From positions 1-64,000 of the forward strand of contig JALOOI010000003.1 of assembly GCA_025454495.1 (NCBI GenBank): a DNA stretch of 64,000 nucleotides, given 5' to 3'. A program made the translations under genes and the position numbers. This DNA is from Anaerolineae bacterium (GTDB lineage: Bacteria; Chloroflexota; Anaerolineae; Aggregatilineales; Phototrophicaceae). The notes under the pieces are model-generated. The model worked only from the letters and a program-made list of their open reading frames with translations, made no database searches and was not told where the DNA came from. Positions 1-64,000 of this stretch are shown here, one piece after another. Numbering within the stretch: the stretch's first letter is position 1; every line of letters starts with the position of its first letter.

Positions 1-222
1 GTCAGCATCGAATCCGCTTCGGCCAAAATTCGCACCGGGCCGCCGGTGGATGATGAAGAAGATTATGCGCTGCCGGTGTGGGCCGGGGTGCTGCCGCTGC
101 AAACGCAGTATCTGCCGCCGGTGGCCGACCCGCGCCTGCCCCCCCATATCCCCGCGCCGGACTATGTGACCGGCTATACGCGCCCGGCCGCCGTGCAAAA
201 GCTGGAAGGATCACAGGAATGA
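1..222 (+). CDS. Pyridoxamine 5'-phosphate oxidase-family FMN-binding protein, C-terminal part
   Basis: The frame is open from the first base to a TGA at 220-222, giving the last 73 residues of a protein that begins upstream. The segment ESASAKIRTGPP followed by an acidic DDEEDYALPVWAGV stretch is the conserved C-terminal block of a pyridoxamine 5'-phosphate oxidase-related family of small flavin-binding proteins. Those proteins bind FMN as dimers; the substrate of this one cannot be told. The stop overlaps the next gene's ATG (ATGA at 219-222), so the two are probably translated together. Confidence 0.75.
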   Translation, partial: VSIESASAKIRTGPPVDDEEDYALPVWAGVLPLQTQYLPPVADPRLPPHIPAPDYVTGYTRPAAVQKLEGSQE

Positions 223-1661
223 CGGATACGACGCTGGATTTTGTCCCCGCGGCGGTGCGGGCCCTGATGACGCACAGCCACAGCGGCCGCACTTTTGCCG
301 TCACCAGCCCGGCGACGGGCCAGGTCTTCGCCCACGCGGCCGATTGTGCGGCCGACGAGGCCCACGCCGCGGCTGACCTGGCGGCGGCGACATTTGTCAC
401 CTGGCGCAGCACCACCGCTTTTGAACGGGCGGCCATTCTGCGGCGCTGGTTCAACTTAATGCTGGAGCATGTGCAGCCCATCGCCCGCCTGATGAGCCTG
501 GAGATGGGCAAGCCCATCACCGAAGCGGTGGGCGAAGTGCGTTATGCCGCCGGCTTCATTGAATGGTTCGCCGAAGAGGCGAAGCGCGTTTACGGCGAAA
601 CCGTGCCCGGCCACCTGCCCAATAAACGGCTGTTCGTCATCAAGCAGCCGGTGGGGCCGGTCTTCGCCGTCACCCCGTGGAATTTTCCGGCGGCCATGGT
701 GACGCGCAAAGCCGCCCCGGCGCTGGCCGCGGGCTGCACCTTCATCCTCAAGCCCGCCGAACAATCGCCGCTGACGGCCTATTATCTGGCGTACCTGTGG
801 CAGCAGGCCGGCGGCCCGGCCGGGGCCTTCCAGGTGCTCACCGCGCAGGACCCGGTGCCGGTGGCCCAAACCCTGATGCAGGATGAGCGCATCCGCAAAA
901 TCACCTTCACCGGCTCCACCGAAGTGGGCAAACTGCTGTACGCGCAATCCGCCGCCACCATGAAGCGTATTTCACTGGAACTGGGCGGCCATGCGCCTTT
1001 TCTCATCTTTGAAGATGCCGATATTGATCTGGCGGTGCAGGAAGTGCTGCTGAGCAAGTTCCGCAACGCCGGCCAAACCTGTGTTTGCGCCAACCGTATC
1101 TATGTGCATACCAGCCTTCAGGATGAATTTGCCCGGCGGCTGGCCGAGGCAGTGCAAACCCTGCGCCTGGGCGACCCGCTGGACGAAAATACCCGCGTGG
1201 GCCCGCTGATCGACCTGCAGGGGCTGCACAAAGTGCAGGCCCACGTGGCGGATGCCATCGCCGGCGGCGCGAAAGTGCTCGTGGGCGGGCAGGTGGCGCA
1301 GGGGCTGTTCTTCCAGCCCACCGTCATCGTCGGCATTAAGCCGACCATGCGCGTGATGACCGAGGAAACCTTTGGCCCGGTGGCCCCGCTGCTGTCTTTC
1401 GAGACCGAAGCCGAAGCGATCCGCCTGGCGAATGAGACCCCCTACGGGCTGGCCGCTTACCTGTATACGAATGACCTCAACCGGGCCATTCGCGTGGCCG
1501 AAGCGCTGGACTATGGCATCATCGGCCTCAACGATGGTTTGCCCTCCACGCCGCAGGTGCCCTTTGGCGGCTTCAAAAATTCCGGCATCGGCCGCGAAGG
1601 CGGCAAATGGGGGCTGGAAGAATACCTGGAAGTGAAATACATCTCGCTGGCGCTGCACTGA
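219..1661 (+). CDS. gabD: NAD(P)-dependent aldehyde dehydrogenase, succinate-semialdehyde dehydrogenase type
   Basis: A 480-residue cytoplasmic aldehyde dehydrogenase of normal length. It would oxidise an aldehyde, probably succinate semialdehyde to succinate. The oxyanion Asn is N155 in PWNFP, the Rossmann loop is FTGSTEVGK near 230-238, the general base is E255 in LELGG, and the nucleophile is C288 in GQTCVCANR. The C-x-C at 288-290 is typical of the SSADH branch. EETFGPV and the C-terminal PFGGFKNSGIGREGG block are present. An in-frame codon at 78 would give a longer reading, but its first 47 residues are low-complexity. ATG 219 has a GGAAGGA element upstream and overlaps the previous stop, so I use it. 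The exact aldehyde is inferred. Confidence 0.88.
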   Translation: MTDTTLDFVPAAVRALMTHSHSGRTFAVTSPATGQVFAHAADCAADEAHAAADLAAATFVTWRSTTAFERAAILRRWFNLMLEHVQPIARLMSLEMGKPITEAVGEVRYAAGFIEWFAEEAKRVYGETVPGHLPNKRLFVIKQPVGPVFAVTPWNFPAAMVTRKAAPALAAGCTFILKPAEQSPLTAYYLAYLWQQAGGPAGAFQVLTAQDPVPVAQTLMQDERIRKITFTGSTEVGKLLYAQSAATMKRISLELGGHAPFLIFEDADIDLAVQEVLLSKFRNAGQTCVCANRIYVHTSLQDEFARRLAEAVQTLRLGDPLDENTRVGPLIDLQGLHKVQAHVADAIAGGAKVLVGGQVAQGLFFQPTVIVGIKPTMRVMTEETFGPVAPLLSFETEAEAIRLANETPYGLAAYLYTNDLNRAIRVAEALDYGIIGLNDGLPSTPQVPFGGFKNSGIGREGGKWGLEEYLEVKYISLALH

Positions 1662-1682
1662 CGTGTGTCCCGGCGGCCGCAG

Positions 1683-1710
1683 CGGGGCAGGGGCCACTCT
1701 GCCCCGTTTT
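1683..1710 (+). terminator. Rho-independent terminator after the aldehyde dehydrogenase
   Basis: An 8-bp perfect GC-rich stem (1683-1690 with 1699-1706) closes an 8-base loop and is followed by TTTT at 1707-1710. It lies 21 bases after the stop codon at 1661. Confidence 0.75.
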
Positions 1711-1746
1711 GATTCGTCCCCGGCGGCATTTGGCGCGTTTTGTCAC

Positions 1747-1775
1747 TGAACACGCCGGCCACCTGGTGATAGAAT
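1747..1775 (+). promoter_or_regulatory. Sigma70-type promoter of the oxidoreductase operon
   Basis: TGAACA at 1747-1752, a 17-base spacer, then TAGAAT at 1770-1775 preceded by TG-A (extended -10). The expected start near 1782 is 28 bases before the ATG at 1810. It sits just after the terminator at 1683-1710, consistent with a new transcription unit. Confidence 0.55.
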
Positions 1776-1809
1776 CAGTCCCAGGATTTTTAGGCGACAG
1801 GATGCCGGT

Positions 1810-2805
1810 ATGACAAAAATTGCTTTTGTAGGCTGTGCCCATATCCATGTGCCGGATTTTATCCGGCGGGTGCAGGGCCAGGCGGCGGTGACGGTGAAAG
1901 CCGTGTGGGATCATGATGCTGACCGGGCGGCCCGCCGGGCGGCCGAATTAAACGCGGCGGTCGTGAGTGATGTGGCCGACATCTGGGCTGACCCGGAGAT
2001 CGCCGGCGTGGTCATCGGCTCGGAGACGAACCGGCACGAGCCGCTGGTGCTGGCCGGGGCGGCGGCCCGCAAACATCTGTTTGTGGAAAAGCCTCTGGGC
2101 ATGGGCGCACGCGATGCCTACGCCATGGCCGCGGCCATCGAAGCGGCCGGCATACTGTTCCAGACCGGCTATTTTATGCGCGGGGAGCCGGTGCATCAAT
2201 TTTTGCGCCGGCACATTCAACAGGGCAGCTTCGGTCGCATCACCCGCATTCGCCACATCAACTGTCATTCTGGCAGCCTGGGCGGCTGGTTTGATACCGA
2301 ATGGCGCTGGATGGCCGATGTGCAGCAGGCCGGTGTGGGCGCATTTGGCGACCTGGGCACCCACTCGCTGGATATTCTGCTGTGGCTGCTGGGCGATGTG
2401 CAGCGCGTGACCGCCGATCTGGACATCGTGACCGGGCGCTATGCCGGCTGCGATGAATATGGCGAAGCCCTCATCAAGTTTAAGAATGGCACCACCGGCA
2501 CGCTGGCCGCCGGCTGGGTGGATGTGGCGCAGCCGGTGCGCCTGGCCCTCAGCGGCACCGAAGGCCACGCTCACCTGGCAGACGATAAGCTGTATTTTAA
2601 GAGCAGCCACGTCGCCGGGGCGGACGGCCAGACCCCCTGGACTGACCTGCCGGCACAGCAGGCGCACCCCTTCGATCAATTTTTGCAGGCGCTCACCGGC
2701 ACCCCCGGCCTGCCGCTGATTACCGCCCGCGAAGCGGCCACGCGGGCCGCCGTCATGGAAGCGATGTACCAGGGCTGGCAGCAGCGCACCTGGATCGACC
2801 TGTAA
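1810..2805 (+). CDS. Gfo/Idh/MocA-family oxidoreductase (first of three)
   Basis: A 331-residue NAD(P)-dependent oxidoreductase. The N-terminal Rossmann fold starts with KIAFVGCAHIHVPDF, where the usual GxGxxG is replaced by GCAHIH. The EKPLG motif that carries the catalytic/cofactor Lys is near residue 95. The C-terminal half has the DLGTHSLDILLWLLG segment of the substrate-binding sheet domain. The family acts on sugars, inositols or glycosides; the substrate here is unknown. It is the first gene of a four-gene plus-strand cluster with two related oxidoreductases and a TIM-barrel isomerase, suggesting catabolism of an inositol-like or modified sugar. Confidence 0.85.
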   Translation: MTKIAFVGCAHIHVPDFIRRVQGQAAVTVKAVWDHDADRAARRAAELNAAVVSDVADIWADPEIAGVVIGSETNRHEPLVLAGAAARKHLFVEKPLGMGARDAYAMAAAIEAAGILFQTGYFMRGEPVHQFLRRHIQQGSFGRITRIRHINCHSGSLGGWFDTEWRWMADVQQAGVGAFGDLGTHSLDILLWLLGDVQRVTADLDIVTGRYAGCDEYGEALIKFKNGTTGTLAAGWVDVAQPVRLALSGTEGHAHLADDKLYFKSSHVAGADGQTPWTDLPAQQAHPFDQFLQALTGTPGLPLITAREAATRAAVMEAMYQGWQQRTWIDL

Positions 2806-2840
2806 CTTTTACTCAGCTTCACACAGAAAGAACGTGCAGC

Positions 2841-3893
2841 ATGTCCAAAATTCTCAAGGTTGGTGTGATCGGTGTGGGGGGCATTGCGAATGCTCACATG
2901 CCGGGGTGGGAAGCCTCCGAACATGCCGAAGTGGTGGCCGGCAGCGATGTAAACCCGGAATTTCTTCAGGCGTGGGGCAAAAAATACAACGTGGCGCGGC
3001 TGACCGCCCGGGCCGAAGACCTCATCCAGGACCCGGATATTGATATTATTGATGTGTGTACGCCGAGCATGTACCACGCGCCGCTGACGATTGCCGCGTT
3101 GCAGGCGGGCAAGCATGTCCTGTGCGAGAAGCCGCTGGCCCCCGCGCCGGACGACATTCGCCGCATGATCGCCGCCCGCGATGAATCCGGCAAAATGTTG
3201 ATGACCGCGCAGCATTTTCGTTTTCAGGGCAGCACCCGCGCCATGAAGGCCGAGATCGACAGCGGGGCCCTGGGCGATGTGTACCACGCGCGAAGCTGGA
3301 TGCTGCGCCGGGCGGCCGCGCCCACGCGCCCCGGCTTCATCCTCAAATCCCAGAGCGGCGGCGGGGCCTGCATTGATATTGGCGTGCATATTCTGGATTT
3401 AACGCTCTGGTTCATGGGCAACCCGCCGCCCGCCACCGTCACCGGCATTTCGCGCACCACGCTGGCGAAGCTCCCCGGCGCGTTCAGCATCTGGGGCGGC
3501 CCGATTCCGCCGCAGATGGATGTGGAAGAATTTGCCTCCGCTTTCGTCCGCTTTGAGAATGGCGCAACGCTCATCCTGGAGGTGAGCTGGCTGCTGCACC
3601 ACGATACGCCGGTGGAAGATATGCAAATGTGGCTGTATGGCACAAAGGCGGGCAGCCACTGGCCCAAATGCGAATTCTACGAAACCAGCAACGCCACGCA
3701 GCAGCACTATAACCGGGCCCTCAAACGGACTGAGAACGTGCGCCCGCCGCACGCCCAGGAATGCATCGAGTTCGCTCGCGCCATCATTGAGGGTGCGCCG
3801 TCGCCCGTCCCGGCCGAGCATTCGCTCCAGGTACAAACGATCCTGGATGCGGTGTATCGCAGCCAGGCAAGCGGCCGCGAAGTCGTCCTTTAA
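2841..3893 (+). CDS. Gfo/Idh/MocA-family oxidoreductase (second of three)
   Basis: A 350-residue oxidoreductase with a canonical N-terminal VGVIGVGGIANAHMPG nucleotide-binding loop, a CEKPLAPAPDDIRRM segment carrying the family's EKP motif near 97-99, and the GGGACIDIGVHILDLTLWF block of the C-terminal domain near 175-193. It lies 35 bases after the preceding oxidoreductase and is probably in the same transcript. Substrate specificity cannot be read from the sequence; the usual family reaction is reversible oxidation of a sugar or cyclitol hydroxyl with NAD(P). Confidence 0.86.
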   Translation: MSKILKVGVIGVGGIANAHMPGWEASEHAEVVAGSDVNPEFLQAWGKKYNVARLTARAEDLIQDPDIDIIDVCTPSMYHAPLTIAALQAGKHVLCEKPLAPAPDDIRRMIAARDESGKMLMTAQHFRFQGSTRAMKAEIDSGALGDVYHARSWMLRRAAAPTRPGFILKSQSGGGACIDIGVHILDLTLWFMGNPPPATVTGISRTTLAKLPGAFSIWGGPIPPQMDVEEFASAFVRFENGATLILEVSWLLHHDTPVEDMQMWLYGTKAGSHWPKCEFYETSNATQQHYNRALKRTENVRPPHAQECIEFARAIIEGAPSPVPAEHSLQVQTILDAVYRSQASGREVVL

Positions 3894-3983
3894 CCCTGCC
3901 GGCGGATTGACCGGGGCAGCCCGGCGGCCCGCCGCCTGCTGCAACTTTTTGCCATCCATCATAATGCTACGGGGGAGATACCC

Positions 3984-4730
3984 ATGATTGGTCTGCAACT
4001 GTACACCGTGCGCGACGCGCTGGCGCAGGATTTTGAGGGCACCATTCGTAAAATCGCGGCGATGGGCTATGAGGGCGTGGAAACGGCCGGCATGTTCGGC
4101 GAGTCGCCACAGAGCGCGGCGGCCCTGTTCCGCAGCCTGGGCCTGAAGGTCATCGGGGCGCACAGCCCGCTGCCCCTGGGCGACGACGCGGCCCGCGTCG
4201 TTGAGACGCTGGGCATTCTGGGCACCGACCTGGCGATTTGCCCGTGGCTGCCGCCGGAGGAGTATTATCAATCGCTGGCCGGTGTGCAGCGCGTGGTAGA
4301 CCTGCTGAATGAAGCGGATGCCAGCGCCCGCCGCCACGGGCTGCGGCTGATGTACCACAATCACGATTTTGAGTTTTTGCCGCTGGCCGATGGCACGCTG
4401 CCGCTGCTGTACCTGCTGGAACACGTCGCGCCCACGGTGCTGTTTGAAATAGACACCTACTGGGTGAAAACGGCCGGGCAGGATGTCGTCGCCATGCTGG
4501 AGCGCTTCGGCGACCGGGCCCAACTGCTGCACATCAAAGATGGCCCGGCGGTGCGCGGCCGGCCCATGCTGGCCCTGGGCGAAGGCGTGATGGATTTTGC
4601 GCCCATCGTCGCCGCCAGCCGCGCCGCGGCGCTGGTGGTGGAACTGGATGAGTGCGCGACCGATATGCTGACGGCGGTCGAAACGAGCTATCGCTATCTT
4701 AAAGGGCTGGTGGATGGACAGGCGCGTTAA
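3984..4730 (+). CDS. Sugar phosphate isomerase/epimerase-like TIM-barrel protein
   Basis: A 248-residue protein of the xylose-isomerase-like TIM-barrel family (IolE/IolI/YcjR group). It begins MIGLQLYTVRDAL, has GYEGVETAGMFG on strand 2, a metal-site-like YHNHDFEF near 121-128, FEIDTYWVKTAG near 154-165, LLHIKDG near 181, and a final VVELDEC. In relatives these Glu, His and Asp residues bind a divalent metal for isomerisation. The start follows a good GGGGAG ribosome site. The gene overlaps the next oxidoreductase by 17 bases, indicating translational coupling and a shared pathway. Confidence 0.83.
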   Translation: MIGLQLYTVRDALAQDFEGTIRKIAAMGYEGVETAGMFGESPQSAAALFRSLGLKVIGAHSPLPLGDDAARVVETLGILGTDLAICPWLPPEEYYQSLAGVQRVVDLLNEADASARRHGLRLMYHNHDFEFLPLADGTLPLLYLLEHVAPTVLFEIDTYWVKTAGQDVVAMLERFGDRAQLLHIKDGPAVRGRPMLALGEGVMDFAPIVAASRAAALVVELDECATDMLTAVETSYRYLKGLVDGQAR

Positions 4731-5802
4731 AGTCGGCTTGATTGGTGTGGGCAACATCAGCCCGGCGTACCTGAAGGGCTGCCGCGCCTTTGACATTCTC
4801 GATCTGACCGCCTGCGCCGACCTGAACATGGCGCGGGCGGCCGCGGTGGCCGCCGAAAACGGCCTGCAGGCGCTGACCGTCGCGGAACTGCTGGCCGATC
4901 CGGCCATCGAGATCATCGTCAATCTCACGATTCCGGCCGCCCATGCGGACATCAGCCTGCGGGCCATCGCCGCCGGCAAACACGTCTATTCGGAAAAGCC
5001 GCTGGCCATCACTTTCGCGGACGGGCAGCGCATCATGCAGGCGGCCGCGGCGGCCGGGGTGCGCGTGGGCTGTGCGCCGGATACGTTCCTGTTCGCCGAA
5101 CACCAGACCAGCCGTAAACTGCTGGATGAGGGGCGCATCGGTACGCCGGTGGCCGCGACCGGCTTTATGGTGGGTGGCGGGCATGAAAGCTGGCACCCCG
5201 CGCCGGATTTTTACTATCAGCCGGGCGGCGGCCCCATGCTGGATATGGGCCCCTACTACGTCACCTGCCTGGTGAATTTGCTGGGGCCGGTGCAGCGCGT
5301 TAGCGGGGCGGTGGGGGCGGCTTTCCCGCAGCGCCAGGCGCAGGATGGCCATATGATCGCCGTGAAGGTGCCCACGCATTACGCCACCACGCTGGAATTT
5401 GCCAGTGGTGTCATTGCGACACTTATCATGAGTTTCGATATTCCCGGCGGGCACCGCCTGCCGCAGATGGAATTGTACGGCAGCGCCGGCACGCTGAACC
5501 TGCCCGACCCCAACGGGTATCGGCCGGACGTGCTGCTGCTGACCGGCGATGGCGCAGCGCAGCCGCAGCCGCTGCGGTATCCGGCCACATGGGCCCGGGG
5601 TATCGGCGTGGCTGATCTGGCGTATGGCATCGTCAGCGGCCGGCCGCACCGGGCCAGCGGGGCGCTGGCGCTGCATGTGCTGGAGATCATGACGGCGGCG
5701 GCCGAATCGTCGTACAGCGGCCGGCACATCACCCTGCAAACCACCTGCGAGCGCCCGGCCGCGCTGCCGCTGGATTTGCCGCCGCGCACGCTGGACAGCT
5801 AA
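4714..5802 (+). CDS. Gfo/Idh/MocA-family oxidoreductase (third of three)
   Basis: A 362-residue oxidoreductase starting inside the end of the isomerase gene. It has VGLIGVGNISPAYLKG as the dinucleotide loop, SEKPLAITFADG as the EKP motif near residues 95-97, and a GGGPMLDMGPYYVTCLVNLLG block in the C-terminal domain. The length is normal for the family. It closes the operon and is followed by a strong terminator at 5829-5857. The combination of three such enzymes and one isomerase resembles clusters for degradation of inositol isomers or of 3-keto-glycosides; no transporter or kinase is present here, so the pathway assignment stays open. Confidence 0.86.
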   Translation: MDRRVKVGLIGVGNISPAYLKGCRAFDILDLTACADLNMARAAAVAAENGLQALTVAELLADPAIEIIVNLTIPAAHADISLRAIAAGKHVYSEKPLAITFADGQRIMQAAAAAGVRVGCAPDTFLFAEHQTSRKLLDEGRIGTPVAATGFMVGGGHESWHPAPDFYYQPGGGPMLDMGPYYVTCLVNLLGPVQRVSGAVGAAFPQRQAQDGHMIAVKVPTHYATTLEFASGVIATLIMSFDIPGGHRLPQMELYGSAGTLNLPDPNGYRPDVLLLTGDGAAQPQPLRYPATWARGIGVADLAYGIVSGRPHRASGALALHVLEIMTAAAESSYSGRHITLQTTCERPAALPLDLPPRTLDS

Positions 5803-5828
5803 CCTGCCCGGCACCACAGCGGAGCAGC

Positions 5829-5857
5829 AGAGAGCCAGCAGATGGCTCTCTTTTTTT
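5829..5857 (+). terminator. Rho-independent terminator of the oxidoreductase operon
   Basis: Perfect 8-bp stem AGAGAGCC/GGCTCTCT (5829-5836 with 5844-5851), 7-base loop, and an uninterrupted run of seven T at 5851-5857. Confidence 0.9.
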
Positions 5858-5867
5858 GCCGGTGGTG

Positions 5868-5876
5868 TGTTATAAT
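5868..5876 (+). promoter_or_regulatory. Extended -10 promoter of the AlkB gene
   Basis: TGT followed by a consensus TATAAT (5871-5876). No good -35 is visible because the preceding terminator occupies that position. Expected start near 5883, then a GAGGTG ribosome site before the ATG at 5906. Confidence 0.6.
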
Positions 5877-5905
5877 GAGAACAAATATTCTAAAGAGGTG
5901 CGCTG

Positions 5906-6478
5906 ATGACGGCGGTGATCCCTGGTTTGCACTATGTGGCGGATTTTGTGACCCCGGCGGAACAGGCCGCGCTGCTGGCGGCGGTGGACGCGCAGCCCTG
6001 GCTGGACACGCTGCGGCGGCGGGTGCAGCATTATGGTTATCTGTACGATTATCGCCGCCGGACGATTACGCCGGAGATGTTTCTGGGCCCGCTGCCCGCC
6101 TGGGCGCAGGCGCTGGCACAGCGCTTTGAGCAGGCGGGCCTGGCCCCCTGGCCGGCTGACCAGATGATTGTGAATGAATACTGGCCGGGGCAGGGCATCG
6201 CGCTGCATGTGGATTGCGAACCCTGTTTTGAAGCGACCATTCTGTCGCTGTCGCTGGGCGCGGCCTGCGTGATGGATTTTGTGCGGCTGGAGGATGGCGC
6301 AAAGCAGGCGCTGCGGCTGGCCCCCGGCAGCCTGCTGGTGCTCACCGGAGAGGCGCGTTATGCCTGGCAGCACGGCATCGCTGCCCGGCGGCGCGATGTG
6401 TGGCAGGGGGTGGTTATCCCCCGTGGCCGGCGGGTGTCGCTCACGTTTCGGCGGGTGGTGGCAGAGCCGGCCCGCTGA
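5906..6478 (+). CDS. alkB: Alkylated DNA repair dioxygenase, AlkB family
   Basis: A 190-residue Fe(II)/2-oxoglutarate dioxygenase. The family oxidatively removes methyl groups such as 1-methyladenine and 3-methylcytosine from DNA or RNA. The iron ligands are H101 and D103 (HVD) and H156 (WQHGI). The 2-oxoglutarate-binding Arg is in RVSLTFRR near 176-183, and NEYWPGQGIALH is the conserved strand before the HxD. The length fits the short bacterial AlkB form with little N-terminal extension. It stands alone between a terminator and the convergent cyclase gene and has its own promoter and a good Shine-Dalgarno sequence. Confidence 0.88.
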   Translation: MTAVIPGLHYVADFVTPAEQAALLAAVDAQPWLDTLRRRVQHYGYLYDYRRRTITPEMFLGPLPAWAQALAQRFEQAGLAPWPADQMIVNEYWPGQGIALHVDCEPCFEATILSLSLGAACVMDFVRLEDGAKQALRLAPGSLLVLTGEARYAWQHGIAARRRDVWQGVVIPRGRRVSLTFRRVVAEPAR

Positions 6479-6485
6479 GGGTGGC

Positions 6486-7526
6486 TCAGGCCAGGGTGTT
6501 GGAAATTTCGTAAGTCTCAATCGGCTCGGCGCGGCCCTTCACCTGGAACACACCCAGGGAGCGCCCGTAGACGAAATCGCTGGTGGCTTCATACACCCTC
6601 CGGCTGACCAGAATTTGCCCGTTATCGGCGATGCCCTGCAACCGGGCCGCCACATTGACCGTATCGCCGACGGCGGTGAAATTCATCAGCTTTTCGGTGC
6701 CCACATTGCCCACCACCACCGTCCCGCTGTGAATGCCAAAGTTGATCTTCATGCGGTGGGGTTCTGGCAGCTTCTGGTGGAACCAGTACAGCTCATCCTG
6801 GATGTGCAGCGCGGATTTAACCGCCCGCGCGATATGATCCGGCTGTTCGATGGGGGTGTTGTACAGCGCCATCACCCCATCGCCGATCAGCTTATCAATG
6901 GTGCCGTTGTATTGCAGGATGATTTTGACGATGAACGAATGATAGCGGTTGAGAAGCTGGAGCAGTGCTTCGGGATCGGTGCGTTCTGACAGGCTGGTGA
7001 AGCCCTGAAGATCGGCGAACATGACCGTCGTCGGTTGCAGCTTGCCGCCGGGCTTCACCAGGTCAGGATTTTTGAGAAGCTGCTCCACGATTTGCGGGGC
7101 GACGAAGCGTTCAAAGGTATTGCGGATCATCTCCTGGGTCACGCGCAGGGTATCGGTGGTTTCTTTGGTCTTCAGGCTGCGCTCCACCCGCGCAATCAAT
7201 TCTCGCGGGCTGAAGGGCTTGGTGAGGTAATCATCCGCGCCCACTGCCAGCCCCTTCACCCGGCTGTCCACATCGGACTGGGCCGTGAGCATGATGATGG
7301 GGATGCCGGCGGTGGCCCGGGCTTCTTTTAATTTGGCCGCCACTTCAAAGCCGGTCATGCCGGGCATGTTCACATCCAGCAAAATGAGATCGGGGAGCTG
7401 CTCGCCGGCAACGTTCAGGGCGCTGGTGCCGTTCAGGGCCTGTAAGACGGAGTGCCCGGCCATGGCCAGGATGTCTTTGACCAGTTCAATATTATCAGGG
7501 TTATCGTCTACCACCAGGATTTTCAA
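6486..7526 (-). CDS. Receiver domain fused to class III adenylate cyclase
   Basis: A 346-residue cytoplasmic fusion. Residues 1-120 are a CheY-like receiver with acidic pair D7/D8, phospho-acceptor D51 and K103. A helical linker leads to a class III cyclase catalytic domain at about 160-335. Metal-binding D172 (FADLQGF) and D216 (GDGVMALY), adenine-selective K212 and T284, and transition-state N291 and R295 are all present, so it should be active and make cAMP. Phosphorylation of the receiver presumably controls output. The start is TTG with GAGG eight bases upstream. It is the last gene of a minus-strand run kinase - receiver - receiver-cyclase. Confidence 0.9.
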   Translation of the reverse strand: MKILVVDDNPDNIELVKDILAMAGHSVLQALNGTSALNVAGEQLPDLILLDVNMPGMTGFEVAAKLKEARATAGIPIIMLTAQSDVDSRVKGLAVGADDYLTKPFSPRELIARVERSLKTKETTDTLRVTQEMIRNTFERFVAPQIVEQLLKNPDLVKPGGKLQPTTVMFADLQGFTSLSERTDPEALLQLLNRYHSFIVKIILQYNGTIDKLIGDGVMALYNTPIEQPDHIARAVKSALHIQDELYWFHQKLPEPHRMKINFGIHSGTVVVGNVGTEKLMNFTAVGDTVNVAARLQGIADNGQILVSRRVYEATSDFVYGRSLGVFQVKGRAEPIETYEISNTLA

Positions 7527-7558
7527 GCCACTTGCCTCATCACCTGCCGCGAATAACG

Positions 7559-7951
7559 TTATGTCATATGGATAGCGAGTTTGCTGGCCAGTTCCTGGAG
7601 ATTGATCGGCTTGGAGATGTAATCATCGCAACCCGCTTCCAGGGCCCGTTCCCGGTCGCCCACCATGGCATGGGCGGTGAGGGCAATGACGGGGATATGG
7701 CTGAGGCGGCTTTCGGCTTTGATGGTGCGGGTGGCCGTCCAGCCATCCATGCGGGGCAGGGATAAATCCATCAGGATCAAATCGGGCACTTCGTGCAGGG
7801 CCAGTTTCACGCCCTGTTCGCCATCGGTAGCCTGCAACACCTCATAATCCAGCGACGTAAGAACATCGACAATCAGGGTCATGTTATCCCGATTGTCTTC
7901 TACCACCAGAATGCGTCCTTCTGCCACTGGCGTGCTCCTTGCATTCCCCAT
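7559..7951 (-). CDS. Single-domain response regulator
   Basis: A 130-residue CheY-like receiver without output domain. Visible residues are the acidic pair E18/D19, phospho-acceptor D62 in LILMDLSLPRMDGW, T92 and K114 in YISKP. A short flexible N-terminus precedes the fold. It lies between a membrane histidine kinase and a receiver-adenylate cyclase, and probably relays phosphate or competes as a sink. An extended -10 promoter at 7999-8007 could give it transcription independent of the kinase. Confidence 0.9.
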   Translation of the reverse strand: MGNARSTPVAEGRILVVEDNRDNMTLIVDVLTSLDYEVLQATDGEQGVKLALHEVPDLILMDLSLPRMDGWTATRTIKAESRLSHIPVIALTAHAMVGDRERALEAGCDDYISKPINLQELASKLAIHMT

Positions 7952-7998
7952 GACCCAACAGTGGGATGGTTATGTGTCTGGTCAATAGCACGCCCGCT

Positions 7999-8007
7999 AT
8001 TGTAGCA
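7999..8007 (-). promoter_or_regulatory. Extended -10 promoter upstream of the receiver gene
   Basis: Read on the minus strand this is TGC-TACAAT. It lies about 50 bases upstream of the receiver start at 7951, in the gap after the kinase stop. No convincing -35 is visible. Confidence 0.5.
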
Positions 8008-8029
8008 CACTTTGAAAGATGGCGTAGCA

Positions 8030-9550
8030 CTAAACGGGGGCGCTTTCGGCGATGGCGGGCAGCGCCACGAAAAAGGTACTGCCGGCCGCCGGGCTGCTCT
8101 TCAGCCACATGCGCCCGCCATGCATCTCCACCAGCCGCCGGGCGATGGTCAGCCCCAGGCCCACACCACCATATTCGCGGGTGGCGGTGGCATCAATCTG
8201 GATGTAGCGTTCAAAAATGCGGGTCTGTTCGTCCGGGGCGATGCCAATGCCGGTATCGATCACCTGGATGATGACCCAGGCACCATCTTCCAGCCAGCCG
8301 GTGGCGGGCAGTGGGAAGCTGGCACAGACCCCGTGCCGCACCAGGGCGGGCGACAGTCTCAGGCGGATGCTGCCCTGCGGTGTGAACTTCACCGCGTTAT
8401 CCAGCAGGCTGGCGAAAATCTGGTGCAGCCGCAGCGGCTCACCCTGAAGCAGCAGCCGGTCGGCCGGAAAATCATACGCCACCCGCAGCCCGCGGGCTAC
8501 GGCCCGGGGTTCCACTTCGTTCAGCGCCGTGCGGGCAATATCGATCACATTCACCGCGCTGCGGCTAACGTCCAGCCGGCCCGCTTCCAGATTGTTTAAA
8601 TCCAGAATGGCGTTAATCAATTCGGCCAGGTGGGTGCCATTGCGATAAATGCGATCCAGCCGATTTTGCTGTTCGGCGGTGAGGCTGCCATACATGCCGC
8701 TGCTCAGCAGTTCGCTGTAGCCGATGATGGAATTCAGCGGGGTACGCAGTTCGTGGCTCATGGTGGCCATAAATTCGGTGCGGTAACGGTTGGCCACTTC
8801 CAGTTGATTGTTCAAACTGTCCACCCGGCGTTTTTCGGCTTCCAGTTCCTGAATAACGCGGCGCAGGCTGTGATTGCTGGCTTGCAGCTCCTGGTTCAGG
8901 TCGCGCAGCGGGTTGAACACGCGCAGCCGCAGCACCGTCGCGCCCATCCAGATGGCCGCCACCGAGTTCAGCACCAGGTCCAACGGCAGCGGCAGCAGCC
9001 CCGGTGCCAGGTCGGTGGCATAGGCCAGCCAAATCAGCAGCGCCGGTACGCGCAGCCAGGCCGCCCGCTGGTCGGCACGGGTGTACAGGCCATACAGCGC
9101 ATAGCCCAGGCTGAGGACGGCCAGCAGCGCCAGCAGCACCCCGGCCGGATGCAGGCTGTAACCATCGCCCGCCCCAAACTGGAAGACCTGGCCGCTCCAG
9201 ATGAGGAACAGCGCCACCAGTGCGACCGCGGTGCCCGCCGCCGCGTTCCTGCGCCAGCCCTCCTGCCGGTCGTGGAGCAGCGTGGCGATGAAGACAAAAT
9301 AACTGATGAGGTGAAACACCATGAACGAGGCGATCAATTTGATGCCGGTGCCTGGCTCCGGGTCAATGCTGCCGGGCAGGGTGCGGATGAAGCCGGCGAA
9401 ACTCCAGCACATCAGGCTGAAGCAGAACAGCGCGAAGATGATATTGATGCGCCCGCGGCCCGGTGTCACCAGCACGGAGAACATCAGCCCGGCCGACACC
9501 GACATGGACAGGCTGTAAATCGCCACCAGCAGCACTTCAAAAAGAGTCAT
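8030..9550 (-). CDS. Membrane histidine kinase with N-terminal 7TM sensor
   Basis: A 506-residue sensor kinase. Residues 1-210 contain about seven hydrophobic segments matching the histidine-kinase N-terminal 7TM region. A coiled coil follows at 215-255. The H-box is FMATMSHELRTPLNS with phospho-acceptor H266. The ATPase domain has N385 (LLDNAVKFT), the G1 box DTGIGIAPD at 432-440 and the G2 box GGVGLGLT at 461-468, so all kinase motifs are intact. The ligand is unknown. Its natural partners are the receiver and receiver-cyclase genes just downstream. A weak -10 (TATACT, plus-strand 9588-9593) lies upstream. Confidence 0.92.
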   Translation of the reverse strand: MTLFEVLLVAIYSLSMSVSAGLMFSVLVTPGRGRINIIFALFCFSLMCWSFAGFIRTLPGSIDPEPGTGIKLIASFMVFHLISYFVFIATLLHDRQEGWRRNAAAGTAVALVALFLIWSGQVFQFGAGDGYSLHPAGVLLALLAVLSLGYALYGLYTRADQRAAWLRVPALLIWLAYATDLAPGLLPLPLDLVLNSVAAIWMGATVLRLRVFNPLRDLNQELQASNHSLRRVIQELEAEKRRVDSLNNQLEVANRYRTEFMATMSHELRTPLNSIIGYSELLSSGMYGSLTAEQQNRLDRIYRNGTHLAELINAILDLNNLEAGRLDVSRSAVNVIDIARTALNEVEPRAVARGLRVAYDFPADRLLLQGEPLRLHQIFASLLDNAVKFTPQGSIRLRLSPALVRHGVCASFPLPATGWLEDGAWVIIQVIDTGIGIAPDEQTRIFERYIQIDATATREYGGVGLGLTIARRLVEMHGGRMWLKSSPAAGSTFFVALPAIAESAPV

Positions 9551-9619
9551 GGTCAGCCGTGCAGACTGTGTATGATTCGATACCCACAGTATAAAGCAAA
9601 ATGACAGAATGCGCCGGGA

Positions 9620-10240
9620 TCAGGGAGCGTTAAAACGAAAGCGTTCCAGGTAGGCCCAGTCCTCCGGCGGCCAGTAGCGGATGAGCGCTTCACCGATGAT
9701 GCTGTCACGGCGCACGGTGCCGAAGGCCCGCGAGTCGTTGCTGTGATTGCGATTATCCCCCATGACAAAATATTCTTCCGGCCCCAGGGTGACGATTTGC
9801 GCCTGGCAACTGGAGGTGCAGTTGCGCTCATTGATGTAAGTTTCGTTCAGCAGTTTGCCATTGAGGTAAATATGCGCGATGGTGATTTCCGTGCCGTTTT
9901 CCGTGCGCTGTTCCGGGCGCACTTCAATGGTATCGCCGGGCAGCCCGATGGCCCGTTTAATGAGCGGCGGGTCGCCCAGGCGTGACCGCGGCGAATTGAA
10001 GACCACAATATCGCCCCGCTGCGGCTGGCCCACCAGGTAATGAATGCGGCTGATGATGAGGCGCTGATCGTTGTGGAAGGTGGGCTGCATACTGGGCCCC
10101 TCCACCAGAAAGCGCGGCGCGGCCATCTCCACCAGCACATACACCACGGCCACAAAAAGTATCGTTTCGACCAGTTCGCGCAGGAACCAGCGGCGCTGCA
10201 ACAGCGGCCGGGGCTCCGTTTTACGGCGTGCCAGATGCAT
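9620..10240 (-). CDS. lepB: Signal peptidase I (downstream copy of a tandem pair)
   Basis: A 206-residue type I signal peptidase that removes signal peptides on the outer face of the membrane. One N-terminal membrane segment spans about 22-40. The Ser-Lys dyad is S50 in VEGPSMQPTF and K95 in PPLIKRAIGLPGD, and the box E signature GDNRNHSNDSR is complete. A longer open frame runs into the upstream copy, but ATG 10240 gives the standard N-terminus. The start lies 20 bases inside the upstream signal peptidase gene, so the two are translationally coupled. Confidence 0.93.
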   Translation of the reverse strand: MHLARRKTEPRPLLQRRWFLRELVETILFVAVVYVLVEMAAPRFLVEGPSMQPTFHNDQRLIISRIHYLVGQPQRGDIVVFNSPRSRLGDPPLIKRAIGLPGDTIEVRPEQRTENGTEITIAHIYLNGKLLNETYINERNCTSSCQAQIVTLGPEEYFVMGDNRNHSNDSRAFGTVRRDSIIGEALIRYWPPEDWAYLERFRFNAP

Positions 10241-10838
10241 AAGGGTATCCTGTGATGAGGCCTGCGCGGGGCAGGGGAAAATAACGTAAAACCACCGTGC
10301 CAACCAGATGGTCAAAGCCCACCGGGCCAAAACGCCGCGAGTCTTCGCTGTGATTGCGATTATCGCCCATGACGAAATATTGTCCGGCGGCCAGTTGCCA
10401 GGTCTGGCTGTCGTCACAGCGGGCGGCCTCGCAGGGTTCAGCCAGGTACGGCTCCTCCAGCACCACGCCGTTGATGGTGACGCGGGTTTGCTGAAAACCA
10501 ATCGTTTCCCCTGGCAGCCCGATGATGCGTTTGATGAGCATGGTGCCGGGCCGGTCACGCGGGTTGACCGAATTAAACACCACCAGGTCGCCGCGCCGGG
10601 GGGCGGTGGCCAGGTAATGCAGCCGGCTGATGACCAGGCGGTCGCCATCGACAAAGGTGGGCTGCATACTGCGCCCGTCCACCAGCGAGCGCGGAATGGT
10701 CATATCGAACAGCGCGACCACCATCAGCACAAAGAGGATCGTCCGCAGCGCTTCTTCCGGGAAGCCGGGCAGGCGCAGCGCCGGCCGCTGCTGCCGGTTG
10801 AAAGCCCCGCGCAGCGCACGTATGAAAGACGCGATCAT
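10221..10838 (-). CDS. lepB: Signal peptidase I (upstream copy of a tandem pair)
   Basis: A 205-residue paralogue of the next gene. It has one membrane segment at about 31-47, nucleophile S57 in VDGRSMQPTF, general base K103 in LIKRIIGLPGE, and GDNRNHSEDSRRFG. An in-frame start at 10916 would add 26 residues that look like translated leader; the start at 10838 gives normal length. It overlaps the second copy by 20 bases. Two active copies side by side suggest division of labour over substrates, though this is inference. Confidence 0.9.
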   Translation of the reverse strand: MIASFIRALRGAFNRQQRPALRLPGFPEEALRTILFVLMVVALFDMTIPRSLVDGRSMQPTFVDGDRLVISRLHYLATAPRRGDLVVFNSVNPRDRPGTMLIKRIIGLPGETIGFQQTRVTINGVVLEEPYLAEPCEAARCDDSQTWQLAAGQYFVMGDNRNHSEDSRRFGPVGFDHLVGTVVLRYFPLPRAGLITGYPYASGTP

Positions 10839-10990
10839 GCTCAGTGTTATCCATCCTGCCCGCTGCGGGGGCCAGTAACTCAGCGTGGTCTGGCGGGCGC
10901 TCGGCCGCCGTGCCACCGGCGACCCCGAAGCGCCGGCCGGGCGATGTCGGGCGGGGGCGGGCCAGCGGCAGCGCCCTCATGCCGCCGGCG

Positions 10991-11019
10991 ATTATAGACC
11001 TGCCCGGCCGCAGCGACAA
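10991..11019 (-). promoter_or_regulatory. Sigma70 promoter of the signal peptidase pair
   Basis: On the minus strand TTGTCG (11019-11014), a 17-base spacer and a consensus TATAAT (10996-10991). The predicted start near 10984 leaves a leader of about 145 bases before the start at 10838. This is one of the clearest promoters in the window. Confidence 0.7.
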
Positions 11020-11078
11020 GACAGGATGCTTTCTGCCGGCGGGTGGTATGTCCCCGTGCGAAAATGCTGCGTATCCAT

Positions 11079-11084
11079 TATACT
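11079..11084 (+). promoter_or_regulatory. Candidate -10 element of the GAF-cyclase gene
   Basis: TATACT lies about 45 bases before the GTG start at 11129. No good -35 is present. The 290-base region 10839-11128 holds this and the divergent signal-peptidase promoter; I see no gene in it. Confidence 0.35.
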
Positions 11085-11128
11085 CATGCATAGATTAAGA
11101 TAAATAGCGGCACTCCAGGGATAAATCT

Positions 11129-12697
11129 GTGGCAGAAGAAACGGTGCTGATCGTCGATGATGGCAAAGATAACCGCGACTTCATCGTCGAATACGTGCTT
11201 GAACCCAACGGTTACAAATACCTGACGGCCCGTGATGGGCTGGAAGGGCTTCAGCTTGCGCTTAAACACAAGCCGGATTTGATCCTGCTGGACCTGGAAA
11301 TGCCGCGCATGAAAGGCACCCAGGTGCTGGAACAGCTCGAAGCGCACAATCTCGATATCCCGGTGGTGCTGATGACCTTTCACGGGTCGGAGGAAATCGC
11401 CGTTGAAGTGTACCGGATGGGGGTGAAGGATTACATCAAAAAGCCCTACTACCCGGAAGAAATGCTGGAATCGATTGAACGCAGCCTGTCCGAAACGCGC
11501 CTGCGCCGGGAAAAAGAAGCCCTCACCGAGCGCGTTTTGCAGGCCAACCGCGAGCTGCAACGCCGCCTGAACGAACTGAATATCCTGTACAATGTGGGGA
11601 AAAGCGTCACCTCCATCATGGATCTGACGCGCCTGCTGCCCAACATCGTGCAGGCGACAGCGCACGTGGCCCGCGCCGAAGAAGTGCTGCTGTGCTTGAT
11701 GGAAAATGACCGCCTCATCTGCCGGGCGCATAAGCCCCCCCGCGTGACCCAGGCCAAAGCGGCCGATTTTGAAGTGAGCGATGCCTTTGTGCAGCACGTC
11801 ATCAAGACGCGGCAGCCGCTGACGGTGGGCGCGGAACAGCTCAGCCGCACGCCGCACGCCCGCAAACCTTCCTCGCTGGCCTGTGTGCCGCTGGTCATTC
11901 ATGATCGCGTCCTGGGGGTGCTGGAGGTGCTGAACTTCACCGGCAATGTGGAGGCTTTCACCACCCACGATACCTCCATGCTCAGCGCCATTGCCGATTA
12001 TGCCGCCATCGCCATCGAAAATTCGCGCAATTATGATGCCATCCGCACCTCGAAAGATAAACTGCGCGATTCATTTGAGCGTTTTGTGCCGCCGCAGGTG
12101 GTGGCCCGGGTGGTATCTAACCCGGAGGATGTGAAGCCCGGCGGCCAGCGCCAGGTGGTCAGTGTGCTGTTTGCTGATATTCGCGGTTACACCGCCTGGA
12201 GCGAAAGTGTGTCGCCGGAGCGCGTCATCGAAACGCTCAATCATTTTCTCGATCTGGCGGCCGGGGTGATTATGGGGTGGGAAGGCACGCTGGATAAATA
12301 CTTCGGCGATGGCCTGATGGCCATTTTCAATGCCCCCACCGCGCAGCCGGATCATGTGCATCGGGCGGTGGATGCTGCCCTGGCGCTGATGCGGGCGGCC
12401 CAGGAAGTGAACCAGCAGCACGGCTACCAGCTTTCCTACAGCATCGGCGTGCATACCGGCGAAGCCGTGGTGGGCTACATCGGCACCAGCCGCGCCCTCA
12501 ACTATACGGCTATCGGCGACACGGTGAACCTGGCCCGCCGCCTGCAAGAATCGGCGCAGCCGGGGCAAATTCTGGTCGATGAATCGGTGGTGAAAGTGCT
12601 GGGGAACCAGGTGCAGGCCCGGATGCTGGGTGAATTGAAGGTGAAGGGCCGCAAAAGCCCGGCCCTGGCCTATGAACTGATTGATCTCAAAGGCTGA
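11129..12697 (+). CDS. Receiver-GAF-class III adenylate cyclase fusion
   Basis: A 522-residue cytoplasmic signalling enzyme. A receiver occupies 1-120 (D10/D11, phospho-acceptor D55, K105), a coiled coil 125-155, a GAF-like domain about 155-300, and a class III cyclase 340-515. Catalytic residues are complete: D350 and D394 for metals, K390 and T460 for adenine recognition, N467 and R471 for the transition state. It should make cAMP under joint control of phosphorylation and a GAF ligand. Its cyclase domain resembles that at 6486-7526, including the shared FERFV-PPQ linker before it. The start is GTG. It diverges from the signal peptidase pair. Confidence 0.9.
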   Translation: MAEETVLIVDDGKDNRDFIVEYVLEPNGYKYLTARDGLEGLQLALKHKPDLILLDLEMPRMKGTQVLEQLEAHNLDIPVVLMTFHGSEEIAVEVYRMGVKDYIKKPYYPEEMLESIERSLSETRLRREKEALTERVLQANRELQRRLNELNILYNVGKSVTSIMDLTRLLPNIVQATAHVARAEEVLLCLMENDRLICRAHKPPRVTQAKAADFEVSDAFVQHVIKTRQPLTVGAEQLSRTPHARKPSSLACVPLVIHDRVLGVLEVLNFTGNVEAFTTHDTSMLSAIADYAAIAIENSRNYDAIRTSKDKLRDSFERFVPPQVVARVVSNPEDVKPGGQRQVVSVLFADIRGYTAWSESVSPERVIETLNHFLDLAAGVIMGWEGTLDKYFGDGLMAIFNAPTAQPDHVHRAVDAALALMRAAQEVNQQHGYQLSYSIGVHTGEAVVGYIGTSRALNYTAIGDTVNLARRLQESAQPGQILVDESVVKVLGNQVQARMLGELKVKGRKSPALAYELIDLKG

Positions 12698-12741
12698 CTG
12701 TGACCGCGACCGTGAACGGCCCGGCCACGGCCGGCCGGCGG

Positions 12742-14118
12742 TTATTCCTCGTTTTGCTGGCGTTCCCGAAAGCTGATGCGGATCGGTGTGCCTTCAAAAG
12801 CATAACGCTCACGGATGCGGTTCTCCAGAAAACGCTCATAGCTAAAGTGCAGCAGCCGCTTATCGTTGATGTGCAGCAGGAAAATGGGCGGCTCTGAGCG
12901 TACCTGGGTGGCGTAAAAAATCTTCAGCCGGCGCGTGCCGCGTGTGGGCGGGGCGTGCTGCTCCATGGCATCGCGGATAATCTGGTTCAATTCAGACGTG
13001 GGGATGCGCGTAAACCGATTTTCGTAAACGCGGTTGGCGGTGGCCAGCACCTCATGAATGCGCTGGCCCTCCAGGGCGCTGATGAAGATCACCGGCGCAA
13101 ACGGCACAAAATGCAGCCGTTCCCGCACGCTGGCCAGGAACGTGTTCATGGTGTAGCTGTCTTTGGCCAGCGCGTCCCACTTGTTGACCACAATCACCAG
13201 GCTGCGATAGGCTTCCATCACATAGCCGGCGATGTGTTCATCCTGGTCGGTGACACCTTCGGTCGCGTCGATCACCAGCAGCGCCACATCACAGCGTTCA
13301 ATGGCTTTCAGCGCCCGGATGACGCTGAACTGCTCCACACCCGGCTCAATGCGGCCGCGCCGCCGAATGCCAGCGGTATCAATGAGGGTGATGGTTTCAC
13401 CGTGCCATTGAATATTCGTGTCGATGGCATCGCGGGTGGTGCCGGCAATGGGGCTGACGATCACGCGGTCTTCCCCGATGAGCTTGTTCAGCAGGGTGCT
13501 TTTGCCGGCATTGGGGCGGCCCACAATGGCGATCTTCAGGTGATTGTCGTCCGCATCTTCATCGCCCGCGCCGCCCTGTTCGCGCAGAGCAGTGACCACC
13601 GCATCCAGCATATCGCCCACGCCGCCACCGTGAATGGCACTGACGGCGAACACCTCGCCCAGGCCCAGGCCATAAAATTCAAAAGCGTCCTGGTCATCTT
13701 TGATGTCGTCGGCCTTGTTGGCGGCCACCACCACCGCCTTGCTGGTGCGGCGCAAAATTTCGGCGATGGTTTCATCGGCGGCGGTGATGCCGTGCTCAAT
13801 ATCCACCACCAGGATGATGGCATCGGCATCCTGCACGGCCGTCAGCGCCTGCGCTTTAATCTGCGGCACGAATTCGGCGCTGCCTTCGGCCAGCGGGGCC
13901 GTATCGCGGGAGCCTTTCGGCTCATAAATTTCGATGCCGCCGGTATCCACCACATGAAACGTCAGTCCGTTCCAGTTCGCCTCGGCCTGAAGCCGGTCGC
14001 GGGTGGTGCCGGGAATTTCATGGGTGACGGCCAGGCGCTCGCCCACCAGCCGGTTGAACAGGGTACTTTTGCCCACGTTGGGCCGCCCCACCAGGGCGAC
14101 GACGGGTTTGTAGGTCAT
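12742..14118 (-). CDS. der: Ribosome biogenesis GTPase Der (EngA)
   Basis: A 458-residue double GTPase of standard length that matures the 50S ribosomal subunit. The first G domain has GRPNVGKS at 11-18, GTTRDR and DTGG. The second has GRPNAGKS near 203-210, GTTRDAIDT, DTAGIRRRG and NKWD. A C-terminal KH-like domain follows and ends in RISFRERQQNEE. The gene lies 14 bases after the YbbR-domain gene and is the last of the cdaA - ybbR - der run. Confidence 0.97.
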   Translation of the reverse strand: MTYKPVVALVGRPNVGKSTLFNRLVGERLAVTHEIPGTTRDRLQAEANWNGLTFHVVDTGGIEIYEPKGSRDTAPLAEGSAEFVPQIKAQALTAVQDADAIILVVDIEHGITAADETIAEILRRTSKAVVVAANKADDIKDDQDAFEFYGLGLGEVFAVSAIHGGGVGDMLDAVVTALREQGGAGDEDADDNHLKIAIVGRPNAGKSTLLNKLIGEDRVIVSPIAGTTRDAIDTNIQWHGETITLIDTAGIRRRGRIEPGVEQFSVIRALKAIERCDVALLVIDATEGVTDQDEHIAGYVMEAYRSLVIVVNKWDALAKDSYTMNTFLASVRERLHFVPFAPVIFISALEGQRIHEVLATANRVYENRFTRIPTSELNQIIRDAMEQHAPPTRGTRRLKIFYATQVRSEPPIFLLHINDKRLLHFSYERFLENRIRERYAFEGTPIRISFRERQQNEE

Positions 14119-14132
14119 AGCGTCTTCTCAGT

Positions 14133-15437
14133 TCACTCGTAACGAACGGAGGATGATAGCACAGGAAGGGGCGGGCGGGCAGGCGGCGGCGTTGGTTCTG
14201 GCGCTGGCGTGCCCCGTGTGATCGTCAGCGTCACTGTGCGCGGCAGCGTTTGAATGCTGTTGACGATGACCTGCCCCTGCTGAATGAGGATGCGCGGCGG
14301 GCGTTCAAAATTGCCTTCCAGCAGCCCGTTCACATCCACCACCGCCTGAATATCTTCCGCGTTGATGCCGTCCAGCACCGCCAGCGGCGCGTTCAGCACC
14401 ACATCCAGCCGCGGCGGGTTCAGCGTCACCTGCATCTCCGGGCTTGCGCCGATGAGCGTTACCGGGATATTGTCGTACTGGCGGGCCGTCACCAGCGCGA
14501 TGATGCCCACCTGCACCCGAATTTGATTATCGCTGCTCAGCAGCAGCGTATCCGCCGGCAGCTCCAGCGGCACGGTCACTTCAAAGCGCCCGGTGCGCCC
14601 GCTGAGATCAATGGGCGTGGTGCTGACGGTGCTGCCCAGGCGGTTGAGCGCTTCCGGCGACCCGGTGAGATACACCACCTGGGGATCAATGCGGATGCTC
14701 TCAAAAACATAGCCTTCCGGCAGCGTATCGAACAGAATGCCGGGGCGCACCGTCACCTGGCGCACATCCGGGCGGGCATAGATGTTCACGCTGGCCGGCA
14801 CCACCGCCGGCACGATGGTCACTGCGCGCACCGGCTGGCCGGCGGCATCCACCGCCACCAGCGGAATATCCGCCGTCAGCGGGTTGCGCTGGTCGCCCAG
14901 GATGAGGTCGCCGCGCACTTCGACCACGGGGCCCACCTGGCCGGAGGCTCCGCGGACTTCCGCCTGAAAAACATTGGTCTGCGGCTGGTCATAGGCGAAA
15001 TCGGCCGGCGGCGGTTCGATCACCCGCAGCACCACCGGCTTCCGCACCGCTTCCAGCCGTTCCAGCGTGATGGTGATCTGCGTGGGCTGCGTATCGGTGG
15101 TGATGATACCGGGGCGATTCACCCGCACCGTCAGCGGGACGATGTGGGTGCCGGCGCTGCGCCCCTGTACATCGGCCGTCAGGGTGATGTCGTCACGGGT
15201 GAGGGCCGCCAGCACCGAGCGCTGCGCCCGCACATTCACCAGCGCCGTCTCGGTGGGGGTGTTGGTGATGACGTAATCGCTATCCGCGGCGATGGTGATG
15301 GGAATGGCGCGAAAAATCGTTTGCTGGATCGGATCGGCCTGAATGGTGGCAGCAAACCAGACGACAAAGGCCAGCACCAGCGAAATGCCGAACCAGACGC
15401 TATTTTGCAGCAGCAGCCTGCCGGATCGCCGCGACAT
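14133..15437 (-). CDS. cdaR: YbbR-domain protein, CdaR-like regulator of diadenylate cyclase
   Basis: A 434-residue protein with a short cytoplasmic N-terminus, one membrane segment at about 13-31 and an extracytoplasmic part built from repeated YbbR-like beta domains. Repeats of the type LERLEAVRKPVVLRV and VRQVTVRPGILFDTLPEGY are visible. It ends in a proline-rich tail. In Firmicutes the CdaR protein binds the membrane cyclase CdaA and tunes c-di-AMP synthesis. Here the gene lies 10 bases after cdaA, which supports that role. The symbol rests on domain and position, not on full-length similarity. Confidence 0.8.
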   Translation of the reverse strand: MSRRSGRLLLQNSVWFGISLVLAFVVWFAATIQADPIQQTIFRAIPITIAADSDYVITNTPTETALVNVRAQRSVLAALTRDDITLTADVQGRSAGTHIVPLTVRVNRPGIITTDTQPTQITITLERLEAVRKPVVLRVIEPPPADFAYDQPQTNVFQAEVRGASGQVGPVVEVRGDLILGDQRNPLTADIPLVAVDAAGQPVRAVTIVPAVVPASVNIYARPDVRQVTVRPGILFDTLPEGYVFESIRIDPQVVYLTGSPEALNRLGSTVSTTPIDLSGRTGRFEVTVPLELPADTLLLSSDNQIRVQVGIIALVTARQYDNIPVTLIGASPEMQVTLNPPRLDVVLNAPLAVLDGINAEDIQAVVDVNGLLEGNFERPPRILIQQGQVIVNSIQTLPRTVTLTITRGTPAPEPTPPPARPPLPVLSSSVRYE

Positions 15438-15447
15438 ACCCGCCCCT

Positions 15448-16320
15448 TCAGGATGGCTCAGTGTGGCGGGCGGGGGCGAGCAGCCGCCACCAGCGCTGAA
15501 GCCGGGCCGGCAGCCCTTCGCGCGGGGTGGCTTTGGGGCCGTAAAAGGCCGTCAGGATGGTACGCAGCCGGTCTACGTCCAGCCGCGAGACCATGCGCCC
15601 GCCGCTGGTGACGGCGATTTTGCCGGTTTCTTCCGAGACCACCACGCACACGGCATCACTCACCTCGCTGATGCCCAGGGCGGCCCGGTGGCGCGTGCCC
15701 ATTTTGGGGTGGGGCAGGTTGCGGCTGGCGGTGAGGGGCAGCACCGCCGCCGCCGAGGCGATGCGCCCGGCGCTGTCGGTGATGACGGCCCCATCGTGCA
15801 GTTCCGTTTTGGGCCAAAAGATCGTCAGCAGCAGTTCGGCGGAATAGGCGCTCTCCAGCCGAATGCCGGTGCGGATGAATTCGTCCAGGCTGCTGTGGCG
15901 CTGGAGGACGATGAGCGCCCCGTGCCGGCGCTCGGCCAGTTTTTCGGCCGCGCGGCAGGTCTCGTCGATCACCCGCTGGCGCACATGATCCGGCGAGGCC
16001 CGGCTGAAGCGCAAACTGCCGCGCCCCACCTGCTCCAAAGCCCGCCGAATCTCGGGCTGGAAGATGACCGGAATGGCCAGCGCCAGCAGCAAAACGGCGT
16101 TGCCCAGCAGCCAGCCCAGGGCCTGAAATTGAAACACCCCCGCCAGCAGCACCAGCCCGGCCAGGATAATCATCATGCCCCGGAACAGCGCCACCGCCTG
16201 CGTGCCCCGGAATAGAAACGTGAGGCTGAAGAACAGCAGGGCGACGATGACAATATCCAGGACATCATTGGCCGACAGGCTGGAGAGAATCCACAAAAAT
16301 TCCTGCACAGCACCCCTCAA
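15448..16320 (-). CDS. cdaA: Membrane diadenylate cyclase (c-di-AMP synthase)
   Basis: A 290-residue protein that condenses two ATP into c-di-AMP. Three membrane segments lie in about 19-90, then the DAC domain with the catalytic DGA motif (D176-A178 in ELHDGAVI) and RHR motif (R210-R212 in GTRHRAALG). It ends in a basic, proline-containing tail. The longest reading starts at a TTG without a ribosome site; GTG at 16308 has GAGGGG just upstream and may be the true start. It precedes the YbbR-domain partner, the classical cdaA-cdaR arrangement, here followed by der instead of glmM. Confidence 0.94.
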   Translation of the reverse strand: MRGAVQEFLWILSSLSANDVLDIVIVALLFFSLTFLFRGTQAVALFRGMMIILAGLVLLAGVFQFQALGWLLGNAVLLLALAIPVIFQPEIRRALEQVGRGSLRFSRASPDHVRQRVIDETCRAAEKLAERRHGALIVLQRHSSLDEFIRTGIRLESAYSAELLLTIFWPKTELHDGAVITDSAGRIASAAAVLPLTASRNLPHPKMGTRHRAALGISEVSDAVCVVVSEETGKIAVTSGGRMVSRLDVDRLRTILTAFYGPKATPREGLPARLQRWWRLLAPARHTEPS

Positions 16321-16376
16321 GATGCGGCCGGCACAGGCTGCGCCGGCCGTGGTACGCCGGTATGGGTGGGCCGGCC

Positions 16377-18605
16377 TCAGCCGTTTAGCTGGGCCAGCAG
16401 CTTTTTATAATCTTCGATGCGGTCGGGCTTGAGCGAGATAATTTGCCGGATGGTGGCCGCGGCTTCTTTGTTCAGCCCGGCATCCAGTTGCAGTTCGCCC
16501 AGGGCATCCAGTTGTTCGATCGCTTCTTTGACCATGTTCAGCTTGCGGTAAATTTGCGCCAGGCGAGAGCGCAGGGCGGTATCGGCCGGCATATTGCGGA
16601 CGAGTTCTTCCAGCATGGAGCGAATTTTGTTCACCATGCCTTTGCGGGCATAAATCCCCAGCAGCGTATCCAGCCGTTTGACGGCCTCCACCTGGTTGCC
16701 CTGAGTGTAGTAAATATCGGTGAGGCCGCGCAGGGCTTTTTCGTCGCTGCTGTCCAGTTCCAGGATTTCTTCAAAGATTTTTTGCGCCTGGCGCGTGTTC
16801 AGCCGCATCTGGTTCAATTCTGCCAGGCTGTGCTTAATTTGCACCAGCTTGCTGGACGGCGCGTTGATGCGCCGGGCCATGCGCTCGGCTGCGGCGAAGG
16901 TCTGGTTGCAGCGGTCAAAATCGCCGAGCTGCTGGTAAGTGTTCGCCAGGTCGATATACTGGTCGAGCGCTTCTTCCAGCCGGTTTTCGCCTTCCAGAAG
17001 CTGGATCAGGTTCATGCGGACTTCCACATCCAGCGGAGCCATATCCAGCACGGTGCCCAGGATGGCGGCGGCGCGGTCATTTTCTTCACGCACCAGGTAG
17101 GCTTTGGCCACCATGTTGTATTTGTTGATGGCCTGGCGGATGCGCCCTTCTTTCATCAGAATTTCGGCCATGCGGACATGCACAGGCAGGTAGAAGGGCG
17201 ATTTTTCGATGGCCCGCTGGCATTCGTCCATGGCCAGAGTATACAGCCCCTGGCGGATGTAGCGATCAATGAACGACACCGATTCCGCCAGCGAGTCGCT
17301 GCCTTTGGCGGCCCAGGTTTCGCTGAGGGTTTTATCATCGCTGCCGCTGGTTTCCATCATCTGGCGGCGGGTTTCGGCCACGCGGTTTTTCCAGTCGCGG
17401 CCGCTCAGCAGGTTGAGCGAGCGCTCATTGCTGGCGCTCAGCTTTTCGGCGCTGCTGCCCTCCATGATCGTCGTCAGGCGATCATAGAATTCCATCATTT
17501 CGTTCACTTCCAGCGTATCGGTGGTCTGGCTGGCATCCACCGCCTGCAAACAGCGCACCAGGTATTTGGCGGCATTCCGCTGATCGCCCAGTTTAAAATA
17601 GGACTGCCCCAGCGCGTGCAGGGCCCCGGCGGACAGGCGCGGATGGGTGATGGCCTCGCCCAGGTGCCGCACCGCCTCCGGCCACTGCTCCGTCAGCACC
17701 AGCAGCCCGCCCAGGTTCATCTTCAGCGACGGGTGTTTAAGGCCATCTTTATCCGCCTGGCGGTAGGCATCGGCGGCCTGTTTGTGCAGGCTCTGCCGCT
17801 GGTATTCCATGCCCTGCATGGCCGGGATGATGAAATCGCTGAGGCCGCTTTCCACCACAAAGGCGGCCAGCATCTCCAGCGCTTCGGTGAGGGCTTCGCC
17901 CAGGGGCCCCAGCGGATCATCGCTGGCGGCGGGCGGGGCGGCGGCTTCGGGCGCGGGCAGTTCGCCGGTTTTGGGGCGGCCGCCTTCACGGAGGCCGGGC
18001 GGCGGCTTGATGTCGTCGCTGCCGGTTTTGAGCGCCTGGAGCATATTCAGCGCATCAATGTTGTTTTTATCCAGCCGCAGCGCCCGGTCCACCACCTGCA
18101 TGGCTTTATCGACCTGCTTCAGCCGCCAGAAATTGTAGGCCAGGGTTAAGTATTCGTAGACGGCCTTTTTGTTGTAGCCCAGGCGCTCGTAGGCCTGCGC
18201 CAGGCGGGCATGAACCCCCACCAGCCCCGGCGTAAGCTGCGTGGCACGTTCCCAGTTGCCGATGGCCTTATCCCAGTCTTTCTGGGCCAGGTAGGCTTCG
18301 GCCACTTTCACGTACTGCTGTGCCGCTTCTTTAAGCTGCCCCATGCGCTCCAGCGCATCGGCGATGCCCTCCAGCGGCACCGGGTCTTCCGGGGCCAGGC
18401 TGCTGGCTTTGCGATAGGCCCGCAGCGCCCGGTCAAGCTGGCTGCTGTTCAACAGCACCATGGCCAGGTTCAGGTGGGCATCCGGGTCTTCTGGCTGCAC
18501 CTGAATGGCCCGTGAATATGACTCGATGGCATCGCGCCAGCGTTCTTCAAAAGCGGCGTTGTGCCCATCTTCCATGAATTTTTGAAAATCTCTGGCATCC
18601 GGCAT
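16377..18605 (-). CDS. Large tetratricopeptide-repeat protein
   Basis: A 742-residue soluble protein made largely of TPR helices. Clear repeats lie in about 14-200 and 450-740, such as AHLNLAMVLLNSSQLDRALRA... style pairs with conserved G/A/P positions. A low-complexity proline/alanine stretch at about 205-235 separates the two TPR blocks. There is no signal peptide or catalytic motif. TPR arrays bind partner proteins; the partner is unknown. The gene lies 23 bases after argF and 56 bases before cdaA. An 8-bp inverted repeat (CGGCCGGC) in the latter gap might be an attenuator. Confidence 0.8.
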   Translation of the reverse strand: MPDARDFQKFMEDGHNAAFEERWRDAIESYSRAIQVQPEDPDAHLNLAMVLLNSSQLDRALRAYRKASSLAPEDPVPLEGIADALERMGQLKEAAQQYVKVAEAYLAQKDWDKAIGNWERATQLTPGLVGVHARLAQAYERLGYNKKAVYEYLTLAYNFWRLKQVDKAMQVVDRALRLDKNNIDALNMLQALKTGSDDIKPPPGLREGGRPKTGELPAPEAAAPPAASDDPLGPLGEALTEALEMLAAFVVESGLSDFIIPAMQGMEYQRQSLHKQAADAYRQADKDGLKHPSLKMNLGGLLVLTEQWPEAVRHLGEAITHPRLSAGALHALGQSYFKLGDQRNAAKYLVRCLQAVDASQTTDTLEVNEMMEFYDRLTTIMEGSSAEKLSASNERSLNLLSGRDWKNRVAETRRQMMETSGSDDKTLSETWAAKGSDSLAESVSFIDRYIRQGLYTLAMDECQRAIEKSPFYLPVHVRMAEILMKEGRIRQAINKYNMVAKAYLVREENDRAAAILGTVLDMAPLDVEVRMNLIQLLEGENRLEEALDQYIDLANTYQQLGDFDRCNQTFAAAERMARRINAPSSKLVQIKHSLAELNQMRLNTRQAQKIFEEILELDSSDEKALRGLTDIYYTQGNQVEAVKRLDTLLGIYARKGMVNKIRSMLEELVRNMPADTALRSRLAQIYRKLNMVKEAIEQLDALGELQLDAGLNKEAAATIRQIISLKPDRIEDYKKLLAQLNG

Positions 18606-18628
18606 AGGTTAACCCGTGTAAACTGCTG

Positions 18629-19546
18629 CTATGCTAACAGGTGAACGAGGATGGCTTTCTGGGCATGAAGCCGATTTTCCGCCTGCTGAAAGATGACGGA
18701 ATGCCGGCCATCGGCCACATCGTCGGTAATTTCTTCGCCCCGGTGAGCGGGCAGGCAGTGCATGACCACATGATCAGCCCGGGCATGGCGCAGCAAAGCG
18801 GCATTGACCTGATACGGCTGAAACAGCGGTCGGCGGTCGGCGGCTTCTTTTTCCTGCCCCATGCTCACCCAGGTATCGGTGTAGATGACGTGCGCCTGTT
18901 CCACCGCCTGCTGCGGGTGGGTGGTCATCATCACCGGAATGCCGCTGCGCTGAATCAGCCCGGCGGTGTGCTGGCGGGTGGCTTCCGGCAGTTCGTAGCC
19001 TTCCGGCGTGGCGATGGCAAAAGCCATGCCGAAGTGGGCGGCGGCTTCCAGCAGCGAGGCGGCGACATTGTTGCCATCGCCCACGTAGGCCAGCTTCAGG
19101 CCTTCCAGCCGGCCAAAATTCTCATAAATCGTCAGCATATCGGCCATGGCCTGGCAGGGGTGAAAAGCATCGCTGAGGCCGTTGATGACCGGCACCCGCG
19201 AATACTGCGCCAGTTCTTCCACATGCGCCTGGTCAAACACCCGCGCCATGATGCCCTGCACATAGCTGGACAGCACCCGCGCCACATCGGCGATGCTCTC
19301 GCGCTGGCCCAGGCCAATTTCCTGCGGCCCCAGCATGATGGCATCGCCTCCCAGGTGCTTCATCGCTACTTCAAAAGACACGCGCGTCCGCAGGGAGGGC
19401 TTCTGGAAGATCATGCCCAGGATTTTGCGCTGCAATACCGGGCGATTGCCGCCCGACTGCCATTCAAATTTGAGATGAACCGCCAGCTTCAGCAGGTGAT
19501 GAATCTCGGCCGATGACCATGAAGCCAGTTCCAGAAAATGTTTCAT
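18629..19546 (-). CDS. argF: Ornithine carbamoyltransferase
   Basis: A 305-residue enzyme of normal length that makes citrulline from ornithine and carbamoyl phosphate in arginine synthesis. The carbamoyl-phosphate loop is [11 protein letters not shown] near 49-59 (Leu where many relatives have Thr), then HPCQAMAD near 128-135, [11 protein letters not shown] near 149-159, the ornithine-side DTWVSMGQE, and [11 protein letters not shown] near 263-273 with the catalytic Cys. No other arg genes are nearby. It is transcribed with the TPR gene that follows. Confidence 0.95.
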
Positions 19547-19638
19547 GGAAGTTCTTGAACTTTCTATGCAGGCAAAGAAGACCAGGGTGGTACTGTTACC
19601 AGTTTAACACAACCTGGCGCGTTGCGAAACACGCCCCC

Positions 19639-22479
19639 TCAGCCGACGCGCGTCATCTCCAGCCAGTTGGGCCCGCTTTCGGCATTGGCCACCAGGGCGG
19701 CATCCAGCGTATACGCCTGCTCCATGATGTCGACCACCAGGCGGCTGATGCGCTCCAGGTGGTCTTCCGGCACTTCCAGCACCAGTTCATCATGCACCTG
19801 AAGGATCATGCGGGCCGGTTCGCCGCCGGCCCGCAGCGCGGCGTGCAGGTTGAGCATGGCCCGCTTCAGGATGTCCGCAGCGGTGCCCTGCACCGGCATA
19901 TTGATGGCGGCGCGTAATTCTGCCTGGGCGGCCTGGCTGTTGAGCTGGCCCTGCTGCAACTGCGGGAAGTAGCGCCGCCGTCCCAGCAGCGTTTCGACAT
20001 AGCCCAGGCTGCGGGCGCGGTCTTCCGTCTCTTTGATGTAGCGCTCCACCCCCGGCATTTGCTGGAAATAGGTTTTGATGAATTGATCGGCCTCGGCCAG
20101 CGTCAGTTCGCTGTCCCGCGCCAGGCGGAACGCGCCCATGCCGTACATCAGCCCGAAGTTAACCCGCTTGGCAAAGCCGCGCTGCTCATCGGTGACGGCT
20201 TCCGGGTCGATGCCGAAGACGGCGGCGGCGGTGGCCCGGTGAATATCCTGCCCGCGGCGGAAGGCGGCCAGCAGGGTGGCATCCTGGCTGAGGTGGGCCA
20301 TCACCCGCAGTTCGATCTGGCTGTAATCCACCGCCAGCAGCACCTGCCCCGGCGGCGCGATGAAGGCCCGGCGAATGGCCCGGCCGCTGGCGGTGCGGAT
20401 GGGGATATTTTGCAGGTTAGGATTGCTGCTGCTAAAGCGCCCGGTGCTGGTGCCGGTCTGGTTGTAGCGGGTGTGCACGCGCCCGGTGCGCGGGTTCACC
20501 AGCGCCGGCAGCGCATCGACATAGGTGCTTTTCAGCTTGGCCAGTTCGCGGTAATCCAGGATCACCGGGATCACCGGGTGCGCGTCGTGCAGGGCATCCA
20601 GCGTGTTCACATCCACCGAATAGCCCTGGGTGGTTTTTTTGAGGCCCTGCACGGACAGTTTGAGCTTTTCAAACAGCACCTCATTCAACTGTTTGGGGCT
20701 GTTGATGTTGAAGGACTGCCCGGCGAGCTGGTAGATGCGTTCTTCCAGCCCGCGCAGGTCGCGCTCCATCACCTGGCTCATCTGCGCCAGGTAGGGCAGG
20801 TCGAGCAGCACACCGGCCTGCTCCATATCCGCAATCACCGGGATCAGCGGCATTTCCAGCGTGCCGAAGATGTTCTGGGTATCGGTGGCGGCCAGGGTGG
20901 CCCGCAGCGCGTTTTCGCCGGGTTGCAGGCGCAGCGGTGGCGTGGGGCTGGCCAGATAAAGCTGGCAGGTGAGGGCGGCATCGGCGGCAGCATAGGGGGC
21001 TGCGTCTTCCACCGGCACCACCGCCATGGATTTTTGCTTCGCCCCTTTGCCAATCAACGCTTCAATATCGGTCATGGTGAGGTTGAACTGCCGGCGTACC
21101 AGATTCTTTAACCCCAGAAAGCGGCTGAGGGGATCGCACACCCATTCGGCAATCATGCTGTCGAACACCACCGGCGTGACATCAAGGCCGTAGCGCCGCA
21201 GGATCACCAGGTCAAAACTGGCGTTGTGGGCAATTTTGGCGATGTGCGGGCTGGTCAGCGGCGGGCGCAGGGCTTCGATGACGGTGGCCAGCGGCAGTTG
21301 ATCGGGCGCGGGGTCGGCGAACATGGTGCCGCTGCCTGCGCCGGTGTGCCCCACCGGGATATAGTAACCGGTGAGGCCATCCACTGCCAGCGCGATGCCC
21401 ACCAGATCGGCCGCCATCTGGTCGAGACCGGTGGTTTCCACATCCCACACGATGGCCGTGGCGGCGTTCAGCGTTTGCACCAGCGCGGCCAGCCCGGCCG
21501 CATCACGCACGATGACCGTCTGGACGAAATCGGCGGCGGTGAGGGGGCTGGCATCCGGTGTTTGCGCCGGGGCGGTATGTTTCAGCCGGCCCAGGCGGTC
21601 GCGCAGGGAGCGAAAATCCAGTTCCGCGAACAGGGTATCCACGGTTTGCGCGTTAAAATCGCGGGCGCGGCAGGCGTTCAGGTCGAGCGTGAGGGGTAAA
21701 TCCTGCTTAATCTGCGCCAGTGTGCGGCTGAGGTAGGCCGCCTCCTGCCCATCGATCAATTTCTGGCGCAGGGCTTCTTTGATGTCACCCAGATGGGCAT
21801 AAATGTTGTCCAGCGTGCCGTACTGTTGCAGCAGGCCGGTGGCGGTCTTCTCGCCGATGCCTTTTACGCCGGGGATGTTGTCGGAACTGTCGCCCATCAG
21901 CGCTTTTAAATCCACAAGCTGGCGCGGTTCCAGCCCGTCGTAGCGGCCGCGGAAGGTGGCTTCATCAAACACCAGGTCATCATCGCCGCGCTGTGGTAGC
22001 TGCACGCGCACATGGGGGGTCAGCAGTTGCAGGATGTCGCGGTCGCCGGTGATGATATGCACATCCAGCCCGGCCGCCTGGGCCTGGGGCGCAATGGTGC
22101 CCATCACATCGTCGGCTTCGCAGCCCTCCAGCGCCAGCACCGGAATATTGAACGCCTCCGTCACCTGCTGAATGCGCTTCATCTGCGTCACCAGGTCAGC
22201 GGGCATGTCAGCGCGATTGTTCTTATAGGCCGGGTAGAGCGCTTCGCGCCCGCTGAGGCCGCGGTCAAAGGTGACGGCCAGGTAATGGGCGGTGCTGTGT
22301 TCCTGTTCCACCAGGTCCATCAGAATGGTGGCGAAACGCAGCACCGCCCCGGTGGGTTCGCCGGCCCGGGTGGACATCACCCCGCCGCGCCGGGCGACAT
22401 TTTGCATGGCGTAAAACTGCCGGTAAGCGACAGCGTGGCCATCAATCAAATACAATACCGGACGCGCAGAGGCTGTCAT
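19639..22479 (-). CDS. polA: DNA polymerase I with 5' nuclease and proofreading domains
   Basis: A 946-residue three-domain polymerase. The 5'-3' exonuclease occupies about 1-300 (LIDGHAVAYRQFY, GDSSDNIPGVKGIG). The 3'-5' exonuclease at about 310-500 keeps DVETTG with both acidic residues, HNASFD and YAAADAAL, so proofreading should be intact. The polymerase carries motif A D718 (VDYSQIELR), the O-helix R767/K771/F775/Y779 and motif C H896-D897 (VHDELVLEV). F775 is the normal dNTP-selecting Phe. It works in Okazaki fragment processing and repair. An extended -10 promoter lies at 22519-22527. Confidence 0.97.
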   Translation of the reverse strand: MTASARPVLYLIDGHAVAYRQFYAMQNVARRGGVMSTRAGEPTGAVLRFATILMDLVEQEHSTAHYLAVTFDRGLSGREALYPAYKNNRADMPADLVTQMKRIQQVTEAFNIPVLALEGCEADDVMGTIAPQAQAAGLDVHIITGDRDILQLLTPHVRVQLPQRGDDDLVFDEATFRGRYDGLEPRQLVDLKALMGDSSDNIPGVKGIGEKTATGLLQQYGTLDNIYAHLGDIKEALRQKLIDGQEAAYLSRTLAQIKQDLPLTLDLNACRARDFNAQTVDTLFAELDFRSLRDRLGRLKHTAPAQTPDASPLTAADFVQTVIVRDAAGLAALVQTLNAATAIVWDVETTGLDQMAADLVGIALAVDGLTGYYIPVGHTGAGSGTMFADPAPDQLPLATVIEALRPPLTSPHIAKIAHNASFDLVILRRYGLDVTPVVFDSMIAEWVCDPLSRFLGLKNLVRRQFNLTMTDIEALIGKGAKQKSMAVVPVEDAAPYAAADAALTCQLYLASPTPPLRLQPGENALRATLAATDTQNIFGTLEMPLIPVIADMEQAGVLLDLPYLAQMSQVMERDLRGLEERIYQLAGQSFNINSPKQLNEVLFEKLKLSVQGLKKTTQGYSVDVNTLDALHDAHPVIPVILDYRELAKLKSTYVDALPALVNPRTGRVHTRYNQTGTSTGRFSSSNPNLQNIPIRTASGRAIRRAFIAPPGQVLLAVDYSQIELRVMAHLSQDATLLAAFRRGQDIHRATAAAVFGIDPEAVTDEQRGFAKRVNFGLMYGMGAFRLARDSELTLAEADQFIKTYFQQMPGVERYIKETEDRARSLGYVETLLGRRRYFPQLQQGQLNSQAAQAELRAAINMPVQGTAADILKRAMLNLHAALRAGGEPARMILQVHDELVLEVPEDHLERISRLVVDIMEQAYTLDAALVANAESGPNWLEMTRVG

Positions 22480-22518
22480 GGGCTATTCCCGTCACACAGG
22501 CGCAAGAACATTTGGGCG

Positions 22519-22527
22519 ATTATAGCA
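22519..22527 (-). promoter_or_regulatory. Extended -10 promoter of polA
   Basis: On the minus strand TGC-TATAAT, with the expected start near 22512, 33 bases before the polA ATG at 22479. No clear -35. Confidence 0.6.
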
Positions 22528-22551
22528 CAAAACAGCCGTGGCTGCCGGCCT

Positions 22552-24642
22552 TCAGGATTGGCCGGCGAAATAGAGAAAATCCTGAATTTCTTCCGGGCGC
22601 AGCGCCCGCCCCGGTGCCAGCAGCAGGTAAGACGGGGCCCATAGCTGCGCGGCATCCTGTTCCGGGTGCTGCCGGCACACCAGGTCGGCGGAGCGCTCCA
22701 TGAGCTGCTGGAGGCGCTCCCTGGGCGATTTCAGCGCGGGCACATCGGCAAAGAGGGTGATGTGATCTTCCTCCACGCTGAGGCTGTAAAGCTGCCAGCC
22801 CAGGCGGGTTAGCCGGTCGTTCAGCCCGTGGTACACGGCCTGGCGGGTGCCGGCGGCGAGGGTAAAATGGGGGTCACGCACCAGCCACAGGAAGGTCAGC
22901 GGTTCCAGCGGGCCTGTTTCGGCCGGTTCGTCCGGCATGGCCGGGGCGGTTTCGGCGGCGGGCACGGCTTCGGCGGCCGGGGCTGCGGCTTCCTGCACCG
23001 CGGCCAGCGCGTCGGCCAGCCGGCGGCCCTGGCGGCGGATGCGGTGAAGCTGCTGCGTGCCGGAGAAGATCATCGACAGGGCAAAACCGCCATCAACCCC
23101 GCGGGAATAGAGCATGTAATCCTGCCCGCTGCCCTGGAGGGTGATGAAGCGGATGCGCCCCTGCGCCGGAGCGGCTTCCCAGTCACCGGCGATGGTCTGG
23201 CGAATTTCTTCAATGTCTTCCAGCGGCAGCGCCCCGGCATAGGCGATGATCTGGCTGTCGCGGGCCAGCACGCAGGCTTCGGCGGTCAGTTCCAGCGACA
23301 CCTGGGTGAGCGTGAGCGCCAGGCGGGCCACGGCTTCATCTTCCGGGGCCATCTGGATGTACTGCGGGCGGGGCGGCGCGGCAGCCACCCCGCCGGACGT
23401 GCCGGCCGTCAGCTCCAGGGCTTCACTGTCGGGCAGTTCCGGCAGCAGGTCAATTTCCGGCGGGGCGGGTTCCGGCGTGATGGGCAGCAGCACCGGCGGC
23501 ACGGCCGGCGGCGGGGCATCATCTGCGCCGGCGGTGGACGGGTGCGAGTGGGGCAGCGGCTGGCTGCGTTCCGTTTCCAGCGCGGCGGCATCTGCCGGCA
23601 GGAACTGCCCCGGCGAGGGCGTGGTGGCCGGGGCAGTGTATTCCAGCGGCTGCGAAGGTGCCAGGGCAAAATCGTCCGGCAAAAAATCTGGCTCGCGGAC
23701 GTAGCGCTCGCTCTCCTCCACCCACGAGGGCAGCGGCTGCAGGCGCTGGCCGCCGGCCAACATCTGATCCTGAATGCGGGACAAAAATTCATCCAGCGAG
23801 AAGCTGTCCAGCGGGGTGGAATCGTCGGTGGCATTGGCCAGGATGACGGCCGCCGGGATCGCCCCGGAGTCTTCGGCCTCGTCCGGCGTGGCGGCGGGCG
23901 GCGGTGCGATGGGCTGCGTGGCCTCATCGTTAAATGCCGTCATCATCCGGCTGATGGCGTTGCTTTCCAGCATCCCCTGGCGCAGGTCGCGCAGGGTGGC
24001 ACTCTCCTCAAAGGCGGGCAGCGGTGGTTCTTCGGCGGCCAGCTTCTGGAAGATGCTCACGGCGGCATCGGCATCCTCGAAAATTTCTTCCGGCGGGGGC
24101 ACATCCCCCGGCACCTGCAGGCGGGTGCTGCCCGCGGTATCCTGGAGAATCACTTCCACCGGGGGCGTATCATCGGCCGGGGAAGGCGCGGGCTGCGGGC
24201 GCACGGCGGCAGCGCGGCCGGTGGGTTCATCATCGCTGACGGCCCGCATCCGGGCGGTACCGGGCTGTGCTTCGTACACACGCTGCCGGGCTTCTTTCAG
24301 CAGCGGGGCCAGTTTGCGGGCCGTCCAGCTATAATCAATGATGCCATGCAGCCGCAGCTCAATATACAGCCGCCGGCTGAGGTCATTATCTGGCAGCGCG
24401 ATGATGGCCAGATCGGGCTGGATGTCGTAGACCTGGGCGACCACGGCCGCCGTGCGCTGGTCGGTGAGGTTAATGTCCAGCAGCAGCACATCCTGGGGCT
24501 GCGCCCGCAGATGGTTGAGCAGATGCTCGACCGAGGAGAGCAGGGTAACGCGGAAGGCACCGGGCTGCTCCAGCGCCTGGGCAATTTGCATGGCATAAGC
24601 CACATTTTGCGTGAGAACCAGCACCCGTGTGACGATGAACAC
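22552..24642 (-). CDS. Receiver-like / roadblock-like / IS200-transposase-like fusion protein
   Basis: A 696-residue protein I cannot match to a named family. Residues 5-125 look like a receiver with D56 (LLLDINL) but without the N-terminal acidic pair and the usual Lys. Residues 130-430 are proline/alanine/acid-rich and probably disordered. Residues 435-550 resemble a roadblock/LC7 domain (ACVLARDSQIIAYAG). Residues 580-694 resemble the Y1 transposase fold of IS200/IS605: VEEDHITLFADVP matches the strand with the HUH motif but reads H-I-T, and LWAPSYLLLAPG near 668-679 matches the C-terminal block. The catalytic Tyr position appears to be F689. The start is GTG with GGGAG seven bases upstream. 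Function unknown; a scaffold or nucleic-acid sensor is possible. Confidence 0.72.
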   Translation of the reverse strand: MFIVTRVLVLTQNVAYAMQIAQALEQPGAFRVTLLSSVEHLLNHLRAQPQDVLLLDINLTDQRTAAVVAQVYDIQPDLAIIALPDNDLSRRLYIELRLHGIIDYSWTARKLAPLLKEARQRVYEAQPGTARMRAVSDDEPTGRAAAVRPQPAPSPADDTPPVEVILQDTAGSTRLQVPGDVPPPEEIFEDADAAVSIFQKLAAEEPPLPAFEESATLRDLRQGMLESNAISRMMTAFNDEATQPIAPPPAATPDEAEDSGAIPAAVILANATDDSTPLDSFSLDEFLSRIQDQMLAGGQRLQPLPSWVEESERYVREPDFLPDDFALAPSQPLEYTAPATTPSPGQFLPADAAALETERSQPLPHSHPSTAGADDAPPPAVPPVLLPITPEPAPPEIDLLPELPDSEALELTAGTSGGVAAAPPRPQYIQMAPEDEAVARLALTLTQVSLELTAEACVLARDSQIIAYAGALPLEDIEEIRQTIAGDWEAAPAQGRIRFITLQGSGQDYMLYSRGVDGGFALSMIFSGTQQLHRIRRQGRRLADALAAVQEAAAPAAEAVPAAETAPAMPDEPAETGPLEPLTFLWLVRDPHFTLAAGTRQAVYHGLNDRLTRLGWQLYSLSVEEDHITLFADVPALKSPRERLQQLMERSADLVCRQHPEQDAAQLWAPSYLLLAPGRALRPEEIQDFLYFAGQS

Positions 24643-24741
24643 CCTGTTACTCCCGGTGGCAGCGACCCTGTTTCAAATATGCTGCTTCCATTGTACCCAT
24701 CTTCCACCGGCGTGGCACACCTTTTCTGCGGGGTTTTGCCC

Positions 24742-24770
24742 GGCAGGCACAGCGGGGGGCTGCGCCTGCC
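24742..24770 (-). terminator. Hairpin terminator after the SH3b-CARDB lipoprotein gene
   Basis: A 12-bp stem with one mismatch (24742-24753 with 24759-24770, GGCAGGCACAGC against GCTGCGCCTGCC) closes a 5-base loop, immediately after the lipoprotein stop on the minus strand. The T-rich tail is poor, so efficiency is uncertain. Confidence 0.5.
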
Positions 24771-24777
24771 GAACAGC

Positions 24778-25935
24778 TTAATTGCTCACGGTGACGGTGA
24801 GATCGCCACGGTTGTTCACGTCGCTGACTTCCGCCACGCGGCTGTCAGGATCGACATCCACGCGCAGGTTAAAGGTGCCGGCCGTCGTCCAGGTAAGGTC
24901 GCGGGTGAGGGAGATACTCTGGCCACGATCCAGCCCGGAGACATTAAAGGTGTCGGTCAGGGTGCCATTGTTGCTCAGGTTGACGGTGAACGCGCCGGCC
25001 GGCCCCTGGCCCATATTGGTGATATTGATGGCATAGGTGATGGTGACGCTGCTCCCGTTCAGGCGCACGGCCTGGCTGCCGCCGATGCTCGTCACCAGCA
25101 GATCCGGCAGGGCCGGTACCGGAGTGACGGTGGGCGTGGGGGTGCGTACCGGCGTGAGCGTGGGCGGGGTGGTGGCGCTGGCGATGGGCGTGGCAGTGGC
25201 CAGCGAAATGACCGGCACGCCGGCGCAGTTGCCGGAGAGCGTGGTAAAGCCGGCGCTCACCCAGCCATTTTGGTTGTTGAAGCTGATTTGCCACCACGAA
25301 TTATCGCCCAGCCGCCCCACCACCGGGGCCAGCGTGCCGCCGGGGAGCACGGTGATGACGCTGCTGGAGGTGTTCGGCTGGCTGCGGAAGTTCAAATTGA
25401 GGTTCGTCAGGGCGCGGCATACGCCATCGTTGGGAATATTGATGCTGCCGCTGCTGCCGCTGCCCCCGCCGCCGGGGTTAGGGTTAGGATTGGGGTTGGG
25501 GCTGGTCGGGGCGCTGACGATGGTCAGGCGCAGCGCGGCCGGGTCGCTGGCGATATCGCCCCGGAAGGCGATCACCTGCATATTCACTTCGCCGGCCGCG
25601 CGGGGGGTGTAATCCAGCGCGGCGGCGTAGCGGGTTTCGCCGGCCGGGTTGGCCGGGGCCACCCGCTTGACCACCGCGCCATTCACCACGAGCTGTACCC
25701 CGGTCACGCCGCTGCTGTCGGTGGCGGCCACGCTGACCAGAATTTGCTCATTCACGGTAAATTCATCGCCATCCTGGGGCGAAATAATGGTAATCAGTGG
25801 TTTGCCGGCCGCCGGCAGCGGGCTGCTGGTGGGCAGCAGCGGCTCGGCTGTCTCCGGCACATTCCCCAGGTTACACGCGGCCAGCGCCAGCGGCAGCAGG
25901 GCCAGGGCCAGCCATAAGCGCAATTTGTCAGTCAT
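24778..25935 (-). CDS. Lipoprotein with Ig-like, SH3b and CARDB domains
   Basis: A 385-residue exported lipoprotein. The signal peptide ends in the lipobox LALAACNLG, so Cys near 21 is lipidated. An Ig-like domain (TIISPQDGDEFTVNEQI) spans about 45-135, then an Asn-Pro repeat and Gly/Ser linker, an SH3b domain (LNLNFRSQPNTSSSVITVL) about 170-235, a threonine/proline linker, and a C-terminal CARDB-type adhesion domain (PDLLVTSIG). It probably binds cell-envelope polymers. An upstream in-frame start at 26037 is rejected: ATG 25935 has GGAGAGAG upstream and starts the signal peptide. Confidence 0.86.
   Translation of the reverse strand: MTDKLRLWLALALLPLALAACNLGNVPETAEPLLPTSSPLPAAGKPLITIISPQDGDEFTVNEQILVSVAATDSSGVTGVQLVVNGAVVKRVAPANPAGETRYAAALDYTPRAAGEVNMQVIAFRGDIASDPAALRLTIVSAPTSPNPNPNPNPGGGGSGSSGSINIPNDGVCRALTNLNLNFRSQPNTSSSVITVLPGGTLAPVVGRLGDNSWWQISFNNQNGWVSAGFTTLSGNCAGVPVISLATATPIASATTPPTLTPVRTPTPTVTPVPALPDLLVTSIGGSQAVRLNGSSVTITYAINITNMGQGPAGAFTVNLSNNGTLTDTFNVSGLDRGQSISLTRDLTWTTAGTFNLRVDVDPDSRVAEVSDVNNRGDLTVTVSN
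25474..25501 (+). repeat. Telomere-like G-rich tract with G-quadruplex potential
   Basis: The plus strand reads GGGGTTAGGGTTAGG followed by ATTGGGGTTGGGG: four G-runs of 3-4 with short loops (one loop of 8). It encodes, on the minus strand, the Asn-Pro repeat linker of the lipoprotein. It is on the template strand for that gene. Confidence 0.6.
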
Positions 25936-26037
25936 GCCACTCTCTCCATTGGGGTTACACTCCCTGCTGATTCTAACACCCGGCGGCCGCAGGGGATAGC
26001 CACGAATGCCCGCGGCGACTCCCCGAATCAAACACAT

Positions 26038-26058
26038 CCCGTCATCGCAGATGACGGG
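26038..26058 (-). terminator. Perfect hairpin between the V4R and lipoprotein genes
   Basis: A 9-bp perfect stem (26038-26046 with 26050-26058) with a 3-base loop lies 37 bases after the V4R stop on the minus strand. There is a T-run before the stem but only a scattered one after it, so it could be a terminator, attenuator or mRNA-stabilising element. The 159-base gap 25936-26094 contains nothing else I recognise. Confidence 0.45.
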
Positions 26059-26094
26059 ACGGGGGAGGACACACCAGGCTGCCAGAAAAAAGTT

Positions 26095-26730
26095 TTAGCT
26101 GATGGGTTCCTTGTAGATGACGTAGCGACCCATGTCATCGCCCTTGCCGATGCAGGTATCCATATCGACCTTGAATTCGCTGCCGCCGGAGACCCAGCGC
26201 AGCCCTTCCTGGAGCAGCCCCTGCCCCACGAAGCACACCGCGCGGTCGGTCTTGCGATTCCAGCACATGGGGCAGCGTTCCAGGGTGTAGATGATTTTGT
26301 CGCTGCCTTCGTCGAAGACGTTGGAGATCTGGTCGGAGAACTGCGAGAAGATATTGGCCATGGCAGGCACGCCGATCTTGAGCTTGGCGTTCAGCGGCAG
26401 CACTTTAAACGCCAGGTCGCCCACCCCGGCCAGCGCGCCGAAGGCCCGCAGCCCCTGGGCAAAGGTGGCGCGGCCGGCCCGCAGCGCCAGCCCGCGCCCG
26501 CCGCGCGGCCCGTACATTTCATCCAGCGCCACGCACAGCGCCGTATAATGGGCAAAGTCAAATTCTTTCTCCAGGTTGTCCTGGGGAAAGTTATCAATCA
26601 GATGCGACAGCCCCGCCAGGTTCAGGATGGCTTTGAGACCGTTATCGCCCATCACTTCCTGCATCGCTTCCAGGGTGATGCGGGCGAATTTGTTGGGGTA
26701 GTAATAGCCTGCGAGTTTAATTTCCGGCAT
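26095..26730 (-). CDS. V4R-domain (4-vinyl reductase-like) protein
   Basis: A 211-residue protein. The C-terminal half (about 90-205) fits the V4R small-molecule-binding domain, with conserved cysteines in ERCPMCWNRK, AVCFVGQGLLQ and MDTCIGKGDDMGRYVIY. The N-terminal region (GYYYPNKFARITLEAMQEVMG) is common in stand-alone V4R proteins of Chloroflexota-like bacteria. V4R domains bind hydrophobic or tetrapyrrole-like ligands and may hold a metal through the cysteines. ATG 26730 is chosen over 26754 because GGAGG lies eight bases upstream. The ligand is unknown. Confidence 0.75.
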   Translation of the reverse strand: MPEIKLAGYYYPNKFARITLEAMQEVMGDNGLKAILNLAGLSHLIDNFPQDNLEKEFDFAHYTALCVALDEMYGPRGGRGLALRAGRATFAQGLRAFGALAGVGDLAFKVLPLNAKLKIGVPAMANIFSQFSDQISNVFDEGSDKIIYTLERCPMCWNRKTDRAVCFVGQGLLQEGLRWVSGGSEFKVDMDTCIGKGDDMGRYVIYKEPIS

Positions 26731-26816
26731 GTGCCTGGCCTCCAGTTGGTCCATCAGCGCTGGCAGTGTCGCTGACGGGTAGCAGTAAGCTAATCAAACC
26801 TGATGACAATGTGTGT

Positions 26817-26845
26817 ATTGTAGCGAGAGTGCGATTACCATGCAA
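26817..26845 (-). promoter_or_regulatory. Sigma70 promoter of the V4R gene
   Basis: On the minus strand TTGCAT (26845-26840), a 17-base spacer and TACAAT (26822-26817). The predicted start near 26810 leaves an 80-base leader. It lies in the gap 26731-26885 after miaB. Confidence 0.5.
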
Positions 26846-26885
26846 ATCACGCCGCCGGTACCTGCTTCGGTCGGGCGGGCGCGGG

Positions 26886-28268
26886 TCAGCCGGCCATCAC
26901 GATCAGCGGCGCGTCAGGGCGCACGCTGGCCGGCAGCCGCCCGCGCATACTCCACGGCCCCGTCCAGGTGATTTCGACCTCCACCACCTGCCCGCGCACG
27001 GCCTGGTCACACTCAAAGAAGACCAGCTTATTCTGGGGGGTGCGGCCGCGCCATTTGTTGCGGCCCTCATCTCTATCTTCCACCAGCACGGGCAGGGTGC
27101 GCCCCAGATACTGCTGATTGATGGCGGCCACCACGCGCTCCTGGAGCGCGTCCAGCATGTCGTGGCGGTGGCGCTTCTCGTCATCGCTCACATTATCGAT
27201 CATGCGGCGCTCGCTGACGGTCTGCGGGCGCGGGCTGTAGCGGGCCAGGTGCGCTTTGTCCAGCTTCAAATCTTCCAGCAGGTGATAGGTTTCCATAAAC
27301 TGCGCGTCGGTTTCGCCGGGGAAGCCCACGATAATATCGGTATGGATGGCGGCATCGGGGATGATGCGGCGAATTTTGGCGATCAATTTGCGATACTGGT
27401 CGGCAGTATAACCGCGGCGCATCCGCGACAGCACGTCATCGCTGCCGGCCTGCACCGGCACTTCGATATGCGGCATCACGCGGGGCAGGGCCGCCACCGT
27501 TTCCAGCAGTTTATCGCTCATCCAGTTGGGATGGCTGGTCAAAAAGCGCAGGCGTTCGATGCCGGTTTCTTCGGCGGTGGCATGGGTGATGCGCAGCAGG
27601 TCGGCCAGGTCGGGGCCATCGGGAATATCTTTGCCATAGCGATCCACAATTTGCCCCAGCAGGGTGATCTCTTTCACCCCCTGCTGCGCCAGGCTGCGGA
27701 CATGGGCAACGATTTCGCCCACGCTGCGGCTGCGCTCCACCCCGCGCCGGAAGGGGATGATGCAAAAGGTGCAGGCGTGCGAACAGCCGTAGACCACCGG
27801 CACATGGGCGCTGACCAGGCTGCCGCGTTCATGCGATGGCAGGATCAATTCCCCATCCTGGAGGGCATCGCGCTGGCGGCGGGCGGCCGCTTCCTGGCGC
27901 TGGATGTCCACTTCGCCGGGAAGATCCTGCAAAAAATCGACCATGGGCTGCGGTTCGGAAGGCGACATGAACACATCGACAAAGGGCAGCTTTTTACGCA
28001 GTTCCACCGGGTCACGCACGCCCACCAGGCAGCCCATCACGCCGATGATTTTATTCGGCTGTGCGTCTTTCACCTGCTTCAGCAGCCCCAGGCGGCCAAA
28101 GGCTTTGTCTTCGGCAGACTGGCGCACCACGCAGGTATTGATGACGTAAATATCCGCCTCATCCGGGTTTTCCACCGCGCGATGCCCCAGGCGTTCCAGC
28201 TCAGAAGCCAGGCGTTGTGAGTCGGCGGTATTCATCTGACAGCCCAGTGTCCAGATATAGTAATCCAT
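26886..28268 (-). CDS. miaB: tRNA-2-methylthio-N6-dimethylallyladenosine synthase MiaB
   Basis: A 460-residue methylthiotransferase that adds a methylthio group to i6A37 of tRNAs. The N-terminal domain holds C10, C46 and C80 for one 4Fe-4S cluster. The radical SAM cluster is C162-x3-C166-x2-C169 in GCSHACTFC, followed by IIPFRRG, a hallmark of this family. A C-terminal TRAM domain (about 390-455) ends the protein. Length and motifs are normal. It has a strong promoter at 28303-28331. Confidence 0.95.
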   Translation of the reverse strand: MDYYIWTLGCQMNTADSQRLASELERLGHRAVENPDEADIYVINTCVVRQSAEDKAFGRLGLLKQVKDAQPNKIIGVMGCLVGVRDPVELRKKLPFVDVFMSPSEPQPMVDFLQDLPGEVDIQRQEAAARRQRDALQDGELILPSHERGSLVSAHVPVVYGCSHACTFCIIPFRRGVERSRSVGEIVAHVRSLAQQGVKEITLLGQIVDRYGKDIPDGPDLADLLRITHATAEETGIERLRFLTSHPNWMSDKLLETVAALPRVMPHIEVPVQAGSDDVLSRMRRGYTADQYRKLIAKIRRIIPDAAIHTDIIVGFPGETDAQFMETYHLLEDLKLDKAHLARYSPRPQTVSERRMIDNVSDDEKRHRHDMLDALQERVVAAINQQYLGRTLPVLVEDRDEGRNKWRGRTPQNKLVFFECDQAVRGQVVEVEITWTGPWSMRGRLPASVRPDAPLIVMAG

Positions 28269-28302
28269 GCCCGTTATAACCTTTAATCTTCGGAACTATC
28301 GT

Positions 28303-28331
28303 ATTGTAGCGAAAGCGGAAATATGCGTCAA
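28303..28331 (-). promoter_or_regulatory. Strong sigma70 promoter of miaB
   Basis: On the minus strand TTGACG (28331-28326), a 17-base spacer and TACAAT (28308-28303), nearly consensus. Expected start near 28296, 28 bases before the miaB ATG. Confidence 0.72.
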
Positions 28332-28427
28332 TGCAGCATCAAGGGGGATGTGACCGGCCGCGGCTGTGCCAGGGCTTGCGCCGGGGCTATTTCGCTGCCA
28401 GAATCAAGCGCGTAAACAGGGGGTATC

Positions 28428-30011
28428 ATGCCGCGCTTCGGGCTGCATCAGCGTGATTTATTCCGGTGGGGGTTGCTGCCGTGCCTGCTGCTGGCCACCG
28501 TGCTGGCGCTGCCGGGCCTGCGCCATGACCTGCTATGGAGCGATGAAGTGCTGACGCTGTCCATCACCGGGGGCGGGCGTTACGGCGAAAAAACCCCGGC
28601 GGCCGCTTTCCTGGAAGTGGTGCGCGATGGCGTGTGGCCGCCGCTGTACACCGCGCAGATGTATGTGTGGGGCCGGCTGGCCGGCTGGTCAGAATTGGCC
28701 GGGCGGGCCCTGGCGCTGCTGACCGGGCTGCTGTGTGTGCCGGTGGTGTATCGCCTGGGCAAAGCCCTCTACGATGCGCGGGCCGGCGGGCTGGCGGCGC
28801 TGCTGCTGGTGACGAACAGCTTTTTCATCCACTACCTGCATGAAATGCGTGGTTACACCCTGTACCTGCTGACGACGGCGGCCGGGGTGTGGCTGTACTG
28901 GCACCTGCTGGCGCGGGCGGCCGCCGGCCGGCCGCTGCGCGGGCGGCATCGTGTGCTGTTCGTGGCGGCCCTGACCGGAATGCTCTACAGCCATTATGTG
29001 GCCGCCGGGGTGTTCGGGGGGCTGCTGCTGTATCATGAACTGTTTCAGCGCCGGCACCCCGGTCGGCGCTGGCTGCGGCGGCAGTTCAGCATGGCGCTGC
29101 TGCTGTATGTTCCCTGGCTGTTCCTCATGATCCAGGCGGTGCTGTTTGAAAGCACCTATGCCCGTCCCATCAGCAGCTCGGTCATCCTCAGCAGTGTTTA
29201 CGGCTTCAGCAACGGCCTGCCGCTGTGGGTAGCGGCGGTGGCGCTGTATGCGCTGTGGTGGCTGCGCTCCTCTGCATCGGCTTTCCTGCTGTTCTGGTCA
29301 GCGGTGGCGCTGGCGGTGGCGCTGCTGGTGGATCGTCAGGTGGATTTTTTGTTCAACCTGCGCCATGTGCTGTTTTTGCTGCTGCCGCTGGTGGTCTTCT
29401 CCGGCATGGCCCTGTCGCACCGGCTGCGCCGGGGCTGGTGGTGGGGGCTGCTGGCGCTGGTGTGGATCGTGCCGGGGGTGCTGCAAACTCCCTCCGAAGC
29501 GTTCATGCGCGAACTGCCGGGCCAGGTGAAACAACTGCCCGTGGCATTGCAAACGGCCGTCCAGTCCCAGGCCGCCTGCTTCAATCAGGCGGCGGCTGTC
29601 TTCCTGGTGGATGCACCGGCGCAGGAAACGCTGCATCAGATCGTGCTGGCGCATTATTTTAGCGATTTATTCCCGCGCCTGGCCACCTTTGACCTGCTGC
29701 AAAATATCCCGGAGCGCCTGCCGCCGTCGGCCGCGCCTTATGCAGAACGTGCCGCCGCTTTCATCAATCACCCGGAGGCACAGCAGCTCTGGTTGATCGC
29801 CCTGCGTGATGTGCCCGCGCCGCCGGCGCTGCCAGCGTGGGAAGCGCTCGCCATGACTCGCTATCCGTACTGCGCCATGCGCTACCAGAGCGACACGCTG
29901 TTCATCCGGCTCTACAGCCGCACTGATACCGTCACCTGCGCGGATCAAACGGTGCCTGTGCCGGACTGTTCCACTATCCCGCCCGTTGCTGTCATAAAGG
30001 ATACTCCCTGA
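28428..30011 (+). CDS. Multi-span membrane glycosyltransferase, GT39/ArnT-like
   Basis: A 527-residue integral membrane protein with about ten hydrophobic segments in the first 360 residues and a soluble C-terminal part. LLWSDEVLTLSI near 36-47 in the first outside loop carries the acidic pair of GT-C glycosyltransferases, and HEMRGYTLYLLT near 138 fits the second conserved loop. Such enzymes move a sugar from a polyprenyl-phosphate donor to a lipid or protein on the outer face. The acceptor is unknown. Its stop overlaps the start of the radical SAM gene (TGATG), so the two are coupled. Confidence 0.75.
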   Translation: MPRFGLHQRDLFRWGLLPCLLLATVLALPGLRHDLLWSDEVLTLSITGGGRYGEKTPAAAFLEVVRDGVWPPLYTAQMYVWGRLAGWSELAGRALALLTGLLCVPVVYRLGKALYDARAGGLAALLLVTNSFFIHYLHEMRGYTLYLLTTAAGVWLYWHLLARAAAGRPLRGRHRVLFVAALTGMLYSHYVAAGVFGGLLLYHELFQRRHPGRRWLRRQFSMALLLYVPWLFLMIQAVLFESTYARPISSSVILSSVYGFSNGLPLWVAAVALYALWWLRSSASAFLLFWSAVALAVALLVDRQVDFLFNLRHVLFLLLPLVVFSGMALSHRLRRGWWWGLLALVWIVPGVLQTPSEAFMRELPGQVKQLPVALQTAVQSQAACFNQAAAVFLVDAPAQETLHQIVLAHYFSDLFPRLATFDLLQNIPERLPPSAAPYAERAAAFINHPEAQQLWLIALRDVPAPPALPAWEALAMTRYPYCAMRYQSDTLFIRLYSRTDTVTCADQTVPVPDCSTIPPVAVIKDTP

Positions 30012-31492
30012 TGCGTGCCACTGTCTTACTGTACAACCCGGTCAGCACGTCGCCCGGCAAACAGCGCCTGCCTATGTCGCTGCTGGCCCTCGCGGCCATG
30101 ATCGCGGAAGATTATGACGTAGAGATCATTGACGGCAATCTGATCGCTGACCCGGCGGCGCATATTGTGGAACGGGCCCGCGCCACCCGCGCCCGCCTGC
30201 TGGGGGTGACGGTGATGCCGGGGCCCCAGTTACGCCAGGCGGTGCCGGTGTGCCGCCAGGTGAAGGCCGCGCTGCCAGACCTGGCGATTGTCTGGGGCGG
30301 TTATTTTCCCTCCAATCATGCGGAGGTGGTCATCGCCAGCGCTTGTGTGGATTATGTCATCGTGGGGCAGGGCGAAACCGCCTTTCGTAAGCTGGTGGAC
30401 GTGCTGCACAGCGGCGGTGCTCTGGACGATGTGCCCTCGCTGGTGCATCAGCGGGGGGATACCGTGCTGGTGAACCCGCGCGCGCCCTTCGCGCCGCTGA
30501 ATAACCTGCCGCGCTATCCTTATGATCGCGTTCATATGCCGGATTACCTGGGGAAAAGTTACCTGGGGCAGCGGGTGGGGGCGCATCATACGAGCTGGGG
30601 CTGCCCCTTCGCCTGCAATTTTTGTGCGGTGGTGCCGCTGGCCAAACAGCGCTGGCTGGCCGAAAGCGCCGACCGCGTGATCGCGGTGACGCGCTTCCTC
30701 AAAGAGCGTTATGGCGTGGATGGCATGGAATATCATGATATGGATTTTTTCGTCAGTGAACGCCGCAGCGAAGCTATCGCCGAAGGCCTCATCGGCCAGG
30801 AGATTCGCTGGTGGGGGCTGGGCCGCGTGGATACGCTGATGACCTACCGCGATGCCACCTTTGCCAAACTGGCCAAAAGCGGGGTCAAAATGATCTTCAT
30901 GGGCGCGGAAAGCGGCAGCGACGAAACGCTGAAGCTGATGAACAAGGGCGGCAGCAGCGGCACGTCGCAAACCCTGGCCATCGTGGAGCGCATGAAGCAT
31001 TACGGCATCGTGCCGGAACTATCATTTGTGCTGGGCAACCCGCCGGACCCGGTGGCCGATATTGAACAGACCATCACCTTCATCCGCAAAGTGAAGGCCA
31101 TCAACCCGGCGACGGAATTGATCCTGTACCTGTATACGCCCACGCCGCAGGAGGGCAGCCTGCTGCTGGATGAAGCCGTGAAACTGGGTTTTCGCTTTCC
31201 GCAGACGCTGGAAGAATGGGCCGGCGCAGCCTGGGCCGAAAAATCGCTGCGGCGTAACCCCGGCACCCCCTGGTCGAAAGACCCGGTGCGGCGCAAAATC
31301 CGTGATTTTGAAACGGTCATCAATGCCTTTTACCCCACCGTGACCGATGTCCGCCTGCATGGCACCATGCGCCGCCTGTTGCAGGCGCTCTCCGGCTGGC
31401 GTTACCGGCTGGCGTTTTACAGCCGCCCGTATGAGCTAAAACTGCTTCAGCGGATGGTGCAGTATCGCCGCCCGGAGACGATGGGCTTTTAG
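30011..31492 (+). CDS. B12-binding-domain radical SAM protein
   Basis: A 493-residue protein. Residues 1-150 form a cobalamin-binding-like Rossmann domain (VLLYNPV at the start, VWGGYFPSNHAE and YVIVGQGE), although the DxHxxG base-on motif is not evident. The radical SAM core has C198-x3-C202-x2-C205 (GCPFACNFC). A C-terminal extension of about 100 residues follows. Relatives (BchE/HpnJ-like) methylate or cyclise lipids and pigments. The overlap with a membrane glycosyltransferase hints at lipid or cell-surface glycolipid modification; this is inference. Confidence 0.84.
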   Translation: MRATVLLYNPVSTSPGKQRLPMSLLALAAMIAEDYDVEIIDGNLIADPAAHIVERARATRARLLGVTVMPGPQLRQAVPVCRQVKAALPDLAIVWGGYFPSNHAEVVIASACVDYVIVGQGETAFRKLVDVLHSGGALDDVPSLVHQRGDTVLVNPRAPFAPLNNLPRYPYDRVHMPDYLGKSYLGQRVGAHHTSWGCPFACNFCAVVPLAKQRWLAESADRVIAVTRFLKERYGVDGMEYHDMDFFVSERRSEAIAEGLIGQEIRWWGLGRVDTLMTYRDATFAKLAKSGVKMIFMGAESGSDETLKLMNKGGSSGTSQTLAIVERMKHYGIVPELSFVLGNPPDPVADIEQTITFIRKVKAINPATELILYLYTPTPQEGSLLLDEAVKLGFRFPQTLEEWAGAAWAEKSLRRNPGTPWSKDPVRRKIRDFETVINAFYPTVTDVRLHGTMRRLLQALSGWRYRLAFYSRPYELKLLQRMVQYRRPETMGF

Positions 31493-31549
31493 CCGGCGGG
31501 GCCCTGTAGCGGCGGCAAAGAGCCTGTGGCTAAACGTCGGCCGCCGCGC

Positions 31550-31555
31550 TATACT
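31550..31555 (+). promoter_or_regulatory. Candidate -10 element of the cytochrome c gene
   Basis: TATACT lies 42 bases before the ATG at 31598; the -35 region is weak. It is the best candidate in the 105-base gap. Confidence 0.35.
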
Positions 31556-31597
31556 TGTGCGCGTTTTCACAGATACACAACGATCAGGAAAGCCGTC

Positions 31598-32209
31598 ATG
31601 ATGCGATTGATTCTGGCACTTGGTTCTATGCTGCTGCTGGCCGCCTGCGGTACGGTGGCCACGCCCATTTATGAACGCCCCATCGCCACTCCGACCTCGA
31701 TCACAGCGGTAGAAGCGTCCGGTGCAGCCGTGGCCGCGCAGCCCACCGCGACCACCGTGCCACCCACGGCCACGCCGCTGCCGCCGACGGCTGAACCCAC
31801 CATCGTGCCCACAACTGCCCCCACCGAAGCCCCCACCACGGCTCCCGCGGCCGGCGGCAGTGATCCGCTGGAATTCCTGGTGAGCCTGGCGGTGCCGGCC
31901 AATGGCGAAGCGCTGTTCAATGAAACCCATGTCCTGCCGGATGGCCAGCAGTGGGCCTGTTCCACCTGCCACGCGGTGGCGGGCGATACCGTCAAAATTG
32001 GCCCCAGTTTGTGGGGTGTGGGAGAACGCGCCGCGGGCCGGGTGGCCGGGCAGGGTACGTATACGTATCTCTACAATTCCATCCGCCACCCGCAGGATTA
32101 TGTGGTGGAAGGCTATGCCGGCGGGCAGCAAATGCCCCTGTTCGACGCAACGGTGTTGAATGATGCCGAAGTGTACGACATCATCGCTTACCTGATGGCG
32201 CTGCGTTAA
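31598..32209 (+). CDS. Single-haem cytochrome c lipoprotein
   Basis: A 203-residue exported electron carrier. The signal peptide ends in LLLAACGTV, so C17 is lipidated. A threonine/proline-rich linker runs to about residue 86 and tethers a small class I cytochrome c domain. Haem is bound at C121-x2-C124-H125 (CSTCH) and the distal ligand is probably M179 (GGQQMPLF). It would carry electrons at the outer membrane face to a terminal oxidase or other enzyme. ATG 31598 has AGGAAA upstream; an earlier in-frame ATG at 31526 lacks the signal peptide. Confidence 0.88.
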   Translation: MMRLILALGSMLLLAACGTVATPIYERPIATPTSITAVEASGAAVAAQPTATTVPPTATPLPPTAEPTIVPTTAPTEAPTTAPAAGGSDPLEFLVSLAVPANGEALFNETHVLPDGQQWACSTCHAVAGDTVKIGPSLWGVGERAAGRVAGQGTYTYLYNSIRHPQDYVVEGYAGGQQMPLFDATVLNDAEVYDIIAYLMALR

Positions 32210-32223
32210 CCTGAAACCCCGGC

Positions 32224-32261
32224 GGCCGGGGCGGGGTGACGGTGTTTCCGCGCCCCCGGCC
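32224..32261. terminator. GC-rich hairpin between convergent cytochrome c and kinase genes
   Basis: Arms 32224-32233 and 32251-32261 pair over ten bases with one bulged C. It fills the gap between two convergent stops and could act in both directions; no good T-run follows on either side. Confidence 0.4.
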
Positions 32262-34523
32262 TTACTGCCGCCACACCGCTTCCATATCCAGCGCTTCTGG
32301 CACGATCAACAGGGTGGCGCTGTCCACGGTGTCGGCCAGCGGCAGCGCCTCGCCGGCCGTCAGCGGCAGGGCGACATAGACGGCCGTGCCCACACCGGGC
32401 CGGCTTTTGACCTTAATGCGGCCGCCGTGGGCTTCGATGATTTGCCGGGCCAGATGCAGCCCCTGGCCCATCCCCGGCACCCGGATGATCTCACCGTCGG
32501 CGGTGGTGGGGGTGCCCCGGTAGAAGGGCATAAACAGATGCTCCATGTCCGCCGGGGCGATGCCCACCCCATTATCGCGGATGCGCAGATGCACCGTGCC
32601 ATCCACCTCATCTTTAATCTCCAGGCTAATGGCACCGCCCGGCAGGGTGTATTTGATGGCGTTATCCACGATGTTGCCAATGGCCAGGCGTAAACGGCTT
32701 TCGTCGCCCGGCACGCGCATACCGCGTTTATCCAGCGCCATCTGCAATTGCAGCCCGGCCGCGATGGCGATCTGCCGCCAGTCATTGGCCACCGCCCACA
32801 TCAGCGTTTCCACCGCCAGCGGGCGCAGCATGGGGCGGGCGCTGACGCGGTTATAGAGCGTTAATTCGCGCATATCCACGATCATTTTTTGCAGGGCCGC
32901 CGCATGGCGCGAAATTTCGCGGGCGAAATCGCTCACCATGCCACTCTGTAGCGCGCTGCGCTGCGCCAGCCCGGCCAGCGGCTGCTGAATATCCTGCGAA
33001 AGCTGCTGAAGCATGGCTTCGCGGGCCTGCGACTGCTGCACTTCCTCCGTCAGGTCGCGCATCAGCAGCACCGTGCCCAGGCGCTGCCCGCCGGAATTGA
33101 CGATGGCCGCCGCCTGGGCGTGCAAAATTTTCCCTGCATAATCAATCTGGCGCGGGTCGCCCAGGGTGTAAATGCCCGGCGCAAGGGCGGTGCCCACCAG
33201 GCTGGCCACCAGCCCATCGAAGGCGCTCAGGCGCGGCTGCTGGCCCATGGCCGGCGTACCGAGCAGGCCGCGGGCGGTATCGTTCATCAGCAGCACGCGC
33301 CCATCTTTGTCCTGCACCACCACCCCCTCCGGGATGGAAGACAGCACCGCCACCAGATAGGCCCGTTCCCGGCGTTCCCGGCGCAGCAGCGTTTTAAATT
33401 TATCCTCCCGCGCCTGCACCACCTGGGCCACTTTGTCCAGCGTGGCCCCCAGGCGGCCGATTTCGTCGCCGGCGGCCATGCCGGTGCGCGTCTCCAGCCG
33501 GCCGGCCGCCAGGGACTGGGCCGCCACCGTCACCCGATCCACCCGCGCCACCAGCAGGCTGATGCCGATGAAGCTCATGGTGACGGCCGCGCCGGCCAGC
33601 CCCGCCGCGAACAGCGCTGTCACCTGCCGCCCGATTTCGGTGGCGAAGGGGATGTTATCCGGCAGGGCCGTCCCGATGACCCCCGGCAGGCTGTCGCCGA
33701 AGACGAAGGGCATCACCAGCGTGCGATAGGGGGTGCCGCCGATGGTGGCCGCCGCTTTGACCGGCTGGCGGGCCGTCAGCACCTGGTTCAGCACCACGCT
33801 GTCCAGCGCCAGCCCGGTGAGCGCGGCAGGATCGGGCGGGAAGGTGGTGGCTTCCACCGCGCCGCTGCTGCCGTAGAACGTCACCGCGGCCACCGCGCTG
33901 GCCTGCACCGTGTCGATGACGGTGGCCAGCCGCTGGCCCACCAGCGCCACGCCCAGGCGTTGATTGTCAAAGTTGATGGGCACCGCGGTATACAGCAGCG
34001 TGCCATCAGCAGTACGCAGCAGCCCGGAGTTTAATTCCGCGGCCCCGCTGAGGATGGGCTGAAGCAGCGGCTCCGCGCGTAAATCGGTGCCGGTGCTGAC
34101 GCTGTAATCGGTAAAATCGGGCGTGCGTACCCGCAGCAGCCCGGCGATCTCCACCCCCTGCGAATCGGTGACGATGGCACTGTCCAGGTTGGCCGCCGCG
34201 GCCAGCCCTTCCAGCATGGCATGGAGCGATTCCGCCTGGCGGGCGCGGATGGCTTCGGGCACGCCGATGGTGAACGCGATCCGCAGGGCTTCGGCCCGCT
34301 GGCGCTGGTACAGTTCATCGGCCCGGGCGGCGATGGCCTGGCTGTTCTGGAGCAGCACATTTTCTTCGGCGATGAGGAACCCGCTGCTGAGGCTGGCCGC
34401 CAGCCCGTAGGCACCCGGCATCGCCACCACCAGCACCACCAGCGTGAGCGGGAACAGAAAGCGCCAGCGCAGCGAGACAAAGCGCGGGCGACGAGAACGG
34501 GCAGGGGCACGGTTATCTGTCAT
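32262..34523 (-). CDS. Cache-HAMP-PAS histidine kinase-like protein with degenerate H-box
   Basis: A 753-residue membrane protein: TM at about 22-42, a large extracytoplasmic Cache-like sensor 50-300, a second TM 303-325, HAMP 328-380, a PAS domain 385-495, and a kinase module. The H-box region reads LQQLSQDIQQPLAGLA, so the phospho-acceptor His is Gln510 (codon CAG). The ATPase keeps N621 (IVDNAIKYT), DNGVGIAPAD at 650-659 and GMGQGLHLARQIIEAHGG. It may bind ATP yet not autophosphorylate at the normal site. An earlier in-frame start at 34571 is possible. A TATAAT (plus-strand 34585-34590) lies upstream. Confidence 0.86.
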   Translation of the reverse strand: MTDNRAPARSRRPRFVSLRWRFLFPLTLVVLVVAMPGAYGLAASLSSGFLIAEENVLLQNSQAIAARADELYQRQRAEALRIAFTIGVPEAIRARQAESLHAMLEGLAAAANLDSAIVTDSQGVEIAGLLRVRTPDFTDYSVSTGTDLRAEPLLQPILSGAAELNSGLLRTADGTLLYTAVPINFDNQRLGVALVGQRLATVIDTVQASAVAAVTFYGSSGAVEATTFPPDPAALTGLALDSVVLNQVLTARQPVKAAATIGGTPYRTLVMPFVFGDSLPGVIGTALPDNIPFATEIGRQVTALFAAGLAGAAVTMSFIGISLLVARVDRVTVAAQSLAAGRLETRTGMAAGDEIGRLGATLDKVAQVVQAREDKFKTLLRRERRERAYLVAVLSSIPEGVVVQDKDGRVLLMNDTARGLLGTPAMGQQPRLSAFDGLVASLVGTALAPGIYTLGDPRQIDYAGKILHAQAAAIVNSGGQRLGTVLLMRDLTEEVQQSQAREAMLQQLSQDIQQPLAGLAQRSALQSGMVSDFAREISRHAAALQKMIVDMRELTLYNRVSARPMLRPLAVETLMWAVANDWRQIAIAAGLQLQMALDKRGMRVPGDESRLRLAIGNIVDNAIKYTLPGGAISLEIKDEVDGTVHLRIRDNGVGIAPADMEHLFMPFYRGTPTTADGEIIRVPGMGQGLHLARQIIEAHGGRIKVKSRPGVGTAVYVALPLTAGEALPLADTVDSATLLIVPEALDMEAVWRQ

Positions 34524-34625
34524 ACACTGTCCCAGGGCGCTGAGCAACAGCCGCCAGGCGGATGAACGCAATAATCTGGTGTGTATTATACATGGGATTT
34601 ACCGCCGAACAGGGACGCGAACGCT

Positions 34626-35456
34626 CTAACACGAGGCATAACCGCGTGTTTCAAACGTCAGCGGATCGACCGGCACATCGTTGATGCGCGTTTCGTAATG
34701 CACATGCGGCCCTGTGCTGTTGCCGGTGCTGCCACTCCAGGCGATAATGCTGCCCTTGCCCACCAGTTGCCCCACCGTGACGTTGAATGAGGTGTTGTGA
34801 GCATAATAGGTGATGAACCCCTGATTCTGGATGATGACCAGGTAGCCATAACCAATATCGCTCCAGCCGGCAAAAATGACCGTGCCGCTGTGCGTGGCCA
34901 GGACGGGCGTGCCCAGGGGGACCCCGATGTCAATGCCGGGATGATAGGCATGGTAGCGCTGCGTCAGCACCCCTTCCACCGGATTCCCGGCCGGGGCGCA
35001 GGCATCGCCGGCGTAGGGCAGCGTGCGGCTGGTGCCATCCTCGGCCAGCGCCGGCACGGTGGGCAGCAGCAGCGCCGGCAGGGCCGGCAGGGGCAGCGGC
35101 GGCGATGTGGGGTAGGGCAGCGGGGTCGGCAGCGGGGTCGGCGGAATCAATTCAAACTGTGTATTGCCCGTCACCGGCAAATAGGCCCCCACCGCCACCA
35201 GACCGCTGCCGGGCACATCCAGCGTAAACGTCCCATAATTGGAGGGCGCATAGGCCAGCACATCGACAATGGCGGGGTTTACCCGGTTAAAACGCAGCAC
35301 GGGCGTACCCGCCAGGATGGTGGGGGTAGCAGCAAAGGGCGCGATGGTGGCCGCGCCGCCGGGCAGCAGCGCCACCGTGCCGGCAAGATACACCGCCACG
35401 CCCATCACAGCGAGGATGAACAGCAGCACCGGCAGAAAAGTCAACAATCGTCGCAT
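34626..35456 (-). CDS. M23-family metallopeptidase, membrane anchored
   Basis: A 276-residue peptidoglycan endopeptidase-like protein. One N-terminal membrane segment (about 4-26) is followed by a spacer with a proline-rich stretch (105-135). The LytM domain has zinc ligands H172 and D176 (HPGID) and H253 (GPHVHYE), plus H220 (TYYAH), so it should be active. It probably cuts peptide cross-links in the cell wall, unless this lineage lacks murein. ATG 35456 is chosen because a TACAAT box ends six bases before it, suggesting a leaderless message; 35474 is an alternative. Confidence 0.88.
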   Translation of the reverse strand: MRRLLTFLPVLLFILAVMGVAVYLAGTVALLPGGAATIAPFAATPTILAGTPVLRFNRVNPAIVDVLAYAPSNYGTFTLDVPGSGLVAVGAYLPVTGNTQFELIPPTPLPTPLPYPTSPPLPLPALPALLLPTVPALAEDGTSRTLPYAGDACAPAGNPVEGVLTQRYHAYHPGIDIGVPLGTPVLATHSGTVIFAGWSDIGYGYLVIIQNQGFITYYAHNTSFNVTVGQLVGKGSIIAWSGSTGNSTGPHVHYETRINDVPVDPLTFETRGYASC

Positions 35457-35462
35457 GGGCCC

Positions 35463-35468
35463 ATTGTA
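35463..35468 (-). promoter_or_regulatory. -10 box placed for a leaderless M23 peptidase transcript
   Basis: On the minus strand TACAAT-GGGCCC-ATG: the expected start (seven bases after the box) coincides with the A of the ATG at 35456. There is no ribosome site. Confidence 0.5.
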
Positions 35469-35636
35469 GCGCATTTTGCCGGCCCGGAATAATGCGCCGG
35501 CGCAGCAAAAAAACAGTGCCTGTCACCGACCACGCCGCCGGCAGCACGTGTAACAGAATAAAAGGAAATGTTAATCATTTCTTTACACGGCCGCATTACC
35601 ATAGAAAGGTCTCAGGGGATACAAAGGACATTTGCC

Positions 35637-36365
35637 TTGATCCAGCGTTTTCAACCGCAATGGACCGGACGTGCCGACCTGCACATGCACACCAGCGCCA
35701 GCGATGGCACTATGCCAGTACGGGAACTGTTGAATTACGTGGCCGCAAAACGCCCCTGGCTGGATGTCATCGCCATCACCGATCATGATACGCTGGAGGC
35801 CGCCTGGTGGGCCTATGAGCAGCGCCAGCATTATCCGTTTGACATCATCCCCGGCATCGAAGTCAGCAGCCTGGCCGGGCATATTCTGGCGCTGTGGGTG
35901 ACGAAACCCATCGCCCGGGGCATGGACTTGCCCGATACGGTGGCGGCCATTCATGAAGCCGGCGGGGTGGCCGTGCTGGCGCATCCGTTTCACATCGAAA
36001 TGGGGCTGGTGCGTAAACTGGCCTGGCGTTACTGGCGCAGCCCGGAGGTGTTACTAGAATCGGGGCTGGATGCGATTGAAGCGCACAATGCCGCCATCGT
36101 CACGCCGGGCAGCAATCGCGTGGCCGGGCAGCTTGCGCGGCGGATCGGTCTGGCCGTCACCGGCGGCAGCGATGCCCACACCCCCGGCGCGGTGGGCAGC
36201 GGCATCACCCGTTTTGCCGGCACCACCGCGGCCGATTTACGCCATGCACTGGAGACACGGCAGACCGCCACAGAGGGAGCATCATGGCACATTCGAGAGT
36301 ACATCGCATATTTGCGGCACGAGAGACAGCGCAGGGGGAGGCCGTCTTTGGCGAAACCCGTCTGA
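35637..36365 (+). CDS. PHP-domain metal-dependent phosphoesterase
   Basis: A 242-residue cytoplasmic PHP protein if started at TTG 35637, which has AAAGGA eight bases upstream. An in-frame ATG at 35568 adds 23 residues without a well-spaced ribosome site. Metal-binding motifs are DLHMHTSASDGT, AITDHDT, a Glu in IPGIEVSS, HPFH and GSDAH. Such stand-alone PHP proteins hydrolyse phosphodiesters or small phosphates such as pAp or AMP derivatives. The 3' end overlaps the next glycosyltransferase by 82 bases, so the two are probably co-expressed. Confidence 0.82.
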   Translation: MIQRFQPQWTGRADLHMHTSASDGTMPVRELLNYVAAKRPWLDVIAITDHDTLEAAWWAYEQRQHYPFDIIPGIEVSSLAGHILALWVTKPIARGMDLPDTVAAIHEAGGVAVLAHPFHIEMGLVRKLAWRYWRSPEVLLESGLDAIEAHNAAIVTPGSNRVAGQLARRIGLAVTGGSDAHTPGAVGSGITRFAGTTAADLRHALETRQTATEGASWHIREYIAYLRHERQRRGRPSLAKPV

Positions 36366-37585
36366 TCGACCCGGCCCGCCCGCCGCTGCTGGCCAGTATC
36401 CGGCGGGTGGCCGTCTTTGCCGAGGCGTTCCTGCCCAAGGTAGACGGGGTGAGCCGCACGGCGTACCTGACGGTGCGTTATTTACAGCAAACCGGGCGCG
36501 ATGTGCTGATCTTCGCGCCGGATACGGCCGTGCCGGCCATTGGCAGCAGCGAGGTGGTCAATCTGCCGTCGCTTTCGGTGCCCGGTGCCGAAGAAACGCG
36601 GGCCGCGCTGCCCGTGTGGACGGTGGCGCGGCGGCTGAAGGCCTTCCAGCCGGATATTATCCTCATGTTCAGCCCGGCGCTGATGTCTGCCGGGGGGATG
36701 CTGCTGGGGCGGGCACTGCGGGTGCCGGTCATCGCCTGTTACCAGACCGACCTGCCTGGCTACACCAGCCATTATGGCTATCCGCGCCTGTCGCAGCCGC
36801 TGCGCCGCTGGCTGCGCTTCATCCACAATGGCTCGCATTTAACGCTGGTGCCCACCCGCAAAGTGCGCGATGAACTGCACGCCTGGGGCTACAAGCGCCT
36901 GCGGCTGTGGGGCCGCGGCGTGAATATTGAACAGTTTCACCCGGCGAAGCGTACCGCCACCATGCGCGACTTTTTGCTGAACGGACGCGACCCGGACGCG
37001 CTGCTGTGCGTGTATGTGGGGCGGCTGGCCAATGAAAAATGCGTCCATTTGCTGCGCGACCTGGCGGCGCTGCCGGGCATCGCCCTCACCATCATCGGCG
37101 ATGGCGCACTGCGCGAAGACCTGGAGCAGCAGTTCGCCGGCACCGGCACCCTGTTCACCGGCTACATGGTGGGCGATACCCTGGCGGAGGCTTTCGCCAG
37201 TGCCGATGCCTTCTTCTTCCCCGGCGCACAGGAGACCTTTGGCCAGGTGGTGCAGGAAGCGATGGCCTCCGGCCTGCCGGCCGTCGTCACCAATCGCGGC
37301 GGGGTATCCGGGCTGGTGGAGGAGGGGCGTACCGGCCTCATCTGCGACCACAGCGCGGCCGCTTTTGCCGCTGCCGCCGGCTACCTGCGCGATCATCCCG
37401 CGCAGCGCCGGCACATGGCCGCCACCGCCCGCCGCCTGGCGGAGCAGCGCCCCTGGTCGGCCATTATGGCGCAGCTTGAACAATACATGCAGGAAGCACA
37501 GCATCTCAACCAGCGGCTCAAAAAGCGCTTCGGCAGCGATGCCCGCGCCCGCCTGCTGGCCCTGCCGGTGCGCCTGCTGGTATGA
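36284..37585 (+). CDS. GT4-family glycosyltransferase
   Basis: A 433-residue GT-B enzyme. The N-terminal domain begins RRVAVFAEAFLPKVDGVSRT near 40-59, the donor-side domain with VYVGRLANEKCV near 243, and the E-x7-E motif in QETFGQVVQEAMASG near 321-335. Relatives transfer mannose, glucose or sulfoquinovose to diacylglycerol-type lipids (MgtA/SqdX/PimB-like). The start at 36284 has GGGAG six bases upstream and lies inside the PHP gene; a GTG at 36407 would give a shorter form lacking 41 uninformative residues. Substrates are unknown. Confidence 0.86.
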   Translation: MAHSRVHRIFAARETAQGEAVFGETRLIDPARPPLLASIRRVAVFAEAFLPKVDGVSRTAYLTVRYLQQTGRDVLIFAPDTAVPAIGSSEVVNLPSLSVPGAEETRAALPVWTVARRLKAFQPDIILMFSPALMSAGGMLLGRALRVPVIACYQTDLPGYTSHYGYPRLSQPLRRWLRFIHNGSHLTLVPTRKVRDELHAWGYKRLRLWGRGVNIEQFHPAKRTATMRDFLLNGRDPDALLCVYVGRLANEKCVHLLRDLAALPGIALTIIGDGALREDLEQQFAGTGTLFTGYMVGDTLAEAFASADAFFFPGAQETFGQVVQEAMASGLPAVVTNRGGVSGLVEEGRTGLICDHSAAAFAAAAGYLRDHPAQRRHMAATARRLAEQRPWSAIMAQLEQYMQEAQHLNQRLKKRFGSDARARLLALPVRLLV

Positions 37586-37649
37586 AGCCAGAAGTTGCCT
37601 TTCGGCGGGCTTTGCGGTTAAATCATGCCGGTAGCGGGAGCAAAGCACC

Positions 37650-38033
37650 ATGACCGAAACAGCACACAAGACCCTGGCATTAATTGCGCATGATGGCAAA
37701 AAAGCCGATATGGTGGCGTTTGCCATGAAATATCACAGCGTGCTGGCCAAATATGCCCTGGTGGCCACCGGCACCACCGGCAGCCTCATCGCCGAAAAAT
37801 CGGGCCTGAACGTGACCCGGCTGCTGTCCGGCCCCCTGGGCGGCGATGACCAGATTGCGGCCATGGTGGCGGAGGATAAAATCGCGGCGGTCTTCTTCTT
37901 CGTAGACCCGCTGACGATGCAGCCCCATGACCCGGATATTCAGGGGCTGCTGCGGATTTGCAACCTGAAAAATGTGCCGCTGGCGACCAACGTGGCCACC
38001 GCGGAATTCGTCATTTCGGCGCGGGCACTGTAG
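37650..38033 (+). CDS. mgsA: Methylglyoxal synthase
   Basis: A 127-residue enzyme converting dihydroxyacetone phosphate to methylglyoxal and phosphate, a bypass that relieves phosphorylated-sugar stress. ALIAHDGKKADM, the phosphate-binding ATGTTG, SGPLGGDDQIAAMV, VDPLTMQPHDPDI (catalytic Asp and His) and NVPLATNVATAEF are all present. The length is slightly short of the E. coli enzyme but complete. A GGGAG ribosome site lies upstream. No glyoxalase is seen nearby. Confidence 0.95.
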   Translation: MTETAHKTLALIAHDGKKADMVAFAMKYHSVLAKYALVATGTTGSLIAEKSGLNVTRLLSGPLGGDDQIAAMVAEDKIAAVFFFVDPLTMQPHDPDIQGLLRICNLKNVPLATNVATAEFVISARAL

Positions 38034-38042
38034 CCACCGGCC

Positions 38043-39017
38043 CTATTCGTTGCGTTCAGCGCGGCGCACGGCATAGGCCATGATGCCATCGGTCAGCAGC
38101 GCCTGCACCAGGATGAACAGCAGCAGCGCCGCCCCGGCGAACACGCTGTAGGGCACGATGGCCCACAGCTCGCCGGCATACCCCGGCTGCATCAGCAGCA
38201 GCCCCTGGTCGCTGAAAGCCGAAAAAGCCAGCACCAGCAGCCAGGGCAGTCCCTCTGGCAGCGGCGGCAGCGTGCCCGCCAGGAACTGCTGCATGGCGCT
38301 GTGCAGCCCCACCACCAGCGCCAGCTTGAACACAATGAGCAGGATTTGCAGCACCACGGCCGCGGTACGGCTGCGAATGGCGGCCGCAATCAGCAGGCTG
38401 AGCGCAATTTCAATGCCGATGCCGGTGAGGGGCAGCAGAAAGGCCGCGGTCAGCGTGGCGGCCATCAGCGCTACCGCGGCCGGCAGCCCCACCTCCGGCG
38501 TGATGGTGGCCGTGAGCAAATCCAGATAGCCGCCCCGATGCGAAGTCAGTTCCACCAGCGCGGCCCCCGCCAGCACCAGCCGCACTGCCAGCAGCAGCGC
38601 AATCAACCGCTGAACGCGGTAAAAGAGGGCCACCCAGCGCGTCCGCAGCGTCATCTCTGCGCCGGTCGCGGTCGCCCGCAGGTTATCCCAGGTCTGCCGC
38701 CGCCGTTCATCGCTGATGGCATCGGCCGCAGTGGCGATGAGGAACACACTCAGCGCCACCTGCACGACGAGCGCCGGAAAATACAGCACCTGCCAGATCG
38801 CGCCGGTGAGGTTAATGCCCGCCGGGCGGCGCAGGAAATCGGTGGCGATGAGGTAGCCGGCCAGCAGCAGCGCCAGCACCAGCAGCACATGCAGCGCGGC
38901 CAGCAGCAGGCGGCGCGGGCGGCTGCGGTGCGATTTTTGCCGGAACAGCTCGTAGCGCAGCAGCGGATGATTGCTCTGTGCCCAGACCGGTAATTCACCA
39001 AAGATGCGTTTAATCAT
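38043..39017 (-). CDS. Multi-span membrane protein, ABC-2 permease-like
   Basis: A 324-residue protein with about eight hydrophobic segments. The charged N-terminus (NHPLLRYELFRQKSHRSRPRR) and the ISDERRRQTWDNLRATATG segment after two membrane spans recall ABC-2 type permeases of the ABC exporter family, but no ATPase gene is adjacent and similarity is weak. Its start overlaps the stop of the AddA-like gene by eight bases, so it is the last gene of that operon. I cannot assign a function. Confidence 0.65.
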   Translation of the reverse strand: MIKRIFGELPVWAQSNHPLLRYELFRQKSHRSRPRRLLLAALHVLLVLALLLAGYLIATDFLRRPAGINLTGAIWQVLYFPALVVQVALSVFLIATAADAISDERRRQTWDNLRATATGAEMTLRTRWVALFYRVQRLIALLLAVRLVLAGAALVELTSHRGGYLDLLTATITPEVGLPAAVALMAATLTAAFLLPLTGIGIEIALSLLIAAAIRSRTAAVVLQILLIVFKLALVVGLHSAMQQFLAGTLPPLPEGLPWLLVLAFSAFSDQGLLLMQPGYAGELWAIVPYSVFAGAALLLFILVQALLTDGIMAYAVRRAERNE

Positions 39018-42000
39018 AACGGCTGCTCACAATATCGCCGATGTGGGTTTCCAGCGCGTGGATGGCACTTTGCCAGGCGGCCGGCGGGATTTCGATGGTT
39101 GTATTATAACGAATATAGTGAATATACACGCGGGGCAGCGCGTGAATTTGCTCATAGACGGCGCTGGCATAGGCCCCCACCTGCAAATGATAGCGCCGCG
39201 CATGATCGGTGGCGGCGGCCGGGCTGCCCCCCCCGGCGACATACCCGGTCTTATAATCCACCACCACCCAGGTACCATCGGCCTGTTGCAGCAGGACATC
39301 CAGCACGCCGTGCAAAATGCGCTTTTCAGTGCGGTAGATGAAGGGCAGTTCCGGGTACACGGGGCGCTGCGCGGCCCGGGCGGCCTTCAGCCAGGTGTAA
39401 ACATCGCTGCCTTCAAACGTTTGCAGCAGGTGCAGCGCTTCCTGCACCGCCCGGTCAGTATCGGTGGGCATGATGATATTCTGCTGCCAGGCATAGCTGC
39501 TTAAGATCGCTTCGAGGCCGGGGGTGGTCTCCGGGAAGCGGCCATACCGAATGGCCTCATGCACAATATCGCCCACAATGCGCCCGGTGACGCGCGGATC
39601 GTGGCTGCGAATGGCGGCTTTGATGCTGGCCGGGGCATCGTGCAGGGTGCTGCGGCGCACATTGGCGCGATGATAGGCGCGTTCGGCATCGCTGCGGGCG
39701 TGGCGGGCCCCGCCCAGGCTGGCGAGCTGCGTGGCGGCCAGGTGCCCCAGGAAGCGCTCCGGCGGGATGTGAACGGGGTGCAGCAGGGGCGGCCGCTGCG
39801 GGGTGACACCGGCGATGCGGGCTTCCAGCGCGGGCCAGCCTGTGGCCGGAACGGGCGTTTCACCTGCTGCGGCCAGGTCGGCGGCCGGGTAGGCCGGCAC
39901 ATGCAGCCGAATTTCCCCCACCGCGCCGGGGCGGAGGAGTGCGCCATCATCGGCGGTGGTGATGCCCGTCGCGCTGAGGAGCTGCTGCATCCAGCCATCA
40001 CTTTTCAGCGTGCCGTCCTTCATGGTTTTCACGCTGCCGCTGACGATCAGCCAGTCCCGGGCGCGCGTGGCGGCCACATACAGCAGGCGTTTGCTCTCGG
40101 CGGCTTCGCGCTCCTGCTGCAACTGCTGTGCCTGCCCGGCAGCAAAGGGCGCGATCAGTTTGTTCTGCTCCGGGTCAAAAATTTTGCAGTGCAGCCGGCC
40201 TTCTGCATCGGTGCTGAGCAGCGAGGTGCTGTGCCCGCGGCCCACGCTGCCGGTATCGGCCAGCAGCACCACCGGGAATTCCAGCCCTTTGCTGGCATGG
40301 ACGGTCATCAACCGCACCGCCCCATCGGCATCCAGTGTGGCTTCGCCTTCGCGCACTTCGGCCAGCGTCATCGCTTCCAGATACTGCGCGAAATCCGCCG
40401 GCGAAATGCGCCCGCTGCGGTCGGCAATATCCAGCAGTTTTTCCACATTGCGCCGCCGCCGAACGCCATCCGGCAGCCCGGTGAGAATCGCCAGGTAGCC
40501 CGTCTCGGCCAGGCACTGGCGCAGCAGTTCGGCGATGGTCACGCGCCCGGCCAGATCGCGCAGGCGCAGCAGCAAGGCCCCCGCCCGGCGCAGCGCCGGC
40601 AGGGACGCGGCCGGCAGTGCGGGCGGCACCGCGCCTTCGGCCAGCGCGGTCAGGGCCGGCCACAGCGCCAGCACCGGGGATGCGGGGTCGGTATCATCTG
40701 CCCGCAGCCGCCGCAGCGCCAGCAGCAGATCATCGCTGAACGCGAACAGCGGCGAGCGCAGCGCCACCGCCAGCGCCAGGTTATCCGCCGGGTGATGCAG
40801 CGCCCGCAGCAAATTGAGGATGTCCCACACTTCCTGCCGCCGGTAGTAGCCGCGCCCCGCCACCGTGACATAGGGCACGCCGGCGGCTTTGAGCGCGTTT
40901 TCGTACAGGGTGACGTGCGTCATTGACCGGAACAGGATGGCGGCATCGCCATAGGTGAACGGGCGCGTGCGGGTGTCGCCGCTGTCTTTATCGCGCACGC
41001 TGCGCCCGTCAGCATACGCCTGGCGCAGCCAGCGGGCCAGTTCCCACGCTTCCCAGGTACGCATCTCCTCCGCATTAAGCGCGTCGGTATTGGTCAGCAG
41101 CAGCATTTCCAGCGGCGTTGCAAAGCTAATCGCGGTGCGATTGGCCTGGAGGGGGTCATCAAAAGCGACCTGATAGCGGGCTACCGGGCTGTGCGGGTCT
41201 TTCACCAGAATACGGGCGAACAGGGTATTGAACAGATCAATCAAAGCCGGGTGGGTGCGAAACGACTCCGAGAGGGGCAGGGCCCGGCCGTGGCTGTAGG
41301 CGGCAATTTGCCCGCGCACGCCGTCGAAAACGCTCACATCGGCCCCGCGAAAGCCGTAGATGCTCTGCTTCAGATCGCCCACGACGAACAGCATGGTTTG
41401 TTCGGCCGGCGCGGTGAGATACTGCACCAGTTCCCACTGCGTCGCGCTGGTATCCTGGAATTCATCTACCAGCACATGCTTAAATTCGCTGCCCTGGTAA
41501 CGCCGGCGCACGGCTTCATGCCCGCGCAGCAGGTCGGTGGTGAACTGTTCCAGATCGCCAAAATCCAGCACGCCGGCGGCCTGTTTGGCCGCGCGAAACG
41601 CCGCCTGCACGCGCTCCACCAGCCGGTACCAGCGCAGCAGATACTCCGCGGCCTGCAAATCCAGGTCGCCGGGCGGGGTACCGATGCGCTTCACCACGTC
41701 CTGAAGGGTGGTACGGATGAGGCGCAGCATGGCCCGGCTCTCTTCGACGATGGTTTTATCGCCCCAGGCTTTGCTGCTGCCGCCGGTCAGGTTGATGTTG
41801 GCCGTGTCACTGAGAAACAGGAGGGCCGCCAGCGCCGCCGGCCGATCATCCGGGTTGAACAGGGCTGCCTGCTGCTGCTGCACCCCGGCCCACACCTCCG
41901 CCAGCTTATCGCCGGCCGGGAAATGGCCGCCGGGGGGCTGCCAGTGCAGCGCGGCCATAAAAGCGTCGTCGCGGGTGAGCGCGGCCATCTGCCCCAGGAA

Positions 42001-42600
42001 ATGCTGCTCCCAGTCCTGCTGCCACTGCTGCACCAGCGCGGAGGCGCTCACCGGCGCGGCGGGCAGGCGGCGGGCCAGCAGGTCGCCCTCGCGCAGCGCC
42101 TGGCGGATGTCCGGGTGATCGTAATGGGTGAACAGGGCCAGCGCGTCCGGGTCGGCGGCGGGCAGGGTCTGGAAAACGTCGGTCAGCACATCGTCCAGCA
42201 GCAGGGCGCGGTCTACTTCGTCCAGCACACGAAAGCCAGGATCAATGCCGGCTTCAGCCGCATTGGCCCGCAGCAGGTCGGCACACAGCCCGTGAATGGT
42301 GTTGATGCGGGCGCTGTCCATCGCCGCCAGCAGCGCTGACCAGCGTTCGGCCTGGGCCGGCGGGGCGCTGTGCAGGCGATTTTCCAGTTCCGCCCGCACC
42401 CGGTTGTGCATTTCCAGGGCGGCTTCGCGGGTGAAGGTGATGGCCACAATGCTGTTCAGCGACCAGTCCGGGTGCTGCGCCAGCAGTTCCAGGTAGCGCT
42501 CCACCAGGACGCGCGTCTTGCCAGAGCCGGCCCCGGCCGCCACCACCAGATTTTTATCCAGCGTGTAAATGGCGGCGGCCTGCTGTGCGGTGAACCCCAT
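39010..42600 (-). CDS. addA: AddA/RecB-like helicase-nuclease
   Basis: A 1196-residue UvrD/Rep superfamily 1A helicase with a C-terminal nuclease. Walker A AAGAGSGKT is at 21-29, motif Ia AITFTREAALEM 53-64, Walker B LVDEFQDTS at 377-385, GDLKQSIYGFRGAD after it, MTVHASKGLEFPVV (motif V) and LYVAATRARDWL (motif VI). The PD-(D/E)xK nuclease has D1101, D1115 and K1117 (VVVDYKTG) and an upstream His in DIVHEAIRYG. With the AddB-like protein it should resect double-strand breaks for recombination. It follows the addB-like gene by six bases. Confidence 0.9.
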   Translation of the reverse strand: MGFTAQQAAAIYTLDKNLVVAAGAGSGKTRVLVERYLELLAQHPDWSLNSIVAITFTREAALEMHNRVRAELENRLHSAPPAQAERWSALLAAMDSARINTIHGLCADLLRANAAEAGIDPGFRVLDEVDRALLLDDVLTDVFQTLPAADPDALALFTHYDHPDIRQALREGDLLARRLPAAPVSASALVQQWQQDWEQHFLGQMAALTRDDAFMAALHWQPPGGHFPAGDKLAEVWAGVQQQQAALFNPDDRPAALAALLFLSDTANINLTGGSSKAWGDKTIVEESRAMLRLIRTTLQDVVKRIGTPPGDLDLQAAEYLLRWYRLVERVQAAFRAAKQAAGVLDFGDLEQFTTDLLRGHEAVRRRYQGSEFKHVLVDEFQDTSATQWELVQYLTAPAEQTMLFVVGDLKQSIYGFRGADVSVFDGVRGQIAAYSHGRALPLSESFRTHPALIDLFNTLFARILVKDPHSPVARYQVAFDDPLQANRTAISFATPLEMLLLTNTDALNAEEMRTWEAWELARWLRQAYADGRSVRDKDSGDTRTRPFTYGDAAILFRSMTHVTLYENALKAAGVPYVTVAGRGYYRRQEVWDILNLLRALHHPADNLALAVALRSPLFAFSDDLLLALRRLRADDTDPASPVLALWPALTALAEGAVPPALPAASLPALRRAGALLLRLRDLAGRVTIAELLRQCLAETGYLAILTGLPDGVRRRRNVEKLLDIADRSGRISPADFAQYLEAMTLAEVREGEATLDADGAVRLMTVHASKGLEFPVVLLADTGSVGRGHSTSLLSTDAEGRLHCKIFDPEQNKLIAPFAAGQAQQLQQEREAAESKRLLYVAATRARDWLIVSGSVKTMKDGTLKSDGWMQQLLSATGITTADDGALLRPGAVGEIRLHVPAYPAADLAAAGETPVPATGWPALEARIAGVTPQRPPLLHPVHIPPERFLGHLAATQLASLGGARHARSDAERAYHRANVRRSTLHDAPASIKAAIRSHDPRVTGRIVGDIVHEAIRYGRFPETTPGLEAILSSYAWQQNIIMPTDTDRAVQEALHLLQTFEGSDVYTWLKAARAAQRPVYPELPFIYRTEKRILHGVLDVLLQQADGTWVVVDYKTGYVAGGGSPAAATDHARRYHLQVGAYASAVYEQIHALPRVYIHYIRYNTTIEIPPAAWQSAIHALETHIGDIVSSRYD

Positions 42601-42606
42601 AGGCGC

Positions 42607-45600
42607 TTACTCCGTGTGGTTGTGGGTGCTGCTGGCGCGGCACAGGGCATGAAAGTCGCAGTAGGGGCTGCACCGCCGGCCTGCGCCGGGGCGGGTGGGC
42701 TGCACCGGGAACCGGCCGTCGCGCATTCGCTGCACATACTCTGCGGCGTGGCTTTGTGCCTGCTGGAGGGCGGTTTCTGACTGCGCCAGATGAATGATGC
42801 CGCTGGTTTTAAGGCTGCGAATGTGCCAGAACAGCCCGCCGGCCACCGTCAGCCCGGTGGCCCGGGGCAGGGCCCGCAGCGCCAGCAGATAGGTCATCAT
42901 CTGGAAGTTGCGCCCCTCGCGCATGGCCGCCAGTTCCTGGTTATCAACGGGCGTGCTGCCACTTTTGTAATCAATGGCGACCAGGTTTTCCCCGTCCACC
43001 AGGTCGATACGGTCGATGGAGCCGGTGACGGTGATTGTTTCGTCAGCCGTCAGGCGCACCGGCAGCCGGAAAGGCGATTCCGTTGACCAGATGCGCCGGG
43101 AGGTGCCAAACGCCCGTACCGGCGATTCGTCGGAGAAATCCTGGCGCAGCAGCGCGTGCAGCCGGCGCAGCAGCAGCGCCTGCTCCTGTTCCCACTGCGG
43201 CCCCGGGATCAGCCGGAAGGCCGGCGGCGGCCGCTGAAAGACCTGCCGGGCCTGCTCCTCCAGGATCGCCCGCGCCTGCTCATACGCTTCCGGGGCAATC
43301 GGCAGGTCATAAAGGGCAATTTCGCGGAAGGTGTCTTCCAGAATGCGATGATAGAGCAGACCCAGTTGCAGTGCATCCAGCCCGGCGGCGGCTTCTTCCA
43401 GCGCTTCCAGGCGCAGCAGCCGTTTCGCCAGAAACCGAAAACCGCACTGTGCATAATCGTTCAACTGGGAGGCGCTCCAGACGCGCTGCGCCCCCAGGTC
43501 GGTCTGGAGCGCGGCCAGCAGGTCTGGCTGCTGCAAACGGCCGCTGTAAGCATCGTGCGGGCGGCGCGACAGGCGGCGCTGTTCCACCGCCTGCCCGTGC
43601 CGGATGTGGGCCCACAGGTCGGCCTGCTCCTGATGCAGATGGGCATAGCCGGGCACGTCCCCGGCTGCGATGCCCGCGCCGGCCAGGGCCTGCGCCAGCG
43701 CCAGCAGGGCTTCATCCGGCGTGGCGGCTTCGTGCAGGCCGGGGGTATCGTTGGCTTTCAGGCGGCGCAGCGGCAGCGTGCCCGGCGGGAAGGTGGTGGC
43801 CGTCATGCGCCACAGGTGCGAGGGCAGCCACGGTTTGCCATCGCGCACGGTGGGGCGCGACAGGGTGAGCGTGTGCGAGGGCAGGCACAGCAGTTCGTAA
43901 AACAGCCCATCATCGGCTGCCCGCTGTGCCTGCGTCTCCAGCCAGATGCCCGCCTCCTGCAATCGCCGGCGCTCGCTGTCCAGATACAGCGGGTCTTCCG
44001 GGGCGGGCGCAGGGAAAATGCCTTCGGATAGTCCGGGGATGAAGACATGCCGGTGTGGCAGCCCGCGGGCATCGGCGGCCGTCGTCACCAGCACCCGGCC
44101 GGAGCGTACCGGCGTGCGCGGTGCGGGGCGATGATACTGTATCCCGCTGAGGACATCGGCGTAAAACTGTTCCCAGGTCACTTCGGCGGTGATGAGGCGC
44201 TGCGACACGGCCCGCAGCAGTTCCTGCGTCTGGGTGATGCCGCGCAAAATGTCTTTCAGCGCGTTCAGGGCGGCCATATCGCGGCTGATGAGGTAGCCAT
44301 TGTCCCCGGCCGCGCGAATGCCGCCGGGCACGTCCAGCGTGCTGGCGGTGCTGTGGGCCTGCTGCTCCGGGTCATCGGCCTCATCCGGCTGCGTATCCGC
44401 CCCGATGAGCGCATCCAGCCAGGTGATATAAGCCGCGGTGGTGGCCCGGGGCGGCGGGGTGAGGCTGTTGAAGAAGGATTCCAGCGCCAGGGACAGCTCT
44501 GCCGCTTCAGCATCGGTCAGCAGGGGGGTGATGGTCTGACCTTCGTCATCATCATAAGTGGCGGCGGCCCGATCAATGGCTTTCAGCCAGGCGGCTTTGC
44601 CGGCGATGACCTGCCCGGCCAGGCTCAGGCGTTCCAGCCGGTGCACCTGCGCTGCGTCCAGCCCTGGCACGCGCAGGTACGGCGATGACAGCAGTTCCAG
44701 CACATCGCGCCGGCGGAAGGCGGTGGCCGGATGCAGGCAGGCGGCCGTGGCCAGCTCCAGCAGTTTTAGCAGCGCGATCATCACCGGGCTGGTGCTGATG
44801 CTCTCCGGGTGATGCAGCAGCACCGGCAGATCATACAGGCGGGCGCAGGTTTCAAAATGTGTCTGGTAGCGCTGGCGATCCCGCAGCGCGATCAAAATAT
44901 CGTCCGGGCGCTCACCCTCCAGCAGCAGGCGCTTCACCTGGCGCAGGATGGCGGCGGTTTCGGTGGCTGCATCCGGCGCTTCCAGCAGGAAGATGGGCGG
45001 CGCAGCCGGCGGCGGGGGCGGCTGCCCGCGCTGAAAAACATGCGTGCTGAGGTATTGCAGCGCCGGGTGACGGGCGGCTTCGGCCTGGTCAAACAGATGC
45101 ACGGCCAGGGGGCAGCCGCTGCGTTCATGGGCGGCGTGCAGGCGTTCCAGCGTTTGCTGAAAGCGCCGGCCAATCGTCTGTTCGCGCCCTGGCACCGTCG
45201 TCAGGGTGATGAGGGTTTCGCCGGCCTGCTGCCCCAGGTGGGCCAGCAACTGCGCCTGCACCGGGGTGAACTGGTCATAGCCATCCACCACCAGCAGCGC
45301 CACATCCCGCGCCAGGTGTGGCAGCGCCTGCACCGCTTCCAGCGCCAGCCAGCCTTCCCCCTCCCGATCCACCAGCCGGTAATGCTGCAACAGTGCCTGG
45401 TAGCGGGCATAGATACGGGCGATGTCGGCATCTTTGGGCGTGCTGGCTGCCTGTTCCAGCGCTTCGGGGGCCACCTGGTTCTGCTTCAGCTCATCTATCA
45501 GGGCCAGCAGCATATGGACGAAGCCGGGCGTTTGCGCCACCTGGCGAAAGACCGTCAGGCCGCCGTCTTCCGCCAGGTCGGCCAGCACATGGCGCAGCAG

Positions 45601-45888
45601 CCCCGGCCGGGCCGAATCGTGCAGGCGGCGCTGCGGCTGCCCGGCCAGGTTCAACAGGCGGGCATACAGCTCATAAAAATTGAAGCTCTCGACGTTGAAA
45701 TAGACCGACCGGGCGGGAATGAGATCAGACAGGCGCTGGCGAAAGGCGATTTCCTGGCGGCGGGTGGCCAGCAGCACCCAGGCTTTGGCCAGCCGGGTGC
45801 CGCTGTCCTGGAGGGTGTGCGTTAAACGCTGGAGCGCGGCTTCTGTCTTGCCCGCGCCGACGGCCGCCAGAATCACGGTTGCGGGCAT
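42607..45888 (-). CDS. addB: AddB-like helicase-fold/4Fe-4S nuclease subunit
   Basis: A 1093-residue partner of the downstream AddA-like enzyme. The N-terminal ATP loop is AAVGAGKT at 8-15; the rest of the helicase core is divergent, as in AddB/RexB. The C-terminal nuclease has YHRILED, D959/D962 (SIDRIDL), D973 and K975 (AIDYKSG). Cysteines that likely hold an iron-sulfur cluster are one in YAQCGFRF and C1073, C1077 and C1083 in RRCSPYCDFHALCR. Nuclease motifs look intact. It follows the NERD-like gene by 12 bases. Confidence 0.85.
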   Translation of the reverse strand: MPATVILAAVGAGKTEAALQRLTHTLQDSGTRLAKAWVLLATRRQEIAFRQRLSDLIPARSVYFNVESFNFYELYARLLNLAGQPQRRLHDSARPGLLRHVLADLAEDGGLTVFRQVAQTPGFVHMLLALIDELKQNQVAPEALEQAASTPKDADIARIYARYQALLQHYRLVDREGEGWLALEAVQALPHLARDVALLVVDGYDQFTPVQAQLLAHLGQQAGETLITLTTVPGREQTIGRRFQQTLERLHAAHERSGCPLAVHLFDQAEAARHPALQYLSTHVFQRGQPPPPPAAPPIFLLEAPDAATETAAILRQVKRLLLEGERPDDILIALRDRQRYQTHFETCARLYDLPVLLHHPESISTSPVMIALLKLLELATAACLHPATAFRRRDVLELLSSPYLRVPGLDAAQVHRLERLSLAGQVIAGKAAWLKAIDRAAATYDDDEGQTITPLLTDAEAAELSLALESFFNSLTPPPRATTAAYITWLDALIGADTQPDEADDPEQQAHSTASTLDVPGGIRAAGDNGYLISRDMAALNALKDILRGITQTQELLRAVSQRLITAEVTWEQFYADVLSGIQYHRPAPRTPVRSGRVLVTTAADARGLPHRHVFIPGLSEGIFPAPAPEDPLYLDSERRRLQEAGIWLETQAQRAADDGLFYELLCLPSHTLTLSRPTVRDGKPWLPSHLWRMTATTFPPGTLPLRRLKANDTPGLHEAATPDEALLALAQALAGAGIAAGDVPGYAHLHQEQADLWAHIRHGQAVEQRRLSRRPHDAYSGRLQQPDLLAALQTDLGAQRVWSASQLNDYAQCGFRFLAKRLLRLEALEEAAAGLDALQLGLLYHRILEDTFREIALYDLPIAPEAYEQARAILEEQARQVFQRPPPAFRLIPGPQWEQEQALLLRRLHALLRQDFSDESPVRAFGTSRRIWSTESPFRLPVRLTADETITVTGSIDRIDLVDGENLVAIDYKSGSTPVDNQELAAMREGRNFQMMTYLLALRALPRATGLTVAGGLFWHIRSLKTSGIIHLAQSETALQQAQSHAAEYVQRMRDGRFPVQPTRPGAGRRCSPYCDFHALCRASSTHNHTE

Positions 45889-45900
45889 GGCGCTGATCCT

Positions 45901-46641
45901 TTATCCGTATAAGAGGAGGGCGATTTTGCTGGCGGTGGCGGCATCCAGCCGGTCTCTGGCGAAGAAACTATCGCTGAGCGCGTAGGAGATTTCGCTCAGG
46001 TAGACCACCGGCACCAGGGGATTCTGGGCGGTCACCTGGGCTTCGGGCATTTCTTTCGTAAAAATAATCACGCCGAACACCGGCACGTCGGGCAGCCCGC
46101 GCACGCGCAGCCATTCGCGCAGGCGCTGCACATCGTCCGCCGTTTCGCGGGTGGGGTTCCAGCGCATGGTGACCCACTGACCACGATCCCGCTGGCGAAT
46201 CCAGCCGGCCCCTTCATTGAACAGAATGCCGGTGCGATCCGTAATGCGAAAGACCAGCACCCCCGCCGGCCCCACCAGCACGGCATCCACATAGCCCAGG
46301 GAAACCCGGCTGACGTTGCGAATGAAGACGTAGCGGGCATCCAGAAATGCTGCCAGGCGCTCGCCGGTGAGGGCGGCCAGCGGGTTATCGCGCTTCCAGG
46401 TGACGGCCCGCAGCGCCAGCAGCAGCGCCAGCAGCACCACGACAATGCCGGCCGGGATCATGATGGTGCGGACGGTGTTATACGCCGAAAAGGCGGCATT
46501 GGTGGGCACCACCAGCGGCACAGCAAACAGAAACGCCCCGGCAATCGCCACCAGCAGGCCGATGAGCAGCAGCAGCCCGGCACCATATAAAACATTCCAG
46601 GAACGGCGGGCCAGCCCGGAAGAAGGAACCACATTTTGCAT
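45901..46641 (-). CDS. Two-TM membrane protein with NERD-like domain lacking E-x-K
   Basis: A 246-residue protein with two membrane segments at about 18-45 and 60-80 and a cytoplasmic NERD-like domain from residue 92. YVDAVLVGPAGVLVF near 117-131 matches the NERD core and keeps D119, but the following E-x-K of active nucleases reads R132-I-T134, so catalysis is unlikely. A TTG at 46650 overlapping the previous stop is an alternative start; ATG 46641 is used. It lies between a receiver gene and the addB/addA-like genes in one run, suggesting a membrane-linked accessory role in DNA processing. Confidence 0.7.
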   Translation of the reverse strand: MQNVVPSSGLARRSWNVLYGAGLLLLIGLLVAIAGAFLFAVPLVVPTNAAFSAYNTVRTIMIPAGIVVVLLALLLALRAVTWKRDNPLAALTGERLAAFLDARYVFIRNVSRVSLGYVDAVLVGPAGVLVFRITDRTGILFNEGAGWIRQRDRGQWVTMRWNPTRETADDVQRLREWLRVRGLPDVPVFGVIIFTKEMPEAQVTAQNPLVPVVYLSEISYALSDSFFARDRLDAATASKIALLLYG

Positions 46642-46646
46642 CGCAA

Positions 46647-47135
46647 TCAACCCTGGGTGTTGCGATTATCCTGCGATGTCATCGGTTCCACCGGGGTAAT
46701 GGCGCTGCCTGTGGCCGGGGCCACGCCGGCCCGCCGGCGGGCGATGACCGTTTCCAGAATACCCTGTAACTCGTTAAACTTGGGCAGCGGCTTGGGCAGC
46801 CATTTATCCGCCCCGGCCTTCAGCATCAATTCGTCCTGTCTTTCGGCGCTGTGCCGGTTGCCGGTGGTCAGCACGATGGAAACCTGGCCCAGAATGGGGC
46901 TTTTGCGCAGCCGTTCCCCCACCTGGATACCGTCGATCTCGCCCGGCAGACGAATATCCAGCAGCGCCAGCTCCGGCAGTTCGCCCTTGTAGCGGCCATG
47001 ATCGACATCATCAATCCAGGCAACGGCTTCTTCGCCATCTACAAAGGCTACCCCTTCAATGCCCCACATCTCGAACATCGCCAGCAGCACTTCGTAAATA
47101 TCCGGCTCGTCTTCAACCACCATCCAGGTAGACAA
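46647..47135 (-). CDS. Single-domain response regulator (minus copy of divergent pair)
   Basis: A 162-residue receiver: acidic E8-D9-E10, phospho-acceptor D60 (LALLDIRLPG), T91 and K115 (LPKPL), then a 30-residue Ala/Pro-rich tail. The start is TTG with GGAAAGGTGG upstream. It is a paralogue of the receiver at 47405-47812: both begin with W-M-x-V-E-D-E and share the spacing before the Asp. It heads the operon with the NERD-like and AddAB-like genes. Confidence 0.88.
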   Translation of the reverse strand: MSTWMVVEDEPDIYEVLLAMFEMWGIEGVAFVDGEEAVAWIDDVDHGRYKGELPELALLDIRLPGEIDGIQVGERLRKSPILGQVSIVLTTGNRHSAERQDELMLKAGADKWLPKPLPKFNELQGILETVIARRRAGVAPATGSAITPVEPMTSQDNRNTQG

Positions 47136-47206
47136 ATCGTGCCACCTTTCCTTTGTTGCTCTGACGGATTTCTCAGAAGCGAAAGTTTAATCAGCGTATT
47201 TTTTCC

Positions 47207-47235
47207 ATTATGAACGAGATGAGGTAATTTTTCAA
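47207..47235 (-). promoter_or_regulatory. Sigma70 promoter of the receiver-NERD-AddBA operon
   Basis: On the minus strand TTGAAA (47235-47230), a 17-base spacer and CATAAT (47212-47207). Expected start near 47200, giving a 65-base leader. Confidence 0.65.
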
Positions 47236-47329
47236 CCACTTCACACGCTTCCCTTAAGCCTTTCATCAGAAATGGGCGGCCGCCCGCCCCGGCCGGCCCG
47301 GGCTGCGTGGTAGTCCTCCAAAAGTAAGT

Positions 47330-47335
47330 TATAAT
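47330..47335 (+). promoter_or_regulatory. -10 element of the receiver-kinase operon
   Basis: Consensus TATAAT, 70 bases before the TTG start at 47405; the -35 is weak. The 269-base divergent region 47136-47404 contains this and the minus-strand promoter and no gene. Confidence 0.5.
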
Positions 47336-47404
47336 GAAGCCAAGCAGCATCATAAACACGGTTAGCACTTATCAGGATGACTCCGTATAGAACGGGGGTG
47401 CGGG

Positions 47405-47812
47405 TTGCACTGGATGATTGTCGAGGACGAAGCGGATATTCGGAACCTGGTGGCGATGATGGCCAGCGTGTGGGGGCATACCACCCTGACCTTTGAAAGC
47501 GGCGGCAAAGCCTGGGAATGGCTGGACAGCGTGGCGGCGGGCACCTACGGGCAGCCCCTGCCCGAATTTGCCCTGATGGACATTCGTATGCCGGGCAAAA
47601 TGGGCCACGAAGTGGCGGCCCGCATTCGCCAGACCGCGGCCGTGGCGCATATCCCGGTGGTGCTGATGACGGCCTTCGTGCTGAGCGATGAAGAACGTCG
47701 CCAGATGATGCAGTCGTCCGGGGTGGATGCCATCATCAACAAGCCGCTGCCCGATTTTATGCAACTGCGGCAAATTCTGCACGACATTATCAGCCGGAAG
47801 CAAAAGGGCTAG
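47405..47812 (+). CDS. Single-domain response regulator (plus copy of divergent pair)
   Basis: A 135-residue receiver with E7-D8-E9, phospho-acceptor D59 (ALMDIRMPGKMG), T89 and K113 (INKPLPDF). It starts at TTG after a GGGGG ribosome site. The stop is four bases before the histidine kinase ATG, so the kinase is its likely partner. It is a paralogue of the divergent receiver at 46647-47135; cross-talk between the two is plausible. Confidence 0.88.
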   Translation: MHWMIVEDEADIRNLVAMMASVWGHTTLTFESGGKAWEWLDSVAAGTYGQPLPEFALMDIRMPGKMGHEVAARIRQTAAVAHIPVVLMTAFVLSDEERRQMMQSSGVDAIINKPLPDFMQLRQILHDIISRKQKG

Positions 47813-47816
47813 CGCC

Positions 47817-49097
47817 ATGCACAGTGCGCCGTCACCCAATCCGCAGGATATGAATGGCAGTCTGCGCCGAATTCATCACCTGGGCAGCGCCACCTCAGAA
47901 TTATTCAGCCGCCTGTATGCCGGCCTCAGCCGTCGCTCGCGCCTGCACGACACGCGGCTGGCGCTGGAGCAAACGCAGTCGTCCATGCAGGCGCTGGCCG
48001 CGCAGCACCACCAGGCGCTGCACCGGCTGGAAGAACGTGATGCCGAAGTGGAGCGCCTGTACACCATCCTCGCCAGCCTGGAGGATGGCATCATCCTGCA
48101 AAATACCGCCGGCGAGGTGCTGCTGATGAACCAGGCGGCGGTGGCTTTTCTGGGCAGCGAGGCCGATTTTTTGAGCAGCGATCTGGCGCAGTGGTTCCGC
48201 GAATTTCAGCGGATGGACTCGACCGGCACGGACATGCTGCTTATGGATCGGGCGCGGCGTTTTGAGATCGGCGGGCGGGTGCTGGCGGCCAGCATGGCCC
48301 TGTTGGCCGCCAGCGACGAAGAACCTGCCGGCACGCTGCTGATCGTGCGCGATGTCACCCGTGACTGGCAGGCGCAGCGCCTGCGCGACAGCGTGATGAC
48401 CAGCATCTCCCATGAGCTAAAAACGCCCATGAACGTCATGCGGATCGCCAGCGAAATCCTGCTCAGCCAGCCGGAAGATGCCCCCGCCAACCGTAAAATG
48501 CTGGAAAAAATCAGCCGCAATATTGATGTGCTGGATCGCATGATTATTGAACTGCTGGATGTTTCGGAGATGAGCAGCGGCTCGTTCGACATTCGGCGCG
48601 AGCCGGTGAACCTGGAAGCGCTGCTGTGGGAAGTGCTGGAGAGCTTTCGCCAGGATGTGCAGCAGGCCAAACTGGAAATGACCCTGATGCTGCGCGATGC
48701 CGGCCAGCTTCAGTGCCTGGGGGATGCCCCGCGCCTGAAGTGGGCCATCGGGCATTTGCTGCGGAATGCGCTGGCCTATACCGAAGCCGGCGGCCGCATC
48801 ATCATTGCTGCCCGCTACAGTGAGCGCGAACAGGCGCTGATCCTCAAAGTGCGCGATACGGGTGCGGGCATCGCTGACCAGGACGTGCCGCATATTTTTG
48901 AGTTATTCTACCGCGGTATTGCCCGTAATGTTGCCGGCAAACGGATCGACCCGCGCGGGCTGGGCCAGGGGCTGTTCATCGTGCAGCGCGTGGCGGAAGC
49001 GCATGGCGGCCGCGTGCAGGTGGAAACCAGCGTGCATGAAGGCAGTATCTTCACCCTGCTGCTGCCCGTCAGCCGCGCGCTGCCGTCTGCATCTTAA
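47817..49097 (+). CDS. Soluble PAS histidine kinase
   Basis: A 426-residue kinase without membrane segments. A coiled coil spans about 45-80, a PAS-like domain 80-180 (LASLEDGIILQNTAGEVLLM), then the H-box SISHELKTPMNV with H199. ATPase motifs are N317 (LLRNALAYT), D347 in DTGAGIAD and GLGQGLFIVQRVAEAHGG. All catalytic elements are intact. It follows a receiver gene directly. The C-terminal module resembles that of the degenerate kinase at 32262-34523. An earlier in-frame ATG at 47727 lies in the receiver gene and is rejected. Confidence 0.9.
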   Translation: MHSAPSPNPQDMNGSLRRIHHLGSATSELFSRLYAGLSRRSRLHDTRLALEQTQSSMQALAAQHHQALHRLEERDAEVERLYTILASLEDGIILQNTAGEVLLMNQAAVAFLGSEADFLSSDLAQWFREFQRMDSTGTDMLLMDRARRFEIGGRVLAASMALLAASDEEPAGTLLIVRDVTRDWQAQRLRDSVMTSISHELKTPMNVMRIASEILLSQPEDAPANRKMLEKISRNIDVLDRMIIELLDVSEMSSGSFDIRREPVNLEALLWEVLESFRQDVQQAKLEMTLMLRDAGQLQCLGDAPRLKWAIGHLLRNALAYTEAGGRIIIAARYSEREQALILKVRDTGAGIADQDVPHIFELFYRGIARNVAGKRIDPRGLGQGLFIVQRVAEAHGGRVQVETSVHEGSIFTLLLPVSRALPSAS

Positions 49098-49182
49098 TGC
49101 TGGACTCATCCGGCAGGGCTTTATACAATGCGCGGCGCGTAACGCACATCGGCCGGCCAGAGTTGGTGAGGGAGATCGTATT

Positions 49183-50892
49183 GTGAGCATGTCGGGCACG
49201 GGCGCATTCACGTTTGTTCTGCACAGCCATATCCCCTATGCGCGGCTGGCCGGGCGCTGGCCCCATGGCGAAGAATGGCTGCACGAAGCCGCCACCGAAA
49301 CCTATATCCCCCTCCTGACCACGCTCTATGATCTCAAACAGCAGCAGATTCCGTTTAAGCTCACCCTGGGGCTAACCCCCGTCCTGTGCGAGCAGTTGAG
49401 CGACCCGCTGGTGCTGGAGCATCTCGTCACCTACCTGGACATGAAGATTGCCGCCGCGCTGGAGGATATGCGTCGCTTTGACCGCGACGCTGGCCAGGAC
49501 GCGCAGCATCTGTCCATGCTGGCGCAGTGGTACAACGAATGGTATCGCGGCATTAAAACGGCTTTCACGGAGCGTTTTGGCGGCGACATTATCGGGGCGT
49601 TTCGGCAACTTCAGGATGCCGGCGATGTGGAGATTGTCACCTCCGCTGCCACGCACGCCTACCTGCCGCTGCTCAGCCGCGACAGCGCCATTCGGGCGCA
49701 GCTCCGCGCCGGCATCGCCAGTTATGAACGGCATTTTGGCCGTGCGCCGCGGGCCGTGTGGCTGCCGGAATGTGCCTATCGACCGGCCTACCTCACCGAA
49801 GACGGGCAAACCCGCGCCGGGCTGGAGCGCCTGCTGGCGGAAGCGGGCTTACACCTGTTCTTCTGCGAAACCCACACCATCACCGGCGGGCAGCCGGTGG
49901 GCGTGGCCGCCGGCGATGCCATCGGCCCGTATGGCTTTGTGCGCCGGCGCTATGTGGTGCCGCCGGTGGAGACCATGCCCGCCCGCGCCGTCAGCACCTA
50001 TCAGCCGTATTTCGTCAGCGATACGGCCGCCGGCCCCGGCACACAGCAGCATACCGGGGTGATGGTCATCGGCCGCAACAAAGACACCGGCCAGCAGGTG
50101 TGGAGTTCCGATGACGGCTACCCGGGCGACTTTGATTACCGCGAATTTTACAAAAAATCGCCCACCAGCGGCTTACCCTACTGGCGCATCAGCGGCGATA
50201 ATGTGGCCCTGGCGGATAAAGATTATTATCACCCGGACTGGGCGGCCTTTAAGGTCGATCAGCACGCCGAACATTTCGCGCATCTGGTGGGCGACCTGCT
50301 GCGCGAGTATCACCGCCGGCAGGGCCGGCGCGGCCTCATCGTCGCCAGCTACGATACCGAATTATTCGGCCACTGGTGGTTTGAGGGCGTAAGCTGGATC
50401 GGTAAAGTGCTGCGCCACCTGGCAGAAGACCCGGAAGTGACCATGATCGCCGCCAGCGATTATGTGGCCGTGAACCCGCCGGAGACGACGCTGCACCTGC
50501 CGGAGAGTTCCTGGGGGGCCGGCGGCAGCCATTTTAACTGGGATAACAACGAAACGCGCTGGATGTGGCAGCCCATGGCTGAATGCGAAGCCCGCATGGA
50601 AGCCCTGGCGCAGCGCTACACCGCCCCCACCGACGATGAAACCCGCGTCCTGAACCAGGCCGGGCGCGAATTGATGCTCCTGCAAAGCTCGGACTGGCAG
50701 TTTCTGGTGACGACGGGGCAGGCCCGCGAATACGCCATTCAGCGGTTTAGCCAGCATGTGGAGCGCTTCCAGAAGCTCACCGCCAGCCTGGAGGCCGGCA
50801 GCCCCGCCCGCGCCTATGCGGATGAATTATGGGAGATTGATAAAATTTTCCCCACCATGGATTACCGCTGGTTCCGGCCGCGTTTTGAATAA
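49183..50892 (+). CDS. GH57 1,4-alpha-glucan branching enzyme
   Basis: A 569-residue GH57 enzyme of the DUF1957 type that introduces alpha-1,6 branches into glycogen. The N-terminal barrel starts FTFVLHSHIPYARLAG. The nucleophile is E196 in WLPECAYRP, and the acid/base is D391 in SYDTELFGHWWFEG. A C-terminal helical domain follows. GTG 49183 has GGAG eight bases upstream and is preferred to ATG 49189; the long upstream reading into the kinase gene is rejected. It is the first gene of the glycogen island, 86 bases after the kinase and upstream of glgA and glgC. Confidence 0.88.
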   Translation: MSMSGTGAFTFVLHSHIPYARLAGRWPHGEEWLHEAATETYIPLLTTLYDLKQQQIPFKLTLGLTPVLCEQLSDPLVLEHLVTYLDMKIAAALEDMRRFDRDAGQDAQHLSMLAQWYNEWYRGIKTAFTERFGGDIIGAFRQLQDAGDVEIVTSAATHAYLPLLSRDSAIRAQLRAGIASYERHFGRAPRAVWLPECAYRPAYLTEDGQTRAGLERLLAEAGLHLFFCETHTITGGQPVGVAAGDAIGPYGFVRRRYVVPPVETMPARAVSTYQPYFVSDTAAGPGTQQHTGVMVIGRNKDTGQQVWSSDDGYPGDFDYREFYKKSPTSGLPYWRISGDNVALADKDYYHPDWAAFKVDQHAEHFAHLVGDLLREYHRRQGRRGLIVASYDTELFGHWWFEGVSWIGKVLRHLAEDPEVTMIAASDYVAVNPPETTLHLPESSWGAGGSHFNWDNNETRWMWQPMAECEARMEALAQRYTAPTDDETRVLNQAGRELMLLQSSDWQFLVTTGQAREYAIQRFSQHVERFQKLTASLEAGSPARAYADELWEIDKIFPTMDYRWFRPRFE

Positions 50893-50893
50893 G

Positions 50894-50922
50894 TAGCCAG
50901 TTTGCCCCGTCCCCGCTATACT
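50894..50922 (+). promoter_or_regulatory. Candidate promoter of glgA-glgC
   Basis: TAGCCA (50894-50899), a 17-base spacer and TATACT (50917-50922). Expected start near 50929, 71 bases before the glgA ATG. Confidence 0.45.
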
Positions 50923-50999
50923 CAAGAGCGGGTTTGACACATTCACCTCCGGTGTCCTGCGGGCCGCCCCCGTATCCGGCAGCGTGTAAAGGGGTCTAC

Positions 51000-52466
51000 A
51001 TGAGAATTCTTCTCGTCAGCGCCGAAGCCGTACCCTTTGCTAAAGTCGGCGGGCTGGCAGATGTCGTCGGTTCCCTCCCGGCCGCGCTGCGGCAGTCGGG
51101 GCTGGATGCCAGGGTCATCATCCCCGGCTATGGCTTCATCGAACATCTCAAATATCAGATCAGCCGCCTCTTTTCGTTCGATTTTGGGCATAAGTTCGGC
51201 AGCACGCGGGTGGATGTGTATACCTGCGTTTATGACGGCGTGCCTTTTTATTTTGTGCAGGCCTGGCCCTATTTTGGTAATGAACGCGCCGTTTACCTGG
51301 GCTGGAACGAGGATGTGCCGCGCTTCATCTTCTTCAACCAGGTGGTGCTGGCGGCCGCCTGGCAGCTCCGCGAGCGCCTGGGCTGGTTCCCGGATGTCTT
51401 CCACGTCCACGACTGGCACACGGCGCTGCTGCCGTTTTTGCTGGCCGACAGCCGCTGGAAGCAGGAATGGCAGCATACGGCCAGCGTCCTCACCATTCAC
51501 AATATCGCCTACCAGGGCAACCATGTCGGCGGCTACCTGTGGCAAACCGGCATCCCCACCCGCGATCATCATCTGCTGCGTCAGTTCAATTTGACCGATA
51601 ACATGCTGGGGATCGCCACCGCCTACTGCGATATTGTGACGACCGTCAGCCCGCGTTATGCCACCGAAATTCAGTATCCCTATGCCGGCTATGAGCTGGC
51701 CGGCCTCATCCGTGCCCGCGCCAGTGATTTGCGCGGCATCCTGAACGGGATTGATACCACGCTGTGGAACCCGGAAACGGATCCCTACCTCATCAGCCGT
51801 TACCATGCCGGCAGCTTTGAGGAGCAGCGCATCATCAACAAGCGCCATTTGCAATCCTACTGCCGTTTGCCCATCCGCGATGATGTGCCGGTGATCGGCG
51901 TGGTGTCGCGGCTGACGCGCCAGAAAGGGCTGGATCTGGCGCTGCCGGCGCTGCATCGCCTGCTGGCGGAAACCGATGTGCAGTTCGTGCTGCTGGGCAC
52001 CGGCGATGCCGACCTGGAGTATGAACTGGGCTGGCTGGCGCTGCGCTTCCCGGAGAAGGCGCGGGTGTTCCTCACCTTTGATGGCGCACTGTCGCAGCAC
52101 ATTTATTCCGGCTGCGATATTTTCCTCATGCCCAGTCATTTTGAGCCGTGCGGCATCGGCCAGATGATCGCCATGCGCTACGGGGCGCTGCCGCTGGTGC
52201 GCGAAACCGGCGGCCTGGCGGATACCGTCATCAATTACGACAATGGTGATGGCGATGTGGGCACCGGGTTTGTGTTTCAGTGGGAGGAGCCGGAGGCCGT
52301 CCTGGGCACCCTGCGCTGGGCGCTGGAAACCTACTACAACCGCCCGAAGGCCTGGCGACGAATGCAGCGCCGGGCCATGCAGATGGACCTGAGCTGGAGC
52401 AGCAGCGCCGGGCAATATATCGAAGTGTATGAACTGGCAACCAGAAGACTTAAAGGAGAAGCCTGA
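51000..52466 (+). CDS. glgA: Glycogen synthase (ADP-glucose type, GT5)
   Basis: A 488-residue enzyme adding glucose from ADP-glucose to glycogen. The N-terminus [21 protein letters not shown] carries the KxGGL donor-binding loop. [11 protein letters not shown] near 134, the [10 protein letters not shown] loop near 302 and [11 protein letters not shown] near 379 (catalytic Glu region) are present. An in-frame ATG at 50934 is rejected; ATG 51000 has AAAGGGG upstream and begins the family's conserved start. Stop and glgC start overlap (TGATG). Confidence 0.95.
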
Positions 52467-53725
52467 TGAGGGTGAAAGCTGTTATCCTGGCCGGCGGGGC
52501 CGGCACACGCCTGGCCTCGTTGACGATTAAGCGGGCCAAGCCGGCCGTGCCCTTCGCCGGTAAATATCGCATTATTGATTTTGTGCTCAGCAATTGTGTC
52601 AATTCCAATATTTTTGATGTCATCATCCTCACGCAGTACCGCCCGCACAGCCTGAACGATCATGTGGGCAAGGGGCGGCCCTGGGACCTGGATCGCAGTT
52701 TTACCGGCGGCGTGCAAATGCTCCAGCCCTATAAGGGCAGCCGCGATACGGACTGGTATGCCGGCACGGCCGATGCCGTGCTGCAAAACCTCAATTTCGT
52801 CCGCAGCGGCCAGCCGGAATTTGTCCTCATCCTCTCTGGCGATCACATCTACCAGATGGATTATGACATGCTGATTCAGTATCACCGCGAAAAAGGGGCG
52901 GATGCCACCCTGTGCACCATTCGCGTGCCGCTGGATGAAGCCAATCGCTTTGGCATTGTGGATGTGGATGAGCATTACCGCATCAAAGAATTTATCGAAA
53001 AGCCGGAAAACCCGCCCGGCAACCTGGCCAATATGGGCGTATACGTCTTCAATTACGCCTCGCTGGAAAAATCGCTGCGCGAAGAGCAGGCCCGCGGCAC
53101 GCCCGATAGCGACTTTGGCAAGCACATCCTGCCGCGCATGATCGCCGAAGGCAAGCGCGTTTTTGCCTATCCTTATGGCGGTTACTGGATCGATGTGGGG
53201 ACGCTGGATGCCTACTGGGAAGCCCACATGGATTTGCTGTCGTCGCCGCCGTCGCTCAATTTGAATGACCGTACCTGGGTCATCCACACGCGCAGCGAAG
53301 AACGGCCGCCGGTGCGGGTGGAAACCACCGCTACCGTCATCAACAGCCTCATCACCGATGGCGCGGTGATTGCCGAAGGGGCACATGTAGAACGCTCGGT
53401 GCTGTCGCCGGGGGTGTATGTGGGCCCCGGGGCCGTCGTGCGCGACTCGGTGGTGCTGACGGATGCCTACATCGAAGCCGGGGCGCGGGTAGAACGCTGC
53501 ATCCTGGATAAAATTGCCGTCATCGGCCAGGGCGCGACGGTGGGCAGCATGAGCGAGGTCATCAAGATTACTGCGGTGGGCAAAAATGCCCATGTACCGC
53601 CGGGGTATACGGTGGGGGCGGGCAGCATCCTGGGGACGGATGTGAGCGCGAAAGACTTTGAAAAATATGCCAGCAAAGTAGTGCCGCCGGGGACGAAGAT
53701 GGGTTTTTCCGGGCGCAAAGATTAG
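52466..53725 (+). CDS. glgC: Glucose-1-phosphate adenylyltransferase
   Basis: A 419-residue enzyme making ADP-glucose, the committed step of glycogen synthesis. The N-terminal loop [20 protein letters not shown], substrate-site [10 protein letters not shown] near 128, [10 protein letters not shown] near 173, and a C-terminal left-handed beta helix of hexapeptide repeats (about 290-400) fit the bacterial GlgC family, which is allosterically regulated by glycolytic intermediates. It is translationally coupled to glgA and followed by a terminator at 53742-53766. Confidence 0.95.
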
Positions 53726-53741
53726 CGCGGCCGCCGCGCAG

Positions 53742-53766
53742 CGGGTGCCACGATGGGTGGCACCCG
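53742..53766. terminator. Bidirectional hairpin between glgC and the CBM48-like gene
   Basis: A perfect 10-bp stem CGGGTGCCAC/GTGGCACCCG with a 5-base loop, between convergent stops at 53725 and 53783. The trailing T-run on the plus strand is short (TTCT). Confidence 0.6.
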
Positions 53767-53782
53767 TTCTCTGACCGGCTGG

Positions 53783-54079
53783 TTACGTCGTCACCACCGA
53801 ATTATCGCCGCTGAAGGGATTGGGCACATACTTATCGGCTTCCCAGTCATTGTGCCATTCGGTGCCATTGATGAGATAACGGAACTGGTACGATTTGCCC
53901 GCTTCCAGATCGAGCGTGATCTTAAAGCGGCCATCTTTCAGCAGCTCCATCAGGGTGGCGCGTTCATCCCACTGGTTAAAATCGCCGACCAGGTGAACGG
54001 TTTCCGCCTTCAGATCTGCCTGGGTGTAGAATGTCACCTTGCAGATAGCATTTTTCTTCACGTATTGTTTCTTCAACAT
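53783..54079 (-). CDS. Stand-alone CBM48/AMPK-type glycogen-binding protein
   Basis: A 98-residue protein consisting only of an isoamylase N-terminal-like (early-set) domain. VTFYTQADLKAETVHLVGDF, NQWDE, YQFRYLING, W-N-D and a final NPF-GDNS are typical of CBM48/AMPK glycogen-binding modules. It has no catalytic domain. Placed between glgC and glgP, it may bring proteins to glycogen granules or sense glycogen. The start has GGAG upstream. It is divergent from glgP over a 202-base region with a CRP-like palindrome. Confidence 0.82.
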   Translation of the reverse strand: MLKKQYVKKNAICKVTFYTQADLKAETVHLVGDFNQWDERATLMELLKDGRFKITLDLEAGKSYQFRYLINGTEWHNDWEADKYVPNPFSGDNSVVTT

Positions 54080-54116
54080 GCCTCACTCCGTGAACCCTCA
54101 TTTTCGTGCGCGGTGC

Positions 54117-54125
54117 ATTGTAGCA
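54117..54125 (-). promoter_or_regulatory. Extended -10 promoter of the CBM48-like gene
   Basis: On the minus strand TGC-TACAAT, expected start near 54110, 31 bases before the ATG at 54079. Confidence 0.55.
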
Positions 54126-54151
54126 CAATCTCCTGGCACGCACAGATCAAA

Positions 54152-54169
54152 TTGTGAGAATTATCACAA
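54152..54169. promoter_or_regulatory. CRP/FNR-type palindrome between CBM48-like gene and glgP
   Basis: TTGTGA-GAATTA-TCACAA: two perfect TGTGA half-sites separated by six bases, the consensus of cAMP receptor protein sites. Sixteen of the 18 bases are symmetric. It is centred about 50 bases upstream of the predicted start of the CBM48-like gene and about 67 bases upstream of a weak glgP start. Confidence 0.6.
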
Positions 54170-54215
54170 CAGGCCAACATGATAATCGTAAGGTGCAATT
54201 TTACGGCGCAGCGGC

Positions 54216-54221
54216 TAAAAT
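54216..54221 (+). promoter_or_regulatory. Weak -10 candidate for glgP
   Basis: TAAAAT 60 bases before the glgP ATG, without a good -35; GATAAT at 54181-54186 is an alternative. A poor core promoter would fit dependence on an activator. Confidence 0.3.
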
Positions 54222-54281
54222 GGCGGCGGGGTCAGCAATGATCTCAACCAACCTTGCCATTCAGACAGGAGCAATGCCAGT

Positions 54282-56846
54282 ATGGTCAAGCCTGTAGCAA
54301 CCGTGAGCGTGGCCCCCAGACTGCCCAAACCCCTTGCACGCCTCATGGAATTAGCCTCTAACCTGCGCTTCTCGTGGGATCAGGAAACGGTGGCCCTGTT
54401 CCGCCGCCTGGACCCGGAACTGTGGGAAGTGACGAACCATAACCCGGTGGCGCTGCTGGGACGCATTCAACAGGAACGCCTGGAGAGCGCGAAGAATGAT
54501 CCCGCGTTCATGGCGCATCTGGAGCGCGTCAGCGAAGATTTTGATGCCTATATGGCCGCTAAAAAGACGTGGTACAAAGACACCTATGGCAGCCAGAAGA
54601 AAGCGCCGGTGATCGCCTATTTTTCGATGGAGTTCGGGCTGACGGAATGCCTGCAAAATTATTCCGGCGGTCTGGGTGTCCTCAGTGGCGACCACCTGAA
54701 AAGCGCCAGCGACCTGGGCCTGCCGCTGGTGGGCGTGGGGCTGCTGTACCAGGAAGGCTATTTTCAGCAGTATCTCAATGTGGATGGCTGGCAGCAGGAG
54801 CTGTATCCCATCAACGACTTTCCCAACCTGCCGCTGACGCTGGAACGCGATAAAGACGGCCATCCCATCAAGATCAGCGTGGAGCTGCCGGGCCGCAAAC
54901 TGTACGCGCAAATCTGGCGGGTGCAGGTGGGGCGCACCCCGCTGCTGCTGCTGGATTCTAACATCCCGGATAACCGCGAGGATGACCGCAACCTGACCGA
55001 CCGGCTGTATGGCGGCGACCGTCGCACCCGCATTCGCCAGGAAATTCTGCTGGGCATCGGCGGCATTCGGGCGCTGGAAGCGCTGGCCATGCGCCCGGAC
55101 GTGTGCCACATGAACGAAGGCCACTCCGCCTTTTTGATGCTGGAACGCATTCGCATCATGATGCGCGAGAAGGGCATCAATTTTTACCAGGCGAAAGAAA
55201 TCGTCGCCTCCAGCACGGTGTTCACCGTGCATACGCCGGTGCCGGCCGGGCTGGAACGCTTCGGCTTTGACCTGATCGATGAGCATTTCACCGATTACAT
55301 GCGGGAACTGGGCCTCAACCGCGATCAATTCCTGAACCTGGGGCGCGAGAACATGGGCACTTATGAACTGTTCTCCATGTCGGTGATGGCGCTGGACATG
55401 TCTTACGGGGCCAATGGCGTGGCCAAACTGCATGGCGTGGTCTCCCGCGATATGTGGAACTGGGTGTATCCCAACGTCCCCAAAGAGGAAGTGCCCATTA
55501 CCGCCGTCACCAACGGGGTGCATGTGCAAACCTGGGTCAGCAACGAAATGGCCACCCTGTTTGATCGCTATCTTGACCCCACCTGGCGCACGCAGGAATG
55601 GCGCAAAGAAGCGTGGGCCGGGGTGGATAACATCCCCGATTCAGAATTGTGGCGCACGCATTCGCGCCGGCGCGAGCGCCTGGTGGCCTTCTGCCGGGAA
55701 CGGCTGAAGCAGCAGCTCATTCATCGCGGGGCCAGCAAGAGCGAAATCGATGCCGCCGATGAAGTGCTGAACCCGGATGCGCTGACGATTGGCTTTGCCC
55801 GCCGCTTTGCCACCTACAAACGCGCCACCATGATCTTCCGCGATTTAAACCGGCTGCGTAAAATCCTGCACAGTGCCGATCGCCCGGTGCAGTTCATCTT
55901 TGCCGGCAAAGCCCACCCGCACGATAACGAAGGCAAGGCCTTCATCAAGGAAATTGTGCGCATCGCCAGCCAGGAGGAATTCCGCCATTCCATCGTCTTC
56001 CTGGAAAATTATGATATGAACGTCGCCCGCTACCTGTTGCAGGGCTGCGATGTGTGGCTGAACAACCCGCGCCGCCCCAAAGAAGCCAGCGGCACCAGCG
56101 GCATGAAAGGCATCTTCAACGGCTGCCTTAACTTCAGCATTCTGGATGGCTGGTGGGATGAAGCGTATCAGCCGGAAGTGGGCTGGGCCATTGGCAACGG
56201 CGAAGAATACCCCGAAAGCCAGTCCGGCGAGCAGGATCGCATCGAAAGCGAAGCGCTGTACAACATCCTGGAGAAAGACATCATCACCCGCTTCTATGAT
56301 CGCGGGCGGGATGCGCTGCCGCGGAGCTGGATTAGCATGATGAAAAATGCCATCCGGGAGCTTGCGCCGGTGTTCACCACGCATCGTATGGTGCAGGAAT
56401 ACACGCAGCAGTTCTACATCCCCAACTATGAGCGCTTCATCAAGATGACGCAGCCGAACATGGACGCGGCGCTGGCCTACACCGGCTGGCGGGCCCAGGT
56501 GCGCGGCGCGTGGAATCAAATTCGGGTGGTGTCCGTTAATGTGGATAAAGCGGCCGTCACCGTGGGGGCCAAAAGCCCCGTGACGGCGGTCATTCACCTG
56601 GGGGCCCTGACACCGAAAGATGTCCGGGTGCAGTTATACTACGGGGCGCTGAATACGCGGGGCGAAATCGTCAACGGGCAGGCGCTGGATATGACGCTGG
56701 AAGCCAGCAACGGCGGCGGGCTGTATACGTTTAAGACCACGTATCAGTATGCCACGTCGGGCGAAACGGGCTTCTCGGTGCGGGTGCTGCCGTATCATGA
56801 ATTTATGCATACGCTGTTCCAGCCCGGCATGATTACCTGGGCCTGA
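54282..56846 (+). CDS. glgP: Alpha-glucan (glycogen) phosphorylase, GT35
   Basis: An 854-residue phosphorylase of the Thermotoga/archaeal type, releasing glucose 1-phosphate from glycogen. The N-terminal domain begins KPLARLMELASNLRFSWD, a feature of this subgroup. Active-site parts are AYFSMEFGL, NYSGGLGVLSGDHLKSASD, MNEGHSAF and EASGTSGMKG, the last around the pyridoxal-phosphate site. A GGAG ribosome site lies ten bases upstream. It is the degradation arm of the glycogen island and is followed by a terminator. Confidence 0.95.
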   Translation: MVKPVATVSVAPRLPKPLARLMELASNLRFSWDQETVALFRRLDPELWEVTNHNPVALLGRIQQERLESAKNDPAFMAHLERVSEDFDAYMAAKKTWYKDTYGSQKKAPVIAYFSMEFGLTECLQNYSGGLGVLSGDHLKSASDLGLPLVGVGLLYQEGYFQQYLNVDGWQQELYPINDFPNLPLTLERDKDGHPIKISVELPGRKLYAQIWRVQVGRTPLLLLDSNIPDNREDDRNLTDRLYGGDRRTRIRQEILLGIGGIRALEALAMRPDVCHMNEGHSAFLMLERIRIMMREKGINFYQAKEIVASSTVFTVHTPVPAGLERFGFDLIDEHFTDYMRELGLNRDQFLNLGRENMGTYELFSMSVMALDMSYGANGVAKLHGVVSRDMWNWVYPNVPKEEVPITAVTNGVHVQTWVSNEMATLFDRYLDPTWRTQEWRKEAWAGVDNIPDSELWRTHSRRRERLVAFCRERLKQQLIHRGASKSEIDAADEVLNPDALTIGFARRFATYKRATMIFRDLNRLRKILHSADRPVQFIFAGKAHPHDNEGKAFIKEIVRIASQEEFRHSIVFLENYDMNVARYLLQGCDVWLNNPRRPKEASGTSGMKGIFNGCLNFSILDGWWDEAYQPEVGWAIGNGEEYPESQSGEQDRIESEALYNILEKDIITRFYDRGRDALPRSWISMMKNAIRELAPVFTTHRMVQEYTQQFYIPNYERFIKMTQPNMDAALAYTGWRAQVRGAWNQIRVVSVNVDKAAVTVGAKSPVTAVIHLGALTPKDVRVQLYYGALNTRGEIVNGQALDMTLEASNGGGLYTFKTTYQYATSGETGFSVRVLPYHEFMHTLFQPGMITWA

Positions 56847-56871
56847 GCCGCGTGAGCGGTGGTTGATGGAT

Positions 56872-56898
56872 ACAGGGCGAGGGTTGTACTCGCCCTGT
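56872..56898. terminator. Hairpin between glgP and the convergent ABC exporter
   Basis: Perfect 10-bp stem ACAGGGCGAG/CTCGCCCTGT with a 7-base loop, followed on the plus strand by a T-rich GTCGTGTTT. Confidence 0.7.
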
Positions 56899-56905
56899 GT
56901 CGTGT

Positions 56906-58147
56906 TTAGCCCCGCAGCAGGCGCGGCAGATCGCGCAGGGAGGGGGTGGTGCCGGCCAGCAGCGTTTGCACCCGGAACATGCGCCCCGCCAGCCAGATCA
57001 CCAGCCCCACGCTGAGCGCCAGCAGCCCCAGGCTGAGCAGCAGTTCCAGCGGGGGCACGGTCGTCAGCGTCAGGCGCATCATCATGGCGATGGGCGCGGT
57101 GATGGGGAAGATGCTCATGGCCACCGGCAGCGTGGCATTCGGCGTTTCAATGAACATCGGGAAGAAGTAGAACGGAATGACCGCCGGAATGGTGAGGAAG
57201 GCGGCGTACTGCGGCCCCTCGCGGATGGAACTGGAAATCGCCCCGATGGCGCTGTAAATGGCCGCGAAGAACAGATACCCCAGGATGAAATACAGCAGGA
57301 TCACCGGCAGCATCGCCAGCGGGAACTGCACATTAAGCAGCGCGGTGGCCGTGGCGAACACCGGCAGGCTGCCCGCCAGCGTCACCGCCAGCAGCAGCGC
57401 CCCCATCCACACCACAATCTGGAAGATGCCCAGGGTGGACAGCGCCAGAATTTTCCCCGCCAGAAGCTGCACCGGCCGTACCGAAGTCATCAAAATTTCG
57501 ATCAGCCGGGTCTCCTTTTCTTCGATGACGGACTGCATCAGATAGCCGTTGGTGATGAACAGCGCCATCAAAAAGACGAGGCTGAAGACGTACACCAGCA
57601 GAAAATCGGAATCCTCATTCTGCGCGCCAGCGTCGCTGCTGCGCTCCAGGTTAAATTCCTGAAAATTGGCCGGGTTATTCAGGCGCAGCAGGGCGGCCGG
57701 GCTGGCATTCGGGGCCAGGGTGCTGTACACAAGCTGGTCGATGGGCCCGCTGTTCAGCAAATCAATGCTGAAGCCGGGCACATGCTGCGTCACCTCGCCG
57801 CTGGTGAGGTAATCCGCCGCGATGACGTAAAACACCTGAATAGCACCGGACTGCATGGCCGCGCGGGCGGCGGCTTCGTCCGGGTAGCGCGTCAGCACGT
57901 CCGCCAGGGCCGGCGGCACGGTGGCGAACAGCCCGGATTGATCGACATAGCCGGCGGCTTTGATCGCGCCAAAATCGAACTGCTGCGCGATGTCGGCGTT
58001 ATCCTGCTGGGTGAGGCTGCTGAGGGCGTTGGCGGCCAGCATCAGCAGGAAAATGATCACCGGCAGCCCGAAGGTGGTGAATAAATAACCTTTGCGGCGC
58101 ACATTACGCCACAGTTCATACTGGAAGACAGCACCAATACTGTTCAT
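56906..58147 (-). CDS. ABC-2 type exporter permease (second of two)
   Basis: A 413-residue permease: one N-terminal membrane segment at about 25-45, an extracytoplasmic domain to about 180, and five to six C-terminal segments. EEKETRLIEILMTSVRP near 200 is the cytoplasmic coupling signature of NatB/YhaP-type permeases. An upstream in-frame start at 58213 is rejected for ATG 58147, which begins with the expected amphipathic helix. It starts two bases after its paralogue and probably forms a heterodimer with it. The substrate is unknown. Confidence 0.86.
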   Translation of the reverse strand: MNSIGAVFQYELWRNVRRKGYLFTTFGLPVIIFLLMLAANALSSLTQQDNADIAQQFDFGAIKAAGYVDQSGLFATVPPALADVLTRYPDEAAARAAMQSGAIQVFYVIAADYLTSGEVTQHVPGFSIDLLNSGPIDQLVYSTLAPNASPAALLRLNNPANFQEFNLERSSDAGAQNEDSDFLLVYVFSLVFLMALFITNGYLMQSVIEEKETRLIEILMTSVRPVQLLAGKILALSTLGIFQIVVWMGALLLAVTLAGSLPVFATATALLNVQFPLAMLPVILLYFILGYLFFAAIYSAIGAISSSIREGPQYAAFLTIPAVIPFYFFPMFIETPNATLPVAMSIFPITAPIAMMMRLTLTTVPPLELLLSLGLLALSVGLVIWLAGRMFRVQTLLAGTTPSLRDLPRLLRG

Positions 58148-58149
58148 GG

Positions 58150-59397
58150 TTAGCGCTCCTGAATAGCGGCGGCGGTGGTAGCCACTTCGGCGCGGCCGCG
58201 AATCACCCGCCACAGTTCACGCGGGCCCGGTTTTTTGCCATACAGCAGCAGCGACCAGCGAAAGACGCGGGCCGATGCCCAGGTGATGAAAACGGTGGTG
58301 GCCAGCATCAGCCCCAGGCTCAGCGCGAGTTGTTCCGGCGGCACACTGCCAAAGACCGAGCGCAGGATGATGGTCACGGCCGAGGTGAACGGGATGAGCG
58401 TGAGCACCGTCGGGATGGTGCCGTTAGGATCGGCCAGGAACGTGACCAGCAGGATCAGCGGCAGCGCCGTGGGGAAGGTGAGCAGCCCGGCCCACTGGCG
58501 GGCTTCCTGTTCGCTGCCGGTGACGGCCCCGATGCCGGCGAACAGGCTGGCGTACAGGAAGTAATTCACCACAAAATACACGCTCATCAGCAGCACCAGG
58601 TCGGGCGGGATCACCACCGCCGACAGCAGCGCGGTGCCGCGCAGCAGCAGCAGGGCCAGCAGGATGGCCAGCACCCACACGCCCACCTGGAACAGGCCCA
58701 GCAGCCCCAGCCCCAGCAGTTTACCGCCCAGAAGCTGCCCCGGCGTAACGCTGGTGACGAGAATTTCCATGATGCGGTTGGCTTTTTCCTCCACCACCCC
58801 GCTCATGAGGAAGGTGCTGGTCAGTTGCAGCGAAGTCATGAAAAGGATGATGAAGACCACCGGCACCAGGAACAGCCCCAGGAAGGCCGCCGGATCATCG
58901 TCCAGGGTGCGGCCGCTGTTCTCCAGCACGATGTTACCGCGGGTGGGGTTCACCAGGCGCTCGGCCGGGGCCCCCGCCAGCGAGGGGTCGGCGGCGGCGC
59001 TGGCCGCCAGCCAGCGGCGCACCTCCCGCTTAAAATCATCAGACACACCACCATAGGCAAAGATGGAAACATTGCCCGTCGCCGGGTACACCGGCGGAAT
59101 GACGATGTACACGCTGATCTCGCCGGCTTCCAGCGCGGCCCGGGCGGCCGTATCGGTGGCATAAGCGCGAAAGCCCTCCGGTGCCGGCACCCCGGCTGCC
59201 AGCACCAGCGCCGGGTCAACATAGCCCACATTCTCGCCATCAACGTCGCTTTCGCCGGCGGCAAACGTGCTCACCAGCGTAATCACCACCACCAGGCCGA
59301 TGCTGAGCAGCGGAGCGCCAAAGACCGCCCACAGGAAGGAGCGTTTTTTGACATTGGTCATAAATTCGTACTGCGCTACTGTCAGCAGCCGGTTCAT
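58150..59397 (-). CDS. ABC-2 type exporter permease (first of two)
   Basis: A 415-residue paralogue of the next permease: N-terminal TM at about 23-47, an extracytoplasmic domain 48-175 and a C-terminal bundle of about five segments. VEEKANRIMEILVTSVTPGQ near 203-222 is the coupling signature. Its ATG overlaps the stop of the ATPase gene by four bases. The ATPase-permease-permease order fits an Na+/antimicrobial-type (NatAB/YhaQP-like) exporter; the cargo is not evident. Confidence 0.87.
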   Translation of the reverse strand: MNRLLTVAQYEFMTNVKKRSFLWAVFGAPLLSIGLVVVITLVSTFAAGESDVDGENVGYVDPALVLAAGVPAPEGFRAYATDTAARAALEAGEISVYIVIPPVYPATGNVSIFAYGGVSDDFKREVRRWLAASAAADPSLAGAPAERLVNPTRGNIVLENSGRTLDDDPAAFLGLFLVPVVFIILFMTSLQLTSTFLMSGVVEEKANRIMEILVTSVTPGQLLGGKLLGLGLLGLFQVGVWVLAILLALLLLRGTALLSAVVIPPDLVLLMSVYFVVNYFLYASLFAGIGAVTGSEQEARQWAGLLTFPTALPLILLVTFLADPNGTIPTVLTLIPFTSAVTIILRSVFGSVPPEQLALSLGLMLATTVFITWASARVFRWSLLLYGKKPGPRELWRVIRGRAEVATTAAAIQER

Positions 59398-60314
59398 TGA
59401 CCGCCATCCTTCCCCGCCACGCGGATGAAAATATCCTCCAGTGAGGGAATGGCCAGTTCAAATTTTTCAATGCGGGTGTTGCGGGAACGGGCGATCTCGG
59501 CCAGCACGTCATCGGCGGTGGTTTTTTCCGCCAGGTGCAGCGTCACCCCGTCGCGGCCGTTGCTGCCTGGCTCCACGCGCACCACCCCCGGCAGCGCTGA
59601 CCAGTCGCCGCTGCCCTGGACGATGATGGCGTGCAGGGCAAACTGGCGGCGGATGTCATCCACCGGGCCATACAGCTTTTGCTGCCCCCGGCTAATCATC
59701 AACATGCGGTCGGCCATTTCTTCCACCTGGTTCATCTGGTGCGTGCTCATCACCACTGCGCCGCCGCGCTGGCGAAACTCCAGCAGCAAATTTTTGATGA
59801 CCAGCCGGTTCACCGGGTCCAGCCCGGAGAAGGGTTCATCAATGATGATTAAATCCGGCTCATGCAGGATGGTGACGGCGAACTGCACTTTTTGCTGCAT
59901 CCCCTTGCTCAGGTCGCTCACCTTTTTACGGGCATATTCCGCCAGCTCGAAACGTTCCAGCAGCGCCAGCCCGCGTTTTTTGGCTTCGCTGCCACTCAGG
60001 CCTTTCAGCCGGCCCAGGTACACCAGCATCTCCAGCACCGGCACCGATTTGTACAGGCCGCGTTCTTCCGGCAGATAGCCGATGCGGTTGCGGGCGGCAT
60101 CCGTCAGCGGTGCGCCAAAAACGGCGATGCGCCCGCTGTCCGGCTGGATAATGTCCAGAATCATGCGAATGGTGGTGCTTTTGCCGGCCCCGTTGGGCCC
60201 CAGCAGGGCGAAGATTTCGCCGTGCTGCACCGCAAAACTCAGGTCACTGACGGCGCGAAAATCGCCGTAAGATTTGTTAATGCGCTCAATATGAATGGCG
60301 CTGTGTGCTGCCAT
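59394..60314 (-). CDS. ABC exporter ATP-binding protein
   Basis: A 306-residue ATPase. Walker A is LLGPNGAGKST at 38-48, the signature LSKGMQQKVQFA near 136-147, and Walker B IIIDEPFSGLDP with the H-loop STHQMNQVEE. A C-terminal DUF4162-like domain follows (about 225-300). It powers the two permeases downstream. The ribosome site GGGAGG is ideal. A -10 candidate (TACAAT, plus-strand 60421-60426) lies about 100 bases upstream. Confidence 0.93.
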   Translation of the reverse strand: MAAHSAIHIERINKSYGDFRAVSDLSFAVQHGEIFALLGPNGAGKSTTIRMILDIIQPDSGRIAVFGAPLTDAARNRIGYLPEERGLYKSVPVLEMLVYLGRLKGLSGSEAKKRGLALLERFELAEYARKKVSDLSKGMQQKVQFAVTILHEPDLIIIDEPFSGLDPVNRLVIKNLLLEFRQRGGAVVMSTHQMNQVEEMADRMLMISRGQQKLYGPVDDIRRQFALHAIIVQGSGDWSALPGVVRVEPGSNGRDGVTLHLAEKTTADDVLAEIARSRNTRIEKFELAIPSLEDIFIRVAGKDGGQ

Positions 60315-60666
60315 GACAATCCTCCCGCGGGGCTGTGCGCGTTAAATCGGCCGGCTGTGCCAGCCGCCGGTCATACGCTGTACGCCGCCGGCGGCCTGCC
60401 GGTTTCAAAATCGCCCCAACATTGTAAGATTTTAGATCATTTAGCAGCCTTCGATAAGAGGCAATTGCGTTAACTGTTGAGCAAAAGGCAGCGAAATCTA
60501 CAGAAATTCTTGCTTAGCACTGGCATGAATCGCCTTCAGTGGTAAACTAAAAGCGGTGTCCCTGTGCTAAAACCCCCGCTGTAGGGATATAATACAGCAG
60601 TGATTTATTGTGCCCGGCACGCTGATGATATGGGCCCGGCATCCACGACGAAACTGGAGATGGTGC
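60315..60666. other. AT-richer intergenic region, 352 bases
   Basis: No gene or RNA recognised. It holds a -10 candidate for the ABC operon on the minus strand (TACAAT, 60421-60426), a 6-bp hairpin CGGCTG/CAGCCG near 60345 without T-run, and a plus-strand TATAAT at 60588-60593. Base composition is markedly less GC-rich than the flanking genes. Confidence 0.5.
60588..60593 (+). promoter_or_regulatory. -10 element of the orphan receiver gene
   Basis: Consensus TATAAT, 74 bases before the ATG at 60667; no convincing -35. Confidence 0.45.
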
Positions 60667-61044
60667 ATGAAAAAAAATGTCCTGGTGGTAGACGATGAAA
60701 TCGGCGCGTTGACCCTGATTGGGATTATGCTGGAACGCGGCGGCTTCAACGTGCTGAAAGCCAAAGACGCGGATACAGCGCTGGCGACGCTGGATCAAAA
60801 TACTCCAGATTTGATTATTCTGGATGTGATGATGCCGGGGACAGATGGCATTGAATTATGCCGCATCATTCGCCAGCGGGCGGATACGGGCGGTATTCCA
60901 GTTTTAATTTTATCGGCCCGCGGCGATGCCGACAGCGTGATGCGCGGCATGGAAGCCGGAGCCAATGACTACCTGCCCAAACCCATCCTGCATCATGATC
61001 TGGTGGCGAAAGTGCGTTCCATCCTGGCCAGCAACGTCCAATAA
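60667..61044 (+). CDS. Orphan single-domain response regulator
   Basis: A 125-residue CheY-like receiver: D9/D10/E11, phospho-acceptor D53 (LIILDVMMPGTDG), S83 and K105 (YLPKPI). It starts at ATG 60667 with GGAGATGG upstream; the longer in-frame reading from 60610 is rejected. No kinase gene is adjacent, so the partner lies elsewhere. Confidence 0.9.
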   Translation: MKKNVLVVDDEIGALTLIGIMLERGGFNVLKAKDADTALATLDQNTPDLIILDVMMPGTDGIELCRIIRQRADTGGIPVLILSARGDADSVMRGMEAGANDYLPKPILHHDLVAKVRSILASNVQ

Positions 61045-61047
61045 GCG

Positions 61048-61079
61048 CACAAATGCCCGTACACAGACGGGCGTTTGTG
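61048..61079. terminator. Bidirectional terminator between receiver and lytic transglycosylase
   Basis: A 13-bp stem with one wobble (61048-61060 with 61067-61079) and a 6-base loop between convergent stops at 61044 and 61093. AAA inside the arm gives a U-rich end in each direction. Confidence 0.75.
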
Positions 61080-61092
61080 GTTGTGGTTTGCG

Positions 61093-63603
61093 CTAGCCGC
61101 CGTACAGCGCCCGATACAGAGTGTAATGGCTGTAAATACGCTGCACATACGTCCGGGTTTCCTGGATGGTGATGGTGGTAACCAGCAGATCAACTTCTCC
61201 CCCGGAGAGCTTAAACCAGTCAATCGCCCGTCCCGGCCCCGCATTATAGGCTGCCAGGGCGGCCGCCGTGTTGCCGTCAAAGCGGTTAAGCTGCTCTTCC
61301 AGATAGTACGCCCCGAACATCACGCTAATATAGGGCCGCAGTAAATCACTATCCTGATGATTCACACGTCCCAGGCTGCCGGCGATGTACTGCCCGGTGG
61401 CCGGCATAACCTGCATTAAGCCGCCCGCGCCGGCGCTGCTGATGGCCGTCACGTTGAACAAACTCTCCTGCCGAATGAGCGCCAGCATCAACAGCGGGTC
61501 GATGCCATACTGCGCCTGCTCGGCCAGCACCAGATCAAGATAATAGGCCGGGTAGCGCAGCCGGGCGATGTAGGGCGGCGCGGCCAGCGTGCTCACCCCG
61601 GCGGCATTGATGACATCGGCCGCGGCGACGATGGACGAATAATACGCCCCCTGGTCGCGCAGGTACAACGCCAGTTGATACGAAGCCAGCGCGTTGCCGG
61701 TGGTACGGCTTTCGTCCACCAAGGCCCCAAATTCCTGCAACGCTTCGGGATAGGCCGCCACCGACCACAATTCCTGGCCGCGGATGAGGCGCGGGTCGGC
61801 GGCCAGTTCCGGGCTGAGCGCCGCCAGATCGCCCGTCTGTGTGAGGCTGAAGGTGCGGCGCAGCCAGGCTTCGGCGGCGGCGCGGTCGGCGGTGTCGTCA
61901 AACTCAAAACGAAGCTGCGCCGGCGGCTGGAAGGGGGCCCGCCCGGCCTGAAGATCGGCGGCGCGGGCGGCAAAAAAGCTGTCCGGCGCGGCGGTGGTGG
62001 CAAGCTGGAAGGCCTGCGCGGCCGCATTCAGATCGCCGCGCTGCGTGGCCAGCCGCCCCACCCAGAAATAGGCTGCCGCCTGGTCTTCGCCGGTGGCCAG
62101 CGCGGCGATGCGGCCGTACAGGTTTTCGGCCACGGCCGGCTCCTGGTTTTTCACCGCGGCCGAGGCGGCCAGAAACAGCCCGTTCAATGTCCAGTCGTCC
62201 TGGGGATACTGCTGCGCCATCCGCAGGAAAATCTCGCGGGAGCGGGCGGGGTCATTGTTGGTGCCGTACAAATAGCCGGCCCGCCACAGCGCTTCGGCGG
62301 CGGTCTCTGCCAGGTAGCCGTAGCTGTCGGCGATGCGTAAATAGGTCTGGATGGCCCCGGCGACATCGCCGGATAAAAAGCGGGTGCGGCCCTGTTCCAG
62401 CAGCGCCGCGCCAAACAGCGGGTCGGCCGGGAAGCTGTCAATGATGGTCTGGAAGGCGACGACGGCCGCCCCCGGATTGCCAATTTCGCGGTAGGCGCGG
62501 CCCAGCAGCAGGTACAGCTCGGCTGGAATTTGATCCAGCGTGTTGCTGGAGGAAAATTCGTTCAGCGCCGCAATGGCCCCGGTGTAATCGCCAAATTGAA
62601 AGGCCACCCGGCCGCGCGTGAAGCCATCGACGGTGATACCGCGCTCCAGCAGGATTTGCAGGGCGCTGTAGGCGGTGGGCGTATCACGGTAGGTATCGAA
62701 GACGCGGCGGATGCGGGCCAGCCCGCCGGCAGTATCACCGCTGTTGAGGATGGCCTGCCCGGCGGCAAAATCAATGGTGGCGCGGTAGGGGGCGTTGCGG
62801 GCCACGGCCAGGATGGCATCGTACTCGGCCACCGCTTCATTGACGCGGCCCAGGTCCAGCAGGATTTTGGCCACTTTTTCGCGCAGGCGCAGCAGCGAAA
62901 CCAGCGTGCGATTGGCACTGAGGGCGGCCCGGTAGGCGGCCAGCGCCGGCTCCGTTTGCCCCAGGGCAAGCTGTGCATCGCCGGTGCGTTCCTGGGCGTA
63001 GCTGTCGATCACGCCGGGGCGCAGCGCCAGATACTGCTGAAAATCGGCGATGGCCGGCTGCCACTGCGCCAGCCCCAGGTGAGCATCGCCGCGCAGGAAA
63101 TAGGCCCCGGTGGCCAGCGGGTGCTGCGGAAACTGCGTGATGAGCAGCGACAGCGCGGTGACGGCATCGCTGAACAGCCCTTCGCGCAGGGCCGCCTGCC
63201 CCAGGCGGAAGGCCGCTTCGGCGCGAATGTCCGGCGCGACGGCCTCGCCCTGGGCCAGAATCGCCTGGTACATACCCACCGCTTCTTCATAGTAGCCGCT
63301 GCGTAATTGCTGCGCGGCGGCGGCCAGTTCTTCGGCCGGGGCAAAGGCCAGCGTGGGCAGTGCCGTCGGTGGCAGCGTCACCGGGGGCAGGGTGGCGGGC
63401 GGGTTCGCCGGCTGGCTGAGGACGGCCGCCGGGTTCGGGGTGGCGGTGATGTAAATCACGCCTTCCGGGTTGGGGGTGGGCAACGGGGCCGTGGCCGTGA
63501 CATAGATAATATTCTGATCGTTGGGCGTGGGCAGCGCCTCATTATTCAGGTTACAGGCAGCCAGGGTGGGTATGAGCAGCAGTAAAGGCGCTAAACGTCG
63601 CAT
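61093..63603 (-). CDS. Lytic transglycosylase lipoprotein with TPR array (Slt70-like)
   Basis: An 836-residue exported lipoprotein. The signal peptide ends in PTLAACNLN (lipid Cys C17). A proline/threonine linker with two repeats of the VIYITATPNP type runs to about 85. Then TPR-like helices cover 90-660, and an SLT domain the last 150 residues: catalytic E713 in IRQESLF, GLMQVMPATG and AAYNAGPGR. It would cleave murein glycan strands with formation of anhydro ends, a role in wall turnover together with the M23 peptidase. Confidence 0.9.
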   Translation of the reverse strand: MRRLAPLLLLIPTLAACNLNNEALPTPNDQNIIYVTATAPLPTPNPEGVIYITATPNPAAVLSQPANPPATLPPVTLPPTALPTLAFAPAEELAAAAQQLRSGYYEEAVGMYQAILAQGEAVAPDIRAEAAFRLGQAALREGLFSDAVTALSLLITQFPQHPLATGAYFLRGDAHLGLAQWQPAIADFQQYLALRPGVIDSYAQERTGDAQLALGQTEPALAAYRAALSANRTLVSLLRLREKVAKILLDLGRVNEAVAEYDAILAVARNAPYRATIDFAAGQAILNSGDTAGGLARIRRVFDTYRDTPTAYSALQILLERGITVDGFTRGRVAFQFGDYTGAIAALNEFSSSNTLDQIPAELYLLLGRAYREIGNPGAAVVAFQTIIDSFPADPLFGAALLEQGRTRFLSGDVAGAIQTYLRIADSYGYLAETAAEALWRAGYLYGTNNDPARSREIFLRMAQQYPQDDWTLNGLFLAASAAVKNQEPAVAENLYGRIAALATGEDQAAAYFWVGRLATQRGDLNAAAQAFQLATTAAPDSFFAARAADLQAGRAPFQPPAQLRFEFDDTADRAAAEAWLRRTFSLTQTGDLAALSPELAADPRLIRGQELWSVAAYPEALQEFGALVDESRTTGNALASYQLALYLRDQGAYYSSIVAAADVINAAGVSTLAAPPYIARLRYPAYYLDLVLAEQAQYGIDPLLMLALIRQESLFNVTAISSAGAGGLMQVMPATGQYIAGSLGRVNHQDSDLLRPYISVMFGAYYLEEQLNRFDGNTAAALAAYNAGPGRAIDWFKLSGGEVDLLVTTITIQETRTYVQRIYSHYTLYRALYGG

Positions 63604-63688
63604 CCGTCATCCGTCGGGGTAAGCCGTTCATTGTGGCGATTATGCGGGAAGCGGCCCGGTGAAGTCAATGTACGCTCACCTGACGCTG

Positions 63689-64000
63689 CTACCCGTCGGC
63701 CTCATCCGCGCCGGGGGTGAGGTCGCCGGCCAGCCAGGGCATTCCGTAACCGACGGTGAGATGCCCGGCTTCGGCCAGGGCATGGCCCAGGCTGGCCGTG
63801 TCGTGGAAGAGCCACCAGTGATCGGCGGCGGGCAGCACGGCCACGCCAAAATCGCTCACCACCAGGGCGCTGAGGCTGCGCTGAAGGGCCGGGCGGCTGC
63901 CAGCGCTGCGGCTGAGCTGCACCCGGAAGCGTGAGGGCTGGCGGCCGGTATGGGCAGTCTCCGTGTAGGCCAGCACCTGAAATTCAATCGTGGCTACCGC
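63689..64000 (-). CDS. Unknown protein, C-terminal part
   Basis: The frame is open to the right edge of the window, giving the last 103 residues of a protein that starts outside it. Visible features are a strand-rich ATIEFQVLAYTETAHTGR, then a compact AVLPAADHWWLFHDTASLG stretch and an acidic tail. I recognise no family. The stop lies 85 bases from the start of the lytic transglycosylase gene; both are on the minus strand. Confidence 0.55.
   Translation of the reverse strand, partial: AVATIEFQVLAYTETAHTGRQPSRFRVQLSRSAGSRPALQRSLSALVVSDFGVAVLPAADHWWLFHDTASLGHALAEAGHLTVGYGMPWLAGDLTPGADEADG

Follow-up and report, generated by a model that had tools for sequence, protein, structure and literature searches.

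The receiver-roadblock-Y1 gene described here lies at positions 22552-24642 on the minus strand of the window, by which we mean the whole stretch of 64,000 nucleotides that was analysed. It is an open reading frame of 696 amino acids with a GTG start. The full-length family alignment (A4) and the pLDDT profile of the predicted model divide the product into a degenerate receiver (residues 1-125; 24268-24642), a proline-rich and acidic linker that is mostly predicted to be disordered (residues 126-430; 23353-24267), an MglB-type roadblock/LC7 domain (residues 431-552; 22987-23352) and, after a short second linker, a transposase-like Y1 domain of the IS200/IS605 TnpA type (residues 578-696; 22555-22911), all on the minus strand. 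The receiver, roadblock and Y1 parts of the full-length model are confident; the linker mostly is not, except for short helices at conserved motifs. A sequence-only reading of this DNA had proposed such a three-domain fusion, and our analysis agrees and adds the strand, which that reading did not give. All the residues it named are present: D56, VEEDHITLF at 623-631 (with H627 and T629), LWAPSYLLL at 667-675 and F689.

In the order of transcription, the genes around the locus encode MiaB, a V4R-like protein (26095-26754, minus strand), a lipoprotein with SH3 and CARDB domains, the receiver-roadblock-Y1 protein, PolA, a member of the OTC family and a 742 amino acid TPR protein (16377-18605, minus strand). 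A 1029 amino acid open frame (22828-25917, plus strand) runs antisense across the receiver-roadblock-Y1 and lipoprotein genes and is apparently an artefact of the high GC content. A PADLOC search was empty and gave no hint of a defence protein.

The match of the receiver to PF00072 is weak and falls below the cut-off (E = 1.2e-4); the predicted model of this part reaches a pLDDT of 91-97. Homologous receivers are present in 73 of 80 family ORFs. The phospho-acceptor aspartate is D56 in the window protein and an aspartate in 64 of the 73 homologues. In the window protein the acidic pair is replaced by T-Q and the lysine by tyrosine; the lysine is found in 27 of the 73. The pLDDT of the following linker is about 35-50 over most of its length, and three conserved motifs stand out within it. 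The first (residues 198-228; 23959-24051, minus strand; consensus F.rLAaEEPPmP.fEesgTV.DL) has eight positions conserved at 90% or more in alignment A4 (L201, A202, E205, P206, P207, P209, T216 and D219), with short predicted helices nearby. The second (residues 262-296; 23755-23859, minus strand; pA..iL..alD.stp...fsl) coincides with helices at 263-271 and 283-296 that are modelled with intermediate confidence. The third (residues 303-322; 23677-23736, minus strand; PLPSW....EPDFL) is recognized from the family alignment.

No match to the roadblock family PF03259 was found at E-values up to 10 for the window protein, or among the families tabulated for 45 homologues; the domain was identified by its fold. 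Foldseek places it with MglB (6hjm, E = 5.8e-5), and VIA-align superimposes 115 residues on Myxococcus MglB at 3.1 A (Z 12.6).

For the Y1 domain, sequence and structure prediction agree. PF01797 matches the last 121 amino acids above the gathering score (E = 7.6e-7) and is matched independently by 41 of 45 homologues. A profile of 44 homologous Y1 domains (A1), compared with the PDB, finds TnpA structures with E-values from 5.4e-16 (2f4f) to 3.2e-8; the next match has an E-value of 0.31. In an AlphaFold2 model of residues 431-696 (mean pLDDT 91.5), the folds matched most closely are those of TnpA and MglB, and VIA-align gives the predicted Y1 domain a Z of 13.5 to 2ec2 and of 13.4 to 2fyx over 118 residues. 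With a pTM of 0.62, this model leaves it uncertain how the roadblock and Y1 domains lie relative to each other. The Y1 fold that had been suggested from the letters is thus upheld; we also looked for the contrary outcomes, a prediction lacking this fold and profiles matching another family, and neither occurred.

What the Y1 domain has lost is its active site. We aligned 76 Y1 domains of the family, many of them related to one another, with 27 ordinary Chloroflexota TnpAs, many of them likewise related. Both histidines of the HUH motif are kept in none of the 76 and in 25 of the 27. The former HUH site of the window protein reads D-H-I-T-L (residues 626-630; 22753-22767, minus strand), compared to D-H-V-H-L in ordinary TnpAs. 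In the column of the catalytic tyrosine (26 of 27 TnpAs), the family has phenylalanine in 58 members, tyrosine in 16 and leucine in 2; the window protein has F689 there (22576-22578, minus strand) and A693 at the Tyr+4 position, where TnpA has glutamine. Judged from these residues, the Y1 domain is catalytically dead throughout the family and would be unable to cut, as the sequence-only reading had supposed for the window protein. That reading also took H627 for the retained half of the HUH motif and raised the question of whether it persists among homologues. It does not: the column has tyrosine in 49 of the 76 and histidine in only 6, and we reject H627 as a remnant of the motif.

How old is this arrangement? 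In a tree of Y1 domains, the 76 family members fall on one side of a branch and the 27 TnpAs on the other (support 100/99); the inner forks are loose, because 126 columns had to serve 103 rows. In a PolA tree of 65 rows, a single clade of 48 rows (SH-aLRT 97) within the Anaerolineae (Chloroflexota) contains the Y1-bearing loci. A homologue in family f17, which is linked to polA and has no Y1 domain, is the sister of this clade, and polA-linked homologues in f19 and f15 also have no Y1 domain. The homologue searches covered Chloroflexota, together with one profile scan of genome contigs (A3), in which the matched contigs were titled Chloroflexi, Anaerolineae or Aggregatilineales. The Y1 part is under purifying selection (dN/dS 0.03-0.21 in 12 homologue pairs). 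Repeated copies and a varying location, the signs of a mobile element, were not found: PF01797 has a single match in the genome, and the order with polA is conserved. A brief look at possible element ends turned up few inverted repeats near the gene. The simplest reading is one old domestication, with a single gain, later losses and vertical inheritance, and the earlier suggestion of a domesticated transposase fold is well supported by the separate clade, the selection and the conserved gene order. Two receiver ORFs elsewhere may be mentioned here. One, of 145 amino acids, lies directly upstream of polA in a genome without the receiver-roadblock-Y1 gene (G011; L191, 4977-5412) and is perhaps a shortened remnant; the other, which is receiver-like, closely precedes polA in an outgroup genome (f71; L209, 5426-6020).

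We are interested in the possible partners of this protein. It had been pointed out that no small GTPase, the usual partner of a roadblock domain, is adjacent. This is correct; the genome does hold plain roadblock genes and two MglA-like GTPases (C227 and C223), none of them next to the receiver-roadblock-Y1 gene, and an unlinked MglA-like GTPase gene co-occurs with it across the class. Among the rows of the PolA tree, the gene and the GTPase are both present in 29 and both absent in 20, with the GTPase by itself in 7 and the gene by itself in 1. The corresponding numbers for the TPR protein, scored partly by search and partly from the neighbourhood, are 29, 22, 5 and 1. Fisher values for these counts take no account of ancestry. 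When ancestry is considered by means of independent pairs on the same tree, just 4 are usable (about 3 in the same direction and 1 in the opposite; p-value 0.625), too few to show that the co-occurrence goes beyond common descent. One genus (g17; genomes G017 and G033) has the receiver-roadblock-Y1 gene with no GTPase or TPR gene detected, and families f2, f11 and f18 have both of these genes with no receiver-roadblock-Y1 gene detected.

The V4R-like protein, encoded two genes upstream, provides another connection. It shares 74-92% identity with the corresponding proteins of ten receiver-roadblock-Y1 loci, nearly all from the window's own family, and 53% and 44% with V4R proteins near MglA-like genes in L220 and L219, respectively. 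These loci are examples of a cluster common to several families (L217-L222), which encodes a DUF4388 protein, an MglA-like GTPase, an alpha/beta hydrolase, a hexapeptide-repeat protein and, in some, V4R. The window's genome also carries a receiver-roadblock paralogue of 299 amino acids beside a CheW-like gene (L183, 979-1878). Two more specific proposals were set aside. The resemblance of the TPR protein to SgmX is that of TPR proteins in general. Output through a PilT-dependent pilus is unsupported, since a search found PilT in hardly any genome, whether or not the receiver-roadblock-Y1 gene is present.

These findings lead us to favor, by a modest degree of belief, a receiver/MglB-like homodimeric scaffold of an MglA-type switch, in which the dead Y1 fold would serve for dimerisation or docking. 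A Y1 transposase domain would have been joined to a receiver-roadblock protein in the lineage ancestral to several Anaerolineae families, would have lost its nuclease and would then have been inherited vertically. The MglB-like roadblock pair would bind an MglA-type GTPase, a partnership suggested by the co-occurrence and by the V4R neighbour common to both; the degenerate receiver and the three linker motifs would either receive input from other proteins or bind to them. The Y1 fold, dimeric in the ancestral enzymes, would provide another module for dimerisation or partner docking, one that cuts no DNA. The homodimer itself is proposed by analogy with MglB and TnpA, and the putative links to the TPR and V4R proteins are associations, not contacts. 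It is tempting, though more speculative, to hypothesize a switch of class-wide extent, in which a Ras-like GTPase works with a fused receiver and MglB, TPR and V4R proteins are partners, and the nuclease-less Y1 fold is the docking or dimerisation module.

Could the Y1 domain, no longer able to cut, still bind structured single-stranded DNA or RNA and so link signalling to replication or repair, perhaps via PolA? Since polA, which encodes a DNA enzyme, is the commonest neighbour, its position could hint at a role with DNA. It lies directly downstream on the same strand (within 400 nucleotides) in 41 of the 62 loci that extend 3 kb or more downstream, in several families, and within 5 kb in 46 of the 62; it is on the opposite strand in none. 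(In draft genomes the receiver-roadblock-Y1 gene is often near a contig end, e.g., L034 and L042.) R694, moreover, is 92% conserved, and in family f9 the Y1 domain is close to neutral in charge and in most members still has the tyrosine. Against this, the net charge of the family's Y1 domains averages -5.5 (range -14 to 2), compared to +4.4 (range -1 to 11) in TnpA, and both an arginine present in 93% of TnpAs and the glycine of the LKG helix are lost. In families f7 and f8 the gene is present but no polA lies within reach, genomes without the gene still have polA, and in the window the gap before polA contains a TATAAT hexamer (22519-22524, minus strand), so polA may have its own promoter. 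We therefore consider nucleic-acid binding unlikely. The sequence-only reading had left the choice between a signalling and a nucleic-acid-binding module; the difference in mean charge favors the former and disfavors the latter.

It is equally improbable, in our estimate, that the Y1 domain is a mere folded end-piece or dimeriser with no partner of its own, leaving the work to the receiver, linker and roadblock. Such a role would fit a domain in which core positions hold (W668 is invariant, W616 is 97% and Y672 93% conserved) while polar and catalytic positions vary, and which is missing from the f17 and f19 homologues. However, in 11 of the 12 pairs its dN/dS is lower than the value for the remaining protein, and R679, like R694, shows family-specific conservation at a position that is non-catalytic in TnpA. 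The notion of a recently captured or decaying IS200 transposase that ran into a host gene, for which the loss of HUH with only the fold left might speak, is hardly credible, being already contradicted by 76 homologues in one clade under purifying selection and by the single genomic match in a conserved gene order.

On the preferred scaffold reading, the Anaerolineae would have a previously undescribed MglA-type GTPase module that includes TPR and V4R proteins; PilT was not detected in most of the genomes concerned. It also offers a case of a transposase fold kept across much of a bacterial class after the early loss of its cutting residues. Because the family is a single clade that spans several families and is under selection, the role of the fold after losing cutting is directly testable. 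We found no description of a receiver-roadblock-Y1 protein in the open-access literature. A survey of TnpA-Y1 proteins described HuH and the tyrosine as conserved in 12 subclasses and discarded unexpectedly long proteins (PMC6006769); with these choices a lineage reusing the fold would have been missed.

Compared to the TnpAs of IS200/IS605 elements (2f4f, 2ec2, 2fyx, 2xm3, 2a6m), the family has the common fold throughout the domain, up to and including the final helix, with the same element order, the LW and SY core positions and the acidic residue before the HUH site. In contrast to them, it has no HUH, phenylalanine for tyrosine and no Tyr+4 glutamine, is mostly acidic, and forms the C-terminal module of a larger protein encoded once, at a conserved chromosomal position. 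In TnpAREP/RAYT proteins, too, hosts have kept the Y1 fold outside insertion sequences (PMC6006769, PMC8266576). However, those proteins keep HuH and the tyrosine and process REP hairpins, while their motif (HuH plus Y- - -NP) is absent from our family alignment. The GTPase-activating protein MglB (6hjm, 6h5b, 3t12) has the same roadblock fold, and an MglA-like GTPase co-occurs with the family; here the roadblock is embedded between the receiver with its linker and the Y1 domain and has no PF03259 match. Fusions of Response_reg with Robl_LC7 are known in other prokaryotes (PMC4316618). They and the paralogue in L183 likewise have the receiver before the roadblock, although they have no Y1 domain and the linker of the paralogue is short. 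Finally, in the system of Myxococcus RomR (PMC12719032) MglB is a separate protein and there is no transposase fold, but RomR resembles the window protein in combining a receiver with a long, disordered, proline-rich linker, and it acts in the MglA/MglB system.

What the first reader, a model, noticed from the sequence alone, without database searches (positions are those of the whole stretch)
54152..54169. Perfect CRP-type operator between divergent glycogen genes
TGTGA-N6-TCACA is seen directly, in the 202-base region shared by glgP and a stand-alone glycogen-binding protein. Ten fixed bases are unlikely by chance in a GC-rich 64-kb window (about 0.06 expected for equal base use). Two intact adenylate cyclases are encoded in the same window, so cAMP control of glycogen breakdown is a testable circuit outside the enterobacteria.
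Basis: partly seen in the sequence, partly recalled or inferred. Interest (0 to 1): 0.72.

Follow-up and report, generated by a model that had tools for sequence, protein, structure and literature searches.

The report
Rex-like redox operator beside glycogen phosphorylase
The palindrome between two glycogen genes is real and looks like a switch site of a conserved respiration regulon, but it fits the NADH-sensing repressor Rex better than a cAMP-CRP switch; the binding protein has not been shown.

Summary
The palindrome TTGTGA-N6-TCACAA exists at 54152-54169, in the 202-base gap between glgP and a divergent CBM48 gene. It is the only TGTGA-N6-TCACA in the window (0.03 expected). The pattern occurs 13 times in this Chloroflexota genome, against 0 for the reversed control, mostly upstream of genes, several of them respiratory (type II NADH dehydrogenase, CcmE/F). 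The operator class is conserved: 25 of 27 NDH-2 upstream regions (30 loci fetched) carry it within two mismatches. A matrix built from NDH-2 operators hits rex promoters (17 of 19) but not promoters of the family's commonest CRP-type regulator (3 of 29). The window site matches the Thermotoga maritima Rex operator at 17 of 22 and the Staphylococcus aureus Rex consensus at 16 of 18, but the E. coli CRP consensus at 13 of 22. None of the three CRP/FNR regulators found keeps the cAMP-pocket arginine. Best reading: a Rex (NADH/NAD+) operator tying glycogen breakdown to respiration. Weak points: rex is not in this 91%-complete assembly (54 of 60 relatives have a strong match); site counts follow a CRP-type gene more than Rex; at glgP the site is clearly kept only in the one congener, at a shifted position. 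cAMP control is not supported.

The parts
54152..54169 (.). 18-bp palindromic operator TTGTGAGAATTATCACAA (core TGTGA-N6-TCACA at 54153-54168)
   Evidence: top-scoring place of the NDH-2-derived matrix in the whole window, 16.7 against 10.1 for the next
54282..56846 (+). glgP-type alpha-glucan phosphorylase (DUF3417 + PF00343, TIGR02094), putative target
53783..54079 (-). 98-aa stand-alone CBM48/AMPK1_CBM glycogen-binding protein, divergent, putative target
54193..54221 (+). possible glgP promoter GTGCAA-17-TAAAAT; GTGCAATTTT is kept in the congener
   Evidence: read by eye; the consensus scan found no promoter above its threshold
54117..54125 (-). possible extended -10 (TGCTACAAT) of the CBM48 gene
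   Evidence: read by eye; similar letters in L121, L124, L126; not found by the scan
52466..53725 (+). glgC, ADP-glucose pyrophosphorylase-type (context)
50934..52466 (+). glgA, glycogen synthase (context)
48862..50892 (+). GH57-type branching enzyme; the ORF start is probably too far upstream (context)

Best explanation
The palindrome is an operator of the Rex type. Rex is a homodimeric repressor that binds TTGTGA-N6-TCACAA-like sites with NAD+ and lets go when NADH rises. In this Chloroflexota lineage it would repress NDH-2, cytochrome c maturation and other redox genes, and in this genus also the divergent glgP-CBM48 pair, so that glycogen is broken down when NADH accumulates, for example when electron acceptors run short. 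Shown here: the site, its enrichment, the conserved operator class at NDH-2, its recurrence at rex promoters, and rex in nearly all relatives. Inferred: that Rex is the binder in this organism, that glgP/CBM48 is repressed by it, and the NADH logic.
For: 13 genome sites against 0 reversed controls; 290 against 42 over 37 family genomes. Of the 13 sites, 11 are called intergenic; nearby genes include NDH-2, CcmE-CcmF, DoxX and FAD oxidoreductase. Orthologues of five of these gene sets (DoxX, DJC28/response regulator, NDH-2, CcmE, FAD_binding_3) carry perfect sites in one or more relatives; G001 and G031 add PEPCK, ldh/mdh and ferrochelatase. NDH-2 upstream regions: 11 perfect, 10 with one, 4 with two mismatches, 2 none, of 27 parsed out of 30 fetched. 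The operator is kept in 8 of 8 parsed f3, f4 and f6 genomes, which lack the C146 orthologue; one of them, G041, has Rex and no listed CRP/FNR match over an HTH. Matrix from 23 NDH-2 operators: rex promoters 17 of 19 at p<=0.05 (Fisher 3e-15), C146 3 of 29 (0.45), C85 0 of 7, C126 2 of 11. Window intergene 16.7 (4 of 5000 shuffles reach it), congener 21.0 (1 of 5000). Window site 17 of 22 to the T. maritima Rex operator (printed in PMC8836258, passages) and 16 of 18 to the S. aureus consensus (PMC2883068, passages), 0 of 500 shuffles each; E. coli CRP consensus (recalled) 13 of 22, 76 of 500. The Rex of relative G031 is nearest T. maritima Rex among solved structures.
Against: No PF06971 match in the window's own genome; completeness 91.39%, so absence may be an assembly gap, but that was not shown. 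Rex presence does not go with site number in the family (p 0.34), while C146 presence does (p 0.019) and NDH-2 presence does (p 0.009), none corrected for kinship. Rex-positive G017, G019, G033 and G035 have only 1-2 sites. At glgP only 5 of 55 upstream regions score 10 or more, and the congener's site stands 56 rather than 24 bases from the shared promoter letters, so the aligner does not pair them. The site does not overlap either by-eye promoter, which is unusual for a repressor.
Confidence: 0.58

Rival explanations
1. The site belongs to a CRP/FNR-family regulator that does not use cAMP, most likely the family-wide C146 type, which keeps the CRP recognition residues RExxxR but carries FNEVAAVDGGxNP in place of the cAMP cassette and would sense some other signal.
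For: C146 is in 29 of 37 family genomes, all 29 with R180, E181 and R185 as in CRP; genomes with it have more sites (8.9 against 3.9 on average, p 0.019). G031, where C146 is the only listed CRP/FNR, has 9 sites against 0 control.
Against: The operator stays at NDH-2 in f3, f4 and f6 genomes without a C146 orthologue; C146 promoters do not carry it (3 of 29); the flanks are T...A as in Rex, 18 of 23 each side, not A...T.
Confidence: 0.2
2. One reading: a cAMP-bound CRP binds the site and controls glycogen breakdown, with cAMP from the two cyclases in the window.
For: TGTGA-N6-TCACA equals the CRP core; three CRP/FNR regulators and two PF00211 cyclases exist.
Against: R82/S83 are N/P, H/Y and Y/P in the three regulators; the best CRP-consensus match of the gap is 13 of 22, reached by 76 of 500 shuffles. 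cAMP may instead act through CNB-only proteins.
Confidence: 0.07
3. The operator class is real, but the copy at glgP is a chance or decaying match without function.
For: Not kept in most relatives' glgP upstream regions; position differs in the congener; no overlap with a promoter call.
Against: Top score in 64 kb, next 10.1; the congener has a strong site too (21.0).
Confidence: 0.15

Closest known systems
Rex operators (ROP; S. aureus TTGTGAAW4TTCACAA; T. maritima TM0201 operator)
   Same: Same palindrome, length and spacing; 16 of 18 and 17 of 22 letters; NDH-2 as target, cf. Gyan et al. 2006 on Rex and Ndh in B. subtilis (title seen in a reference list).
   Different: Inner bases G...A instead of A...T; glgP-CBM48 as target; rex not found in this assembly.
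E. coli CRP site and regulon
   Same: Core TGTGA-N6-TCACA.
   Different: Flanks T...A instead of A...T; regulators lack the cAMP arginine; many neighbouring genes are respiratory rather than carbon-catabolic.
FNR sites (TTGAT-N4-ATCAA, recalled)
   Same: C126 regulator has an FNR-like helix.
   Different: Different half-site; C126 occurs in few relatives.

Membership tests
Rex operator | TTGTGA-N6-TCACAA inverted repeat close to the consensus | tested here: met
   16 of 18 and 17 of 22
Rex operator | Same operator class at rex and NDH-2 in the lineage | tested here: met
   17 of 19 rex promoters; 25 of 27 NDH-2 upstream regions
Rex operator | A rex gene in the same genome | tested here: inconclusive
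   None in G000, 91.39% complete; strong match in 54 of 60 relatives including the congener
Rex operator | NADH-sensitive binding of Rex to this site | not testable with these tools
   needs gel shift
cAMP-CRP operator | Core TGTGA-N6-TCACA | tested here: met
cAMP-CRP operator | CRP-type flanks and overall consensus | tested here: not met
   13 of 22, 76 of 500 shuffles as good
cAMP-CRP operator | A regulator with CRP helix and cAMP pocket (E72, R82, S83) in the genome | tested here: not met
   C146 has the helix but N82/P83; C85 and C126 lack the pocket

The most novel reading that the evidence does not exclude
In this Chloroflexota genus an NADH-sensing Rex directly gates glycogen mobilisation (glgP and a stand-alone glycogen-binding CBM48 protein) together with the respiratory chain, so that stored glycogen is spent in step with redox state rather than with cAMP or carbon supply.
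Probability: 0.4. Interest if true: 0.5.

Novelty: new member of a known kind. Interest (0 to 1): 0.4.

Why it matters
If true, glycogen breakdown in uncultured Chloroflexota answers to the NADH/NAD+ balance, and a site read as a cAMP-CRP operator by its core letters alone is a case of the known likeness between CRP and Rex palindromes. The operator matrix from NDH-2 gives a way to map a Rex regulon in lineages without genetics.

Tried and rejected
cAMP-CRP as binder: rejected as best reading because of the missing pocket residues and the poor consensus match. FNR-type C126 and NtcA/other C85 regulators: few relatives carry them and their promoters do not carry the operator clearly. Conservation of the glgP site in 79 of 80 distant loci (L106 had no upstream DNA) by mismatch count: best counts 3 with one, 17 with two, 35 with three, 23 with four, 1 with five mismatches, little beyond chance. 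The same 16-mer in G052 (L261) turned out not to be at glgP. Rex family search in the own genome was negative and first made Rex look unlikely; the search in relatives reversed that. Global alignment of the two congeners' gaps does not pair the operators. Promoter scan found nothing above threshold. Rows dropped: for the matrix, 23 of 30 NDH-2 loci were used; three were not parsed (L352, L362, L363), G008 and G044 had no site, G060 was dropped for distance (-249) and G000 was left out on purpose; for G022 and G051 I took the nearer of two equal hits. In one search one of 20 rex loci (L319) and one of 12 C126 loci gave no usable upstream. In one search seven of 30 glgP loci were not parsed. Literature: searches; no paper linking Rex to glgP was seen (2 listed; passages of PMC9600882 read, PMC13421787 not read); Ravcheev 2012 could not be read.

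Full report
The observation. It is the only TGTGA-N6-TCACA in the window, 0.03 expected. The neighbours are as named: alpha-glucan phosphorylase of the TIGR02094 kind, glgC, glgA and a GH57 branching enzyme. The window lies in a 4.74-Mb, 382-contig assembly of 91.39% completeness; relatives found by glgP are named Anaerolineae and other Chloroflexota.

It is one of a set. The genome holds 13 such sites and none of the reversed control pattern. Eleven of the 13 are called intergenic; the other two fall in a doubtful N-terminal extension and a weak 91-aa frame. Nearby genes include NDH-2, CcmE-CcmF, two sites before DoxX, a FAD oxidoreductase, a LacI regulator, a DnaJ-C28 protein next to a response regulator, GT87 and others. 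Orthologues of five of these gene sets carry perfect sites in relatives, NDH-2 as far as another family of the order. Perfect sites in G001 and G031 also stand before PEPCK, lactate/malate dehydrogenase and ferrochelatase; other targets there are not redox genes (tRNA synthetases, ABC proteins). Over 37 family genomes there are 290 sites against 42 controls, over 24 genomes of other families 148 against 25.

Which protein. Three CRP/FNR regulators with PF13545 were found in the genome. Aligned to CRP, C146 has the CRP recognition residues but N/P where CRP has R82/S83; so have all 29 family members of that type; C85 and C126 lack the pocket (CRP numbering recalled). None reaches a named NCBIfam cut-off. 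Six further proteins have a cyclic-nucleotide domain without the HTH.

Rex. The palindrome is also that of Rex. No Rex was found in the own genome, but 54 of 60 relatives have a strong PF06971 match, the congener among them; the six without one have completeness of 94, 85, 68, 88, 85 and 82%. The Rex of G031 passes the NCBIfam Rex subfamily cut-off and is nearest T. maritima Rex in the PDB. Upstream of NDH-2 (named from its nearest solved structures) the operator is present within two mismatches in 25 of 27 parsed regions, 11 of them perfect; one of the 25 (G060) lies far upstream at -249. It is kept in eight f3, f4 and f6 genomes without a C146 orthologue. A matrix from 23 of these operators finds matches in 17 of 19 rex promoters, 3 of 29 C146 promoters, 0 of 7 C85 and 2 of 11 C126 promoters. 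Autoregulation of rex plus NDH-2 is what a Rex regulon looks like in other bacteria.

The window site itself. It is the best match of that matrix in 64 kb (16.7, next 10.1; 3 of 200 shuffled windows reach it) and in its gap 4 of 5000 shuffles reach it; an earlier run gave 0 of 2000. The congener G001 has ATTGTGCAACTTGTCACAAT, score 21.0, 1 of 5000 shuffles, 159 bases before glgP; it is one mismatch from the strict pattern. Among 55 named glgP loci (L040-L094) 8 have p<=0.05 and 5 score 10 or more, one of them the congener itself. The site agrees with the T. maritima TM0201 operator at 17 of 22 (0 of 500 shuffles) and the S. aureus Rex consensus at 16 of 18 (0 of 500), with the CRP consensus at 13 of 22 (76 of 500).

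Against. Rex is not seen in this assembly. In the family, site number goes with C146 (8.9 against 3.9, p 0.019) and with NDH-2 (p 0.009), not with Rex (p 0.34), without correction for kinship; Rex is so common that the last test has little power. Four Rex-positive genomes without NDH-2 (G017, G019, G033, G035) have 1-2 sites. The site does not overlap either promoter that I read by eye, and the scan found no promoter. One site of the 13 (L023) fits the CRP consensus better (17 of 22), and a mixture of two regulators on the same palindrome is not excluded.

Mechanism. Most likely Rex holds the site with NAD+ and leaves it as NADH rises, freeing glgP and the CBM48 gene when electron acceptors run short. 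The binding, the repression and the direction of control are inference. Published Rex mechanism is taken from passages of PMC8836258 and PMC2883068.

Verdict. A real operator of a conserved redox-type regulon, filed as a probable new member of a known kind; the cAMP reading is not supported.

Noticed in passing
L035:2863-3300, L036:5180-5698, L034 (C77), L037:4581-5036, L038:3130-5106, L039:4092-4622: Six proteins of the genome have a cyclic-nucleotide-binding domain but no HTH; three keep an E...R-S or R-N cassette and are candidate cAMP receptors.
   Followed up: partly
L233, L234, L235, L225, L258: Tandem pairs of CRP/FNR genes in several relatives (FGSCPLF-type and FGAESL-type pockets); TGTGAC-N4-GTCACA sites lie close to such pairs in G039, G049, G052 and G054.
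   Followed up: no
L033:5943-6662 and L150-L178: Family-wide CRP-type regulator with the invariant pocket FNEVAAVDGGxNP and a CRP-like recognition helix; ligand unknown.
   Followed up: partly
window 53783-54281 and L040-L149: The divergent pair CBM48-glgP recurs in many Anaerolineae glgP loci, which suggests a working link between the small CBM48 protein and phosphorylase.
   Followed up: no
window 6486-7526 and 11129-12697: Two class III cyclases with receiver domains, one also with GAF, within 6 kb of each other.
   Followed up: partly
L025 (C159 end) and L034 (C77 start): The NDH-2 gene of the own genome is split over two contig ends (N-terminal part on C159, C-terminal part on C77), so the two contigs probably adjoin.
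   Followed up: no
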